Assembly (NCBI GenBank): GCA_947038115.1
Contig: CAMQVF010000004.1
Span: 1 to 53,864 of the forward strand
Direction: 5' to 3'
From: an uncultured Spirochaetia bacterium
Lineage (GTDB): Bacteria; Spirochaetota; Brachyspiria; Brachyspirales; Brachyspiraceae
DNA: 53,864 bases
Made by a program: the position numbers and the translations under genes. Positions within the stretch are counted from its first letter, which is position 1. The number at the start of each line of letters is the position of its first letter. Below, piece after piece: positions 1 to 53,864 of the stretch. The notes under the pieces are model-generated. The model made no database searches and was not told where the DNA came from. It was given only the letters and a program-made list of their open reading frames with translations.

Positions 1-337
1 CAGCATTTACTAAGTCACGAACCATGCTTTCTACATCACGACCAACATATCCAACTTCAGTATATTTAGTCGCCTCAACTTTAATAAATGGAGCATTAAC
101 TAATTTAGCAAGCCTTCTAGCTATTTCAGTTTTACCAACTCCAGTAGGCCCTATTAAAATAATATTTTTTGGCGCAACTTCATCTCTAAGGTCATCCGAT
201 AATAACTTTCTTCTATACCTATTTCTAAGAGCAATAGCAACCGACTTTTTAGCAGCCTCTTGCCCTATAATATATAAATTAAGAGCTTCAACTATTTTTT
301 TAGGCGTAAGCTCATTTTCTATCATATCAATAATCAT
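1..337 (-). CDS. hslU: HslU ATPase subunit of the HslUV protease, N-terminal part (cut by window edge)
   Basis: The first 112 residues of HslU (ClpY), the AAA+ unfoldase that feeds proteins into the HslV peptidase. The translation begins [19 protein letters not shown], matching the family start 'LTPreIVeeLdkyIiGQ', followed by [21 protein letters not shown]. The Walker A motif [17 protein letters not shown] is at about residues 64-80, followed by the family signature [19 protein letters not shown]. The rest lies beyond position 1. The start at 337 is two bases from the hslV stop. A GGAGG at 351-355 lies inside the hslV end, 13 bases from this ATG. The next in-frame ATG (325) is still further from it, so 337 is preferred. 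It is co-transcribed with hslV. Family assignment is very sure; exact start fairly sure. Confidence 0.96.
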
Positions 338-339
338 AA

Positions 340-870
340 TTATTCTATAACCTCCAGCGATATATTATTATTAGTATATATACATATTGTAGCTGCAATC
401 TCTAAAGCCTTCATCGCTATTTCTTTGGCAGTTAAATCTGTGTTTTCAGACAAAGCAATGGCTGCAGCTTTCGCATATTGTCCACCACTTCCTATGGCTA
501 AAATATTATTATCCGACTCTATAACATCACCAGTACCTGAAATAAGAAGCATTCTGTCTTTGCTTGCAACAATAAGTAATGCCTGCAAGTTCTTAAGCAT
601 TTTATCAGTTCGCCACTCACGAGCAAGCTCCACAGCTCCTCTAACTAAATCACCAGAATACTCGCCAAGTTTTTTTTCAAATTTCTCAAATAATGTGAAA
701 GCATCGGCCGTACTACCAGCAAATCCTGAAATAACATTTCCATTATAAAGCTTTCTAAGTTTGCAAGCATTAGCCTTCATAACAGTATCACCTAATGTAA
801 CTTGTCCATCACCAGCAATAGCTGTAATTCCATCTTTATAAACAGCACAAATAGTTGTACCTTTGAACAT
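340..870 (-). CDS. hslV: HslV (ClpQ) peptidase subunit of the HslUV ATP-dependent protease
   Basis: 176 aa, normal for HslV. The start [14 protein letters not shown] carries the Thr-Thr pair; Thr5 would be the N-terminal nucleophile after removal of MFKG, a short propeptide similar to the HGTTI starts seen in other bacteria. The family blocks [55 protein letters not shown] and [12 protein letters not shown] are all present, ending in the usual [11 protein letters not shown]. It acts in the cytoplasm as a double hexamer with HslU, which follows two bases downstream. The RBS AGAGG precedes ATG 870, and a good sigma70-type promoter sits at 904-932. No CIRCE element is visible upstream. Confidence 0.97.
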
Positions 871-903
871 AATTATCTAACCTCTTTTTAAACTATTCCA
901 CAT

Positions 904-932
904 ATTCTACATCTAAAAAAATATAAAATCAA
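904..932 (-). promoter_or_regulatory. sigma70-type promoter for hslVU
   Basis: Reading the minus strand, TTGATT (927-932), a 17-base spacer, then TAGAAT (904-909). It lies about 35 bases upstream of the hslV ATG. No heat-shock inverted repeat is seen around it. Confidence 0.6.
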
Positions 933-946
933 CTTTTCAAACTCAA

Positions 947-1957
947 TTATTCGAAAATATAGCTATATATAGAATCTGCTAAATTAATACCATTTTTTGA
1001 GTTTTCTAAAAATCTTTGTTTTGAGCCATCTCCAGGTAAAGTTATTTTTTTACTTTTATCCAAAGTAGGCTGTGAATGTATGTCATCTATAAATTCTTGC
1101 ATTTTGTCAAGGAAAGAATCTAATCCATTAAACATACCAGGGTCTATAACAAAAATAAAACTAGAAGTGTCTCTTTTTTTATCAAGATTCGCATACATTG
1201 GTGCTACATTATTTCCATAAACCTCACCGATTAAAACTCCCGTAAGTATTTCAACTAAGGTCATAATAGCAAAACCTTTATAACCGCCAAATGGTAAAAC
1301 ATATTTAACTTTTTGAGGATCGGTTGTTGGATTTCCATTTTCATCGATGCCCCAAGTTGAGGGAATAGATGTTATGCCATTAGCACGACAATTTAATATT
1401 TTACCAAAAGCAACTTCACTAGTCGCCATGTCGGCAATTATATTATCGACTCTCGCAGGCACTCCATAAGATATAGGATTTGTTCCAAAAAAAGATTTTA
1501 TTCCGCCAAATGGTGCAGCACAAGCATCAGAATTCGCAAACACTAAACTCATTTTTTTATCTGCTACAGCCATATTTGAGTAATAACCTAAAGCTCCACA
1601 ATGAGTATTGTTTTTAATTCCAATAACAGCAATACCCTGCTCCTGTGAAGTTTTTATAGCCCACTCCATGGCGTATTTAGATGCCACATGTCCAAAGCCA
1701 CCATCAGCATCCATTAATGCAATCGATGGTTTAATAGTTTTTATTTCAAATTTCGAATTTAAATTTAGTCCACCAGCCTCAATTCTATTTATATAATGAG
1801 ATACCCTTAATGCCCCATGAGAACTAACACCCCTTAAGTCGGCATATAATAAAACATCGGTTACTATTTCTGCTTGAATGTCAGATACTCCTGCAGATAA
1901 AAATTTACCGTAAATGGCTTCGTATAACTTTTCTTTACTAACTTTTATTTCAGACAT
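947..1957 (-). CDS. Ldh2/malate dehydrogenase-family NAD(P)-dependent oxidoreductase
   Basis: 336 aa, usual size for the Ldh_2 family (malate/L-lactate/sulfolactate/ureidoglycolate dehydrogenases, unrelated to classical LDH/MDH). Family landmarks are DLRGVSSHGALRVSHYINRI near residue 45, DADGGFGHVASKYAM near 93, the GIKNNTHCGALGYYSNMA stretch (catalytic-region His), SFFGTNPISYGVPA and DMATSEVAFGKI. FGGYKGFAIMTLVEILTGVL resembles the C-terminal family block LPLGGHKGYGLALLVEILSG. The substrate cannot be told from sequence; a malate- or lactate-like 2-hydroxy acid is likely. It is a single gene with RBS AGGAGT just upstream of ATG 1957. Its promoter overlaps the upstream region of the divergent GH13 gene. 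Family is sure, substrate is not. Confidence 0.88.
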   Translation of the reverse strand: MSEIKVSKEKLYEAIYGKFLSAGVSDIQAEIVTDVLLYADLRGVSSHGALRVSHYINRIEAGGLNLNSKFEIKTIKPSIALMDADGGFGHVASKYAMEWAIKTSQEQGIAVIGIKNNTHCGALGYYSNMAVADKKMSLVFANSDACAAPFGGIKSFFGTNPISYGVPARVDNIIADMATSEVAFGKILNCRANGITSIPSTWGIDENGNPTTDPQKVKYVLPFGGYKGFAIMTLVEILTGVLIGEVYGNNVAPMYANLDKKRDTSSFIFVIDPGMFNGLDSFLDKMQEFIDDIHSQPTLDKSKKITLPGDGSKQRFLENSKNGINLADSIYSYIFE

Positions 1958-2005
1958 AAATTAAAACTCCTATTTTACTTTATTTTATGCGTAATATGTA
2001 CTATA

Positions 2006-2033
2006 ATTATAATGTATTTAATTTAATTTACAA
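2006..2033 (-). promoter_or_regulatory. promoter for the Ldh2-family gene, in a divergent intergenic region
   Basis: Minus strand TTGTAA (2028-2033), 16-base spacer, TATAAT (2006-2011). The same short stretch reads TATAATTATAAT on the plus strand (2002-2013) and may supply the -10 for the GH13 gene starting at 2057, so the two promoters would overlap. The plus-strand -35 is poor. Confidence 0.45.
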
Positions 2034-2056
2034 TTCTTAAAAATAGGCAGAACCAA

Positions 2057-3367
2057 ATGAAAGTAGCTATATATAATTTATTTCCAAGTATGTTAGGTAA
2101 TATAAAAAATTGGTACTCACATGTAGCAAGAGTTAAAGAAATGGGTTTTAGTTGGATATATATAAACCCTATAACATACCCCGGGTTTAGTGGAAGCTTA
2201 TATGCCACAAAAGATTATTATTCATATAACAATAACTATTTTTCAAGTGGGGAGACTAAAGAGGCAGAAAAAGAAATTAAAGAATTTTTAGAGTATTGTA
2301 AAAATATAGATATAAAAGTAATGATCGATTTAGTTATTAATCATTCATCAAAAGATTGTGTACTTACAAAGACGAATAAAAATTGGTATATATTAAAAGA
2401 TGATGAGCTTGTTTCTCCATCAGCATGGGATAATGGAGAACTTGTTGAATGGGGGGACTTAGCTAGTTTCAATAATGAAGAAAGTGAAGATATTGATAAT
2501 TTATGGAATTACTGGAATAATTTAATACAGCATAATATAGACTTAGGCTTTTCAGGTTTTAGATGTGATGCTGCTTATAAGGTTACAAATAAACTGTGGT
2601 GTTATTTAATAAACAATGCTAAAAACTATAAAAAAGATTCTGTATTTTTTGCTGAAACTTTAGGATGCCCCATCGAAGATATTATACTCTTAAGCGATGC
2701 AGGCTTTGATTATGTTGCGAGTAGTGCCAAATGGTGGAATTATAGCGATGAATGGTTTATCAATCAATATGAAGAGACAATAAAACATGCTAAACAAGTT
2801 GCATTCCCTGAAAACCATGACACAGAAAGAGTGATAAAAGAATATAATGGAAACATCTCAGAAGTAAAACAAAGAGCATTTTTCACTGCTATTGTTTGTG
2901 ATATGTGGATGATTACTATTGGTTTTGAATATGGCTTCCTAAAAGAATGTAATGTCGTTAGTGGCAATGAAAATGACTATGAAAGTATAAATTATGACTT
3001 GTCAGATTATATTAAAAGATTAATTGAGTACGTAAAACAAAATGATATATTATCTGGCGAAGGTAAATTAGAATCGATTAATCTAATAGAAGAAAAAGAA
3101 AAAGAAGAAGAAGAGAAAAAAGAAAATAAAAGTGATGATATTGAAACATCTGAAAACTATTTTAGAAAATTATATAAATATAGTTCTAATGGTAATGAAA
3201 AATTAATGATTATTATAAATACTTCGGATAGCACTGAAATATTTACAGATTGTATTACTTATAAATTGAAAGAAGATATTTCACTTGAAAACTCTTTGGG
3301 TAATATATCAAAAGAAAGTAGCATAGAATTTTTAGCTCATGAGGTTAAAGTATTTAATGTATCTTAA
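2057..3367 (+). CDS. GH13 (alpha-amylase family) glycoside hydrolase or glucanotransferase
   Basis: 436 aa, short for the family. All four classical GH13 motifs are visible: DLVINHSS (region I), GFRCDAAYK (region II, Asp nucleophile), FFAETLG (region III, Glu acid/base) and ENHDTER (region IV, transition-state Asp). There is no signal peptide, so it is probably cytoplasmic and acts on imported maltodextrin or glycogen-like glucan. The N-terminus MKVAIYNLFPSMLGNIKNW goes straight into the barrel. Between the barrel and the small beta C-domain is a highly charged low-complexity linker of Glu and Lys (about residues 345-375, from GAA/AAA repeats). ATG 2057 is preceded by a weak purine stretch. 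It is the first gene of the plus-strand run; the kinase gene follows 17 bases later. Hydrolase versus transferase cannot be decided here. Confidence 0.87.
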   Translation: MKVAIYNLFPSMLGNIKNWYSHVARVKEMGFSWIYINPITYPGFSGSLYATKDYYSYNNNYFSSGETKEAEKEIKEFLEYCKNIDIKVMIDLVINHSSKDCVLTKTNKNWYILKDDELVSPSAWDNGELVEWGDLASFNNEESEDIDNLWNYWNNLIQHNIDLGFSGFRCDAAYKVTNKLWCYLINNAKNYKKDSVFFAETLGCPIEDIILLSDAGFDYVASSAKWWNYSDEWFINQYEETIKHAKQVAFPENHDTERVIKEYNGNISEVKQRAFFTAIVCDMWMITIGFEYGFLKECNVVSGNENDYESINYDLSDYIKRLIEYVKQNDILSGEGKLESINLIEEKEKEEEEKKENKSDDIETSENYFRKLYKYSSNGNEKLMIIINTSDSTEIFTDCITYKLKEDISLENSLGNISKESSIEFLAHEVKVFNVS

Positions 3368-3384
3368 AAATATAGGATGTAAAA

Positions 3385-5775
3385 ATGGAGCATGATAAAC
3401 TATTTGAACAGTTTACGCTAGATTTATTTTCTACACTATTAGAATCGGCTTCTACCAATGAGGTTGATATAATAATTAATACTTTCTTAGAAAAAATCTG
3501 CAATTACTTTAATTTTGAAACAGCCGAAATATATTTACCAACTGGCGAATTATTAATATTACGTGGCGTCTATGGGCTTGATAGAGTTCATGTCTGTAAA
3601 ATTTATTACCCAACATCTAATGACTTTTCTAAAAAAATATTTACAGATAAAGAAACTTATATCGGAGACAATAAATATTTCTGCGATGATGAGACATTTA
3701 TTAATTATAAAACACAGCTAGCACTACCAATATCTTCGCAACCGACACCAATAGGAATGCTTGTTATAAGATCGAAAATTGATTCTACTCAAGATTTTAA
3801 AGAAGATTTAAAAAAGTTAGAATTTATATCAAGCTATTTTGCCATGCATGTAAAAAATGTTCTACAGATGTCTATGTATCAACATAAAAGCAAACAACTT
3901 AGTTCACTAAGTAAATTATATTTAAAGCTCGGCGAGATAGTAAACTTTGAGGGCTTTATGGACTATATGGCAACTGAAATAGTTCATATATTTTCATCTG
4001 AAAAAATTTTAATTAAAGTTAAGCAACCAAACGGAACGACCTTAGTTGGAAAAGTTGGAAATAATCTCGATTTAGATAGAGATATTTTAAGAGAAAATCT
4101 CGATTTACTAAATTTCAATAAAAAAGAGCTAGTATTAATAAATGATATACATTCGAAAGAAGAATATAGTTTTTTGAAGTCTATAGCTGAACGTTCTATA
4201 ATGTTTCATCCCATCACTGTAGATAATATTTTATCTGGATATATAGTAATTATTGATCCATTAAAAACTGCCGAAAATCCATTGGGTTACTTTTTAGAAA
4301 GTGATAAAAATATATTTTCAGCATTAGCCACAAGTATATCAAGTAAAATATCAGAACAGAACTATATAAGTCTTTTAGCACATGCTAATTGTAAAAATAA
4401 GCAACATATATCAAGGCTTAATACTTTATATGATATTAGTAATATTCTATTAGATAAATCCAAAGAAGAAGACATTTTATTCTTTCTTCTAACAATAGCT
4501 ACAATAGGTGATGTATTCGCATTCAATAGAGCATTCGCATTCATTTATGATAAAGAATTTAATGTATTCAGAGGACGTATGTGTGTTGCCCCAAAAGACG
4601 GCGAAGATTCAGAAAATATATGGGGGCATATAAAAACTTTTGATAGTTATGCTCTTAGAGAAAAAATATTACTGACGATGGATCAAAGTACATTTAGTAG
4701 TTCTTGGGAACTGAACCAACAGTTTTTAAATACTGTAATACCAAATAATAAAAACTGTAAATTATTTTTTGAAGTATTTAAATATAAAAAATCGATGAAT
4801 ATGATTAATGTAAATAATAATAAAGTAGAACAACTAAAACAATATACAAATATGTTTGGAGAAAAACCATTTGCTATAATTCCAATAGTAAACGCCCAAG
4901 ACTGCATTGGTGTTATTGTCGTTGATAATACATTTACAGACAAACCTATACCATATTATGACTTAGACTATTTAAGAATGTTTGGTCGTCAAGCAGCAAT
5001 TGCTATTGAATATTCAGCTATTTATAATAAATCTGAAAAAATTGATAGAGAAGTTAAAGAAGCTCGAAAAAACTTAATAGATTTACAACATTTAGCAGTT
5101 ATAGGAGAGATGACTTCATCAACGGTTCATAACCTTAGAAATTTTATGGTTCCAATTGGAGGCTTTGCTAATCGACTAGTGAAAACTCTAAAAGATGGTA
5201 AAGAAAAAGAATATGCAAAAATTATAGCAAATGAAGTTGAACAACTTGAGGTTTATATAAAAAGGAATTTATCTTTTGCTAAAAATGCTAATTTAGAAAT
5301 AGAAGAATTTAATTTAGATAGTTTACTTAACTCTCTTTATATCTTAGGTAAAGAGTATATCAAAAGAAGTGGTAAAGACATTAAATTTTTCACAACTTGT
5401 TATGACGAGTCGGCGAAAGTATCTTGGGACTATACTCGAATACATGAGGTATTACTTGACTTAATTGTCAATGCCGTTGATATCATAATGCCTGAAGACG
5501 ACTTATCGATAATTAGTATTAATGTTTCAAAAAATCAATATAGAGATAATATAATTGATATTATAGTTGAAAATACAAATTCTTATATAGAACCCAATAT
5601 AATGCATAAATTATTTACTCCATTTTTCACCACCAAAAGCCATGGCATAGGTATAGGACTTGCTACTTGCAAAAGACTCATTGAAGCACATGATGGTAAT
5701 ATAAAAGTTGAGAGCAAAAAAAATGAATTCAGTGTTACTACTTTTTTTATCTCTTTACCCAGTTATTTAGAGTAA
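3385..5775 (+). CDS. GAF-domain sensor histidine kinase (cytoplasmic)
   Basis: 796 aa with no transmembrane segment. The N-terminal two thirds look like three successive GAF-type modules (about 20-165, 180-335, 345-540; for example AIIPIVNAQDCIGVIVVDNTF in the third). A short coiled coil then leads to the HisKA helix with LAVIGEMTSSTVHNLRNFM; His582 is the predicted phosphoacceptor. The ATPase domain has the N box LLDLIVNAVDI (Asn near 695), a weak G1 region, and GIGIGLATCKRLIEAHDG near 755. It should autophosphorylate in response to a soluble ligand or redox signal sensed by a GAF module. No response regulator lies next to it, so it is an orphan in this window. RBS AGGATG precedes the ATG. 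The 267-aa helical protein follows. Confidence 0.9.
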   Translation: MEHDKLFEQFTLDLFSTLLESASTNEVDIIINTFLEKICNYFNFETAEIYLPTGELLILRGVYGLDRVHVCKIYYPTSNDFSKKIFTDKETYIGDNKYFCDDETFINYKTQLALPISSQPTPIGMLVIRSKIDSTQDFKEDLKKLEFISSYFAMHVKNVLQMSMYQHKSKQLSSLSKLYLKLGEIVNFEGFMDYMATEIVHIFSSEKILIKVKQPNGTTLVGKVGNNLDLDRDILRENLDLLNFNKKELVLINDIHSKEEYSFLKSIAERSIMFHPITVDNILSGYIVIIDPLKTAENPLGYFLESDKNIFSALATSISSKISEQNYISLLAHANCKNKQHISRLNTLYDISNILLDKSKEEDILFFLLTIATIGDVFAFNRAFAFIYDKEFNVFRGRMCVAPKDGEDSENIWGHIKTFDSYALREKILLTMDQSTFSSSWELNQQFLNTVIPNNKNCKLFFEVFKYKKSMNMINVNNNKVEQLKQYTNMFGEKPFAIIPIVNAQDCIGVIVVDNTFTDKPIPYYDLDYLRMFGRQAAIAIEYSAIYNKSEKIDREVKEARKNLIDLQHLAVIGEMTSSTVHNLRNFMVPIGGFANRLVKTLKDGKEKEYAKIIANEVEQLEVYIKRNLSFAKNANLEIEEFNLDSLLNSLYILGKEYIKRSGKDIKFFTTCYDESAKVSWDYTRIHEVLLDLIVNAVDIIMPEDDLSIISINVSKNQYRDNIIDIIVENTNSYIEPNIMHKLFTPFFTTKSHGIGIGLATCKRLIEAHDGNIKVESKKNEFSVTTFFISLPSYLE

Positions 5776-5824
5776 GACTTTAAAAATAGCATAAAAATTC
5801 CGAAACCTATAGTAGGATAATATT

Positions 5825-6628
5825 ATGAAAAAAGTAACCGAAACAGAAAAAGCAGAATGTCTGAAGATGCAAGATGTCTATAAACCGGCTCTAACTAAAG
5901 TATCAAATGAAGCTAAATTTATAGAAACAGAAATAGCTACAATCGAAGATGAACTTGCTGTAAAAGAAAAAAAAATTGAATTAGCTTTTAAGTATATACA
6001 AATATCAAATTATTTTTGCAATATGGCTGATATCGCATTAAATAAAATTGATAGCCGTATGGAGTCGACGACAACTGATGCTCGAATTGCCTTAAGTACT
6101 AGTGTCACATACTTAGAAGATACATTTGGACTGGATGTTAATGGATCATTATTAACAAATTCTGAAGTACATGAACACTTAGAAAATAAAATTACTGACC
6201 AATATAAATATAAAATTATAATCTATTTATGCTATACGAGTAAATATCTAAAGCATTTATTTGGTGAAAATAGTAAGTGGAAATGGAATCTCATTGAAAT
6301 AGATAAAAGAATAGCTATTCTTGCTAAAAATATGATAGACTATAAAACTTATATTAAAAATACAAACCCTGCTATCGATGGATATAAAGAAAGGGTGAAA
6401 ACTATGATTCTTATAAAAAAATTAATATCTAAATCTATTGATGCCTATAGAATAAAGTATGAAGTTACAGATAAAAATGATGAAGATATGCTTTTATCTA
6501 TTAATATGGTTGATGTATTAAGATCAATAGCTAACTACTTGGGTGAAGTTCAAAGTGCTGAAGATTTCAAAAAGACGCATGATTCATTAAAACGAATACT
6601 TGAAGCTAATCAAAAAAAGACAAGCTAA
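5825..6628 (+). CDS. hypothetical helical protein downstream of the GAF kinase
   Basis: 267 aa, not recognised. It is strongly charged and predicted almost wholly alpha-helical. The first 60 residues (KVSNEAKFIETEIATIEDEL) look like a coiled coil, and the rest consists of amphipathic helices without glycine-rich loops, catalytic motifs, signal peptide or membrane spans. RBS AGGATAA lies 7 bases before ATG 5825. It is 49 bases after the kinase and 17 bases before the DUF3810 gene, so it is likely co-transcribed with them. A scaffold or partner role is possible but is only suggested by position. Confidence 0.75.
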   Translation: MKKVTETEKAECLKMQDVYKPALTKVSNEAKFIETEIATIEDELAVKEKKIELAFKYIQISNYFCNMADIALNKIDSRMESTTTDARIALSTSVTYLEDTFGLDVNGSLLTNSEVHEHLENKITDQYKYKIIIYLCYTSKYLKHLFGENSKWKWNLIEIDKRIAILAKNMIDYKTYIKNTNPAIDGYKERVKTMILIKKLISKSIDAYRIKYEVTDKNDEDMLLSINMVDVLRSIANYLGEVQSAEDFKKTHDSLKRILEANQKKTS

Positions 6629-6645
6629 TAATAAAAGTTTAATTT

Positions 6646-7728
6646 ATGAATAAAAATAAATTTATATTTTTGGCAATAATTATAGTTTTAGCTCTTTTAA
6701 TAAAATTATTAACTCACTTCGCTTATATAATAGAATATATATACTCACGAAAAATATACAAAGTAATAACTACTATACTTTCGAAACTAACATCGATTTT
6801 ACCAATTTCTATAGCTGAAATTTTAATTGTATTAAGTTTTATTTTCATAGCTTTTTTAATATTTAAAAACTATGCTCACATATTAATTCTATTGAAAACA
6901 AACCCACTCGACTTTTTTATGCAAACTATATTTTATTTAGTTTCAACCTGCTTAATAATATATATAATTTTTATGAGTATATGGGGACTCAATTATTATC
7001 GTCTTCCATTAAAATCATATAATGAAAACTATAAACCAACACAAGAAGATATTGAGGAGCTTGCGACAATTTTAATTGAAGAAGCTAATTATTTAAAGAA
7101 AGAAATAAGTAAATCAGAAAAAATATATAGCATAGAAGAAATAAATAATTATATCTATAAGAATTATGAAATTGTTTTTAATAACTATTCATTTTTAGAT
7201 GTCAGATACTCAAAGCCTAAACCAATAATATCATCAAAAATATTTTCAATGCTACAAATTACAGGCATATATAGCCCATTCACATCTGAAGCAAACTTTA
7301 ATAAAATGATTCCAAATATCAGTTTACCATTCACAATTGCACATGAACTATCGCATCAAATAGGAATTTCTTATGAAGACGAAGCAAATTTCTTAGCTTA
7401 TATGGCATGCTTCGAAAGTGATGATTTATATATAAAATATTCCGCAACCTTTATGGCATTACTCTATACACTATCTGCATTAGACAAAAATGAAGAATAT
7501 AAAAAAATTGTATCTAAAATTAGTCCCGAAGTATTAAAAGATATAAAAGATTACTATAGTTTTTGGAGTGAATATCGCAATAAACCAATATCAAAAATAA
7601 GCTCAAAAGTAAATGATACCTATCTTAAAGCGAATAATCAAAAGCAGGGTGTAAAAAGTTATTCTGAAGTTGTTAATCTTCTTGCTTATTATAGGCTTAA
7701 ATATTATACTCAAAGTAATAGGATTTAA
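6646..7728 (+). CDS. DUF3810-family membrane protein with zinc-protease-like motif
   Basis: 360 aa. There are about three N-terminal hydrophobic segments (residues 5-22, 50-72 and 85-112), then a large soluble domain. The latter contains PFTIAHELSHQIGISYEDEANFLAYMAC: an HExxH-type motif (HELSH) followed by a downstream Glu (EDEANF), the arrangement of a gluzincin-like zinc site. That matches what is known of DUF3810 proteins, membrane proteins with an uncharacterised HELAH core. The preceding block KPKPIISSKIFSMLQITGIYSPFTSEAN is typical of the family. It is likely a membrane-anchored peptidase or peptidase-like protein; substrate unknown. Confidence 0.82.
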   Translation: MNKNKFIFLAIIIVLALLIKLLTHFAYIIEYIYSRKIYKVITTILSKLTSILPISIAEILIVLSFIFIAFLIFKNYAHILILLKTNPLDFFMQTIFYLVSTCLIIYIIFMSIWGLNYYRLPLKSYNENYKPTQEDIEELATILIEEANYLKKEISKSEKIYSIEEINNYIYKNYEIVFNNYSFLDVRYSKPKPIISSKIFSMLQITGIYSPFTSEANFNKMIPNISLPFTIAHELSHQIGISYEDEANFLAYMACFESDDLYIKYSATFMALLYTLSALDKNEEYKKIVSKISPEVLKDIKDYYSFWSEYRNKPISKISSKVNDTYLKANNQKQGVKSYSEVVNLLAYYRLKYYTQSNRI

Positions 7729-7764
7729 ATATTAAATTTCTAAAATTTGTTGAAGGAGACTTTT

Positions 7765-8331
7765 ATGTCTAAAAAAGTATTAGTTCCATTTGCTTATGGT
7801 TTCGAAGAGTTAGAGTTTGTATCAATTGTTGATGTGTTAAGAAGAGCAGGAATTGAAGTTGTAACGGCTTCTATAACTGACGATTTAAATATAACTGGTG
7901 CCAATAATATAATAATAAAGGCAGATGAATTATTATCAAATATAGATTATAAATCATTCGATGCTATATCTTTACCCGGTGGAGATGATTGTGCTAATGC
8001 ATTAAAAGGTAATATGTTAGTTTTGGACATAATAAAAAAAATGCATGGGGACAAGAAATTGGTATCAGCAGTTTGTGCGTCACCAACAGTTTTAGCCGCA
8101 GCAGAGGTTCTCAATTGTAATTACACATGCTACCCAAGTTATGAATCTACTATATCAATAGGAAATTATATTAAAGATGAACTTGTTGTTACAGATAAAA
8201 ATATTATAACATCTCAAGGGCCAGCAACTTCTACACTATTTGCTTTAGAGATAGTAAAATATTTAGAAAGTGAAAGTAAAGCCAATGAAATAAAAGATGG
8301 TATATTGTTAAGTAAAGTAATGAATAAATAA
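7765..8331 (+). CDS. DJ-1/PfpI superfamily protein (ThiJ/YajL-like)
   Basis: 188 aa from ATG 7765, which has a strong RBS (GAAGGAGA) 8 bases upstream; an in-frame TTG further upstream would place the RBS inside the gene and is rejected. The fold is clear: KKVLVPFAYGFEELEFVSIVDVLRRAGI carries the conserved Glu near residue 16, SLPGGDDCANAL is the glycine turn, and SAVCASPTVLAAA holds the nucleophile-elbow Cys (about residue 104), as in DJ-1/YajL. YajL/DJ-1 relatives are linked to protection from oxidative or glycation damage; the exact activity is disputed. It sits 23 bases before the nucleotidyltransferase gene. Confidence 0.9.
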   Translation: MSKKVLVPFAYGFEELEFVSIVDVLRRAGIEVVTASITDDLNITGANNIIIKADELLSNIDYKSFDAISLPGGDDCANALKGNMLVLDIIKKMHGDKKLVSAVCASPTVLAAAEVLNCNYTCYPSYESTISIGNYIKDELVVTDKNIITSQGPATSTLFALEIVKYLESESKANEIKDGILLSKVMNK

Positions 8332-8354
8332 AAACACTTTAAGGAAATTAAGAA

Positions 8355-9332
8355 ATGAAAATTATTATCCCTGCCGCAGGACAAGGTACAAGACTAAAGC
8401 CACATACAACGACAAAACCAAAGCCTATACTACCAATCGCTGGTGAAAGTATAATTGATTTTATTATGGACGAGGTTGAGACTTTTAATGATGTAGAAGA
8501 GATTATATTCATCGTTGGGTACTTGAAAAATGAAGTAATAAATTATATTACAAAAAAGTACCCACTTCTTAATATTTCTTTTATAGAACAAGAAGAATAT
8601 AAAGGCTTGGCACATGCTGTCTATTTAGCTAAAGAAAAAACTAAAGATACTGACTCAATTTTTATAATACTGGGTGATACAATATTTAAGTCGGATTTAG
8701 CTTCTGTTATAGAAAAAAATGAAAACTCATTAGGCGTTTGTATCGTCGATGATCCAAGTCGTTATGGTGTTGTTATTTTAAACGAAGATAAAAGTATTAA
8801 TTATCTTGTAGAAAAACCATCTGAATGGGTTAGTAATTTAGCGATTACTGGACTTTATTATATTAAAGATGTAAAAGAATTATTTGAGTCAATCGAATAT
8901 ATAATGGATAATTCAATAACAACTAAAAATGAATTCCAACTTACTGACGCTCTTGAAGTAATGATTAAAAAAAATATTCATTTCTCGACATTCGCATTAA
9001 GTGGATGGTTCGATTGTGGAATGAAGTCGACTATGCTACTCACTAATAAAGAAATAATCGAGCATAAAATATTGAGTAAATCGATTAATTACACTGTTTT
9101 AATTCCGCCTGTTTTTATAGATGAGGATGTTATAATCGAAAAAAGTGTTATAGGGCCTTATGTTCATATTGGAAAAAATACAGTTATTAACTCTAGTGTT
9201 ATTAGCAATTCTATTATTTTTAATGATGTAAAAATAGAAAATGCAACGCTGACCGATTCGATAATATCTGAATATTCAACTTATAAAGAACATATTAACT
9301 CTGTCGACTTGGGTGCTAATTCAAATTCTTAA
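8355..9332 (+). CDS. sugar-phosphate nucleotidyltransferase (glucose-1-phosphate thymidylyl/uridylyltransferase-like)
   Basis: 325 aa. The N-terminal catalytic domain has the signature IPAAGQGTRLKPHTTTKPKPILPIAG (nucleotide-binding GxGTR and the PKP Lys), then LGDTIF and LVEKPSEWVSNLAITGLYYI. The C-terminal 80 residues (VFIDEDVIIEKSVIGPYVHIGKNTVI and on) show hexapeptide-repeat rhythm of a left-handed beta helix. It would make an NDP-sugar for surface polysaccharide or cell-wall precursors; the sugar and nucleotide are not determinable. RBS AAGGAA before the ATG. The 3' end overlaps the convergent membrane-protein gene by 12 bases. Confidence 0.9.
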   Translation: MKIIIPAAGQGTRLKPHTTTKPKPILPIAGESIIDFIMDEVETFNDVEEIIFIVGYLKNEVINYITKKYPLLNISFIEQEEYKGLAHAVYLAKEKTKDTDSIFIILGDTIFKSDLASVIEKNENSLGVCIVDDPSRYGVVILNEDKSINYLVEKPSEWVSNLAITGLYYIKDVKELFESIEYIMDNSITTKNEFQLTDALEVMIKKNIHFSTFALSGWFDCGMKSTMLLTNKEIIEHKILSKSINYTVLIPPVFIDEDVIIEKSVIGPYVHIGKNTVINSSVISNSIIFNDVKIENATLTDSIISEYSTYKEHINSVDLGANSNS

Positions 9333-9761
9333 ATACTGCTCTAAAAAGTATAATACAAAAAATTCTAATAATATGATTAAACTCGATATTATAGAATCCA
9401 TGAGTAGTAATGATTTAGGATAGCTTGCGTAAACTAGAGGTAATTTTATCTTTGGAACAAAAACAACAAATATATAAGCTATATATATTATAAATACTTT
9501 CATTAATCCATCAATTTGAATCAAATTATAAATTAGCATATAAAAAAAAGTAATAGATAAAACTTCCAATATGCTTAAAACTTCTGACGATACTACCTCT
9601 GTTCTAACATTATCCCAATTTTTAACCCCATATAAAATTCTTCTTTTTTTATAGAAATTATTTATAAATTTAGAACACTTCACTATCTTAATAAAAAATA
9701 ATCTAAAAGTATAAACTAAAATAGAAAATAGAAAGTAATTAGTAAAAATATTATTAGTCAT
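9321..9761 (-). CDS. small membrane protein encoded after the spiro-SPASM gene
   Basis: 146 aa, not recognised. About four hydrophobic segments are visible (LFSILVYTFRLFFI, SITFFYMLIYNLI, VFIIYIAYIFVVFVP, IISSLIILLEFFVLYFL) separated by a basic cytoplasmic-looking loop FYKKRRILYGVKNW. There is no signal for cleavage. It starts five bases after the stop of the spiro-SPASM gene, so the two are almost certainly co-transcribed and may work together at the membrane. No enzyme motif is visible. Confidence 0.72.
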   Translation of the reverse strand: MTNNIFTNYFLFSILVYTFRLFFIKIVKCSKFINNFYKKRRILYGVKNWDNVRTEVVSSEVLSILEVLSITFFYMLIYNLIQIDGLMKVFIIYIAYIFVVFVPKIKLPLVYASYPKSLLLMDSIISSLIILLEFFVLYFLEQYLRI

Positions 9762-9766
9762 AATTA

Positions 9767-11188
9767 TTAAAAGTTATATAAATACCAGTCATCACAATTA
9801 AGGCAAAACTCGGCATTAGAAGCCACATTCTCAAAGTAGTAAGTATTGCCAGAAGACCAAATCTCTTCTATTGACTTTGAAAATATATTCCCTAAAATAA
9901 TTTCTTTTTTTATATCATACTTGCATATTGGAACATTTCCAAACATATCGATATATAAGTCTCTCGCCAAATGCCAACAGCCCACATTTACAAGAGGCTT
10001 CATATCACCAATTTTATAGTCAACGATATTGCCTCTGAATGTCGAATATTTTTGCATTATAATATTTACTTTATACTTCTCAAAATATTTATAAAAATCT
10101 TTAATATTATCAAAATTATTTTTCTGCTTAATAATTTGTAAATAAGTATTTCTAGGCTCTCTAAGTAAATAATAATCCAAATTGTTAAGTATTATATTCA
10201 AGTTATTTTCTTTGTAGATATTATTATAACTCGCCTCTTCTATGCTATCAATATGAATAATAACATTTAAATTCGAGTATTCTTTTTGCATGCTGATTAG
10301 CTTTTTAGCAGTATTTTCATCCAAGAGTAAAGCATTCGTCTCGAGATATATTTTCGCATTTTTATAGCTTGTAGCAAATTTAAGAATATCAAAAATAGAA
10401 TCATGTAAAAGTGGCTCATAAAAAGAACCAATAGAAATATGAAAGTCATTAGTGAAATCTATCAAATTATTATATATTTTCTTGAAGTTCTCAAAATCCA
10501 TACACTCTAACTTTTCTGAGATTTTATTAATAGAATATTTAGTTAAACAATTTTGAGTATTTGTTACATCAAGCTCAATATAGGCAGGCAAAGTTCTTCT
10601 TAGATTTGGATTTTCTTTTACGCTACTCACAATTTCTGAATATGAGTTATAGTTTATAAAATTATCAATTAAAATAGAATTTCTTTTACTTGTAGAAAAA
10701 AAGTCTAATCTGTAATATCTCATATCATATTCTGACAAAAGAATTTCTACTTCAAAAAAATTAGGATCAACAAAAACTAAATTATGAATTAACTCATAAT
10801 CAATTTTGATATCAGTTTTATTTGTAGCTAAACCAATAAATCTTTCTAAAGCTGAAGTTCTAAAAGCTATCGGAACAATGCCTTTCGGATAATTTTCAGC
10901 ATAAGTATAATAAGCCATGCTGTTTGTATGCAAATGACAAAGCTTAATAGTTTCCTCAACATCGATTAATGGCATGGCATTCGATATTAATAAAACACTC
11001 TCATAATTTTCTGATAATACTTGTAAACTCTCTAAAAAAGAAACAGAACTATCATATTTTTCATCAATATATTTTATATCCGCATTGATTTTTTTAGATA
11101 TTATATCTATTTTATTATTTATAAAGTCTAAAAATTTAGCTGTATAATCATTTGATTCTATTTTGTATATAACAATTAAAAAATTCAT
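9767..11188 (-). CDS. spiro-SPASM-type protein: nucleotidyltransferase-like + degenerate radical SAM + SPASM domain
   Basis: 473 aa from ATG 11188. The N-terminal ~190 residues resemble a nucleotidyltransferase fold (VLLISNAMPLIDVEETIKL, then YTYAENYPKGIVPIAF). From about 200 a radical-SAM-like barrel follows: YIELDVTNTQNCLTKYS stands where TNxCNLxCxxC would be, then ISIGSFYEPLLHDSI matches the usual 'GGEPLLHP' strand. The C-terminus is a SPASM domain: GCWHLARDLYIDMFGNVPICKYD, GNIFSKSIEEIWSSG and FCLNCDDWYLYNF. Only the first radical-SAM Cys (Cys214) remains, so the SAM cluster is probably lost while the auxiliary SPASM cluster site is kept. An upstream in-frame ATG (11209) overlaps the promoter -10 element and is rejected. 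I recall a spirochaete-specific family of this design; its function is unknown. Confidence 0.8.
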   Translation of the reverse strand: MNFLIVIYKIESNDYTAKFLDFINNKIDIISKKINADIKYIDEKYDSSVSFLESLQVLSENYESVLLISNAMPLIDVEETIKLCHLHTNSMAYYTYAENYPKGIVPIAFRTSALERFIGLATNKTDIKIDYELIHNLVFVDPNFFEVEILLSEYDMRYYRLDFFSTSKRNSILIDNFINYNSYSEIVSSVKENPNLRRTLPAYIELDVTNTQNCLTKYSINKISEKLECMDFENFKKIYNNLIDFTNDFHISIGSFYEPLLHDSIFDILKFATSYKNAKIYLETNALLLDENTAKKLISMQKEYSNLNVIIHIDSIEEASYNNIYKENNLNIILNNLDYYLLREPRNTYLQIIKQKNNFDNIKDFYKYFEKYKVNIIMQKYSTFRGNIVDYKIGDMKPLVNVGCWHLARDLYIDMFGNVPICKYDIKKEIILGNIFSKSIEEIWSSGNTYYFENVASNAEFCLNCDDWYLYNF

Positions 11189-11194
11189 GGCTAC

Positions 11195-11223
11195 AGTATA
11201 TAAAGCCATAGGTAAAAAGTCAA
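11195..11223 (-). promoter_or_regulatory. strong promoter that would give a leaderless mRNA for the spiro-SPASM gene
   Basis: Minus strand TTGACT (11218-11223), exactly 17 bases, TATACT (11195-11200). Only six bases separate the -10 from the ATG at 11188, so transcription would begin at or next to the start codon. No ribosome binding site is present. Confidence 0.65.
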
Positions 11224-11253
11224 TAAATTTTATAAAAGTTATAGTGTGCTAAC

Positions 11254-11282
11254 TTTACAAAATATTTATTTTAGTGTATTAT
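11254..11282 (+). promoter_or_regulatory. promoter for the HTH-receiver gene
   Basis: Plus strand TTTACA (11254-11259), 17-base spacer, TATTAT (11277-11282), with AGGA (11305-11308) before the ATG at 11315. It diverges from the spiro-SPASM promoter 30 bases away. Confidence 0.6.
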
Positions 11283-11314
11283 ATTAATATACTAATTGAG
11301 ATGTAGGATATAAA

Positions 11315-11926
11315 ATGATTGAAAAAGAAGAAAAGAAGTATTCTGATGATGACTTTTTATCGACCATAGAGGCTGCCGAGCTTCTAAGTGTATCACGTAC
11401 GACTTTAAATTATTGGGTAAGAAACTATTCACTACCTTGTGAAAAAACTCCTGGTGGCAGATATAAAATAAAATATATTGACTTGAAAAAATTTTTAGCT
11501 CTACATAACCAGCAAAATAGAACAAAACTTAGGCGAAAAAGTACTAAATATAAAATAGCTATAATTGAGCCAAATCAAGACACTAAAAAAAAGTATAATG
11601 ATTGGCTTATCGAGTATTATGGAGTTCGACTTGTTAATAATATCGAAAAGCCTATAAAAGAATTAATAAATTTTAATCCTGATATAATAATTATGGAAGC
11701 TGACTTACGAAGCAATGAAACTGATGGATTTAAAATTTTAGATTTAATTAAAGCAGAACATGAGCTTAATCAAAAATTAATTATTTTTATTTCAAATAAA
11801 TATGATGAAGATGATGTCGTTAGAGCGCTTGACAGCGGTGCTTGTGAGTATGTACGTAAGCCAATAGGCGAGACAGAGCTTAATGCACGAGTAAAGAGTG
11901 TTTTGAGGTACTTTGTCAATATTTAA
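11315..11926 (+). CDS. excisionase/MerR-type HTH fused to a (pseudo-)receiver domain
   Basis: 203 aa. Residues 14-62 (LSTIEAAELLSVSRTTLNYWV, then TPGGRYKIKYIDLKKFL) are a winged HTH of the MerR/excisionase (HTH_17) type. After a basic linker (RTKLRRKSTKYK), residues 80-203 form a CheY-like receiver. In it, the usual acidic pair reads Ile-Glu85-Pro86, and the phospho-Asp position at the end of strand 3 (NPDIIIME) is Glu128; Asp130 two residues later is a possible substitute. The Ser160 and Lys182 (YVRKPIG) positions are kept. DNA-binding protein; whether phosphorylation controls it is doubtful. Convergent with priA, one base away. Confidence 0.82.
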   Translation: MIEKEEKKYSDDDFLSTIEAAELLSVSRTTLNYWVRNYSLPCEKTPGGRYKIKYIDLKKFLALHNQQNRTKLRRKSTKYKIAIIEPNQDTKKKYNDWLIEYYGVRLVNNIEKPIKELINFNPDIIIMEADLRSNETDGFKILDLIKAEHELNQKLIIFISNKYDEDDVVRALDSGACEYVRKPIGETELNARVKSVLRYFVNI

Positions 11927-11927
11927 A

Positions 11928-13919
11928 TTATATCATGCTTATAGGATCAATATCTATTTCGATATAATTTCCTTTTTGTGTTGAAAATTTTGTGGATAAT
12001 TCTTCAAAAAACTCATTAAGAAGTTTATGACTTTTTGTTTTTACAATAATATTCCAACGATAATATTTTTTCAACTTACTAATCATACAAGGCGCAGGCC
12101 CTAATATACTTAAATCATTGCGAGATTTATAAGTAATCATAGTTAGTAAATCAAAAATTAAATTAGTATCCGACTCAACTTTTGCTTCATCTTCACCACG
12201 AATAACAAGTCTAACTAATCTTGAAAATGGAGGATAACTCAACTCTTTTCTTTTTTCTATTTCTCTATTATAAAATGAAATATAATCATGATTTTTGGCA
12301 TATTCAATAGCATAATGATTTGGCGAATATGTTTGAATATAAACAGAACCTTTTTTATCTCCTCGCCCACTTCGACCAGCGACTTGCGTAAGCAAACTAA
12401 ATGTACGCTCTTCGCTTCTAAAGTCTGGAATATGTAAAGATGTATCGGCAAGTAAAACACCAACAAGCGTAACATTTGGGAAGTCAAGCCCCTTCGCTAT
12501 CATTTGAGTGCCTATTAAAATATCAATTTTATGATCGCTAAAGTCGTTAAAAAAAGCCTCATAAGATTTATTGGTTTTGACACTTTCTTGGTCAACCCTC
12601 GATATATTAGCATTTGGAAATATAACTCTTAATTGCTCTTCTACTTTTTCTGTTCCAGTGCCTAATCTTTGAAAATGCCCGATATTACACTCGCTACAAT
12701 TCTCTTCTATAAATTGAGTGTAGCCGCAATAGTGACACATTATAATATTTCTGCTTTTATGAAATGTGAGCGAAACAGAACAATTTGGACATGCTTTAAC
12801 AATATGGCAATGCGAACAAGTAACCGTATTGGCATAACCCTTTCTATTCAAAAATAAAATTATTTGCTCTTTTTTATCCAAACAATTATGCATGGCTTCA
12901 ATTAAAGCTTCACTCATCATAGGAAATATGTCAGAACGTTTAGCATGTTTCATATCGATAATATTAACATCAGGCATATTGATAGACGTCGCTCTTTTAT
13001 TAAGTGATAGCAATTCAAGATGAGTGTTCTCGCTATTTTGTGCATGATAAAATGTTTCAACAGAAGGAGTCGCACTGCCAAGTATTAAAGTTACATGTTC
13101 TTTTTCAGCTCTATAAAAAGCAATTTGACGTGCATGATATCTAGGGGTTTCCGATGATTTATAACTTGTTTCATGTTCTTCATCAACAATAATAATTCCT
13201 AAATTTTTAGTCGGTGAAAATATCGCACTCCTCGCACCAACGACTATTTGTATATCCCCTTTTCTTATCATCTGCCAATATCTATATTTTTGGTTTGGTG
13301 ATAATTTACTATGTAAAATAGCGATACGTCCTTCAAAACGTTCGGCAAATCTTTTTATCGTTTGTGGCGTCAAAGATATTTCAGGTAAAATTACTATAGC
13401 TTGCTTTCCCAAGTCGACGACATGCTTAATTGCCCGCATATAAACTTCAGTTTTACCACTACCAGTAACCCCATGAATTAGAAATCTTGACTTTTCATTA
13501 TTATCTATAGTTTTTATAATTTTAGATAAAATATCTGCCTGTTCATCATTCAATTCCAAATATGGTTTTTGTTTTATATTTATTGGTTTTATTTTTTTAT
13601 CTGTCTTTGACGGGGTGCCAGCGGGTAGAGAAGCAAATAAAGCCTCTCCAAAGGATGTGTGATAATATCTACTAATCCACTTAGCAAGTTCAAATTCAGC
13701 CTCCCCACATATAGGCTCTAAATCTATACGTTTTTGAAGTGGCAACACTTTATAAGTAGCATCTAAATGCTCTTTCTCCGCAATGACAATCCCTTTTAAG
13801 GAACGCCCACGAATTGGAGCCATTACTCGAACACCAATTAATGAATCAGTTATTTCTTTTGGTTTTTTATACGTAAGTGTTCTATTTAACGGAATATTAA
13901 AAACGACTTCAACATACAT
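11928..13919 (-). CDS. priA: primosomal protein N' (PriA), replication-restart helicase
   Basis: 663 aa. The N-terminal 3'-DNA-binding domain begins YVEVVFNIPLNRTLTYKKP. The helicase has Walker A GVTGSGKTEVYMRAI near residue 150, IIVDEEHETSYKSS (DEEH box) and GSATPSVETFYHA. A two-site zinc module follows: CSHCHIVKACPNCSVSL and CHYCGY...CSECNIGHFQRLGTGTEKVEE. Motif V/VI lie in GTQMIAKGLDFPNVTLVGV and QVAGRSGRG. It reloads the replisome at collapsed forks and recombination intermediates. Its ATG shares one base with the stop of the upstream DksA-like gene (TAATG), so translation is likely coupled. Confidence 0.97.
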   Translation of the reverse strand: MYVEVVFNIPLNRTLTYKKPKEITDSLIGVRVMAPIRGRSLKGIVIAEKEHLDATYKVLPLQKRIDLEPICGEAEFELAKWISRYYHTSFGEALFASLPAGTPSKTDKKIKPINIKQKPYLELNDEQADILSKIIKTIDNNEKSRFLIHGVTGSGKTEVYMRAIKHVVDLGKQAIVILPEISLTPQTIKRFAERFEGRIAILHSKLSPNQKYRYWQMIRKGDIQIVVGARSAIFSPTKNLGIIIVDEEHETSYKSSETPRYHARQIAFYRAEKEHVTLILGSATPSVETFYHAQNSENTHLELLSLNKRATSINMPDVNIIDMKHAKRSDIFPMMSEALIEAMHNCLDKKEQIILFLNRKGYANTVTCSHCHIVKACPNCSVSLTFHKSRNIIMCHYCGYTQFIEENCSECNIGHFQRLGTGTEKVEEQLRVIFPNANISRVDQESVKTNKSYEAFFNDFSDHKIDILIGTQMIAKGLDFPNVTLVGVLLADTSLHIPDFRSEERTFSLLTQVAGRSGRGDKKGSVYIQTYSPNHYAIEYAKNHDYISFYNREIEKRKELSYPPFSRLVRLVIRGEDEAKVESDTNLIFDLLTMITYKSRNDLSILGPAPCMISKLKKYYRWNIIVKTKSHKLLNEFFEELSTKFSTQKGNYIEIDIDPISMI

Positions 13920-14287
13920 TACATTTTTTCACGACGTTTTTTTTCTTCGAATTTAGTCATACATTTGATACATCTTAAAGTGAATGGTATAGCCGTTAAT
14001 CTTTCATCTGAAATATCTTCTTTACAGTCTATACATCTACCATAAGTAGCATCTTCTATTCTTTTCAAAGCTGCATTAAGCATTTCTAATTTATCTTTTT
14101 CTTTTTGGTGAGCACCAATTAATAACTGCTTTTCATAAGCTTGGAATGCAACATCAGCCAAGTCCCCATGAGGATCTTCTTCTTTAAGAGTATTATATAT
14201 TTCATTACCGTTTAAAAGCTCAGTAAGAACTTTTTCTTTTTCGGCTACAATTAAATCTTTATATTTACTCATTTTTTTTACATTCAT
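13919..14287 (-). CDS. DksA/TraR-family C4 zinc-finger protein
   Basis: 122 aa from ATG 14287, preceded at 8 bases by GGAG; an in-frame GTG upstream lies inside that RBS and is rejected. The N-terminal half is a helical hairpin (KYKDLIVAEKEKVLTELL, EKDKLEMLNAALKRIED), then YGRCIDCKEDISDERLTAI and LRCIKC give the CxxC-x17-CxxC zinc finger typical of DksA/YbiI/TraR. The coiled-coil tip reads DPHGDLADVAFQAYEK; the DxxDxA signature of DksA (E. coli tip Asp71/Asp74) appears as DLADVA. It may bind the RNA polymerase secondary channel, but short DksA-like proteins vary in function. It sits between the ribosomal genes and priA, with a hairpin upstream. Confidence 0.85.
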   Translation of the reverse strand: MNVKKMSKYKDLIVAEKEKVLTELLNGNEIYNTLKEEDPHGDLADVAFQAYEKQLLIGAHQKEKDKLEMLNAALKRIEDATYGRCIDCKEDISDERLTAIPFTLRCIKCMTKFEEKKRREKM

Positions 14288-14310
14288 AAATAGCACTCCA
14301 TATAAGAATT

Positions 14311-14343
14311 AAAGGCGTATACCTTATTAAGATATAAGCCTTT
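14311..14343 (-). terminator. hairpin between rpsI and the DksA-like gene
   Basis: Minus strand AAAGGC...GCCTTT arms (14338-14343 and 14311-14316), extended inward by TATA/TATA after a single mismatch. The T-tract after it is short, so it may be a partial terminator or an mRNA-end stabiliser that lowers read-through from the ribosomal genes. Confidence 0.55.
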
Positions 14344-14358
14344 ATTGAAAAATATTAC

Positions 14359-14757
14359 CTAACGTTTAGAGAATTGGAAGCGTTTTCTAGCTCCCGCTCT
14401 ACCGTATTTTTTTCTTTCAACAACACGCGAATCGCGAGTAAGAAAGCCATGTCTTTTAAGCTCAGCTCTATAATTCTCGCCTTCACCTAAAAGAGCTTTA
14501 GAAATTCCATGTCTGATTGCTTCAGCTTGTGCACTAACGCCACCACCATGAATATTAACAAAAACGTCATATTTGCCAAAATTGCCAGTAACTTTTAATG
14601 CTTGCTCTACAACATTAATTAATCTAGCCCTTGAACAAAAATATTCATTATAATCTCTACCATTAACAATTATCTTACCAGAACCTTGAGTAACTCTAAC
14701 GCGTGCATTAGCAGTTTTTCTTTTGCCTGTAAATATTGTAAGTTGTTTATTAGCCAT
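14359..14757 (-). CDS. rpsI: 30S ribosomal protein S9
   Basis: 132 aa. It has the S9 blocks TGKRKTANARVRVTQGSGKIIVNGR, VNIHGGGVSAQAEAIRHGI and TRDSRVVERKKYGRAGARK, ending in the universally conserved FSKR tail that reaches the P-site tRNA. The RBS AGGAG lies within the end of rplM, whose reading frame overlaps rpsI by 8 bases, the normal rplM-rpsI arrangement. Very sure. Confidence 0.99.
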   Translation of the reverse strand: MANKQLTIFTGKRKTANARVRVTQGSGKIIVNGRDYNEYFCSRARLINVVEQALKVTGNFGKYDVFVNIHGGGVSAQAEAIRHGISKALLGEGENYRAELKRHGFLTRDSRVVERKKYGRAGARKRFQFSKR

Positions 14758-15226
14758 TAGTTTTCTCCTGTTCTATCATTACTAGAGTAGGTTTGTTGGC
14801 AGCATGATTATGCTCAGCGCCAGCATATACCTTTAACTTTCTTAAATGTTGTCTACCTAAAGGATTATGCGAAAGCATACCTTTAACAGATATCTGAACC
14901 ATCTTTTCAGGATTTTTTTCTAAAAGCTCGCCATAAGATATTGCTTTAATTCCACCAGGATGACCTGTATGTCTATAGTGTATTTTATTTTTTTTCTTAT
15001 TTCCAGTCAACACTATATCTTTAGCATTAATAATAATAACATAATCACCATTGTCAAGGTTATATGCGTAATCAGGCTTGTGTTTACCTTTAAGCATATA
15101 AGCTGCTCTACTTGCTACTCTACCTAAACTTTGGTCTTTAGCATCTATAATAAGCCACTTTTGCTCTATATCTTTTGCTGATAAAACATAAGTACTATTC
15201 ATAGTCTTTAATAATTTCTTATTCAT
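14750..15226 (-). CDS. rplM: 50S ribosomal protein L13
   Basis: 158 aa, slightly longer than the E. coli protein because of an N-terminal extension (MNKKLLKTMNSTYVLSAKD). The core matches L13: WLIIDAKDQSLGRVASRAAYM, GDYVIIINAKDIVLTGNK, HTGHPGGIKAISYGELLEK, VKGMLSHNPLGRQ and KLKVYAGAEHNH. The RBS AAGGTGAGG before ATG 15226 supports this start over the internal ATG at codon 9. It is first in the rplM-rpsI operon and is transcribed from the promoter at 15287-15314. Very sure. Confidence 0.98.
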   Translation of the reverse strand: MNKKLLKTMNSTYVLSAKDIEQKWLIIDAKDQSLGRVASRAAYMLKGKHKPDYAYNLDNGDYVIIINAKDIVLTGNKKKNKIHYRHTGHPGGIKAISYGELLEKNPEKMVQISVKGMLSHNPLGRQHLRKLKVYAGAEHNHAANKPTLVMIEQEKTNG

Positions 15227-15286
15227 AAATCCTCACCTTAAACTATACTATTCTAACTTTACAACCACCAAAATAACGGGTAACAT

Positions 15287-15314
15287 ATTCTACCATGCAA
15301 AAATAAAAAGTCAA
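15287..15314 (-). promoter_or_regulatory. promoter for rplM-rpsI
   Basis: Minus strand TTGACT (15309-15314), 16-base spacer, TAGAAT (15287-15292), leaving a 5' leader of about 55 bases before the L13 ATG. Confidence 0.6.
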
Positions 15315-15361
15315 TAGTTTACACAATAAATATACATAATTATCATCTAAATTTTTACAAA

Positions 15362-15396
15362 AATAGAGACATAGCTTATAAAACTACGTCTCTATT
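15362..15396 (-). terminator. intrinsic terminator of the TPR lipoprotein gene
   Basis: Inverted repeat AATAGAGACrTAG / CTATGTCTCTATT (13 bp with one G-T pair, 9-base loop). On the minus strand it is followed by a run of T. It lies 23 bases after the stop of the lipoprotein gene. Confidence 0.8.
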
Positions 15397-15418
15397 GAAA
15401 TAATCAAATATATAGATG

Positions 15419-16357
15419 CTATCTCATCATTTTAGAATCTACTAAACTAGACCCTAAAACATAATCATTAACAACTTGTGAGTAAACTAAAGCATCAGGA
15501 TAACCACCTTTTTTGATAGATAAAAATAAATCATTATATTCATCTGCTGGGCGACCCAATTTTTGAAGAGTTACTGCTTTATAAAAAACCGCATCATTCA
15601 CAAATCTAGTCTGTGGATATTCAGTAATAACTCTGTCAAATAAAGCAATAGCCTCATTAAGTTTTACTGGATCATTAGAATATTTCTGATAAAGCATTCC
15701 ATTCCATAATAAAGATAATGGCTTGAACTTCTCTATTTTAGTATTGTCAGCAACCATTTTAAAACTTTCTTCAGCAATAACCATAGCATTAGTATCTGTA
15801 GGAACTAGAAAGAAACTCACTATCCCTTTGAACTGATATAAATGACCTTTGTCAATATTAGCTGGAAGAGCATTAAAATCAAATCTATCAATATAGTACT
15901 TAGCTGGCAAATACTCTCTATTAGCTATCATAACTCTTATATCTTTGATTTCAGCAGAATCATCAGTTTTTGACCACTTAGTATCAAAATTAGCCGATGT
16001 ATACTTTGTTGCCTTTTTAGGCGCTGGAGTAGAATAAGTCTTATAACTTGAACTACCAGAAGACTTTGACTGCTTGGTTTGAAGAGGTTTGTATACCTTA
16101 GGATTAGAAGAAGTCTCTTCTTTTTTAGTACCACTATATGGTGTTATAGTCATAGTACGAGGATTCGTCTCTACTTTTTTACCATTAGTATAAGCCTCTG
16201 CTTCAATGATTGGAACTTCATTTGTTACAAAATCATCCGTAGGTGTATATTCTTCTTCTATCTCACTTAAATACTCTTCTTGTATATTAGATTTTTCACC
16301 TTTACAAGAAACCATAATAAAAACTAAACATAACAAAAAAACTATTTTTTTAGACAT
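15419..16357 (-). CDS. lipoprotein with C-terminal TPR-like repeats
   Basis: 312 aa. Signal peptide MSKKIVFLLCLVFIMVSC ends in a lipobox with Cys18. A long Ser/Thr/Lys/Pro-rich disordered stretch (about residues 60-125) follows, then from about 150 a helical domain with tetratricopeptide-like pairs, for example LNEAIALFDRVITEYPQTRFVNDAVFYKAVTLQKLGR. That is the pattern of BamD/CpoB-like periplasmic TPR lipoproteins, which tether envelope machines, but no specific family is recognised. RBS AGGAGAAA lies before the ATG. A likely promoter (TTGACC, 17 bases, TAATTT) lies at 16378-16406, directly beside a 10-bp inverted repeat. Confidence 0.78.
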   Translation of the reverse strand: MSKKIVFLLCLVFIMVSCKGEKSNIQEEYLSEIEEEYTPTDDFVTNEVPIIEAEAYTNGKKVETNPRTMTITPYSGTKKEETSSNPKVYKPLQTKQSKSSGSSSYKTYSTPAPKKATKYTSANFDTKWSKTDDSAEIKDIRVMIANREYLPAKYYIDRFDFNALPANIDKGHLYQFKGIVSFFLVPTDTNAMVIAEESFKMVADNTKIEKFKPLSLLWNGMLYQKYSNDPVKLNEAIALFDRVITEYPQTRFVNDAVFYKAVTLQKLGRPADEYNDLFLSIKKGGYPDALVYSQVVNDYVLGSSLVDSKMMR

Positions 16358-16407
16358 AAAATTTCTCCTGATATTATAAATTAAATTTCGGAATATATTT
16401 GGTCAAA

Positions 16408-16435
16408 TTCAAGTAAACTTTAATATTTACTTGAA
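16408..16435. repeat. perfect 10-bp inverted repeat in a divergent promoter region
   Basis: TTCAAGTAAA (16408-16417), 8 bases, TTTACTTGAA (16426-16435). It lies between the divergent starts of the lipoprotein (16357) and metallo-hydrolase (16525) genes and abuts the presumed -35 of the former. There is no T-run, and both genes point away, so an operator is more likely than a terminator. Confidence 0.6.
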
Positions 16436-16524
16436 ATAAAAGACAAAATAATTGCTTTTTTATGAATAAAATATAATATTGTTTTTATATTTAAGCAAAC
16501 ACTTTAAATTAAGGAAAGTAAAAA

Positions 16525-17406
16525 GTGATAATAAAAATACTAGGAACTAGAGGATCTATTCCTACTCCAGGAAGTGAGTATAGTTATTTTGGTGGTAATA
16601 CCTCATGCGTGCAAGTAATTGATGATAATGGTAACTATATAATATTAGACTTAGGAACTGGTTTAAGGAATCTTATACCTTATGCATTAAACTCTGATAA
16701 AAAAGATAGCATTTTACTTTTAACACATTTTCATTGGGATCATATACTTGGATTACCATTTTTTTCTCCATTCTATTTAAAAGAATTTACTTTTAAAATA
16801 TATGGACCAAAAGACACCCCAGGTGAAGTATACTCAACAATTAGTAATGTTTTACATAGCGATTATTTTCCAATACAAATAGAGCAATTTCTATCTAATA
16901 TAGAATTTGGGACTTTCTATGAAGGAAAAGTAATTACATTTGGTGATTTTCAAATAGAATCTCTATGGGTTAATCATTCATCTTATGCATTATCCTATAA
17001 AATAAAAAGCAATGGTAAAACATTTGTATATTTAACTGACCATGAATCGTATAAAAAACATTTACATATAATACATCCATCTTTAAAAAAATATAATAAT
17101 GATGCAGAACTTCTACACGCAAGACTTGTAGAGTATGTAAAAGGTGCCGATCTGTTAATTATTGACGGTGAGTACAAAGAAGAAGAATACGAAGCACATA
17201 AAGGCTGGGGACATTCAACTGTAAATGATGTTATAAGTTTAGCTTTAGAATCTAATGTAAAAAATATTCTGTTTCATCATCATAATCAAAACCGAACAGA
17301 TAGACAAATTAAAGTTATGGCTAAAAATCTATCAGAATATTTGGCTAAAAATAAAATAGATATTAATTTTTCTTTTGCTATAGAAAACTCTCAAATTACT
17401 TTATAA
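16525..17406 (+). CDS. MBL-fold metallo-hydrolase
   Basis: 293 aa starting with GTG, with RBS AAGGAAAG nine bases upstream; no nearby ATG fits. The start IIKILGTRGSIPTPGSEYSYFGGNTSCVQV is that of the phosphodiesterase-like MBL branch. The zinc motif HFHWDH (HxHxDH) is followed by ILGLPFFSPFY. VNHSSYALSYKI, DHESYKKH, LLIIDGEYKEEEY and GWGHSTVNDVI supply the later His/Asp ligands, and FHHHNQNRTD ends the core. It is a soluble cytoplasmic hydrolase; tRNase Z, cyclic-nucleotide phosphodiesterase-like or other phosphoester substrates are possible. Confidence 0.88.
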   Translation: MIIKILGTRGSIPTPGSEYSYFGGNTSCVQVIDDNGNYIILDLGTGLRNLIPYALNSDKKDSILLLTHFHWDHILGLPFFSPFYLKEFTFKIYGPKDTPGEVYSTISNVLHSDYFPIQIEQFLSNIEFGTFYEGKVITFGDFQIESLWVNHSSYALSYKIKSNGKTFVYLTDHESYKKHLHIIHPSLKKYNNDAELLHARLVEYVKGADLLIIDGEYKEEEYEAHKGWGHSTVNDVISLALESNVKNILFHHHNQNRTDRQIKVMAKNLSEYLAKNKIDINFSFAIENSQITL

Positions 17407-17501
17407 ATTTACTTTAATTCTATACGAAGTTAATACTATTAGTTGTAATTTTTACAAAAAAGTATAGTCTATATAGATAAAATAAAAATAGGAGTTAATC
17501 T

Positions 17502-17705
17502 ATGATAAATAAAACAATGACTATAGGGGATATCGTTGAGAAATGCCCTGAAGCTGTGCCTATTATGATGGCGCATGGACTTCATTGTATCGGTTGTCAT
17601 GTAGCAAGCTGGGAAAGTTTAGAAGAAGGTTGTCGTGGGCATGGAATGAATGAAGAAATGATTGATTCTATGGTCTCTGAGATAAACGAAAAAGTATCTA
17701 AGTAA
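17502..17705 (+). CDS. DUF1858 small redox-disulfide protein
   Basis: 67 aa. MTIGDIVEKCPEAVPIMMAHGLHCIGCHVASWESLEEGC shows the DUF1858/'hybrid-cluster-protein-associated redox disulfide' domain with its CxxC (HCIGCH). The same fold is found alone in many anaerobes and fused to hybrid-cluster proteins; its exact role is unproven, probably thiol redox or cluster handling. RBS AGGAG lies before ATG 17502, and a promoter-like TTTACA, 17 bases, TAGATA lies at 17451-17479. It is a monocistronic gene closed by a strong terminator. Confidence 0.9.
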   Translation: MINKTMTIGDIVEKCPEAVPIMMAHGLHCIGCHVASWESLEEGCRGHGMNEEMIDSMVSEINEKVSK

Positions 17706-17708
17706 AAT

Positions 17709-17743
17709 AAAACCCCTTTAGTTTATACAACTTGAGGGGTTTT
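17709..17743. terminator. bidirectional terminator between the DUF1858 gene and rpsT
   Basis: AAAACCCCT (17709-17717) pairs with AGGGGTTTT (17735-17743). T-runs follow on the plus strand, and A-runs precede it so that the minus strand also ends in T. It serves the two convergent genes. Confidence 0.9.
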
Positions 17744-17755
17744 TAATTTTTTTAT

Positions 17756-18019
17756 TTAGCTAATCTTACTAATAACCAGCATTAAAGAAGATTTCTTATT
17801 AGCTGCTTTGTTAGCATGTATAATAGACTTTCTTGCTGCTTTGTCTATAGCACTAGAGTACTTTTTGAAAGCCTCACATGCATTTTCTTTTTCATTAAGA
17901 CTAGCAAATTTTAAAACTCTTTTTCTCAAAGTATTTAATGTGCTTTTTATCTTACGATTAGCAAGATTTCTTTTGATACTTTGACGTAATCTTTTTTCTG
18001 CTGAAACGATATTAGGCAT
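17756..18019 (-). CDS. rpsT: 30S ribosomal protein S20
   Basis: 87 aa from ATG 18019, exactly the E. coli length, with GGAG six bases upstream; the in-frame TTG twelve bases earlier overlaps that RBS and is rejected. MPNIVSAEKRLRQSIKRNL, then NRKIKSTLNTLRKRVL and SSAIDKAARKSIIHANKAANKK are S20 signatures. It is on the same strand as, and 27 bases after, tRNA-Asp, so both are probably read from the promoter at 18148-18176. Confidence 0.97.
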   Translation of the reverse strand: MPNIVSAEKRLRQSIKRNLANRKIKSTLNTLRKRVLKFASLNEKENACEAFKKYSSAIDKAARKSIIHANKAANKKSSLMLVISKIS

Positions 18020-18046
18020 ACTATTCTCCAAAAAATTAAATATATT

Positions 18047-18120
18047 CGGAGTTGACGGGACTCGAACCCGCGGCCTCCTGCGTGACAGGCAGGCGTTCTA
18101 ACCAGCTGAACTACAACTCC
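18047..18120 (-). tRNA. tRNA-Asp (GTC)
   Basis: 74-nt cloverleaf on the minus strand: acceptor GGAGTTG/CAACTCC with G discriminator, anticodon stem CCTGC/GCAGG around loop CTGTCAC (anticodon GTC), and T-arm GCGGGTTCGAGTCCCGT. The 3' CCA is not encoded. Confidence 0.97.
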
Positions 18121-18147
18121 AAGAAATTCGAATACGAATATTAATAT

Positions 18148-18176
18148 ATACTACTATATTTTATTCTATTTGTCAA
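18148..18176 (-). promoter_or_regulatory. promoter for tRNA-Asp and rpsT
   Basis: Minus strand TTGACA (18171-18176), 17-base spacer, TAGTAT (18148-18153). It lies about 28 bases before the tRNA. Confidence 0.65.
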
Positions 18177-18188
18177 TAGTTTATATTA

Positions 18189-18743
18189 TTAAAATTCAAA
18201 TAACCCATTAATTTTTTTATAAAACAATAATCCAGTATTGCCATACCATTTAGATTCGAACATATCGCTTGTAAAAAAATCTTCTTTTTTCAAACCACGT
18301 CTGTCAAGCTCTATTACTAAAACTCCATTTTCACAAAGAAGTTCTCTAGTTATAATATTTTCTACTGTATGTTTATATATTGACGTATTGTAAGGAGGGT
18401 CAAAATATATGATATCATATTTCAAATCAGTCCTTTTTGTGTAATCTAATGCGGAATATCTTCTAATAGTATAAAGAGATTCATCAGAAAATATACTTAA
18501 AGCATTTTCAAATATTTTTTTCACTCTACTTTTTTCAATTTCTATAAAAGTTGAATGACTTGCACCACGGCTTAACGCCTCAAGCCCCATTGAACCACTT
18601 CCTGAGCATAGGTCAAGAAAAGTTTTACCGCTAACATCAAGCTTGTTAAAAAAAGCCTCTCTTACCTTCGATTGAGTTGGCCTAAAGCTATCATCCGATA
18701 CTTTTATGTTTTTTCCTTTTTTTGAACCAGAAATAATATGCAA
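18189..18743 (-). CDS. rsmD: 16S rRNA (guanine966-N2)-methyltransferase RsmD
   Basis: 184 aa. MHIISGSKKGKNI and SFRPTQSKVREAFFNKL match the RsmD start (ITGGxxRGRRL, RPTxDRVREALFN). LDLCSGSGSMGLEALSRGAS is the SAM-binding motif I, and YFDPPYNTSIY carries the DPPY catalytic motif for N2-guanine methylation. It acts on 30S subunits. RBS AAGGAT is before the ATG. It is the last gene of the lepB-queA-rsmD run, 29 bases after queA. Confidence 0.94.
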   Translation of the reverse strand: MHIISGSKKGKNIKVSDDSFRPTQSKVREAFFNKLDVSGKTFLDLCSGSGSMGLEALSRGASHSTFIEIEKSRVKKIFENALSIFSDESLYTIRRYSALDYTKRTDLKYDIIYFDPPYNTSIYKHTVENIITRELLCENGVLVIELDRRGLKKEDFFTSDMFESKWYGNTGLLFYKKINGLFEF

Positions 18744-18772
18744 AAAGAATCCTTTATATTTTATTTGTGCTA

Positions 18773-19846
18773 CTATTTATACAAAAACATTGCATCACCA
18801 TAAGAAAAAAAGTGATATTTATTTTTTATAGCTTCATTATAGGCGTTCATTATATTTTCATATCCTGCAAAAGCTGAAACCATCGCAAGAAGTGTCGACT
18901 CTGGTGTGTGAAAATTAGTTATCATTGCATCAACACAATTAAATTTATAAGGTGGATAAATAAAAATATCAGTAGAACCCTCAAGTTTACTAAACGAATT
19001 ACTAGCACCAGTATATTGACTCTCTAGTACACGTGAAACAGTTGTCCCGCATGCTATAACTCTTTTGTTTTGACTTTTATACTCAAGTACTAAGTCGGCA
19101 GTTTTTTTAGGTATGACAAACCTTTCTTTATGCATAATATGATCTTCCAAATTATCTGCTTTAAGAGGATTAAATGTACCAAACCCTATATGAAGAGTTA
19201 AGTATTCTATTTTTACACCCTTATCTTTAAGAGTATTTAGTAATTCATTATTAAAGTGAAGTCCAGAAGTTGGAGAAGCTACACTACCTTCATTTTTCGC
19301 AAAGACATTTTGATAAAACTCTCTATCGTCTTTAGTATATTCACTTTCTCCATTATTTTTTCTGCTTTGAATAATATATGGCGGTAATGGAATACTTCCT
19401 ATATCATTCAGAATATTTTTATCTAATTCTATAGAAAATTTTATATCTTTTGTCGTATAATTATTTTTTACAATTAAAGCCGAGAATTTTATTTTTTCAT
19501 CATCAAAATATAAAACACTATCTTCTTTTATATTTCTACCCTTAACTAAACAAGACCAATAGCTATCATCATCATTCAGTTTTTCAAGCAATAATATTTC
19601 TACCGATGCCCCAGAAGTCTTCTTCAAAAATAGACGTGCTGGAATTACTTTTGTATCATTAAGAATTAGTAGATCATCACTTTTAAAATAGTCGATAATG
19701 TCAAAAAAATGTTTATGTTCTATTAAGTTATTTTCAATATTTAAAGTCATTAATTTACAATCAACTCTTTTTTGTGAAAGATGAGTTGCTATTAAGTCAT
19801 TTGGTAAGTTAAAATTATATGTCTCTTTAAGTTTATAGTCGACCAT
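18773..19846 (-). CDS. queA: S-adenosylmethionine:tRNA ribosyltransferase-isomerase QueA
   Basis: 357 aa. YNFNLPNDLIATHLSQKRVDCKLM, LILNDTKVIPARLF, SVASPTSGLHFNNELL and LTLHIGFGTFNPL are the QueA hallmarks, and MITNFHTPESTLLAMVSAFAG is the conserved C-terminal block. It builds epoxyqueuosine at the wobble base of GUN-anticodon tRNAs, including the tRNA-Asp encoded in this window. No other queuosine gene is in the window. It starts four bases after the upstream gene ends. Part of the coding sequence at 19025-19040 resembles parS (see findings). Confidence 0.97.
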   Translation of the reverse strand: MVDYKLKETYNFNLPNDLIATHLSQKRVDCKLMTLNIENNLIEHKHFFDIIDYFKSDDLLILNDTKVIPARLFLKKTSGASVEILLLEKLNDDDSYWSCLVKGRNIKEDSVLYFDDEKIKFSALIVKNNYTTKDIKFSIELDKNILNDIGSIPLPPYIIQSRKNNGESEYTKDDREFYQNVFAKNEGSVASPTSGLHFNNELLNTLKDKGVKIEYLTLHIGFGTFNPLKADNLEDHIMHKERFVIPKKTADLVLEYKSQNKRVIACGTTVSRVLESQYTGASNSFSKLEGSTDIFIYPPYKFNCVDAMITNFHTPESTLLAMVSAFAGYENIMNAYNEAIKNKYHFFSYGDAMFLYK

Positions 19847-19850
19847 TACT

Positions 19851-21536
19851 CTATTCGCCTTTTGAAGATACTATAATTTTTTTCTGTCTTAAAAATTTAA
19901 CCAAGCTGTATCGTGAAACATTTGAAGTTACAATCGCATATTCCCCATCGATAGATTTTATGTTAATCCCTTTTCTTTTAGCATCATGGATAATTTCTTC
20001 AAGCTTATATTCATCTTTAATGCATATAAGAGTTACATTTGTATAAACATTCGCATTGATAGACTTTTCATACCATCTGTTTATTGATATTTCTAAATGA
20101 TTTGGAATACTCAGATTATTCTCTGTTAGAACATTCTCAAGCATAATCATTAATTTATTAAATGTATAAATGTTACTATCTATTGTTAATGTTTTTCCTC
20201 TAAGTATAGAGTCTTCTGTAATCTTAAATAAATAAACATTACCATTTTTTTCTAAATTAAAATAAAGACTGCATATATATATAAACTCATCATCAAAACT
20301 TTCATGATTAATTAATGTAAGTTCAAAATTTCCATTTATTATACATCTCGAATTCTGTTTTTTAGAGACTTTCGAAAGAGATATAATTTCATTCTTATAA
20401 AAATAAACTTTTGATAAACCTAAAATAAAAATAATTTTTAATGCATTTTCAAATTTATTTAAGCTATAATTGTTATCAGTATTTCGAAGTAAAGTAAATA
20501 TATCTCTACATATCATAGGTTCTTCACTTTCGTCCAAGTTTACTATGTCTAAAATATCAGATATATAATCTTGATACCTTACAAAAACTGTTGAATATAA
20601 TATATTTTTACGCTCTTCAAGTGTTTTATTTGAAAATATACTAATATTATCATGGTTCAAAACTATTCCAAGTTTAAAATCTATATCAACAATACCTAAA
20701 TTGACACAAATTTGAAAAATAATATCATTACCCAAATTTTGTTTATCAAAAAGAGATAAATCAATATTTTCTTTAGTTGTATCTATTTTTAATTTTTCAG
20801 AATCTACAGCATATAAAAAATAATAAATATCTGAAATTATATTAGAGTGATTATATAAGCCTTCCGATTGATCAATCTTTTTCTCAAAGTCTTTTTTTAT
20901 TTTACTTATTAGTTTAATATTATTCAGTCTAATAAAACTATTTATTTTTTTTTCTTCTTCACTATACTTAAAAGCAATTAAAATTATATGAGCCTTCACA
21001 AGGTCGATAATATCTTCTTTTGATAAAATAGTGCTATAGTTAGCAGTATTTACAAAAGATGTTTCTTTATATAGAGATAAAAGAGTATTTTCATGTTTTG
21101 AGTATATTTCTTTATTGTAAGATTTATCTATAAACTCTATATTATCACCATCAAAAATTAGTTTAGTTAATATATCTTTAATAACAGGAATAATATAAAT
21201 GCTATCATCATTCGAGTTTAATCGCATTCTTTTTTTTCTAAGATAAACAAAGCCAGATGATATAACCTCATCTAAAGTTACAAAAAAGCTACCAAGTTGT
21301 TTTTGAGTGTATCCAATTTTATAAGCCATGTCAGCCGATAAAATATCTTTACTATCACTAGTTATAATAAAATATAGTATTTTTCTACCATCAGAACTCA
21401 TATTAAAAAATCGAGTAGATATATTTTGTAAACTACTAAACCTCTTAATTAAGCTCTCTTTATTATTACATTTCCAAGATTGAAATAACTCTTCAAGCGT
21501 ATCCTCTGAAAGTCTGTCTATTGTTTCTAATATCAT
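19851..21536 (-). CDS. helicase-associated (XPB/Ssl2 N-terminal-like) domain protein, function unknown
   Basis: 561 aa, no membrane segment. The C-terminal third contains NVYLFKITEDSILRG and then NNLSIPNHLEISINRWYEKS, the pattern of the XPB/Ssl2 N-terminal ('Helicase_C_3') domain. The end, IKDEYKLEEIIHDAKRKGINIKSIDGEYAIV, resembles its small alpha/beta tail. The N-terminal part is helical and may hold winged-helix folds (ADMAYKIGYTQKQLGSFFVTL). No helicase ATPase motifs exist, so it is a stand-alone accessory module, perhaps nucleic-acid binding. It is tightly packed between lepB (1 base) and queA (4 bases). Family call is from pattern memory only. Confidence 0.6.
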   Translation of the reverse strand: MILETIDRLSEDTLEELFQSWKCNNKESLIKRFSSLQNISTRFFNMSSDGRKILYFIITSDSKDILSADMAYKIGYTQKQLGSFFVTLDEVISSGFVYLRKKRMRLNSNDDSIYIIPVIKDILTKLIFDGDNIEFIDKSYNKEIYSKHENTLLSLYKETSFVNTANYSTILSKEDIIDLVKAHIILIAFKYSEEEKKINSFIRLNNIKLISKIKKDFEKKIDQSEGLYNHSNIISDIYYFLYAVDSEKLKIDTTKENIDLSLFDKQNLGNDIIFQICVNLGIVDIDFKLGIVLNHDNISIFSNKTLEERKNILYSTVFVRYQDYISDILDIVNLDESEEPMICRDIFTLLRNTDNNYSLNKFENALKIIFILGLSKVYFYKNEIISLSKVSKKQNSRCIINGNFELTLINHESFDDEFIYICSLYFNLEKNGNVYLFKITEDSILRGKTLTIDSNIYTFNKLMIMLENVLTENNLSIPNHLEISINRWYEKSINANVYTNVTLICIKDEYKLEEIIHDAKRKGINIKSIDGEYAIVTSNVSRYSLVKFLRQKKIIVSSKGE

Positions 21537-21537
21537 A

Positions 21538-22584
21538 CTATTTTATAAAGAAGTACTTAAAAAATCCCTGCTCTACATCTTGAGGACGTTTAGCCTGAAT
21601 CCATGCTATCATAGGTTGTCCCTTTATCGCACGATATGGAACTAAACCCCACATTCTTCCATCACAACTTTGATCCCTATTATCGCCAAGCACAAAGAAA
21701 TAATCCTCAGGCACATTATATACAAACTCAATTGCATCCTTCGGAGCATAAGCTTTATATATATTCATCCACATCCAAAGCTTTACATCTTCATGCGCAA
21801 CTTTATCATTGATAATAACTTCAAACGAATTTAAATCATTATAGTAATCAAGTCTGTCTTCTTTTTCTCTAAATATTATTACGTCACCTTTTTTAGGCAC
21901 GTAAACTGCCCCATAAAAATCCACTATATCAACAGGAGCTCTATCATCGCCATAATAAAAATATCCCCACTCGTCATTAATTTGATTGCCATCTATATAA
22001 ACATCTTTATTTCTAATTTCTATAGTCTCACCCGGATCAGCAATGACACGTTTCACAAATTCTTTTCTAGGGTCAAGATCAACAGTTTTAAGTCCAAAAA
22101 ATAATGGTGCTGGTGCTAGATGATTCCCGCCAGTAAGTTTTTCGCCAATAAAGTCGGCAAGTAAAATTCGAGGATCCCAAGCAAATGGGCTAATTGAAAA
22201 TATAAATACAGGTAATTTTAATATTTGAACCAAAACGGAAGGATCATAATAAGGCTCATTAGCTTCACAAGAAAAATATGCAGAAGGAGGTGATCTAAAA
22301 ACTACTAAGTCTCCCCTACTAGGCGACTTGAAAGCTGGAAGTCTATAACCTAAAAGCCCATCAGTGAAAGGCATTTTTATTCCATAAACAAATCTATTGG
22401 CAAAAAGTCTATCACCGGGCATTATTGCTGGTATCATAGAGCCAGTTGGAATTTGATAATTTTGTATTAAAAATGTATTTATAAAAATTACTATAACAAC
22501 AGCGTAAAGTATTTCTTTTATAGTGTTTTTGAATATTCTAATTTCACCTAACACCGCATCTATCATTTTATTAAAAAAGCTCAT
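21538..22584 (-). CDS. lepB: signal peptidase I
   Basis: 348 aa, long because of inserts between the conserved boxes, as in other spirochaetes. There is one N-terminal membrane anchor (AVVIVIFINTFLIQNY). Box B QIPTGSMIPAIMPGDRLF carries Ser49, the nucleophile. Box D EFVKRVIADPGETIEIRN carries the general-base Lys, and box E GDNRDQSCDGRMWGLVP is intact. It cleaves Sec/Tat signal peptides on the periplasmic face. RBS TTGGAGT lies before the ATG, and its promoter is at 22625-22653. Confidence 0.96.
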   Translation of the reverse strand: MSFFNKMIDAVLGEIRIFKNTIKEILYAVVIVIFINTFLIQNYQIPTGSMIPAIMPGDRLFANRFVYGIKMPFTDGLLGYRLPAFKSPSRGDLVVFRSPPSAYFSCEANEPYYDPSVLVQILKLPVFIFSISPFAWDPRILLADFIGEKLTGGNHLAPAPLFFGLKTVDLDPRKEFVKRVIADPGETIEIRNKDVYIDGNQINDEWGYFYYGDDRAPVDIVDFYGAVYVPKKGDVIIFREKEDRLDYYNDLNSFEVIINDKVAHEDVKLWMWMNIYKAYAPKDAIEFVYNVPEDYFFVLGDNRDQSCDGRMWGLVPYRAIKGQPMIAWIQAKRPQDVEQGFFKYFFIK

Positions 22585-22624
22585 AAAAACTCCAAGTTAG
22601 CGACTGTTTCAACGACGATTTAAA

Positions 22625-22653
22625 ATTATATAATAATTAGTCTAAAATAGCAA
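22625..22653 (-). promoter_or_regulatory. promoter for the lepB operon
   Basis: Minus strand TTGCTA (22648-22653), 17-base spacer, TATAAT (22625-22630). It diverges from the tRNA-Leu promoter. Confidence 0.6.
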
Positions 22654-22695
22654 TTTTTCAAATCGAGTCTTCTAAATGCGAAAGATATAAAATAC

Positions 22696-22724
22696 TTGCA
22701 TTTTTTTTTCTACTATGATATTAT
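22696..22724 (+). promoter_or_regulatory. promoter for tRNA-Leu
   Basis: TTGCAT (22696-22701), 17-base spacer rich in T, TATTAT (22719-22724). A start near 22731 would give a leader of about 11 bases before the tRNA. Confidence 0.65.
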
Positions 22725-22741
22725 TTATTTTATAGCAGTTA

Positions 22742-22827
22742 GCTCGGGTGATGGAATTGGTAGACATAGCGGACTTAAAATCCGCTGGCAATAACCCGCC
22801 GTGCCGGTTCAAGTCCGGCCCTGAGCA
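22742..22827 (+). tRNA. tRNA-Leu (TAA)
   Basis: 86-nt type II tRNA: acceptor GCTCGGG/CCTGAGC (one G-T pair) with A discriminator, anticodon stem GCGGA/TCCGC around CTTAAAA (anticodon TAA), a long variable arm, and T-arm GCCGGTTCAAGTCCGGC. No encoded CCA. Confidence 0.97.
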
Positions 22828-22862
22828 AACTTATTTATTTCTGATTCTTCTCTAAATAAAAC

Positions 22863-23060
22863 ATGATTAATACAAAAGATAAACTTTCTAAAAGAAACAC
22901 TCTCATATTTATAGTAGCTATATTAATATTTGCTCTAAGTTTTCTATTTATTTATTTAATAGGTAGCAAGCCAGAAGGTTTCTTAGGATTTTTAGCCCCA
23001 ATCACAATGCTTGTCGGCATAGTTGGTATTGTCTACGCACTAGTTTCTAAACAAGTATAA
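22863..23060 (+). CDS. small two-span membrane protein after tRNA-Leu
   Basis: 65 aa, not recognised. The basic N-terminus (KDKLSKRN) is followed by two hydrophobic spans, LIFIVAILIFALSFLFIYLI and LGFLAPITMLVGIVGIVYAL, joined by SKPEGF. Composition and codon use look genuine. There is no ribosome binding site or clear promoter between the tRNA end and the ATG (35 bases), so it may be read from the tRNA-Leu transcript. Downstream (23061-23165) I see only weak inverted repeats. Confidence 0.55.
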   Translation: MINTKDKLSKRNTLIFIVAILIFALSFLFIYLIGSKPEGFLGFLAPITMLVGIVGIVYALVSKQV

Positions 23061-23165
23061 TTTTTTTATATTTTCAAATTGGATTTATTATACTCTTATT
23101 CGCCTCATTAAAAAAGCGAGCATTCTTAGATTAAACACGCAATATCTATTTATTCGATATTATAA

Positions 23166-25595
23166 TTAAATATCTTCTTTTTTAGGTTTTATCTTAAACA
23201 TAAATTGGAAAACTTCTTCAACACTACTTACAGGATGAAATTCTATTCCCTTTTTTACATTGTCAGGAATTTCGTCCAAATCTCTTTCATTGTCAATAGG
23301 TATAATTATATGTTTAATAAACCCGACTCTCTTTGCCGCTATAACTTTTTCTTTAAGTCCACCAATTGGTAAAACTCTACCTGTTAATGAAAGCTCACCT
23401 GTCATGCCTGTATCGTTTCTAACTTTTTTATTCATAGCAAGTGACAAAATAGCAGTAGCCATTGTTATGCCTGCCGAAGGGCCATCTTTTGGAGTCGCAC
23501 CTTCTGGAATATGTAGATGTATTACCGATTCATCAAAAAAGCTCTCACTCACTCCATAATTATGAGAAACACTCGCAACATAACTGTAAGCGATTTTTAT
23601 ACTCTCACTCATTACATCGCCAAGTTGACCAGTAGTTTTAATTGACCCATTTTTTTTAGGACTAGGCACTTTTATACATTCAATAGTTAAAGTAGTTCCA
23701 CCCATTGAAGTCCATGCAAGCCCAATGACTATTCCCGGTATTGATACTTTTTCTGTTAAGTCGGTAGTAAAAATAGGTTTTTTTAAATACTTCTCAACAT
23801 CATCTTTATCAACTATAAAGTTATATTTTTCTTTATTATTTTCAACTACATTCGTAGCAATTTTTCTACAAATCTTTTCGATTCTTCTCTCGAAATTTCT
23901 AACTCCAGCCTCACGTGCATAGCCCTGAATGATAAAAGCCAAAGCATTCTTTGTAAATTTTACGCCGCTTTTTTTTAATCCATTATGTGTAATTTGTCGA
24001 GGGATAATATATTTTGTAGCGATATTTAATTTTTCTTCTAATATATAACCAGATAATCTTATAATTTCCATTCTATCCAATAATGGACGTGGGATTGTAT
24101 CTAAAGTATTTGCTGTTGTTATAAAAAGAATATTAGATAAATCAAATGGCAAGTCAAGATAATGATCTCTAAAAGATGAATTCTGTTCTGGATCTAAAAC
24201 CTCAAGTAATGCACTTGATGGGTCACCTTGATAACTAGAACCAAGTTTGTCTATTTCATCAAGCATGATAACAGGATTTTTAGCCTTAACTATTTTTAAT
24301 GCCTCAATAATTTTACCCGGCATTGCCCCAATATATGTGCGTCTATGTCCTTTAATTTCAGCCTCATCACGCATGCCACCAAGAGAAAATCGGAAAAATG
24401 GACGACTTAATGACTCAGCAACACTTTTACCTATAGAAGTTTTTCCAACTCCCGGAGGGCCAACAAAACAGATAATCGATGCTTTGTTATTTGGATTAAG
24501 TTTCTTTACTGCCAAAAATTCATATATTCTTTCTTTAACTTCTTCAAGCCCGTAATGATCTCGACTCAATATTTTTTTAGTTTTTTCTATGTCATTACTT
24601 TCTTCAACTTCTGTATTCCAAGGCAAATTAAATAAAGTCTCTAAATAATTTCTAGTTACCCCATAATCAGGACTACGAGGATCAAGCATCGATATTTTTT
24701 CAATCTCTGCTTCCATTCTTTCTTTAACTTCAGGAAGTAACTCAAGCTCTTCCAATGCTTTTTTATATTTATCAAGTTCTTTATGTTGTGGATTAGTATC
24801 ATACCCAAGTTCTTTTTGTATTTCTTTTAATTGTTCTTTTAGAAAATACTCCCTTTGCTGTTTGTGAACTTTCGACTGAATACTACCTTGAATTTTTTGT
24901 TGAATTTTTACTATCTCTTTTTCTTTTTGAAGAAATAATAAAACCTTATCAAGACGCTCTTGTATATCAAAAGTTTCGAGTACTTGTTGTTGTTGCTCTC
25001 TATCTAAATTAAGCATCGATGTAATAAAGTCAGATAGTTTTCCAGGCTCATCAACATTAACCATAGTTAAACGCATTTCTTCTGTGAATAAAGGATTATT
25101 TTCACTTAATAGTTTAACTTCAGATATTAATGCTCTTGTATAAGCTTTTATTTCTTTATAGTTTGTTTCATTTTTTTTATCTAATACTTCTTCTATATAT
25201 AAAGGTTCAACCATTATAATTGGGTTTGTAGCATTAAAGCGAATAATTTTATATCTCTTTATAGCATTAACTAAAAGATGCATTCCACCATCAGGTAAAT
25301 TTATTTTCTTAAAAATACTAACAATAACACCAACTCTATATAAATCTTCTCTATTAATTGGCGAACCATCATCTTTAGCTTCCCCATCAATATATAAATT
25401 AAGTCCTAAAAATCCATTTTCTTTTTCTAATGCACGCTCAACTGCGGGCACATGTACTGTCGGAATTAAAAGAGGAGCATAAAGTCCAGGAAATAAAGGT
25501 TTGCCTGTAATAGGAATAACTATTAATCTAACTGGCAATCTCTCATCTAAAACTATAACACCGCTACTATCTTCTTTTTTTTCATATAATGACAT
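23166..25595 (-). CDS. lon: ATP-dependent Lon protease
   Basis: 809 aa. The LonN substrate domain (RLIVIPITGKPLFPGLYAPLL) is followed by a coiled coil with QQREYFLKEQLKEIQKELG. The AAA+ module has Walker A FVGPPGVGKTSIGKSVAESL and Walker B VIMLDEIDKLGSSYQGDP. The protease domain carries the catalytic Ser in PKDGPSAGITMATA and the Lys in GGLKEKVIAAKR. It degrades misfolded and regulatory proteins in the cytoplasm. RBS GAGGT lies before the ATG. It is monocistronic, with its own promoter (25638-25666) and no CIRCE box seen. Confidence 0.98.
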   Translation of the reverse strand: MSLYEKKEDSSGVIVLDERLPVRLIVIPITGKPLFPGLYAPLLIPTVHVPAVERALEKENGFLGLNLYIDGEAKDDGSPINREDLYRVGVIVSIFKKINLPDGGMHLLVNAIKRYKIIRFNATNPIIMVEPLYIEEVLDKKNETNYKEIKAYTRALISEVKLLSENNPLFTEEMRLTMVNVDEPGKLSDFITSMLNLDREQQQQVLETFDIQERLDKVLLFLQKEKEIVKIQQKIQGSIQSKVHKQQREYFLKEQLKEIQKELGYDTNPQHKELDKYKKALEELELLPEVKERMEAEIEKISMLDPRSPDYGVTRNYLETLFNLPWNTEVEESNDIEKTKKILSRDHYGLEEVKERIYEFLAVKKLNPNNKASIICFVGPPGVGKTSIGKSVAESLSRPFFRFSLGGMRDEAEIKGHRRTYIGAMPGKIIEALKIVKAKNPVIMLDEIDKLGSSYQGDPSSALLEVLDPEQNSSFRDHYLDLPFDLSNILFITTANTLDTIPRPLLDRMEIIRLSGYILEEKLNIATKYIIPRQITHNGLKKSGVKFTKNALAFIIQGYAREAGVRNFERRIEKICRKIATNVVENNKEKYNFIVDKDDVEKYLKKPIFTTDLTEKVSIPGIVIGLAWTSMGGTTLTIECIKVPSPKKNGSIKTTGQLGDVMSESIKIAYSYVASVSHNYGVSESFFDESVIHLHIPEGATPKDGPSAGITMATAILSLAMNKKVRNDTGMTGELSLTGRVLPIGGLKEKVIAAKRVGFIKHIIIPIDNERDLDEIPDNVKKGIEFHPVSSVEEVFQFMFKIKPKKEDI

Positions 25596-25637
25596 AAGAC
25601 ATACCTCACATAGCTAAATTTACAAGAAATCAAATAT

Positions 25638-25666
25638 AATATAAACAAATACAATTGAATTGTCAA
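25638..25666 (-). promoter_or_regulatory. promoter for lon
   Basis: Minus strand perfect TTGACA (25661-25666), 17-base spacer, TATATT (25638-25643). Confidence 0.7.
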
Positions 25667-25702
25667 CTACATATTTATTTATTTATTTTATCATTATACT
25701 TA

Positions 25703-25730
25703 TTGTAAAAAAGCTAGTTTATGTTATAGT
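25703..25730 (+). promoter_or_regulatory. promoter for the STAS gene
   Basis: TTGTAA (25703-25708), 16-base spacer, TATAGT (25725-25730), about 30 bases before the ATG. Confidence 0.5.
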
Positions 25731-25759
25731 GGACGCAAGTAGTATATGGAGAAATAAAA

Positions 25760-26104
25760 ATGGAAATAGATGTAAAAGAATTAGATAATGATATAGCTAT
25801 TCTTGCAATAGATGGTGAAATAGACATATATACATCGTCAGATTTAAAAGATGCTCTTATACAACAAATAGATTCTGGTGCTAAGCATATAATTATGGAC
25901 TTAGAAAATGTTACATATATAGACAGTAGTGGTATTGGTGTTTTCATATCAACACTTGCTACATTGAAAAAACTAGGCGGGAAGATTTGTATAATAAAAA
26001 TTACAGCTTCTGTCAAAAAAGTATTTGAGTTGACTAAGTTAACAAACTTTTTCAAAATATATAAAGATGAAGAAGAAGCAATCGCTGGCTTATTAGAAGA
26101 ATAA
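25760..26104 (+). CDS. STAS-domain anti-sigma factor antagonist (SpoIIAA/RsbV-like)
   Basis: 114 aa, a single STAS domain: IAILAIDGEIDIYTSSDLKDAL, then HIIMDLENVTYIDSSGIGVFIS. Ser56/Ser57 in the DSSG loop is the site that partner kinases phosphorylate in this family; Ser57 matches the SpoIIAA phospho-Ser. It would release a sigma factor or other partner by binding an RsbW-type kinase. No such kinase is next to it, so the partner is elsewhere. RBS GGAGA lies before the ATG, and it has its own promoter. Confidence 0.93.
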   Translation: MEIDVKELDNDIAILAIDGEIDIYTSSDLKDALIQQIDSGAKHIIMDLENVTYIDSSGIGVFISTLATLKKLGGKICIIKITASVKKVFELTKLTNFFKIYKDEEEAIAGLLEE

Positions 26105-26114
26105 TATAAATTTA

Positions 26115-26143
26115 TTGACAAAATGATTATGTTATTATAAAAT
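26115..26143 (+). promoter_or_regulatory. promoter for yebC-ruvC
   Basis: Perfect TTGACA (26115-26120), 17-base spacer, TAAAAT (26138-26143), followed by RBS AGGGGTG before the yebC ATG. Confidence 0.65.
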
Positions 26144-26180
26144 AAATTTGGTAAAAATTAAGATGTTAGGGGTGTAATAT

Positions 26181-26927
26181 ATGTCAGGGCATTCGAAATG
26201 GGCTACAATTAAACACAAAAAAGCAGCAAACGATTCTAAAAAAGGAAAAGTTTGGTCAAAAGTCGCAAAAGAAATTTCTATAGCTGTTCGTGAAGGTGGA
26301 AGTACTGATACTTCTCAAAACTCTAGGTTAAGAATGGTTATTATTAAGGCTAAAGCATCAAATATGCCTAATGATAATATCGACAGAGCAATAAAAAGAG
26401 GTAGTGGTGATAATGAAGGCACTATCATCGAAGAGATTTCTTATGAAGGTTATGGCCCTGGTGGCGTAGCTATTATGGTCGATACTACAACTGATAATAA
26501 AAATAGAACTGCTGCTGAGATTCGTGCATTATTCAGTAAAAATGGTGGTAATATGGGTGAAGCTGGCTGTGTCGGTTGGCAGTTCACTAAACGTGCAATT
26601 GTAATTATTCCTGCTGATGGACATACTGAAGATTCTTTAATGGATATTGTTCTTGATGCTGGTGCTGATGAATTAGAACAAGATGGCGATATGTTCACAA
26701 TTAGTGGACCTATGGAGTCATTATCTACAATAGTTGATGCATTAAAAGAAAAAAATATTGAGGCTGAAAATGCTGAAATTGAGAGAGTCGCTGATAATAG
26801 TATGGCACTTTCTAAAGATGATGCTAGAAGATCAATTAAACTGATTTCATTATTTGAAGATCATGATGATGTTTCTGCTGTCGCTACCAATTTAGAAATT
26901 ACTGATGATATGATTGAAGAAGCTTAA
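26181..26927 (+). CDS. yebC: YebC/PmpR/TACO1-family translation or transcription factor
   Basis: 248 aa. It has the family start SGHSKWATIKHKKAANDSKKGKVWSK, then NMPNDNIDRAIKRGSG, EGYGPGGVAIMVD and NKNRTAAEIRALFSKNGGN with MGEAGCVGWQF. The acidic C-terminal half is typical. YebC proteins were first described as DNA-binding regulators and later linked to relief of ribosome stalling on proline-rich stretches. It is 23 bases upstream of ruvC, a common bacterial neighbourhood. Confidence 0.97.
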   Translation: MSGHSKWATIKHKKAANDSKKGKVWSKVAKEISIAVREGGSTDTSQNSRLRMVIIKAKASNMPNDNIDRAIKRGSGDNEGTIIEEISYEGYGPGGVAIMVDTTTDNKNRTAAEIRALFSKNGGNMGEAGCVGWQFTKRAIVIIPADGHTEDSLMDIVLDAGADELEQDGDMFTISGPMESLSTIVDALKEKNIEAENAEIERVADNSMALSKDDARRSIKLISLFEDHDDVSAVATNLEITDDMIEEA

Positions 26928-26950
26928 ATCTTTTTAATTATAAAAATTAA

Positions 26951-27436
26951 ATGATAACCTTAGGAATTGATCCTGGTTTTGCCCGATGTGGATATGCATT
27001 TGTTGCTTTAGAAAATGCTAAACATAAAATTATAGAAGCATCGTTAATAGAAACTAAAAGTGATATGCCTTATCAACTTAGATTGAAGACTATATATGAT
27101 AGGCTTGATGAGTTGATAAAAAAGCATAATCCTTCAAATGCATCTATCGAAACATTATTTTTCTCAAAAAATACTAAAACTGCATTGCAAGTATCTGAAG
27201 CTCGGGGTGTAATTATTTTATGTCTTACTCAAAACAATATTGAGTTCACAGAATATCGCCCCAAAGAAGCCAAGCAATTAGTAACAGGTTCAGCCTCAGC
27301 AACAAAAGAAGCAATGATGAAAATGGTTGCTCTTTATACTGGGGAGAAAATAATACAAGATGATACGGCAGATGCCATTGCTATGGCTATTGCATTATTA
27401 TCTGAAAACAAAGTAATAAAGGCATTAAGTAAATAA
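26951..27436 (+). CDS. ruvC: crossover-junction endodeoxyribonuclease RuvC
   Basis: 161 aa. MITLGIDPGFARCGYAFV carries catalytic Asp7, NASIETLFFSKNTKTALQV the conserved Glu, EYRPKEAKQLVTGSASATKEAM the basic DNA-binding stretch, and QDDTADAIAMAIALL the two C-terminal acidic residues. It resolves Holliday junctions as a dimer with RuvAB, whose genes are not in the window. There is no Shine-Dalgarno sequence before the ATG, and it probably relies on coupling with yebC. Confidence 0.95.
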   Translation: MITLGIDPGFARCGYAFVALENAKHKIIEASLIETKSDMPYQLRLKTIYDRLDELIKKHNPSNASIETLFFSKNTKTALQVSEARGVIILCLTQNNIEFTEYRPKEAKQLVTGSASATKEAMMKMVALYTGEKIIQDDTADAIAMAIALLSENKVIKALSK

Positions 27437-27484
27437 TATCTTATATTTTTTATATATTCTAAAACATAATAAGGATATATTCAA

Positions 27485-29104
27485 ATGTCTAACAAAATAC
27501 TTCTGCATACAATCAACACCCAAGACCAAATAAAGTCTCTCCCTTTAAGGGAAAATTATCAAAGTATCGAAAATTCTATTAACCACATCTACTCTATATT
27601 AGATGAGCTTTCTACAAAAAATACTAATAGTAATGAAATAATTATGGCTAGAGAAGGCGAAACTAGTTTATTAAAGTCATTGCAAAAAAGAAGTAGCTTG
27701 CTTTCTAATGCTATTTTCGCTGAAGACATTATCGAAACCTCTGATAATCCTTCTGTTTATAAATCGGAAAATGAATTCCATAGAGTGGAAAAATATATAG
27801 ATACAATAAATTCAATGCTTGCTATAATAAAAAATGATGACACTACTAATGAGGCGACATTCAAAATTGAACATATTGACACTCTTAATTTAGAAAAATC
27901 ACAAGTTTTTATATTATTAAATATATCACCATCTGTAATAAATAAAGTAGAAAGTATCAGCCTCGATATTGCTAATAATAATAATTACACCGAATATGAA
28001 AGATATTCGTATATTCCAAAAAAAAATAATTATGTACAAAAATGCATTTGGGATATAAAAAATAATAATCAAAATATTGATATAAGTAAAATAAATACAT
28101 TAAGGCTTGTTATTAAATTAACTGAAAACTCTGTTATAAATAAAGGGGAATTATTATTTGATAAAATTACAACTTTAAATTCGGCAGGCACAATATCAAT
28201 ATCTGACAATAACAAACTTACAATAAATAAAGGTAGTGCTATATCAAGTGGTAAAATTATATCTTGGAAAACAAGTTTATCGGATAGCATTATATTTCCA
28301 GAAGTTAATAATTATAAAATAAGTACAATATGTGTTGGAACTGATGGATTAATAAAACTTGTCGAAGGTGAAGAAAAAACAGAATTTACTTATCCTCCAT
28401 ATATTCCTAGTAGCTACATACATCTAGCTGATATATATTTAAGAGGTGGTACAAGTAAAATTAACTATGAAGATGACGGCATTAATTCATTTTTAATAGA
28501 TAGAAGAAATATTTCATCTGGTAGTTCTTCTTCATATAATTTTCAAGTTGATAGTAGCTTAAGCGAAGTCGATAACGGTATGAGTATAATAGATGCAAGT
28601 GCTAATATATCAAATAATAAACCAACTCTTTTAATAGAACGGCCTAATAGTGCTTCAGGAATCGCATTCGCTATTGGCGATAATTTCCAAGTGAAAGGCG
28701 ATGGTCGTGTGAAGATGACAGGATTTCGTGGTGTTTCTACATTAACTCATTTTACAATTACTCAAGAATATGGCACTGGAATTGTTATCCCCTCTAATGT
28801 TGACCCAGAAGCAAAACATATATCTTGTCATATACAAACAACATTATGGGTAGAATTTCCAATGGGTGTAACAATTTGCATAATGACTTCCTATGATAAA
28901 GGCGTCACAGAACAAGAACTAGCATATGTAAGCCCTATAGGGCTTTATAATAATGCTGTTGCTGTCGAGGGCTTTAGTTTACTTCTACCAATTGTGGATG
29001 GTAAAACTTGGGTAAGATATGTTAAAAAAGACATCTTATTAGATGAAAATCAATATGAATTCGAAGTAACAAGAGCATACATCAATGGCTATACTTATAT
29101 ATAA
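27485..29104 (+). CDS. phage-tail-fibre/baseplate-like structural protein (solitary)
   Basis: 539 aa, no signal peptide. The N-terminal region has IIMAREGETSLLKSLQKRSSLL near residue 55, reminiscent of the 'ARgGysSLgeRLd' motif that starts many tail-fibre and receptor-binding proteins. The middle is Asn/Ser/Ile-rich beta sequence, and AIGDNFQVKGDGRVKMTGFRG resembles the 'VDGDGNVKFTG' turns of fibre shafts. The C-terminal ~120 residues look like a compact beta head. No other phage gene is adjacent. It could belong to a gene-transfer-agent-like particle (VSH-1 is known from Brachyspira) or be a surface adhesin. RBS AAGGAT lies before the ATG. The stop directly abuts the convergent membrane gene. 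Function is inferred from pattern only. Confidence 0.5.
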   Translation: MSNKILLHTINTQDQIKSLPLRENYQSIENSINHIYSILDELSTKNTNSNEIIMAREGETSLLKSLQKRSSLLSNAIFAEDIIETSDNPSVYKSENEFHRVEKYIDTINSMLAIIKNDDTTNEATFKIEHIDTLNLEKSQVFILLNISPSVINKVESISLDIANNNNYTEYERYSYIPKKNNYVQKCIWDIKNNNQNIDISKINTLRLVIKLTENSVINKGELLFDKITTLNSAGTISISDNNKLTINKGSAISSGKIISWKTSLSDSIIFPEVNNYKISTICVGTDGLIKLVEGEEKTEFTYPPYIPSSYIHLADIYLRGGTSKINYEDDGINSFLIDRRNISSGSSSSYNFQVDSSLSEVDNGMSIIDASANISNNKPTLLIERPNSASGIAFAIGDNFQVKGDGRVKMTGFRGVSTLTHFTITQEYGTGIVIPSNVDPEAKHISCHIQTTLWVEFPMGVTICIMTSYDKGVTEQELAYVSPIGLYNNAVAVEGFSLLLPIVDGKTWVRYVKKDILLDENQYEFEVTRAYINGYTYI

Positions 29105-29878
29105 TTAAACTACAATATCGAAAAAATTATCACTATTTAAATAGTCTAAATTTAAAAAGAATAATGTTATTAAAACTTTAAAATATCCATTAAAAAGATA
29201 GTATAAAATATTCGAAGTAAAAAACGACAGAAGCCCTTCACGAGTATTAAGTTCTCCACTCATAAATGTTAATAAAATAGTATTTTGAAAAATGAATATA
29301 AAAACAACAATCATAAATGCCTTAAAAAAACGCTTTTTTATTAACATTATACTATACTTAATAGCTCGAATGCCCCATGAATGTCTTAATGCACAAATAT
29401 TGAGTGTAAAGCTAAAAAGAATAAATACAATAATTCCAGGTATTATAAAAAATAATAGACCTAAAATTGTCGCTATATAAATCATAATACTAGTAAAAAA
29501 TGCAGGTATTACAAAGCCTAAAGAATTAGTTAATGCCGTAGAAGTTTGAAGTTTTCTTTTATATATCATCGATTCAGTAACTAAAGCTATAGCAACAGTT
29601 AATAAGGCATCTAAAAAAATAGATGAAAAAATGTTAATATAGAGACCTTTACCTGAGTCTTTTAAAATCCATTTAGTTAAAGATTCTAAAGTCTCAAATG
29701 AAGTTGGATCAACTGATGTAACAGGAAAATATATTGTAGTAAGAATTAAAGGTAGTCCACAAAACATGGACAATAACAAATATGTAAGAAAATTACTTTT
29801 ATATATCGAGTACGATACCGTAAATAATTCTAACATTTCAAATTCTTCTTTAGCTAATTTTTTTCTAAGCAAAAACAC
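29105..29878 (-). CDS. multi-pass membrane protein, unknown function
   Basis: 257 aa. About six hydrophobic segments are visible, for example FLTYLLLSMFCGLPLILTTIY, IFLDALLTVAIALVT, FFTSIMIYIATILGLLFFIIPGIIVF and AFMIVVFIFIFQNTILLTF. The 'GLLFFIIPGIIVFILFSF' element followed by a short amphipathic stretch and Ala-Ile-Lys-Tyr-Ser resembles DUF975/GPDPase-membrane-type proteins, but I cannot place it firmly. The GTG at 29878 has GGGG about 8 bases upstream; an alternative ATG at 29836 with AAAGAAG upstream is nearly as good. It lies 35 bases from the ABC permease gene start-side cluster and ends against the tail-like gene. Confidence 0.65.
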   Translation of the reverse strand: MFLLRKKLAKEEFEMLELFTVSYSIYKSNFLTYLLLSMFCGLPLILTTIYFPVTSVDPTSFETLESLTKWILKDSGKGLYINIFSSIFLDALLTVAIALVTESMIYKRKLQTSTALTNSLGFVIPAFFTSIMIYIATILGLLFFIIPGIIVFILFSFTLNICALRHSWGIRAIKYSIMLIKKRFFKAFMIVVFIFIFQNTILLTFMSGELNTREGLLSFFTSNILYYLFNGYFKVLITLFFLNLDYLNSDNFFDIVV

Positions 29879-29913
29879 CTATATAACCCCTACTCAAATA
29901 ATATAATTCAAAT

Positions 29914-32244
29914 TTAATCTTCTCTTTCTTTAAGACCTTCAACCATGTCAATAGCATTAATATACTTAGCACTCATTAAAGTAACAAATGTTATAGCAAG
30001 GAGCAGAAGACCTACAGCCATAAAATAACTTCCAAGATACACATTCGGTATAAAATCAAAGAACTCGCTAGAAAAACTTGACTTTATTAAATGTAAAGAA
30101 AAATACCCAACAAGTATAGCAAGAGGTGTCGCTATTATTATTTGAGATACTGTCTCTTTTATAGAAGCAAGTATAATCTCTCTTGTCGAATACCCCATAA
30201 CTTTTAAGAGTGTAAACTCATATCTTCTTGTCGCTAGAGTAACAATTCCTATTCCATAAAGAGATGCTGCCCCAAGTAAAAAAGCAACAATAATAAGTAT
30301 CTGAATTAATATTCTAATTGTAGCTATTTGTTTTCTTGAAGATTCCTCTTGCTGACTTTTTATTGAATATGATAATACATCATTATTACCATAAAGAATA
30401 TTTTCTATCTCGCTAGCATTTCCAGATAAATAAAGGAAGTTATATGTATTAGATATCTCAAACACTTCTTCAGCATATTCTCTCTCTATATAAAGAAAGA
30501 ACATTCCAGGCTGATCAACCAATTTTGTAACTTCAACTCTTTTATATTTTGTATCTCCGGGAATATATAATTCCACTAATATCAAATCACCCTCTTTAAT
30601 TTCAAGCCGTCTAGCGATAGAACTTGAAAGCATAACACCATCTTTATAATCTTTGTTATACGGAATATCCAATGCCGAAAAACCATTTTCATAAATTAAT
30701 GCTGGATTGTCAATTCTATAATCACTACCAGTTTTATATGGATGCGATATTCTTGCTTGATAAATAGAAGCTTTATCATAATTTTTTATAATATCAGAAT
30801 TTTCTGTAATATAATTAGGTGTATCAGAAATATTTGTATCACTAATTAAGGCATCAACATCATAATTAGCAAAATCAGAATAAAGCGAGTCAAGGAAATA
30901 CTCGAATGAATTATTAAACCCTTGAGCAAATATCGTAATACTAACCGCTGTAAACATGCCCCAAAGCGATGCAAAATATCTAGTCTTACCTCTAAACGCA
31001 GTCTTCACAGCATAACGTGTATTGAATGATCTTTTTTTCCACCAAGCAGTATTTTCGAAAAATAATTTATTACCACTTTTAGGAGTTTCACCACGCATCG
31101 ACTGTGCAGGATTCATTTTTAATATTGATGAAGCTGCTATCAAATTTGCTAAAGAACAGACAATAAAAATAAGACTAGAAGATATTAACCATAAATAAAT
31201 ATATCTGCTATGAAAAAAGTTAGGCAAGTCGAACAAGCTTTTAAGTGACCTAAAAATAAATGGTAATAAAGATTCGGTAATCACAAATGCAAAAAATATC
31301 CCCAAAAATGCGATGATAAAAGAATATTGAATGTACATGAAAAGTATCTTAAAATTATCAAGACCCAAAGCCTTCATTATTCCTATCTGTTTTCGCTCAA
31401 CGGCGACATTTCTACGCTGAATGACATATAAAAGTAAGCCTGCCATTGTCAGTAATATTATTGGCATAATGTATGAAAATGTATCAATTTGAGATAATGT
31501 CTGTTTATAGTATGCATAATTAGCTGATTGATCTTTAGTCGATAATAAAAATATTTTTTCACCCAACTCTTTTTTTATGGCCATTTCAGTTTTATCATTA
31601 TCTATATTATCATCTTTATACTTCACATAAAGAGTATTATAGGGAATATATTTATCATTAAAATATTCTTCATTAATTTCTATAATTGCTAAATCTTTAG
31701 TATCAGAAACTGTTGTCGATCGGTCTTTGAATAAAAATATATAATTTGGATATGACACCAATGAAGATATTTTAAAGCTATTGGTCTCATTATTTATTTC
31801 AAGAGAAACCTCATCACCTAACTTTAAATTATGATAATCCGCATAGTTTTTATTAATTCTAAGTTCATTCGCTTTTAATTCTTCTGAACCCTCATGTATA
31901 TAAGGTTTGTTAATATTTGGTGAATTATTAGCCCTTCCATATACTATCGCATCTGTATTTATATCTACAACTGATGCTTCAAATCTATGACGCTTCTCGC
32001 TAAAATCTACACCTTCTATTTTAGAAACTGCACTCTCGTCATCTTCATTAAACATACCAAATAACAAAGTATCATTAAGCATATTTTGAGAGAAGTATTT
32101 TTTTCCAGTATCATCAAATTCAATATAAACGGTTTTCACCGCCACAAAAAAAGCAATAGAAAGCGAGACTATAAAAACTGCCGCAAAAAAGATTGGCAAT
32201 TGTTTCATTATTTTTCTGACTAGAAGTTTATTAGTTGTAATCAT
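29914..32244 (-). CDS. ABC transporter permease, MacB/FtsX (LolC-E) type
   Basis: 776 aa with two FtsX modules. The first span KIMKQLPIFFAAVFIVSLSI is followed by a long periplasmic MacB-type domain (about 40-250). A three-span FtsX core then contains RRNVAVERKQIGIMKALGLDNFKILFMYIQYS. The second module repeats this with ATRRYEFTLLKVMGYSTREIIL. Two large periplasmic loops and the ATPase gene just upstream (6-base gap) fit an exporter or lipoprotein-releasing mechanotransmission machine rather than an importer. The substrate is unknown: lipoprotein, peptide or lipid. Confidence 0.9.
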   Translation of the reverse strand: MITTNKLLVRKIMKQLPIFFAAVFIVSLSIAFFVAVKTVYIEFDDTGKKYFSQNMLNDTLLFGMFNEDDESAVSKIEGVDFSEKRHRFEASVVDINTDAIVYGRANNSPNINKPYIHEGSEELKANELRINKNYADYHNLKLGDEVSLEINNETNSFKISSLVSYPNYIFLFKDRSTTVSDTKDLAIIEINEEYFNDKYIPYNTLYVKYKDDNIDNDKTEMAIKKELGEKIFLLSTKDQSANYAYYKQTLSQIDTFSYIMPIILLTMAGLLLYVIQRRNVAVERKQIGIMKALGLDNFKILFMYIQYSFIIAFLGIFFAFVITESLLPFIFRSLKSLFDLPNFFHSRYIYLWLISSSLIFIVCSLANLIAASSILKMNPAQSMRGETPKSGNKLFFENTAWWKKRSFNTRYAVKTAFRGKTRYFASLWGMFTAVSITIFAQGFNNSFEYFLDSLYSDFANYDVDALISDTNISDTPNYITENSDIIKNYDKASIYQARISHPYKTGSDYRIDNPALIYENGFSALDIPYNKDYKDGVMLSSSIARRLEIKEGDLILVELYIPGDTKYKRVEVTKLVDQPGMFFLYIEREYAEEVFEISNTYNFLYLSGNASEIENILYGNNDVLSYSIKSQQEESSRKQIATIRILIQILIIVAFLLGAASLYGIGIVTLATRRYEFTLLKVMGYSTREIILASIKETVSQIIIATPLAILVGYFSLHLIKSSFSSEFFDFIPNVYLGSYFMAVGLLLLAITFVTLMSAKYINAIDMVEGLKERED

Positions 32245-32250
32245 ATATTA

Positions 32251-32958
32251 CTACCACTCTATATCGTCTGGACTTAATGGGCTTTCGATATGATATCTTT
32301 CGACAATTTCACCATTTAAAAGCTTTACAACAATATCTGACATTTTTGATATTTCTTTATTATGAGTAATAAGAACAATGCTTGTGCCAAGAGTTTTATT
32401 TAAATTTCTAAGTATTTTTAATGCAACAATTCCTGTCTTATTATCTAAAGCACCAGTCGGTTCATCACAAAGTAAAACTTTTGGATTTTTAGCAATAGCA
32501 CGAGCAATACTTACTCTTTGTTGTTCTCCACCAGAAAGCTCTGTTGGATAATGATGCATTCTATTACCTAAATTTAATAGCTCCAATGCATCCTTTGCAT
32601 TTTCTTTTGTAAGTCCTCTTATCTCTGTTGAAAACTCTACATTTTCTAATGCTGTAAGGTTTGGTAATAAATTATAATTTTGAAATACAAAACCAATATG
32701 TTCTCTTCTAAACTTAGCAAGCATTCTTGGTTTATATTCTGAAATATTCTCACCTAAAAATAAAACATCCCCACTAGTCGGCGTATCAAGTCCACCAATA
32801 ATATTAAGAAGTGTACTTTTACCCGATCCACTTGGGCCTAAAATTGTTACAAATTTTCCACTCTCTATTTGCAAATCCATAGAATTTATAGCAACAGTAG
32901 TGCCAGTGCCCTCTCCATATACTTTGCTAATATTTTTTATATCATAAAGATAATCCAT
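32251..32958 (-). CDS. ABC transporter ATP-binding protein, LolD/MacB type
   Basis: 235 aa. Walker [21 protein letters not shown]-loop [18 protein letters not shown], signature [14 protein letters not shown], Walker [13 protein letters not shown] and switch ITHNKEI are all intact. The EPTGALDxxTG pattern is typical of the LolD/MacB/FtsE branch. It dimerises and drives the FtsX-type permease encoded immediately downstream. It lies 11 bases after coaBC. Confidence 0.95.
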
Positions 32959-32969
32959 AGCTCACCTTC

Positions 32970-34163
32970 TTAATTCTTTTTATTACTAAAAATACGCAAT
33001 GCTTCATCTATAATGTTTTTAGCACAATCGCTTTTACTCATTACTGGATATTCTTTTTTAATTTCATCTTTAAAAAATATTGTAATTTTATTTGTAGACA
33101 TACCAATCGCATCGCTTATTATATTACCAACTATCATATCAGCTTTTTTTCTATTCATTTTCTCAATAGCGAGTTTTTCAAGCTCCGCATCTGAGTCCGC
33201 AGTTTCAGCAGCAAAAGCAACAACTATCAAGTTTTTATAATTAACATCAGCCACACTTTTTAGTATATCACTTGTGTTTTCTAAATCAATAGAGTTGATA
33301 TCTTGTTTTTTTATTTTTTTATTCGATATTGTAGTCGGCTTAAAGTCTAATGGAGCTGCCGCCATAATTAATATATCAACCTCACTAGCAGCCTCATGAA
33401 CTGCATTTTTCAAATCATCAGTCGTTTCTACTTTTATTTTTTTTGTATTAATACTATTATAATTGCTAAGATTTTTTTCTACATTACCTTCTATATATAC
33501 GCAGTTTCCACCATTGTTTATAATTTCTTCATAAATAGCATGCCCCATCTTGCCACTTGAATTATTAGTTATATATCTGATAGGATCAATCCATTCTTTA
33601 GTCGCTCCAGAAGTTACAGCAAATTTAATATTACTAAGTTTATTTCCATGATTTACACGTGAAACAATTTCTTCAATAGAAGCCAATCTACCAACGCCTT
33701 TATCTCCGCAAGCAACCTCGCCACATTCTGGATTAATAATTTGATAATTCAATTCTGTAGCTAGATAATTAAGATTTTTTTGTAATACTGGATTAAGCCA
33801 CATTTGAGGATTCATTGCAGGAGCTATAATTTTTCTGCCTGTATATGCTGCAGCCACACTTAGAAAGTTAGAGTCGGCAATACCATTAGCTATTTTTCCT
33901 ATTACATTGAATGTCGCTGGTGCTATTAATAATATATCAGTTTCTTTATTTATATTTATATGTTCAAGCGGATTAACACTATCCCACATATCTGTTATAA
34001 CAATATTTTCACTGACAGTTTCAAGTGCTTTTTTAGACACTAATTTTAAAGCATTTTCTGTGGCTATGCAAATAACACTATGACCATTTTTTTTTAAGAG
34101 CCTTACAAGCTCGGGTGATTTATATGCTGAAATAGAACTTGATATTGCGAGTAATATTCTCAA
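32970..34163 (-). CDS. coaBC: bifunctional phosphopantothenoylcysteine decarboxylase/phosphopantothenate-cysteine ligase CoaBC
   Basis: 397 aa. The FMN-dependent CoaC half starts LLAISSSISAYKSPELVRLLK. It has the catalytic His in LEHININK, the substrate motif PAMNPQMW, and GEVACGDKGVGRLAS with the active-site Cys. The CoaB half begins FAVTSGATKEWIDPIRYITNNSSGKMG and contains the NKKIKK region Lys for the CTP-activated intermediate. It makes 4'-phosphopantetheine for coenzyme A. Its promoter is within the inverted repeat at 34191-34219. Its coding sequence contains a parS-like 16-mer (33651-33666). Confidence 0.97.
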   Translation of the reverse strand: MRILLAISSSISAYKSPELVRLLKKNGHSVICIATENALKLVSKKALETVSENIVITDMWDSVNPLEHININKETDILLIAPATFNVIGKIANGIADSNFLSVAAAYTGRKIIAPAMNPQMWLNPVLQKNLNYLATELNYQIINPECGEVACGDKGVGRLASIEEIVSRVNHGNKLSNIKFAVTSGATKEWIDPIRYITNNSSGKMGHAIYEEIINNGGNCVYIEGNVEKNLSNYNSINTKKIKVETTDDLKNAVHEAASEVDILIMAAAPLDFKPTTISNKKIKKQDINSIDLENTSDILKSVADVNYKNLIVVAFAAETADSDAELEKLAIEKMNRKKADMIVGNIISDAIGMSTNKITIFFKDEIKKEYPVMSKSDCAKNIIDEALRIFSNKKN

Positions 34164-34190
34164 AAATAGTCTCCATTATTTTATGTGTAT

Positions 34191-34219
34191 ATGATACTTG
34201 ATATGAAAAATTATATCAA
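34191..34219 (-). promoter_or_regulatory. coaBC promoter within a 7-bp inverted repeat
   Basis: Minus strand TTGATA (34214-34219), 17-base spacer, TATCAT (34191-34196). The -35 and spacer lie in TTGATAT/ATATCAA (34198-34204 and 34213-34219), which could be an operator. The divergent TPR gene starts at 34298. Confidence 0.5.
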
Positions 34220-34297
34220 CAATATTTTATATATATTAATAAATTATATAGATAAAATGTTTTCCGCCGATACTATAAAGAAAATGGAAGAATCTAT

Positions 34298-36022
34298 ATG
34301 GAATCAGTAACTTTTATAATAGTATTAGTTTTATTCGCTTCTTTAGTATCTAGTTATCTTATAATTAAATTATTTAAGAAAAAGAAGAAAGCAACAGATA
34401 ATATAGAACATCTCGAGGCGAACGAGAAAACAAATAAAGTTGTAAGAATATATATTCAAGAATTAGTTAAAAATCCAAACAACAACAAAATCAGATATAG
34501 GTTGGCTGTCTTACTTGAAAGACTTGGAAGAAACAAAGATGCTATTAATGAGTATTTAAATTTAATGCATCTTCGTTCAGCTCAAAACTCTAGCAGTGGT
34601 TTTGATTATATTACTGAAAATAAAATATTATTAGGCTCAAAAATTGGCTATGAAGAAGTTATGGGTCTAGAAATATTGCAAAAACTTGAAGAGTTAAGTA
34701 ATAAAATTATGGATAAAGAAAATGCATTTCGATTTTTTATAATGCTATATAATAATGATCCAGAAAATAAAGAATACATAAAAAAAATGGGTCTCATTCT
34801 ATTACAAGAAGGTTATCCTAAACTAGCAAAGCCATACTTAGAATACCTAATGGAAGATAATGCTGATATGGAAGTTATGAGATCATTAGTTTATATATAT
34901 ACTCAAATGAAAGAATATCATAATGCCGCTGATTGTATAGAAAATATTAATAAATATACATCTAAAAAGAGTAAAATTAAAGACTCTCTTGAGCACTTAC
35001 AATTAAGTTTTTATATCATAGCAGAAGAATATGTTCAATCAAAAATGTATGCTGAACATTTGTTATCTAATAAAAAAATAGATGTTAATCTCGTCATAAC
35101 TAGAGCATATGTTTTTATATTATATAAAATGTCGAAGAAAGATGTATTCCTTAAACAATATATCGATTATAAAGAAAGTGTACTTGCCTCTCGTAAAGAT
35201 CCCCAAATGATTATCGACATAGCTTTTTATTCATATTTCCTTGGTGAACTTGAAAATTCAATAAAATATTTTAAATTAGTTGAGGATATAAAATCACTAT
35301 TTGATATAGATATAAAAAGTATACTCGAGTATTTAGAAAAGATGGCTAAAATTGACCATGAATATAAAGTTTTAGAAAAATCTATTCGACTTAAAGTCTC
35401 ACAAAGAGAAAAAGTTGAACATATGAAAAATCTAATTACTGATAATGACAGAGAATTTTGGGATTATAGTATCGACTCATGGGAAAGCTCTATTTGTTCT
35501 AATCTATCAGAAGTTAAGAAATTTTGCATTATTAAACCTACATTTGATATTAAATTAATAATAAAAGAAGAAGGATTTCAACTTAAACCAAATTCAGTTA
35601 TTAGAAAAGAAAAAAAAGTAAATCAAATAGAGAAAATATTTAATCTTTCATTTACTGACTTTACTAATATATGCCAAAGTATTGTAAGATATAAACTAAA
35701 ATACTTTATTGATCAAGAAATTACAGATAAAATAAATCCTGAAGACTCGGGTGATGGCATTAATTATTTAGCATATGAACAGAAAACTGGAAGAGCTGAG
35801 TTAACATTAATTTCGTTTAGAAGATGGGATACTGAAGTTGTTGGCGAATTAGTATTAAGAGACTTCACCATACTTATGAATGATGTAGACGTAAAAAAAG
35901 GCATACTCTTAATACCTGTCGAGCTTACTAAATCAGCAAGTACTTATGCGATTAATAACCCTAGTGTAGAAGTGTATGCCAAGTGGAAATTTAATAATTT
36001 ATTAATAGGAGAAAAATTATAA
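34298..36022 (+). CDS. membrane-anchored TPR protein, function unknown
   Basis: 574 aa. One N-terminal span (FIIVLVLFASLVSSYLIIKLF) followed by a Lys-rich stop-transfer stretch places the rest in the cytoplasm. Residues about 55-330 have TPR-like repeats (NNKIRYRLAVLLERLGRNKDAINEYLNLM; PKLAKPYLEYLMEDNADMEVMRSLVYIYTQM). The C-terminal ~200 residues form an alpha/beta domain ending in GELVLRDFTILMNDVDVKKGILLIP, which resembles no family I know. RBS GGAAGA lies before the ATG. It is possibly a scaffold for an envelope or flagellar complex; no neighbour confirms this. Confidence 0.75.
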   Translation: MESVTFIIVLVLFASLVSSYLIIKLFKKKKKATDNIEHLEANEKTNKVVRIYIQELVKNPNNNKIRYRLAVLLERLGRNKDAINEYLNLMHLRSAQNSSSGFDYITENKILLGSKIGYEEVMGLEILQKLEELSNKIMDKENAFRFFIMLYNNDPENKEYIKKMGLILLQEGYPKLAKPYLEYLMEDNADMEVMRSLVYIYTQMKEYHNAADCIENINKYTSKKSKIKDSLEHLQLSFYIIAEEYVQSKMYAEHLLSNKKIDVNLVITRAYVFILYKMSKKDVFLKQYIDYKESVLASRKDPQMIIDIAFYSYFLGELENSIKYFKLVEDIKSLFDIDIKSILEYLEKMAKIDHEYKVLEKSIRLKVSQREKVEHMKNLITDNDREFWDYSIDSWESSICSNLSEVKKFCIIKPTFDIKLIIKEEGFQLKPNSVIRKEKKVNQIEKIFNLSFTDFTNICQSIVRYKLKYFIDQEITDKINPEDSGDGINYLAYEQKTGRAELTLISFRRWDTEVVGELVLRDFTILMNDVDVKKGILLIPVELTKSASTYAINNPSVEVYAKWKFNNLLIGEKL

Positions 36023-36034
36023 TCTCCAATCTAT

Positions 36035-36799
36035 TTACGGATTAAATCTATATTTAACACCAAATCTAGTTCCGAATCCAAATGCTATTGGCTGAAGTAG
36101 CACATCACCGTATAACGATGCTGTTACGCCAAAATTTCCAAAAAACTTAGTAAATTGAATGTCGGCAAGAAAAGATAAATGAACCTTAGCAAATTGAGGT
36201 TGTATATAATATTTATTAAGACCTTTTGCTTCATTAGTATATGCATCAGATGTAATAAAGTTTGGATTGCCAGCACTACCTATAATATTAATAGCAGGAC
36301 CAACACCGAAACTAAAATCTCTAGTTAAATGAAATCTATACATCGGGGCGATTTTAATATTTATTATACTTAATAACTGTGCTGTTTGATAAGGATTTGG
36401 TGCTGGAGCATCAGGATCAGGAATAGCATCAGGATCAACAGGAGTAGATGTAAAATCACCTGTCTGCTCATCAGTCATTATTGCCGAGCCAAAGCCTTGG
36501 TTCATCATGGCTACATCAACAAGAAGTGATACACCATGACCATAGTACTTTTTTTCAGAAGTAAGAAAAATTACATCCCAAGCAAATCCGCCAGAAAATG
36601 AGTCTACTCTCAAATTCATATTATAAGGACCTTCTCCATCAAAAGGAGTCTCCCCAACTGCAACTTCCGAATTTCCCATACCAGCATATTTAGCCAAGCC
36701 TAGATATACTGTTAAATCAAATTTAATTGGCGGTACAGCCATTATAACTTGCGACAAAGCAAAAACAAATATTACAGATAATAATGTAATTTTTTTCAT
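36035..36799 (-). CDS. outer-membrane beta-barrel-like protein with signal peptide
   Basis: 254 aa. The signal peptide MKKITLLSVIFVFALSQVIMA is cleaved near residue 21. The mature part alternates in amphipathic beta-strand fashion (FDLTVYLGLAKYAGMG, GHGVSLLVDVAM, YIQPQFAKVHLSFLADIQF, GFGTRFGVKYRF) as in 8-10-strand barrels. A Pro/Asp-rich loop (DPDAIPDPDAPAPNP) sits mid-protein, probably exposed at the surface. No specific family is recognised. RBS GGAG lies before the ATG and the promoter at 36832-36860. It is convergent with the TPR gene. Confidence 0.72.
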   Translation of the reverse strand: MKKITLLSVIFVFALSQVIMAVPPIKFDLTVYLGLAKYAGMGNSEVAVGETPFDGEGPYNMNLRVDSFSGGFAWDVIFLTSEKKYYGHGVSLLVDVAMMNQGFGSAIMTDEQTGDFTSTPVDPDAIPDPDAPAPNPYQTAQLLSIINIKIAPMYRFHLTRDFSFGVGPAINIIGSAGNPNFITSDAYTNEAKGLNKYYIQPQFAKVHLSFLADIQFTKFFGNFGVTASLYGDVLLQPIAFGFGTRFGVKYRFNP

Positions 36800-36831
36800 A
36801 GTCTAACTCCATATGTTTACGAAACGTACTA

Positions 36832-36860
36832 ATTGTACAATAACTAACAAAAATTAGCAA
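36832..36860 (-). promoter_or_regulatory. promoter for the outer-membrane protein gene
   Basis: Minus strand TTGCTA (36855-36860), 17-base spacer, TACAAT (36832-36837). Confidence 0.6.
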
Positions 36861-36912
36861 TAAAATATGTTTACAATATCGGAATAGAAGACATTAATTT
36901 TATAAATAAACA

Positions 36913-36941
36913 TTGAATTTTTTTCATATATATTTTATAAT
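36913..36941 (+). promoter_or_regulatory. promoter for pgpH-ybeY-tlyC
   Basis: TTGAAT (36913-36918), 17-base spacer, perfect TATAAT (36936-36941). Transcription would start near 36948, which rules out the upstream TTG (36944) as a start codon for the next gene. Confidence 0.7.
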
Positions 36942-36997
36942 TCTTGGCAGGTAGTATAATAAATTATGTTACCTATTTTTTTCGATTCAAGGTGACA

Positions 36998-39223
36998 ATG
37001 AAATTACTCAAACAAAAAGTACATGCAAATAATAAAAGCCCGAATATAGAAAGAATTTATAAATTAATTTTAGCATTACTAGCTTATATTATAACTTTAT
37101 TTATTATATTTGGAAATCATATAGAAAATGTTGATATACCTGTAATCGGTGAAATAGTTATGGAACCTTTCATCGTCACAAAAGATATTCAATATGAGAA
37201 TTCTTTCGAGACTAGAAAAAAAATAGAATATTCTATATCTCAAATATCTCCAATCTTTAATATGTATGATTCGGTATCTGAAAATGATAAAATGAAGATT
37301 GAAAATGTTTTTCGATTTATACGAATGTCAAAAGATGATAATATTAGTATAGAAAATATGCATTATCAATTTGTAGATCAATTTAGTATTCCTGTGAATC
37401 GCAACATATTAGCTGAAATTATTAAATCAGATTATAAAATTGACTATGAATCTAAATCGATAGAAATAATAAATAAAATATATAGTGCTGGGGTTTTATC
37501 AACAAATAGCGTAAGTAAAATAACATTGAGGTTGATGGAAAATAATGGTATTTCTATAAATCGAATTGAAAATTTAAAAGAAGAACAATATAGATCTGGA
37601 AAAGATGAAATAATATTTCTCAAAGATATAAGCACAAACATTTACAATATAGCAAAAGAAAACTATAAAGAATTACAAGAAGATGAATTGCAAGTGTTGA
37701 CATCTTTCGTTAATCTATTTGTCAGAGAAAATATTTTTTATAACTCGCTAGAAACAAGTGAACTCATAGCATACCGAATCTCTACAGTCGAGCCAGTATA
37801 TACAACTCTTAATAAGGGATACATAGTATTAAATACTGGTGAAAAACTAACAGAAGAAAAAGTTAATTTAGTAAGAACAATATACAAAGATTCAAGTGAA
37901 TATAGCATAGTAACATTTATAGGTAATTCTATTTTTATATTATTTATATTTATTTTTATGGGGTTTATTATGGTTCTAAATAAATTAGATCTATATAAAG
38001 ACACCAGAAAATATACTATTGTAATATTTGAATATTTAACAATACTACTTCTTGTCTATTTAGTGATGAATACATGGTCTAATTTCTTTAATGGATTATA
38101 TCTCCCATTATACATTTATACATTCATACCGATGTTCTCAATTATAAATGTAATGCTCGGCACAAAAAAAGAAATATCAATAGCTATAACAACATCATTA
38201 GCATTACTTATGGCTAATATTGTTGGGGCTTCTATATCAGAAACATTTACATTAATTTTAGTATCTATTTCTGCATCTATCTTCGCTAAAAAGAAAATTA
38301 AAAATAGATCTGATATCATGTGGCTTGGATTATTAATGGGACTAGCTTTTGTTCTCGCAAGTATAATTAATGGCATATCATCAGGAAATATAGAAATAAC
38401 ATATCATACATTAATTTTGTCATTACTCGCTGGTATTATACAATCATTAATAGTTATGATTTCTTTACCTCTATACGAAGATATCTTAGGTTATGCCACA
38501 GTATTCAAGCTTCAAGAATTGGCAAATTTAAATAATCCATTACTTAGAGAATTACAAAGGAAAGCACCGGGTACATATCATCACTCAATAGCTTTGGGTT
38601 CTCTAGTTGAAACTATTGCTAAAGAAATTGGCGAAAATTCTCAACTAGCCTGCGTAAGTGGTTATTATCATGATATTGGTAAAATGGAAAACCCTTCATT
38701 CTTTATAGAAAATACAACAAGGCTTGAAAATAGACATAATGGACTTAGACCAACCATATCAGCAGCAATAATAAAATCACATGTAAAATCTGGTGTTGAA
38801 ATAGCTAAAAGAAATAAATTACCTAAAGAACTTATAAATGCAATACTAGAACATCATGGCACAAGCTTTATTAGATACTTTTATTATTTAGCAGTTCGAG
38901 AAAATCCTGACACTGACAAGTCATTATTTCAATATCCAGGCCCTCGCCCACAGTCGAAAATAACTGGAATTATAATGATAATCGATTCGATAGAAGCAGC
39001 TAGCCGAACTTTGGAATCTCCTAAAAAAGAAGAAATCCAATTATTAATCGAAAGTATATTGAATGAGAAAATTGTCGAAGGCGAACTAAGTGAAAGCGGA
39101 CTCACACTTAAAGATATAGGGATTATTAAAAAAATAGCATTTAGACAAGTAATTACTGCTTTCCATGAAAGAGTTAAATATCCAGATATTATAGATAAAC
39201 AAGGTAGACTAAAAGCTAAATGA
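36998..39223 (+). CDS. pgpH: 7TM-HD cyclic-di-AMP phosphodiesterase (PgpH-type)
   Basis: 741 aa from ATG 36998, chosen because AAGGTG lies five bases upstream and the promoter start point lies after the longer TTG reading. Domains: one N-terminal span (LILALLAYIITLFIIF), a large extracytoplasmic 7TMR-HDED domain (about 75-290), seven membrane spans (about 300-480), then a cytoplasmic HD domain. The last has APGTYHHSIALGSLVETIAKEIG, YYHDIGKM with the metal-binding HD pair, AIIKSHVKSGVEIAK and ILEHHGTSFIRYFYYLA. It hydrolyses c-di-AMP to pApA and is classically sited upstream of ybeY, as here (4-base ATGA overlap). Confidence 0.94.
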   Translation: MKLLKQKVHANNKSPNIERIYKLILALLAYIITLFIIFGNHIENVDIPVIGEIVMEPFIVTKDIQYENSFETRKKIEYSISQISPIFNMYDSVSENDKMKIENVFRFIRMSKDDNISIENMHYQFVDQFSIPVNRNILAEIIKSDYKIDYESKSIEIINKIYSAGVLSTNSVSKITLRLMENNGISINRIENLKEEQYRSGKDEIIFLKDISTNIYNIAKENYKELQEDELQVLTSFVNLFVRENIFYNSLETSELIAYRISTVEPVYTTLNKGYIVLNTGEKLTEEKVNLVRTIYKDSSEYSIVTFIGNSIFILFIFIFMGFIMVLNKLDLYKDTRKYTIVIFEYLTILLLVYLVMNTWSNFFNGLYLPLYIYTFIPMFSIINVMLGTKKEISIAITTSLALLMANIVGASISETFTLILVSISASIFAKKKIKNRSDIMWLGLLMGLAFVLASIINGISSGNIEITYHTLILSLLAGIIQSLIVMISLPLYEDILGYATVFKLQELANLNNPLLRELQRKAPGTYHHSIALGSLVETIAKEIGENSQLACVSGYYHDIGKMENPSFFIENTTRLENRHNGLRPTISAAIIKSHVKSGVEIAKRNKLPKELINAILEHHGTSFIRYFYYLAVRENPDTDKSLFQYPGPRPQSKITGIIMIIDSIEAASRTLESPKKEEIQLLIESILNEKIVEGELSESGLTLKDIGIIKKIAFRQVITAFHERVKYPDIIDKQGRLKAK

Positions 39224-39654
39224 ACAAAATAGCAGCAATTAATAATACAGAGCATGAAATTAATATTAAACGTTATAGATATTTTTTAAGAAAATCACTC
39301 ATTGTGGCAGAAGTATCTGGAGTTATAAATTTAGTATTTGTTAGTAATGAAGAAATACTTAATCTAAATAAAGAATATAGAAATAAAGATAAAACAACTG
39401 ATGTACTCACATTTATTATCGATGAAAACCCATTTACAGCAGATATAATTATATCTTATGATTGGGTTTTGGAAAGTTATAAAACTGAAAAAATAAAAAA
39501 AGAAATCTATAAATTAATAATACATTCGATTTTACACCTAAAAGGAATACACCATACATATACAAAAAAATCGCTTCTAGCAAATAGAGAAAAGATGAGA
39601 GAACTTTACGTAAAAGTTATGAAATATATAAAAAACAAAAAATTAGAGGATTAA
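39220..39654 (+). CDS. ybeY: endoribonuclease YbeY (rRNA maturation factor)
   Basis: 144 aa. LNKEYRNKDKTTDVLTFII contains the conserved Arg and the TDVLSF-type strand. The zinc motif is HSILHLKGIHH, equivalent to HGxLHLxGxDH, with the third ligand His intact and His in place of the usual Asp. It is a metallo-RNase for 16S rRNA 3'-end maturation and ribosome quality control. Start overlaps the pgpH stop by four bases, implying translational coupling. tlyC follows after three bases. Confidence 0.94.
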   Translation: MNKIAAINNTEHEINIKRYRYFLRKSLIVAEVSGVINLVFVSNEEILNLNKEYRNKDKTTDVLTFIIDENPFTADIIISYDWVLESYKTEKIKKEIYKLIIHSILHLKGIHHTYTKKSLLANREKMRELYVKVMKYIKNKKLED

Positions 39655-39657
39655 AGT

Positions 39658-40473
39658 ATGTCTATAAAAAAGCTATTTGGCAAAAAATCAAAAAATGTTC
39701 ACCGGACGAATTTTATCGATCTCACTAGTCTTAAAGAAGAAGAGAGAGAGATTATAACAAATACGATGGCGTTAAATTCAAAAACTTTAAGAGAAATAAT
39801 AATACCACGTGTTGATGTCGTGATGATAGCTTTAGACACTCCTTATGACAAAATTATAAAAATATTTAACAAAGAAAGAAACTCACGTATTCCTGTATAC
39901 AAAGAAGATATTGACGACATCGTTGGTGTGCTACATGTAAAAGATTTACTTGACGTTGATGAAAAAAACTTCTCATTAAAACGTTGCATGCATAAGCCCT
40001 ACTTCGTACCTATCTCTGTATCTTTATTAGAACTACTAAGAAACTTTAGAGAAAAGCAAGTTCAGATAGCTATGGTCGTTGATGAATACGGCGGATTTTG
40101 TGGCATCATATCAATGGAAGATGTCTTAGAACAGATTGTAGGTGACATTAAAGACGAGTTCGATGAAGATGATACAAGTATTAAGGAAACTGATGACGGA
40201 ACGTTCCTAGTGGATGCTAGGCTTAAAATAGAGGCATTCAATACTCATATGAAAGATACTTTAATCCCTGATGATGACGCTGACACTGTTGGAGGATTTT
40301 TATTTGTACATTTAGGAAGACTTCCAAAAAGAAATGAAGGCATAGTTTATAAAAATTATAAATTTACCGTTGTAAGAAAAAGTGGAAATATCGTAAATAA
40401 AATTAGAGTAGAAAAAATTACTAAATCAACAAAAAACAAAGAAACTGTTGTAATAACAGATGATGTGAAATAA
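39658..40473 (+). CDS. tlyC: TlyC/CorC-type CBS-domain protein
   Basis: 271 aa, about the size of Brachyspira hyodysenteriae TlyC (described as haemolysin C). SLKEEEREIITNTMALNSKTLREIIIPRVDVVMIALDTP leads to two CBS repeats (IFNKERNSRIPVYKEDIDDIVGVLHVKDLL; MVVDEYGGFCGIISMEDVLEQIVGDIKDEFD). A CorC_HlyC C-terminal domain follows (FLVDARLKIEAFNTH, DADTVGGFLFVHLGRLPKRNEGI). It has no membrane span, unlike full-length CNNM/CorB proteins. The haemolysin label is historical; the CorC family is tied to Mg/Co handling, and the ybeY-corC pairing is widespread. Confidence 0.92.
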   Translation: MSIKKLFGKKSKNVHRTNFIDLTSLKEEEREIITNTMALNSKTLREIIIPRVDVVMIALDTPYDKIIKIFNKERNSRIPVYKEDIDDIVGVLHVKDLLDVDEKNFSLKRCMHKPYFVPISVSLLELLRNFREKQVQIAMVVDEYGGFCGIISMEDVLEQIVGDIKDEFDEDDTSIKETDDGTFLVDARLKIEAFNTHMKDTLIPDDDADTVGGFLFVHLGRLPKRNEGIVYKNYKFTVVRKSGNIVNKIRVEKITKSTKNKETVVITDDVK

Positions 40474-40474
40474 A

Positions 40475-41311
40475 TTAATCTCTTCGAAAATTCTGATAAA
40501 TAAATCTAAACGGTATATATATTCTACCATTCTCCGCATAATCTCTCCAAAGTCCCGCTGGTGGGGGCTTTAACTTGCCAGAGTATTCGATGGCTTTTTC
40601 AGCAGAAGAATCTAAAGATATTTGCTCTTTAGATGATTTTTGTAAAAACTTCTCAAAAGCTATATTCCCATCCTCATCTATAGAAAGTAAAACCTCAACC
40701 TCATCAGTTCTTATTAATCCCAAAAAATGCGCTTGATTAGGAATTGTATTCATCCATGACGAACGAATAGCATTCACTAAACTATAAAAATACCAAAAAT
40801 ATTCCTGCGCTTTTGTCCCTAATTGAATAGCACCAGTCTCGCTAGAAAGTACCACTGCCCTATCAGCACCTTCATCAAAAGTAGCTGGTATTTTATTTTC
40901 AGGTCTTTGTGGAGTGCTAGTTTCGCTTGGTTCATATGTTTCGATTTCTGTTTGATTATTATCTTCTCTGCTTTTAGAAAAACTTTCAAAAAGAGAGTTA
41001 AGTGAATATGTAGAATCTTCTGTAATAAAAATATCAGGCTTTACATTCTCTAAACCTTTTTGTATTACGTTTTTATCAGAAGCAAATATACTTTCTTGAT
41101 CTTCTATTATTTCTTCTTCTACGTCAGGAGTCTCAACTAGAAAAATATAATCATCAGGCTTTATTTCTTGTTTGGCTATAATTTTATTGTCAAAAAATGC
41201 AGATAAAACATCTGACTGGATTAATACAAATAAAAGTATAAATATATGACATATAAAAGAGAAAACAGTTGAAAATATTGCGTCTCTTTCTTTTCTAATA
41301 ATATTTTTCAT
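40475..41311 (-). CDS. TonB-like energy-transducer protein
   Basis: 278 aa. A short basic N-terminus (IIRKERDA) precedes a single span SFICHIFILLFVLIQSDVLS. An acidic, Ser/Thr/Pro-rich spacer follows (about 60-155), then a C-terminal domain of TonB type: SSWMNTIPNQAHFLG, VEVLLSIDEDGNIAFEKFLQKSS, SLDSSAEKAIEYSGKLKPPPAGL, ending in a hydrophobic strand IYIPFRFIYQ. This matches the 'saLDeaalrAVrkAsPFPPlP' region of TonB_C proteins. It would couple the proton motive force to an outer-membrane receptor or act as a related envelope linker. No exbB/exbD is adjacent. It is convergent with tlyC, one base apart. Confidence 0.75.
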   Translation of the reverse strand: MKNIIRKERDAIFSTVFSFICHIFILLFVLIQSDVLSAFFDNKIIAKQEIKPDDYIFLVETPDVEEEIIEDQESIFASDKNVIQKGLENVKPDIFITEDSTYSLNSLFESFSKSREDNNQTEIETYEPSETSTPQRPENKIPATFDEGADRAVVLSSETGAIQLGTKAQEYFWYFYSLVNAIRSSWMNTIPNQAHFLGLIRTDEVEVLLSIDEDGNIAFEKFLQKSSKEQISLDSSAEKAIEYSGKLKPPPAGLWRDYAENGRIYIPFRFIYQNFRRD

Positions 41312-41359
41312 TAACTATATTTTATAACAAATAACTTTTTTTACAACACCATTATTAAA

Positions 41360-41375
41360 TGTTTCACATGAAACA
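41360..41375. promoter_or_regulatory. parS-like ParB-binding site
   Basis: TGTTTCACATGAAACA: 15 of 16 bases match the broadly conserved chromosomal parS TGTTTCACGTGAAACA, with both 7-base arms perfect. It is intergenic, between the TonB-like gene start and a terminator, and about 6 kb from the DnaA-box region at 47.3-47.8 kb. Confidence 0.65.
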
Positions 41376-41385
41376 ATTTAAAAAT

Positions 41386-41424
41386 AAAAAGCCCAAATCT
41401 CGGTTAAGAGACTTGAGCTTTTTT
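41386..41424 (-). terminator. terminator of lipoprotein gene A
   Basis: Minus strand GCTCAAGTCTC, loop TTAACC, GAGATTTGGGC (11 bp with two G-T pairs), followed by TTTTT. Near-identical to the terminator at 42988-43021. Confidence 0.92.
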
Positions 41425-41460
41425 CAAATCAAAACTAACTAATATCTAATTACTTCAATA

Positions 41461-42837
41461 CTATTCAACAGGCACAGTATCAAGAAGTAAGAAAGGAACT
41501 TTCATTGTCGCATAATCAGCATTTTTCAAACTAGGTCCATTTACATTATCAGCTCCAAAATCCGTACTAATAGTAGGAGGATTAGCTTCATTTGCTGTAC
41601 CAAATACATTTTTGTATCCTGGGAAATCAACACTATTAGCATATCCGTCAAATATCGCGTCTAAACCTGAAGATGCTGGGAATTCTAAAAGAACAACCGC
41701 TTGATCTTTCTTTGTGTCTCCAGTTCCAACTGTAGCCATATTGTTATGTTTATGAATAGAATCAGCAACAACAGTTATAAGCATAGTAGTATCTCCTCTG
41801 AAAATAACTTGCTTACCTAAAGGTGAAGAGTTATTCAAAACAGAAGTTGCTGTAGTTACTCCGTCTCCATCAGCTAAAACCAAACTATAATTTGGAGTTG
41901 CTGAAGCTCCAGCAGTTGGAAATGCTGTACCTGACTGTCCTTTATCAGAAGGAGCATAACCAAATAATATATGCTTATTAAGTGCTACTCTAAATGAGTA
42001 TATAGCATCATATTCGCTCTCGTAGCTTAGTGAACCTAAACTTATCCATGCCCAAGCTCTTCTCTGTGGTGATTTTCCACCTAAAGGGTTACCAAGAGAC
42101 TCTGCTCCCGCATTTATTCCTTCATAAGTAAAAACTTCAGTAGCATTACCTGCAAAATTAAAAGATCCGCCTCTTGCTGGCACACCTGAAGCCTCAGCAC
42201 TTTTTTCAGTATATCCAATAGTAAAGAACTTAGCTGATAATGATATATCTCCAATTTGAGGATTTGCACCCAAATTTCCACCATTATAGTCAGTTACAGC
42301 TTCAAATGCACCCGCCTGGTTTACGCCACCTACAGCTTTTGGTGATTTAGCTAAACGTCCAAGCCAAGAAATTTTTACTCTTTCTTCTCCATCAGAACCA
42401 GCATCTTTGTAAATAACTTTACGTGGATCCCAATTCTTAAAACGCTTACCTTCTTTTGCTATAGCTTCATTGATAGCTGCTTGAGCACCTAGCTCTGAAG
42501 AAGCATAACCAATATTATTATCTTTACCAATAAATAAAGCTATAAAAGTACCTTGCTCACTCGGAGTACTATTTTCGTTATTACCAACAGCACCTAAAAG
42601 AACTTTATTGTGAAAATCAGCAAGATCAACAACTAATTTTGAATCTGCCCACTGAGCTGCAAGTTCGCTATCGCTCTTTTTGTAAAATCCACTCAATGCT
42701 GTCGTAATCTCCGCATCCGTTCCACCAATTTCTGGAACTGTAACGTCAGGTCTAGCATCCTGAATACCAGGTTCGTCTCCTCCACATGAAATGGCAAAAA
42801 CAGCTAACACAAGGCTTAAAAACATAAATTTTTTCAT
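41461..42837 (-). CDS. lipoprotein A of a tandem duplicated pair
   Basis: 458 aa. The signal peptide MKKFMFLSLVLAVFAISCGG has lipobox Cys18. The mature protein is Gly/Ala/Ser-rich, poor in Lys-Ile runs, predicted mostly beta, and exported. No known domain is recognised. Blocks shared with the neighbour at 43053-44411 include VPEIGG, the ITTALSGFYKK/VFYKK stretch, FIALFIGKDNNIGYA, NWDPRKVIYKDA, QRRAWAWISLG, LFGYAPSDKGQS and FPGYKNVFGTANEA. RBS GGGGAT lies before the ATG. It has its own TTGACT-16-TATATT promoter and terminator, so it is a separate transcription unit. Probably a surface or periplasmic lipoprotein. Confidence 0.88.
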   Translation of the reverse strand: MKKFMFLSLVLAVFAISCGGDEPGIQDARPDVTVPEIGGTDAEITTALSGFYKKSDSELAAQWADSKLVVDLADFHNKVLLGAVGNNENSTPSEQGTFIALFIGKDNNIGYASSELGAQAAINEAIAKEGKRFKNWDPRKVIYKDAGSDGEERVKISWLGRLAKSPKAVGGVNQAGAFEAVTDYNGGNLGANPQIGDISLSAKFFTIGYTEKSAEASGVPARGGSFNFAGNATEVFTYEGINAGAESLGNPLGGKSPQRRAWAWISLGSLSYESEYDAIYSFRVALNKHILFGYAPSDKGQSGTAFPTAGASATPNYSLVLADGDGVTTATSVLNNSSPLGKQVIFRGDTTMLITVVADSIHKHNNMATVGTGDTKKDQAVVLLEFPASSGLDAIFDGYANSVDFPGYKNVFGTANEANPPTISTDFGADNVNGPSLKNADYATMKVPFLLLDTVPVE

Positions 42838-42876
42838 AAAATATATCCCCTTTTTTTTATTTCCTTCTATACATTA

Positions 42877-42904
42877 AATATAATATATTAAACCATAAAG
42901 TCAA
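42877..42904 (-). promoter_or_regulatory. promoter of lipoprotein gene A
   Basis: Minus strand TTGACT (42899-42904), 16-base spacer, TATATT (42877-42882). Same architecture as the promoter of gene B. Confidence 0.65.
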
Positions 42905-42987
42905 ATTTTATTTATCATTTATTATATAAAACTAAACTTATATTGCTAATTATATCGGAATATCTTTTATATATAGTCAACAAAAAA

Positions 42988-43021
42988 GAAGCCCAAATCT
43001 CGATTAAGAGACTTGAGCTTC
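42988..43021 (-). terminator. terminator of lipoprotein gene B
   Basis: Minus strand GAAGCTCAAGTCTC, loop TTAATC, GAGATTTGGGCTTC (14 bp), then TTTTTTG. Confidence 0.93.
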
Positions 43022-43052
43022 TTCAAATTTAAAACTAATTACTTTAATACTA

Positions 43053-44411
43053 TTATTTTACTTCAGTATCAAGAAGCAAGAAAGGAACTTTCATTGTCTC
43101 GTAAGTAGGATTTACTAAACTAACTCCATTAACATCACCTTTTCCAAAATCCGGACTAATAGCAGGAGGAGCAGCTTCAGTTGCTGTACCAAATACATTT
43201 TTGTATCCTGGGAAATCAGTAGCATTACCATATCCATCATAAATAGCGTCTAAAGCTGAAAATGCTGGGAACTCTAAAAGAACAACTTTTTGCTTTGTTT
43301 TAGCTTCGCCAACTTCAGCATCAGTCTTATTAATATAAGCAGCATCAGCAACAACTGTTGTAAGCATAATTATACGTGTATTAGCATTATTTATATCATG
43401 ACCCTCTGATTGTCTAAAAATAATTTGTTTACCTAAAGGACTAGTATTATTAATAGTTTTATCTGCAGAAGCATCAGATAAAATAATTTGAGGCGCTCCA
43501 GATCCAGTGAATGGGAATGCTGTCTTTGACTGACCGGCACCAGAAGGAGCATAACCAAATAGTGTTCCTTCTGTAGATATTACTACAAAGTGATATCTCG
43601 CATCATACTCTGTACCTTGTACAGCGCCGTTTCCTACCCAAGCCCAAGCTCTTCTTTGTCCAGACACTCCGCCTGCTGGGTTTCCTGTAGCATCAGCATC
43701 ACCAGCAGCTGTAACTCCCTCATAAACAAAAGATGTTATAGTAGATCTACCAATAATCGCTGCTTGACCTGGTCTTGGAGTAGCAGTAGTTCCATCTACA
43801 CCTGTTACAAACGGGATAATTGCATAAACAGCTTTTGAGGCTAATTTACCACCTGAAAGCTCTTTATTAACTCCTAACTCACCATTGTCAAATACCTCTA
43901 TAGGAGAAAAAGATCCATTAGGACCATTCGGTCCAGCAACACGTGAAAGCCAAGCTATTTTTGCTCTATTAGCATCTTTATAAATAGCTTTACGTGGATC
44001 CCAACTTGTTAAAAAACTATCTTTTTTGGCTACTGCTTTAGTGATAGCGTCTTTAGCATCACCAGAAGTAGCATAACCAATATTGTTATCTGCTCCAATA
44101 AATAAAGCTATAAAAGTATCTTGTACACTAGGATCACTATCTTGGTTATTACCAACAACACCCAAAAGAATTTTGTTGTGAAACTGAGAAGGCTCAACAA
44201 CTAAGTCTGACTTATCGCCTGCCCATTGATCTGCAAGTTCGTTATTGTTCTTTTTGTAAAATACATTCAATGCTGTAGTAATCTCTGCATTATCTCCACC
44301 AATTTCTGGAATTACAACGTCAGGTCTTGTTGTATCAACACCCGGTTCGTCTACTCCACATGAAATGGCAAAAACAGCTAACACAAGGCTTAAAAACATA
44401 AATTTTTTCAT
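43053..44411 (-). CDS. lipoprotein B of a tandem duplicated pair
   Basis: 452 aa, with a signal peptide and lipobox (MKKFMFLSLVLAVFAISCG) identical in its first 19 residues to gene A. The paralogue shares the ordered blocks FHNKILLGVVGNNQDS, FIALFIGADNNIGYAT, WDPRKAIYKDA, RRAWAWVGNG, LFGYAPSGAGQSKTAFP, VVLLEFPAFSALDAIYDGYG and FPGYKNVFGTATEA. The loops between differ in length and sequence (for example the region around residues 190-235). RBS GGAG lies before the ATG, with its own promoter and terminator. The pattern of conserved core and divergent loops suits exposed lipoproteins, but function is unknown. Confidence 0.88.
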   Translation of the reverse strand: MKKFMFLSLVLAVFAISCGVDEPGVDTTRPDVVIPEIGGDNAEITTALNVFYKKNNNELADQWAGDKSDLVVEPSQFHNKILLGVVGNNQDSDPSVQDTFIALFIGADNNIGYATSGDAKDAITKAVAKKDSFLTSWDPRKAIYKDANRAKIAWLSRVAGPNGPNGSFSPIEVFDNGELGVNKELSGGKLASKAVYAIIPFVTGVDGTTATPRPGQAAIIGRSTITSFVYEGVTAAGDADATGNPAGGVSGQRRAWAWVGNGAVQGTEYDARYHFVVISTEGTLFGYAPSGAGQSKTAFPFTGSGAPQIILSDASADKTINNTSPLGKQIIFRQSEGHDINNANTRIIMLTTVVADAAYINKTDAEVGEAKTKQKVVLLEFPAFSALDAIYDGYGNATDFPGYKNVFGTATEAAPPAISPDFGKGDVNGVSLVNPTYETMKVPFLLLDTEVK

Positions 44412-44444
44412 AAACTATATCTCCATTTTATTTTCTTTCCATAC

Positions 44445-44472
44445 AATATAATATAATAAATAATAAAGTCAA
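44445..44472 (-). promoter_or_regulatory. promoter of lipoprotein gene B
   Basis: Minus strand TTGACT (44467-44472), 16-base spacer, TATATT (44445-44450). Confidence 0.65.
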
Positions 44473-44539
44473 TTTTTTTTTATCCCTTTTCATAAAAAAA
44501 TACCTTATAAGTAAGAATACCTAAATGATTCATAAGTTA

Positions 44540-44567
44540 TTGACATTTTATTAAAATATATTAGTAT
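44540..44567 (+). promoter_or_regulatory. promoter for rsmI
   Basis: Perfect TTGACA (44540-44545), 16-base spacer, TAGTAT (44562-44567), with AGG close to the ATG at 44599. Confidence 0.55.
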
Positions 44568-44598
44568 GTAAACATAATATTTAAAATTAGGTAAAAAA

Positions 44599-45312
44599 AT
44601 GGAAGTATTAAAAAATACTATATATATAGTTTCAACTCCGATTGGTAATTTAGAAGACATTACGTTTAGAGCAATACAAGTATTAAATGATGTTGATTTT
44701 ATAATGGCTGAAGATACAAGGGTTTCTGTAAAATTGTTAAATCATTATAATATAAAAAAAGAAATGATAGCATATCACAGTCATTCTTCAGATGTTCGGG
44801 TTAATACCTGCCTATCAAAAATAGAAAATGGAATGTCGGCTGCTTTGATAAGCGATGCGGGAACTCCTTGTATTAGTGATCCCGGTGTTAGTCTTGTTGC
44901 TGAAGCTTTAAAAAGAAATATAAGTGTTGTTCCAATACCCGGTGTTACAGCATTCACTACCCTACTTCAAGCTTCTGGTTTACCTTGTAATAATTTTGCA
45001 TTTTTTGGTTTTTTATCTAACAAAGGTGGAACACGAAAAAATCAATTAAAAAATATACATGAAAACGAAAAAAAAGTAGCTATTATATATGAATCTGTTC
45101 ATAGAATAGAAGCTTGTATTAAAGATATTAATGATATATTTGGTGAAGAAACTCCAATTGTTCTTGGACGTGAACTTACAAAACAGTTTGAGCAAATAGT
45201 TAGAGATAAGGCTATAAATGTACTTGATTTTCTTATTAATAAGAGTATAATTATAAAAGGTGAATTTTGTGTTTTAATAGACAATAGGGAACAAAAAAAA
45301 TATAAAGTATGA
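44599..45312 (+). CDS. rsmI: 16S rRNA (cytidine1402-2'-O)-methyltransferase RsmI
   Basis: 237 aa. It has the family blocks NTIYIVSTPIGNLEDITFRAI, AEDTRVSVKLLNHYNI, ALISDAGTPCISDPG, VVPIPGVTAFTTLLQASGLP and FGFLSNKGGTRKNQL, in normal order. It is a SAM-dependent tetrapyrrole-methylase-fold enzyme that modifies the ribosome P site. It is somewhat short at the C-terminus relative to E. coli (the small C-terminal RsmI_HTH domain is absent). flgM follows after 39 bases with its own strong RBS. Confidence 0.96.
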   Translation: MEVLKNTIYIVSTPIGNLEDITFRAIQVLNDVDFIMAEDTRVSVKLLNHYNIKKEMIAYHSHSSDVRVNTCLSKIENGMSAALISDAGTPCISDPGVSLVAEALKRNISVVPIPGVTAFTTLLQASGLPCNNFAFFGFLSNKGGTRKNQLKNIHENEKKVAIIYESVHRIEACIKDINDIFGEETPIVLGRELTKQFEQIVRDKAINVLDFLINKSIIIKGEFCVLIDNREQKKYKV

Positions 45313-45351
45313 TGAAAATAATCCGAAAATTAACTCTGAGAGGAGTAGACA

Positions 45352-45651
45352 ATGACAATAGATAAAATTAGCGGTTCTAATGGTATACAACCGAACAGTA
45401 ATATTAAAAAAGCTTACAGTGCTAATGGTGCTGTTGCTGATAGAGTAGATATTTCTAATGAGGCTAAAATAGCTTCTCAGAATGAGTATTTATTAAATAT
45501 CACTCGACAATCTCCAGAAATAAGGGCTGATAAAGTGGCTGAAGGCCGTGAAAAGCTTAGAATGTATATGCAAGATGCTTCATTAAAAGAAGAAGCTATT
45601 ATGTCTATTGCTAGTTCAATGACTGATGGTATTTTTAGTACAGAAGATTAA
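45352..45651 (+). CDS. flgM: FlgM-like anti-sigma28 factor
   Basis: 99 aa. The start MTIDKISGSNGIQPN and the core VDISNEAKIASQNEYLLNITRQSPEIRADKVAEGREKL follow the FlgM layout (N-terminal 'M.IdkI', then 'D.VeIS..A', then 'Pe.R.ekV..lr'). Helices at the C-terminus would bind FliA (sigma28) and hold it until flagellar export releases FlgM. RBS AGAGGAG is strong. The usual flagellar neighbours (flgN, flgK) are not here. Assignment is by pattern; reasonably sure. Confidence 0.75.
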   Translation: MTIDKISGSNGIQPNSNIKKAYSANGAVADRVDISNEAKIASQNEYLLNITRQSPEIRADKVAEGREKLRMYMQDASLKEEAIMSIASSMTDGIFSTED

Positions 45652-45659
45652 AATAAACT

Positions 45660-46580
45660 TTACTTTATAAACTTATTCACAAACTCTACTCTATTTTTGA
45701 CGTTTATCTTTTCATATATTTTTGAAACATGATTGTTTACTGTATTTAAAGATATATGAAGTATTATCGATACTTCTTTATTACTTTTTCCTTCAAGTAA
45801 ATAGTTAGTTATTTCTTTTTCTCTTTTCGTAAGAACTTCAATATAATTATTTTCACCAGACTTCATACTTACAGCAATATTCTTCTTTGATATTATATTT
45901 AAAAAATACCAAAAGAAATAACTAAGCATTACTATATTAAACCATAAATACGAAAGTAAAAATATTATATCTATAATATTAAAATTATCATAAATATCTA
46001 TACTTGAAGACTTAAAAAACTGTGTTAGAGCTAGGACTAGAGTTATAAAAGAAATAAAACTAAGAATTTTTAAAATAAACTTGGCTGATGCTTCTGCTAT
46101 ATTTTTATAATTTTTAATTCCAACTATAAATAAATACACCATTATGCTATAAAACAGCACTACTGATAATATATATAGCTTATTTGTAACTAAAATGGCA
46201 AGAATACCTATTAAAAAGTAAAAAATAGAAAGAGATAGAAATATTACACTTAATTTTGTACTCCACTTAATTTTTAAGAAATTATATAAAAAAGCTGGAA
46301 TAATATATATCATAAAAGAGATTACAAATATTATAGAAAATAATACTAGGCTCTCAAATAGCCCCGAGTATAAAAAGTCAGGTAATGTAATATATGTATA
46401 TAATTTTAATGTCTTAATAAAAAATAATATTGAAAACATCGATAAAAATATTAGATAGTATTTTAGCCACATTACTCTTTCTAAATTATAATATAATAAA
46501 GTAAATATAAAACTCGAAATACCAATAGAATATGATATGATATAAAGAAATAAAAATATATAATTTAAGAATATTGTCAT
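45660..46580 (-). CDS. membrane-embedded LuxR-type regulator
   Basis: 306 aa. There are seven or so hydrophobic segments over residues 1-235 (FLNYIFLFLYIISYSIGISSF, LVLFSIIFVISFMIYII, LSVIFLSLSIFYFLIGILAIL, IIFLLSYLWFNIVMLSYFFWYF). The C-terminus is a GerE/LuxR HTH: EVLTKREKEITNYLLEGKSNKEVSIILHIS, then TVNNHVSKIYEKINVKNR. The combination is a 7TM sensor directly tethered to DNA-binding output. It is co-transcribed (4-base gap) with the kinase-like gene upstream. Target genes unknown. Confidence 0.88.
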   Translation of the reverse strand: MTIFLNYIFLFLYIISYSIGISSFIFTLLYYNLERVMWLKYYLIFLSMFSILFFIKTLKLYTYITLPDFLYSGLFESLVLFSIIFVISFMIYIIPAFLYNFLKIKWSTKLSVIFLSLSIFYFLIGILAILVTNKLYILSVVLFYSIMVYLFIVGIKNYKNIAEASAKFILKILSFISFITLVLALTQFFKSSSIDIYDNFNIIDIIFLLSYLWFNIVMLSYFFWYFLNIISKKNIAVSMKSGENNYIEVLTKREKEITNYLLEGKSNKEVSIILHISLNTVNNHVSKIYEKINVKNRVEFVNKFIK

Positions 46581-46584
46581 ATCT

Positions 46585-47274
46585 TTAGTTTGATAAAGGC
46601 AATAATATGATAATGTTATGATTATTATCTTTATGCTTATACCAAAATTTTCCTTTATGTTTTTTTATAATAGAAACTGCCGTGTATAAATATATATTAT
46701 TAGTATAAGTTTTTCTATATGATATAATACTTTTTTTTAGCATCGACTCTTTAATTGTATTTGGTATTGTTATTCCATCAAAGCTAATACTAATCTCGAT
46801 AAATTTATCATCTAATGACTTTTTATTGAAAAAAATATTCAAATCTTCTTGATAATCAATAATATCATATTTTATATTTATGCTACTTCCAAGCTTACTA
46901 TATTTATAAATATGTAAAAAAATACTACTAATACTGTTTATAATTTTATTTCTATCGATACATATATTAAAATTATCTTCCTCATTTTGTACATAAAATT
47001 TTAATCGTTTAGTTAAAAATAAAGGTTTAAATTGAGATATGATATTATCTAGTATAGGAAAAATATTTTGATTGCTCTTAATTAATTTTGATGATTCATT
47101 ATTTATGTATAAAACGTCTGATAGACTATTTAATATTGTATCAATCATAAAAATTTGATTTTGTATAATTTTATCTTGAGTGCTTTCTTTTATTAATATA
47201 CTGCTAGTTTTTATTTCATATATTAATTGAGAGATCATACAAGAATTTAATTCGTCTTTTGTCTTATCTTCCAT
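46585..47274 (-). CDS. degenerate histidine-kinase-like protein (probable pseudokinase)
   Basis: 229 aa, soluble. The layout follows a minimal HisKA-HATPase kinase. QLIYEIKTSSILIKES stands where 'SHELRTPL' belongs, with Tyr19 in place of His. DRNKIINSISSIFLHIYKYSK matches the N-box helix, but its Asn is replaced (SIFLHIYKYS against 'NLLsNAiKYs'). ISISFDGITIPNTIKE replaces the G1 'DNGxGIP', and IYLYTAVSIIKKHKGKFW replaces 'GLGLaIvkkIveaHgG' with no glycines. The fold therefore persists while phosphoacceptor and ATP-binding residues are gone. It probably acts as a binding or scaffold protein for the LuxR protein encoded four bases downstream. It borders the presumed origin region. Confidence 0.7.
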   Translation of the reverse strand: MEDKTKDELNSCMISQLIYEIKTSSILIKESTQDKIIQNQIFMIDTILNSLSDVLYINNESSKLIKSNQNIFPILDNIISQFKPLFLTKRLKFYVQNEEDNFNICIDRNKIINSISSIFLHIYKYSKLGSSINIKYDIIDYQEDLNIFFNKKSLDDKFIEISISFDGITIPNTIKESMLKKSIISYRKTYTNNIYLYTAVSIIKKHKGKFWYKHKDNNHNIIILLPLSN

Positions 47275-47325
47275 AGTATAATTATTATATCATATTTAGA
47301 AATTACATCAAATATTCTATTTATA

Positions 47326-47342
47326 AATTCATTAATTGAATT
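47326..47342. repeat. 17-bp near-palindromic repeat, copy 1
   Basis: AATTCATTAATTGAATT, arms AATTCA/TGAATT around TTAAT. It is identical to the copy at 47643-47659 and lies 53 bases before the left DnaA-box cluster. Confidence 0.75.
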
Positions 47343-47395
47343 CATTAATAGCAGTAATCAATAAATGAATTCTAATATATGATTTTAGATTTAGT

Positions 47396-47424
47396 TTATT
47401 AACAGTATCAACAAGTTATCAACA
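47396..47424 (+). promoter_or_regulatory. left DnaA-box cluster
   Basis: Three head-to-tail 9-mers: TTATTAACA, directly abutting GTATCAACA, then two bases, then TTATCAACA. Confidence 0.65.
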
Positions 47425-47472
47425 TCTTTAATTATATCAATTTTACTTCACAGATTTTCTAAATCTTAATGA

Positions 47473-47518
47473 ATTATATATATATAAATATTTATTATTA
47501 TTATTAAGGTGTTTATAA
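47473..47518 (-). other. putative DNA unwinding element with DnaA-trio-like repeats
   Basis: Minus strand: DnaA box TTATAAACA (47510-47518), CCT, then five TAA triplets (47492-47506), then a run of A/T only down to 47473. Established for other bacteria: a DnaA box next to 5'-[T/A]A[G/A]-3' trios and an AT-rich tract forms the basal unwinding system. Confidence 0.5.
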
Positions 47519-47642
47519 GTTAATAGATTTCTTATATATGAAGAGATTCGAATTTTATATAAAAACTATGTTGATAATATTTCTCTATATATACGATTAA
47601 ATATTTATCTCATTTTATAAATTCATTTTCAAAATTTATAAA

Positions 47643-47659
47643 AATTCATTAATTGAATT
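47643..47659. repeat. 17-bp near-palindromic repeat, copy 2
   Basis: Identical to 47326-47342. Two bases separate it from the first box of the right cluster. Confidence 0.75.
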
Positions 47660-47661
47660 TT

Positions 47662-47709
47662 TGTTGATAATCGTAATAACTTATTGTAAGTATCAACAGG
47701 TTATTAACA
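47662..47709. promoter_or_regulatory. right DnaA-box cluster
   Basis: TGTTGATAA (minus-strand box, 47662-47670), GTATCAACA (47690-47698) and TTATTAACA (47701-47709) on the plus strand. Confidence 0.62.
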
Positions 47710-47816
47710 ATTTCAAGATATATAACAATTTTTAGACAACTTATTGACTTATAAATCATTTTTCTATATCATTTGTAAAGTATAAATTAATAAATTATTT
47801 CAAGCAGAGGTTGTTG

Positions 47817-48749
47817 ATGCGAATTTTTATAATAATATCTTTACTTGTTATTATTTTATCATGTGAAAAAGAAGCAGTAAATAGTGAATACGATTTTTCT
47901 ACCGAACAAGCAGAATATCCATTAACATTAACTACCCCCTCTGGAGAGATAACAATAAAATCGAAGCCTATCAGATTGGTATCAATGACTTTATCAACAG
48001 ATGAAATACTTTTCGAATTATATAAACCAAATGAAGTTTTTGCTGTTTCTTATTTAGCGACAAATAAATACTTTAGCCATGTTTATAACAAAATCGAAAA
48101 GAATACGCATATTGTTGGTAGCGATGTTGAAAGTATTTTATCGTTAAACCCTGACTTAATATTTATAGCATCATATCTTAATCAAGATACAAAAAATGCA
48201 TTAAAGCTTTCGGGTGTTAATATATACGATATCGAGACTTTAGATAATATTAAAAAATTAAAAAAATCTATTTATGAGATATCTTTAATTTTAGATAAAA
48301 AAACAGAAGGACTCGCTATATTAAGCGATATAGATACTCGATTAAACAAAGTAAAAGATAATGCCTCTAAAATGCAAAACAAGCCCAGAGTATTATTTTT
48401 ATCTATGAATGGATATGTTCGTGGATCAGGAACATCATTTGAGGAAATTTGTAATTATGCAAATATTATAAATGTGGCTTCAGAGCTCGGTTTTACTGGA
48501 GACAAAGAAATTCCCTATGAAATTTTACTTAAGGCAGATATTGACTATCTGATAACTAGTGAATATAATATTTCAGATGACAAAATAAAAGATTTTTTTT
48601 ACAATCATCCAATATATAAAGCTATGAATGTTGTTAGCAATAAAAATATAATTATTTTCAATCATAAAGATATAAGCCCTACTTCTCAATACCTTATTAA
48701 CGCAATAGAGATATTTAGTGACAAAATGATTGAAATTTCATCTAATTAG
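47817..48749 (+). CDS. periplasmic-binding lipoprotein of the BtuF/FecB type
   Basis: 310 aa from ATG 47817, which has AGAGG six bases upstream; the in-frame TTG codons at 47811 and 47814 sit against the RBS and are rejected. The signal peptide RIFIIISLLVIILSC ends in a lipobox. The mature protein has the class III binding-protein pattern: RLVSMTLSTDEILFELYKPNEVFAVS, then HIVGSDVESILSLNPDLIFIAS, a long helix LKKSIYEISLILDKKTEGL, and KPRVLFLSMNGYVRGSGTSFEEICNYANIINVA. That is the family for cobalamin, haem or siderophore uptake. No permease or ATPase gene is next to it in this window. Ligand unknown. Confidence 0.86.
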   Translation: MRIFIIISLLVIILSCEKEAVNSEYDFSTEQAEYPLTLTTPSGEITIKSKPIRLVSMTLSTDEILFELYKPNEVFAVSYLATNKYFSHVYNKIEKNTHIVGSDVESILSLNPDLIFIASYLNQDTKNALKLSGVNIYDIETLDNIKKLKKSIYEISLILDKKTEGLAILSDIDTRLNKVKDNASKMQNKPRVLFLSMNGYVRGSGTSFEEICNYANIINVASELGFTGDKEIPYEILLKADIDYLITSEYNISDDKIKDFFYNHPIYKAMNVVSNKNIIIFNHKDISPTSQYLINAIEIFSDKMIEISSN

Positions 48750-48834
48750 ATTTTTTCTATGCCAGAACTTAAAAATTAAGCCTCTATATTCCGAAAAATA
48801 TAATTGACAAGTATTTTACAAACTGGAGATAGAA

Positions 48835-49962
48835 ATGAGCTTTTTAAAAGTATTCTTATTAATGATTTTGGCACTCTACGCTTTATCTGCTCAAGAATAT
48901 TATCCTAATAGTGTTAATACAGGAATGCTTGATGAACTTTTAAGTTATTCAGAAGTTGGCAACTTAGAGGGAACAAAACGTATTCTTTTAGATAGAAATT
49001 CAAGAGAAATATTAAATTTGGCTGATCATCAAGGAAATACTGCATTAATGCTTGCGACTCGTGAAGGACATGAAGATATAGTATTACTTTTACTTTCTCA
49101 AAATGTTAATATTAATCTTACTAGTGCTAGTGGAAGAACTGCATTAATTTATGCATCAGATGCTGGTTATATTAATATTGTTTCATATTTGCTTGCTAAG
49201 AACGCTGATGTCAATGTCCAAGTGAATAATGGCACTACTGCCCTACTTCAAGCGTCTGGAAGAGGATATGAATCTATAGTGATGATGCTATTAGATGCTG
49301 GTGCAGATTTTAATATATCTGGGATATACGCTGAGGGTAATTTTACATCATTTAATCCTTATCCTGATATGACACCTTTAATGATTGCTGCTTATAATAA
49401 TCATGATAATATTGTTCAGACTCTATTAAAAAATAGAGTTGATATTGACTATGTAAATGAGTTTGGAGCAACTGCCCTACTCTATGCTATAGGTCAAAAA
49501 AATATTGGAATATCATCAATGCTTTTAGAAGCTGGTGCTCAAGTAAATTTGTCAGGCATATATAAATCATATGCGAATATAAGTCCTTTATCGCTTGCTG
49601 CATTTAATGGCTTAGATGATTTAATTTCACCTTTGTTAATAGCAAAGGCAGATATTAATTTTCAAATGAAAGACGGTAGAACTGCATTAATTTGGGCTTC
49701 TATTGGTGGTAATACTGGAGTGATAGATAAATTATTAAATTTTAATGCAGATATTAATATACAAGATGTTGATGGAAAAACTGCATTAATTCATGCAGCT
49801 CAAAGTGGCAATATGAATGCTGTATCGACTTTAGTAAATGCTGAAGCTTTTATTAACACAGAAGATAATCATCAGAAAACAGCACTTACATATGCCATGG
49901 AAACTGGAAGTATTGATATTATAAATATTTTAACTAAAAGAAGTTTAATATTTAGACAATAA
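48835..49962 (+). CDS. exported ankyrin-repeat protein
   Basis: 375 aa. The signal peptide MSFLKVFLLMILALYALSA is cleaved before QEYYPN. About nine ankyrin repeats fill the rest, each with the (D/N)xxGxTALxxA...G core, for example GNTALMLATREGHEDIVLLLL, GRTALIYASDAGYINIVSYLL and GKTALIHAAQSGNMNAVSTLV. Repeats 3-4 and 5-6 each contain an insert starting SGIY, suggesting an ancient duplication of a repeat pair. It is periplasmic or surface-located, with a protein-binding role; partner unknown. RBS GGAGATAG lies before the ATG. A TATAAT at 48799-48804 may be its -10, but the -35 is weak. Confidence 0.9.
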   Translation: MSFLKVFLLMILALYALSAQEYYPNSVNTGMLDELLSYSEVGNLEGTKRILLDRNSREILNLADHQGNTALMLATREGHEDIVLLLLSQNVNINLTSASGRTALIYASDAGYINIVSYLLAKNADVNVQVNNGTTALLQASGRGYESIVMMLLDAGADFNISGIYAEGNFTSFNPYPDMTPLMIAAYNNHDNIVQTLLKNRVDIDYVNEFGATALLYAIGQKNIGISSMLLEAGAQVNLSGIYKSYANISPLSLAAFNGLDDLISPLLIAKADINFQMKDGRTALIWASIGGNTGVIDKLLNFNADINIQDVDGKTALIHAAQSGNMNAVSTLVNAEAFINTEDNHQKTALTYAMETGSIDIINILTKRSLIFRQ

Positions 49963-49968
49963 TAATTC

Positions 49969-49996
49969 AAAGGATAGCTAATAATAGTTATCCTTT
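49969..49996. terminator. bidirectional terminator between the ankyrin gene and rex
   Basis: AAAGGATA (49969-49976) pairs with TATCCTTT (49989-49996), followed by TTTT on the plus strand. It serves both convergent genes. Confidence 0.8.
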
Positions 49997-49998
49997 TT

Positions 49999-50628
49999 TT
50001 ATTTATTATCAGCTTTTTTTAAATCATTAGTAAAGTAAAATAAAGCTTCTATTTCAGCTGCTATATTTACATCATGTATTATACAATTTGGACGTTCACT
50101 TGGTTTTATTGGAGCAAAATTTAATACTCCTATAATTCCAGCATTACAAATTACATCAAACATTCTTTGTGCTTCTAAATCTGGAACAGTCAATATTGCT
50201 ATTTCTATTTTATTATCGATAATATAGTCTTTTATTTCTTCAATAGGTAAAACAGGTGTTTGGGCTTCTCTATTTATTTTATCTGCATTATGATCAAAAG
50301 CTGCAACGATATCGATAGATTCACTTTTAAAGCCTCTATAATTAACTAAAGCTTTACCAATTTTTCCATAGCCGACTAGTATTACTTTGTGAGAAACTTG
50401 TTTACCTAAAATTTTATTAATCTGCTCAAGCAAATCATCTATGTTATACCCACCTTTCTTGCTTCCTGAAATACTGAATAAAGAAAAATCTTTTCTTACT
50501 TGAACTGATGTAATACCTATAGCATCACCTAAATTATTGGAGTAAGCTTTTATAAAACCGAAACTTTTCATCCTTTTAAGTGCATTTTTATACTTAAGTA
50601 ATCTCATAATGTGCGTTCTACTAATCAT
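49999..50628 (-). CDS. rex: redox-sensing transcriptional repressor Rex
   Basis: 209 aa. The N-terminal winged helix RMKSFGFIKAYSNNLGDAIGITSVQVRKDFSLF is followed by GSKKGGYNIDDLLEQIN. The Rossmann domain carries VILVGYGKIGKALVNYRGF and AAFDHNADK. PDLEAQRMFDVICNAGIIGVLNFAPIKPSER leads to the C-terminal domain-swap helix (VNIAAEIEALFYF). It binds NADH, loses DNA affinity when NADH/NAD+ is high, and controls fermentation and electron-transfer genes in anaerobes. RBS AGGGG lies before the ATG. A palindrome just upstream might be its own operator. Confidence 0.96.
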   Translation of the reverse strand: MISRTHIMRLLKYKNALKRMKSFGFIKAYSNNLGDAIGITSVQVRKDFSLFSISGSKKGGYNIDDLLEQINKILGKQVSHKVILVGYGKIGKALVNYRGFKSESIDIVAAFDHNADKINREAQTPVLPIEEIKDYIIDNKIEIAILTVPDLEAQRMFDVICNAGIIGVLNFAPIKPSERPNCIIHDVNIAAEIEALFYFTNDLKKADNK

Positions 50629-50641
50629 AATAACCCCTGTT

Positions 50642-50704
50642 TGTTTTAAAACATAATATTTATTTCATTTTGATAGATATTAACACAGTATTATTAATTG
50701 TCAA
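50642..50704 (-). promoter_or_regulatory. rex promoter and possible Rex operator
   Basis: Minus strand TTGACA (50699-50704), 16 bases, TAATAT (50677-50682). Downstream is a perfect 12-bp palindrome TGTTTTAAAACA (50642-50653) next to the RBS. It shares the TGTT...AACA ends of Rex sites but not the full TTGTTAA-N4-TTAACAA form. Confidence 0.4.
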
Positions 50705-50818
50705 TAGATTAAAATGTACTAGTTAGTAATTGTGTCATCACATAATGTTGTATTTTATTATTTTTATTGAGTAAATCTAACAATTTTAAAGTTATTTTAA
50801 AAAAAAGTTATATAAATA

Positions 50819-50847
50819 TTGCTATATCAAGTATTTTATTTTATACT
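50819..50847 (+). promoter_or_regulatory. promoter for the NSS transporter operon
   Basis: TTGCTA (50819-50824), 17-base spacer, TATACT (50842-50847), then RBS AAAGGAGAG before ATG 50881. Confidence 0.65.
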
Positions 50848-50880
50848 TAAAAGAGTGAATAATATTAAAGGAGAGAAAAA

Positions 50881-52365
50881 ATGGATAATAGAGGAGAGTG
50901 GGGAAGCCGATCAGGCTTTATATTAGCTGCTATAGGCTCTGCAGTTGGTTTGGGTAACATATGGCGTTTTCCTTATATGGTCGCTTCAAATGGCGGCGGT
51001 GCATTTATGATGGCATATTTAATTGCTATGATAACAGCGGGAATACCTATAATGATTCTCGAGTTTTCTATAGGTCATAAAATGAGAAAAAGTGCTCCGT
51101 TATCATTTAGAGCTATAAATTCTAAATGGGAATGGCTAGGATGGTTTCAAGTATTTACATGTTTTTGTATTACTATTTATTATGGAGCTATAATAGGATG
51201 GTCGTTAAAGTATGCATTATCATCAGTTCAAGGTTTAGCTTGGGGTAGTGATACATCGGCTTACTTTTTTAAAGATTTTCTTCAACTATCAGAAGGCCCA
51301 TTTCAGTTAGGTGGAATTATAATGGCTTCATTTATTCCACTAGCGATTGTATGGATTGTTGTTTATTTAGTCCTACTTGGTGGAGTTAAAGGTGGAATTG
51401 AAAAGGCTAATAAGTTTTTTATGCCTCTTCTTTTTATTATGATTCTTGTTATTTTATTCCGTGGACTTAGTTTACCAGGATCTTTAGAGGGTATCGGTTA
51501 TATGTTTAAACCAGATTTTTCTAAAATGACAGATCCTAATGTTTGGATTGCTGCTTATGGGCAAGTATTTTTTAGTCTATCTATAGCTTTTGCTATTATG
51601 TTAACATATTCAAGTTATTTGCCTGAAAAGTCTGATATAAATAATAATGCTTTTATGGCATCTTTTGCAGACTGTGGATTTAGCTTATTAGCGGGTATTT
51701 GTGTATTTAGTATATTAGGTTATATGGCACATACTCAAGGTAAAGAAGTTGCTGAAGTTTCAACTGCTGGAGTTGGTTTAGCATTTATTGTTTTTCCTGA
51801 GGCTATTAGTGCATTACCGGGTTTTCGTGGATTATTCGGTGCATTATTCTTTTTGGTTCTAGCTTTTGCTGGTTTCACTTCTATTATTTCTATAACAGAA
51901 GTAATTGTTGCGGCAGTTGGAGACAGACTGAATATGTCAAGAAAAAAGGCAGTAACTATTGTATGTTGTTTAACAACTGCAACTGCTGTATTATTCTCTA
52001 CAGGTGCAGGTCTACATATATTAGACTTGGTTGACCATTATGTAAATGAGTATAATATTGTTTTAGCGGGATTAATTGAAATAGTATTAATCGGTTGGAT
52101 ATTAAAAAGATTACCAGAATTCAAAGAACATGCTAATTCTTTAAGTGATTTTAAAATTGGTATTTGGTGGGATATATGTTTAAAATACTTAACTCCTGCT
52201 ATGCTTCTTATAATGTCAGTTCTTAAGTTTAAGACAGACTTAACTAAGCCTTACTATTCTGGGTATCCTGGAATAGCTCAATTAGTTTTCGGTTGGTCTG
52301 TGCCTATTTTAGGATTGGTCATAGCTTTAGTTTTAGCGAATACAGGTAAAAAAAGTAATAACTAA
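50881..52365 (+). CDS. neurotransmitter:sodium symporter (NSS) family amino-acid transporter
   Basis: 494 aa, 11-12 membrane spans. The start WGSRSGFILAAIGSAVGLGNIWRFPYM followed by NGGGAFMMAYLIAM is the SNF signature with the unwound TM1 Na+/substrate loop. GIPIMILEFSIGH, YLVLLGGVKGGIEKANKFFMP and ITEVIVAAVGDRLNMSRKKA are also typical. It imports an amino acid with Na+; substrate likely hydrophobic or Ala/Met-like, from the small partner gene that follows 14 bases later (as in MetP-MetS). A strong RBS and promoter suggest good expression. Confidence 0.95.
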   Translation: MDNRGEWGSRSGFILAAIGSAVGLGNIWRFPYMVASNGGGAFMMAYLIAMITAGIPIMILEFSIGHKMRKSAPLSFRAINSKWEWLGWFQVFTCFCITIYYGAIIGWSLKYALSSVQGLAWGSDTSAYFFKDFLQLSEGPFQLGGIIMASFIPLAIVWIVVYLVLLGGVKGGIEKANKFFMPLLFIMILVILFRGLSLPGSLEGIGYMFKPDFSKMTDPNVWIAAYGQVFFSLSIAFAIMLTYSSYLPEKSDINNNAFMASFADCGFSLLAGICVFSILGYMAHTQGKEVAEVSTAGVGLAFIVFPEAISALPGFRGLFGALFFLVLAFAGFTSIISITEVIVAAVGDRLNMSRKKAVTIVCCLTTATAVLFSTGAGLHILDLVDHYVNEYNIVLAGLIEIVLIGWILKRLPEFKEHANSLSDFKIGIWWDICLKYLTPAMLLIMSVLKFKTDLTKPYYSGYPGIAQLVFGWSVPILGLVIALVLANTGKKSNN

Positions 52366-52379
52366 ATAGGGGGGATTAT

Positions 52380-52478
52380 ATGTCATCAGGTTCATTTATA
52401 TTTATGCTTTTAAGTTTGGTAATTTCTTGGGGAGGATTCGCCTTCTTTCTTAGTATTGCTTTAAGAAAAAAGAAATAA
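52380..52478 (+). CDS. MetS-like small subunit of an NSS transporter (32 aa)
   Basis: 32-codon gene, ATG to TAA, with a very strong RBS (AGGGGGG) 7 bases upstream. The peptide has one hydrophobic helix with SGSFIFMLLSLVISWGGFAF, ending SIALRKKK. The 'SxGxixMmxxxxxiiWGG' pattern and basic tail match the methionine/alanine importer small-subunit family (MetS) found immediately after NSS transporter genes in other bacteria. It is required for transport in that system; here by analogy. Stop is followed by a terminator at 52504-52536. Confidence 0.82.
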   Translation: MSSGSFIFMLLSLVISWGGFAFFLSIALRKKK

Positions 52479-52503
52479 ATTTAATATATAAAAAAAATAT
52501 ATA

Positions 52504-52536
52504 GGGCATGTGGTTATAACAACTGCATGCCTTTTT
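52504..52536 (+). terminator. terminator of the NSS transporter operon
   Basis: GGGCATG (52504-52510) pairs with CATGCCT (52526-52532, one G-T), followed by a run of T. Confidence 0.85.
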
Positions 52537-52610
52537 ATTTTAACTTAAGCTTATTTTGTATTTCTTTTTGTTTAACTAATACTATAATAAATTATTAGGA
52601 GGTGTATCAT

Positions 52611-53045
52611 ATGTCTGGAAATATAAATATAGTTATTATTGAGGGTAGGGTAGTCAGAGATCCTGAATGTAGTAAAATAAAAACAGGCTCATCGATTTGT
52701 AAATTTTCTGTGGCTAATAATAGATATTACTACTCAAATAATCAAGTGAATAATGAAGTTTCTTTTTTCGACTTTGTCTCTTGGGGACGATTGGCTGAAA
52801 ATGCGGCATTAAATATGCATAAGGGTACTCATGTTTTTATTACAGGCGAAATTAAACAAAATACTTATAAATCGAAAGCTGGAGAAAATAAAACTAAGAT
52901 ATATATTTTAGCATTAGAAATAAAATATTTAGATAAAAAAGAAGTGGTAACTAAGGCATTATATGACAGCTCAAGTTCTTCATATAATAATGATGTGAAT
53001 ATTATAAAAACTAGTATAGATGAAAAGTTAGATATTGCTTTATAA
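52611..53045 (+). CDS. ssb: single-stranded DNA-binding protein
   Basis: 144 aa from ATG 52611, eight bases after AGGAGG; the in-frame GTG inside that RBS is rejected. The OB-fold is clear: NIVIIEGRVVRDPECSKIKTGSSICKFSVANNR, SFFDFVSWGRLAENAALNMHKGTHVFITGEIKQNTY. The C-terminal tail is short and ends KLDIAL, lacking the acidic DDDIPF tip by which SSB recruits other proteins. A TATAAT (52583-52588) lies upstream with a poor -35. It might be a secondary SSB; the main one could be elsewhere. Confidence 0.93.
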   Translation: MSGNINIVIIEGRVVRDPECSKIKTGSSICKFSVANNRYYYSNNQVNNEVSFFDFVSWGRLAENAALNMHKGTHVFITGEIKQNTYKSKAGENKTKIYILALEIKYLDKKEVVTKALYDSSSSSYNNDVNIIKTSIDEKLDIAL

Positions 53046-53082
53046 GTTAATTAGTTAAAATAGTTTTCTTTGCTAATTTCTA

Positions 53083-53111
53083 TTGACTTAAAATTTTACT
53101 TATTATATATT
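53083..53111 (+). promoter_or_regulatory. promoter for the NCS2 permease gene
   Basis: TTGACT (53083-53088), 17-base spacer, TATATT (53106-53111). About 34 bases remain before the ATG at 53152, too short for a purine riboswitch. Confidence 0.6.
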
Positions 53112-53151
53112 GTGCTTTTCTATTAATAGTTATAATATATGGAGTCTTTTT

Positions 53152-53864
53152 ATGGACAAATTTTTCAAGTTGAAAGAAAATAAAACCACTGTTAGAACAG
53201 AGATTGTAGCAGGTACTACAACATTTATGACAATGGCTTATATTTTGGCGGTAAACCCAGGAATCCTATCAGCAACAGGAATGGATGCTGGCGGAGTTTT
53301 CACGGCAACGGCATTATCATCGGCAATAGCAACATTGGTTATGGCATTAGTCGCTAATTTACCATTTGCATTGGCACCGGGAATGGGGCTTAATGCATTT
53401 TTTGCATTTACTGTTGTATTAGGTATGGGATATAGTTGGCAAACAGCTTTAACCGCAGTGTTTTTAGAAGGAATAATATTTCTTATACTTACAATATTTA
53501 ATATTCGTGAGGCTATAGTTAATAGCATACCTATGACGGTGAAACGTGCGATATCGGTTGGTATAGGGTTGTTTATCGCATTTATAGGACTTCAGTCATC
53601 TGGTATTATAGTTAATAATGAAGCAACATTGCTTGGTCTTGGAGAAGTTTTTTCTGGATCAGCATTATTAGCGCTTGTGGGTATTATAATTACTTCGGTG
53701 CTATTAGTTTTAAAATTTAAAGGTGCTTTACTAGTTGGTATATTAGCAACGACAATTATTGGTATTCCTATGGGTATTACAAAATTAAGTTTAGACGCTT
53801 CTTTTTTTCCACCTTCTTTATCGAGTGTTGCTTTCCAATTAGATTTTTCGAAGATGTTAGATCC
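53152..53864 (+). CDS. AzgA-type NCS2 purine (guanine/hypoxanthine/adenine) permease, N-terminal part
   Basis: The first 237 residues; cut by the window end. MDKFFKLKENKTTVRTEIVAGTTTFMTMAYILAVNPGIL is the AzgA start, then DAGGVFTATALSSAIATLVMAL, NLPFALAPGMGLNAFFAFTVV and GIGLFIAFIGLQSSGIIV. Together these show the AzgA branch of NCS2, H+-coupled uptake of purine bases across the inner membrane. RBS GGAG lies 7 bases before ATG 53152. The next gene and the C-terminal half are outside the window. Confidence 0.96.
   Translation, partial: MDKFFKLKENKTTVRTEIVAGTTTFMTMAYILAVNPGILSATGMDAGGVFTATALSSAIATLVMALVANLPFALAPGMGLNAFFAFTVVLGMGYSWQTALTAVFLEGIIFLILTIFNIREAIVNSIPMTVKRAISVGIGLFIAFIGLQSSGIIVNNEATLLGLGEVFSGSALLALVGIIITSVLLVLKFKGALLVGILATTIIGIPMGITKLSLDASFFPPSLSSVAFQLDFSKMLD

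Follow-up and report, generated by a model that had tools for sequence, protein, structure and literature searches.

The chromosomal replication origin (oriC) of Escherichia coli is located apart from dnaA, and its AT-rich unwinding region is accompanied by several DnaA boxes. For Brachyspira, two placements have been published. Early papers put oriC of B. pilosicoli and B. hyodysenteriae at dnaA (PMC2897892, PMC2650404), whereas later papers on B. intermedia (PMC3163572) and B. pilosicoli B2904 (PMC3532143) moved the origin away from that gene; the unlinking of oriC and dnaA in Brachyspira was already published in 2011. In the accessible text, the later papers give the origin approximately and contain neither DnaA boxes nor a sequence. 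The same text states that the B. intermedia PWS/A chromosome was numbered by the authors from its skew origin (PMC3163572) and that the genes at oriC vary extensively among species (PMC3532143).

The window (the whole analysed stretch of 53,864 nucleotides) is contig C4 of the 1.77-Mb, 111-contig draft genome of a Brachyspiraceae genus. The element at approximately 47396–47709 is very probably the chromosomal replication origin of this bacterium. The supporting evidence is fourfold: a cluster of DnaA boxes far above chance; the occurrence of the element once per genome and its retention through the family; its position at the replication-strand switch of the three Brachyspira chromosomes that were sampled and, in B. 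intermedia, at a distance of 11 kb from the published skew origin; and the lack of such a cluster at the dnaA loci of relatives. Like the skew-placed oriC of Brachyspira (PMC3163572, PMC3532143), the element is unlinked to dnaA, and it is a homologue of the Brachyspira core described below. The features of the locus are as follows.

44599–45312, plus strand: rsmI, 16S rRNA C1402 methyltransferase; conserved third neighbour
45660–46580, minus strand: membrane protein with a C-terminal LuxR (GerE) helix-turn-helix, 306 aa; constant second neighbour
46585–47274, minus strand: pseudo-histidine-kinase, 229 aa, with DHp/HATPase fold and Tyr for the phospho-accepting His; constant oriC neighbour
47275–47810, no strand: intergenic gap with the predicted oriC, 536 bp, 83% A+T (16.6% G+C); longest non-coding stretch of the window
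47396–47424, plus strand: direct DnaA-box triad TTATTAACA-GTATCAACA-ag-TTATCAACA, spacing 9 and 11; kept in nearly all relatives
47396, plus strand: DnaA box TTATTAACA of the left triad
47405, plus strand: DnaA box GTATCAACA of the left triad
47416, plus strand: DnaA box TTATCAACA of the left triad
47425–47493, no strand: AT-rich stretch of low G+C, candidate duplex-unwinding element
47494–47509, plus strand: ATTATTATTATTAAGG, candidate DnaA-trio repeat and GG spacer (unwinding module) adjoining a DnaA box; fits the box-spacer-(.A.)3+ rule (PMC8287927)
47510–47518, minus strand: DnaA box TTATAAACA adjoining the trio repeat; from the letters and the alignment
47534–47546, plus strand: ATATATGAAGAGA, degenerate copy of the family element ATATAAGAAGAAA; from the alignment
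47569–47577, minus strand: DnaA box TTATCAACA, at most 2 bp from the usual Brachyspira position
47662–47670, minus strand: DnaA box TTATCAACA; from the letters and the alignment
47690–47709, plus strand: outer direct pair GTATCAACA-gg-TTATTAACA, spacing 11, boxes at 47690 and 47701
47811–48749, plus strand: gene for a periplasmic binding protein of iron type, on the side of oriC that varies; possible ATG at 47817

The original prediction had described the gap as the longest non-coding stretch, flanked by diverging genes and holding eight 9-mers, six TTATNNACA and two GTATCAACA. All of this was confirmed, each 9-mer being present in its place. The second-longest non-coding gap of the window is 338 bp; the 639-bp interval 17407–18045 holds two short ORFs and hence does not compete. 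The expectation of well under one TTATNNACA also proved correct: in 3,000 dinucleotide shuffles of the gap the mean was 0.45 and the maximum 4, as compared to 6 seen. The corresponding values for TTATCAACA were 0.02 and 2, as compared to 3 seen, and the observed box counts were reached in none of the 3,000 shuffles. No other 536-bp stretch in the window approaches the box count of the gap. Copies of TTATCAACA are common in the genome (81, scattered), so that single boxes are uninformative and clustering is what counts. Same-strand tandem box pairs number 11 in the whole genome; three of them are in the gap, and other compact sites have at most one each. Equally dense boxes at other loci, which the original prediction had named as evidence against an origin here, were not found: nowhere else in the genome are tandem boxes clustered as densely as in the gap. 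A search with Rfam returned tRNAs only.

Along the gap, a direct triad is followed by an AT-rich stretch that closes with an (ATT) repeat, beside which stands an inverted box; further inverted boxes and the outer pair come next. The lowest-G+C segments of 40 bp and 80 bp in the whole 53.9 kb lie within 47427–47539, those of 40 bp in the AT-rich stretch and the following repeat, which provides the gap with the AT-rich region expected of an origin. The element is similar to E. coli oriC in being located apart from dnaA and in having several boxes beside an AT-rich, putatively unwinding region. It differs in that the 13 aligned origins of this family lack the TTATCCACA box and have A at position 6 of the box in 126 of 128 cases. 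The likeness to the basal unwinding system of B. subtilis oriC (boxes #6/#7, spacer and DnaA-trios) extends to a box, a short spacer, central-A triplets, and an AT-rich stretch. The box at 47510–47518, the GG spacer, and five central-A units correspond to a DnaA box within 16 bp of at least three consecutive NAN triplets (PMC8287927), a match to be read with the low information of (ATT)n in such AT-rich DNA in mind. In Brachyspira, the trio-side DnaA box stands in tandem with a second box, as in B. subtilis. The differences are that the triplets of this family are of AAT/TAT types rather than GAT, that its oriC is not by dnaA, and that its boxes are TTATYAACA. After the B. subtilis model (PMC6669920, PMC8287927), initiation would begin with DnaA, encoded far away, binding the direct triad and the inverted boxes. 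The protein may nucleate at the box at 47510 by the ATT repeat and from there form a filament along single-stranded trio units; this filament would melt the adjoining AT-rich stretch, and the origin so opened would let two replisomes leave in opposite directions.

Clusters of the same anatomy were readily found in nine Brachyspira genomes. In alignment, the shared core comprises the ATT repeat, a short spacer, one or more inverted boxes, ATATAAGAAGAAA, and a further inverted box. The trio-box core pattern gave one match per genome in 17 of 19 genomes of the family and none in 12 genomes outside it. A comparison of the gap between related species, suggested in the original prediction, thus yielded a homologous site once per genome in these 17. 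A profile search with the core agreed with the pattern in all these genomes, with E values of 1e-12 to 1e-19, or 3e-6 where the core was split at a record end; next-best matches had E values of at least 0.01. In one of the two exceptions, G010, a run of N takes the place of the 5' half of the LuxR gene and the region before it, exactly at the origin locus. The other, G002, represents a third genus of the family and contains no recognisable core, its best profile match being weak (E 0.065); the origin of this organism may have diverged, been lost in assembly, or be located elsewhere. Box-pair matches on contigs C42 and C13 of G002 were rejected as its origin, as they lie within coding-looking sequence or at a contig end.

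In the 13 origins that were aligned, box positions are near-fixed: the direct triad has spacing 9 and 11, inverted boxes stand beside the ATT repeat with another about 53 bp further, and the outer direct pair has spacing 11. The window origin, which belongs to another genus, shares this order with the Brachyspira origins, but its triad is about 45 bp nearer to the trio repeat. Position 6 of the box was left free in the pattern NTATNNACA, the matches to which numbered 128 in the 13 aligned origins; it is on these that the above count of A at this position is based. The TTATCCACA box was absent from all 13. The 13-bp ATATAAGAAGAAA between the inverted boxes hardly varies among Brachyspira origins (cores L071–L087), while in the window alone an element of this type is not above chance.

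oriC is a known kind of element; its definition at base level for Brachyspira is new to the open-access sources searched. No account of the conserved origin anatomy or of a TTATYAACA box (never TTATCCACA) was found in these papers. The approximate, skew-based origin of a genus of intestinal spirochaetes thereby becomes a base-resolved, testable element, which is extended to a second genus and reveals that A at position 6 of the DnaA box is a family-wide feature.

The own genome being a draft of 111 contigs, the strand switch was assessed on the own contig and at the orthologous sites of relatives. The hand-counted skew of the original prediction was too small a sample to carry weight, but the switch it pointed to does appear around the gap when codon-position-3 skew is taken by gene strand. 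This skew was +0.234 for minus genes and -0.050 for plus genes to the left of the gap, and +0.210 for plus genes and -0.133 for minus genes to the right; the plus genes on the two sides differ with Fisher P = 3e-4. Minus genes left of the gap and plus genes right of it therefore have the leading-strand signature in common. The best-fitting switch points in the window are all at 42.8–50.9 kb, the gap ranking third; the top local breakpoint, at 48.8 kb, is one gene off the gap in a window that holds only 6 kb to its right.

For each of three relatives, 20 stretches of 20 kb were sampled, and an origin and a terminus were fitted to third-position counts. Codon position 3 by strand was used since raw GC skew in 20-kb samples is noisy and tracks gene direction. 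The fitted origin interval, one of 20 in each case, contains the core in G017 (core at 1.597 Mb), G009 (at the record start), and G005 (at 1.713 Mb, where skew is weak). The numbering of G009 from the core is not independent evidence, since depositors may have chosen this start. In G013 (B. intermedia PWS/A), the core is at 11.3 kb, counted from the published skew origin.

DnaA boxes occur at regulated promoters, and the cluster lies between divergent genes in a genome through which isolated boxes are scattered. Both facts would suit a DnaA-titrating or DnaA-regulated site (datA-like, or an autoregulated promoter) serving the divergent genes, with the real origin elsewhere. We consider this very improbable and have rejected a datA-like site. 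The cluster is the sole one of its kind in the genome; it stands at the strand switch in three chromosomes and 11 kb from a skew origin in the literature; the right-hand gene changes between species while the element stays; and the unwinding-type module present here is unneeded for a titration site.

The original prediction had noted that neither dnaA nor dnaN stands beside the gap. This was verified: the only dnaA of the genome is on contig C86, and the neighbours of the gap are other genes. In five relatives (G017, G009, G005, G018, and G013), dnaA is separated from the core by 0.39–0.49 of the chromosome, and in the first three the skew fits place it on the terminus side. No TTATYAACA cluster is present at the dnaA loci of relatives, the sister species among them. 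These observations bear, by comparison, on the old dispute of whether the origin is at dnaA or elsewhere. An origin upstream of dnaA, with the cluster as a relic or secondary site, would agree with the earlier location of oriC at that gene (PMC2897892, PMC2650404), and the dnaA contig of this genome starts inside dnaA, leaving its upstream region unseen. The chromosomal distance and the dnaA loci without a cluster argue against such a placement, in line with the shift of the origin off dnaA in PMC3163572 and PMC3532143, and leave it a negligible probability. In all five relatives, dnaA is located in the terminus half, the region of lowest dosage, which is unusual for an initiator gene.

The box-reading loop of DnaA (L053:1-960 and the dnaA of relatives) has the residues HAS in this family, as compared to HTT in E. 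coli and HST in several other spirochaetes. We infer, as a lead only, that this change from HTT/HST to HAS accompanies the replacement of C by A at position 6 of the box. A replacement of Asp by Asn in the reading loop of the window genome's DnaA was also considered as the match for the C-to-A change and was dropped, since Asp is retained in the sister species.

Since plasmid origins may be recognisable by iteron-like repeats and a high A+T content, an origin of an integrated plasmid or phage was considered as well. It was rejected as exceedingly unlikely: of the ten flanking genes that were searched, none could be recognised as a rep, integrase, or phage gene; the left flank of rsmI, LuxR, and pseudo-kinase is kept family-wide; and the element occurs once per genome in the family. 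The chromosomal oriC thus remains the preferred reading. The order rsmI, LuxR membrane protein, kinase-like protein, oriC was present in all ten regions with enough sequence, while the right side varies; an orthologue of the binding-protein gene stands beside oriC only in the sister species. This constant left flank differs from the variable oriC genes described in PMC3532143.

Two short peptide patterns were used to scan 84,980 species, each represented by a single genome, for the kinase-like protein, a search that is not exhaustive. Fourteen relatives were found, 13 of which adjoin the box cluster (in one case truncated past the triad by the end of the contig); the 14th has a single box at a contig end. 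Matches in the named-genome scan were confined to Brachyspira or uncultured spirochaete records. A profile search revealed one full-length copy in each of 17 genomes, located at the origin locus in 16; in G011, the gene is on a separate short contig and the core-bearing contig ends in the triad.

The degenerate two-component pair of the original prediction was upheld in part: the first gene does encode a histidine kinase without the histidine, but the second encodes a membrane LuxR-type protein and not an ordinary response regulator. Tyr19 occupies the place of the H-box His, and hence of the phospho-acceptor, in all 14 members of alignment A2, and the window copy is without recognisable ATP-binding motifs. 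The AlphaFold model of the pseudo-kinase has a modest mean pLDDT of 62.5; Foldseek matched it to histidine kinases with E values of 1e-10 to 1e-11 and TM of about 0.5, in agreement with a DHp and HATPase fold. DivL of Caulobacter likewise bears Tyr at the phospho-acceptor place. The likeness, a histidine-kinase fold with Tyr in that position, is an analogy only: the oriC neighbour is a kinase core alone, and its window copy has no recognisable ATP-binding motifs. DivL works in cell-cycle signalling (PMC4211667).

The constant neighbourhood of a catalytically degenerate histidine kinase and a membrane LuxR gene is the more surprising part of the finding; it was not reported beside oriC in the open-access papers searched, and no study of the two genes as initiation regulators was found. 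G019, from another family, encodes a 656-aa kinase relative with three receiver-domain matches before the Tyr-bearing kinase core, and the 600-aa relative of G002, whose gene precedes the LuxR gene, retains a receiver domain. The receiver domains fused before the kinase in these relatives (L204:3031-5753; L203:5037-7007) are missing where oriC adjoins. oriC is therefore found at the position expected for the receiver-coding part. As a speculative and rather doubtful proposal, the pseudo-kinase and the membrane LuxR protein could be dedicated regulators of replication initiation, forming a sensing branch fixed at the origin in the Brachyspira-type lineage. The origin may have landed in the gene for a larger receiver-kinase protein, or this gene may instead have been trimmed. 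In a check for a simple oriC insertion, the upstream genes of G002 were sought on the flanks of other origins and gave no matches there.

Two further genes are located near the window origin. An ankyrin-repeat protein of 375 aa is encoded at 48835–49962, and its relatives flank several other origins. The gene for a single-strand-binding protein (52602–53045) lies 5 kb from the origin and is also present there in the sister species.
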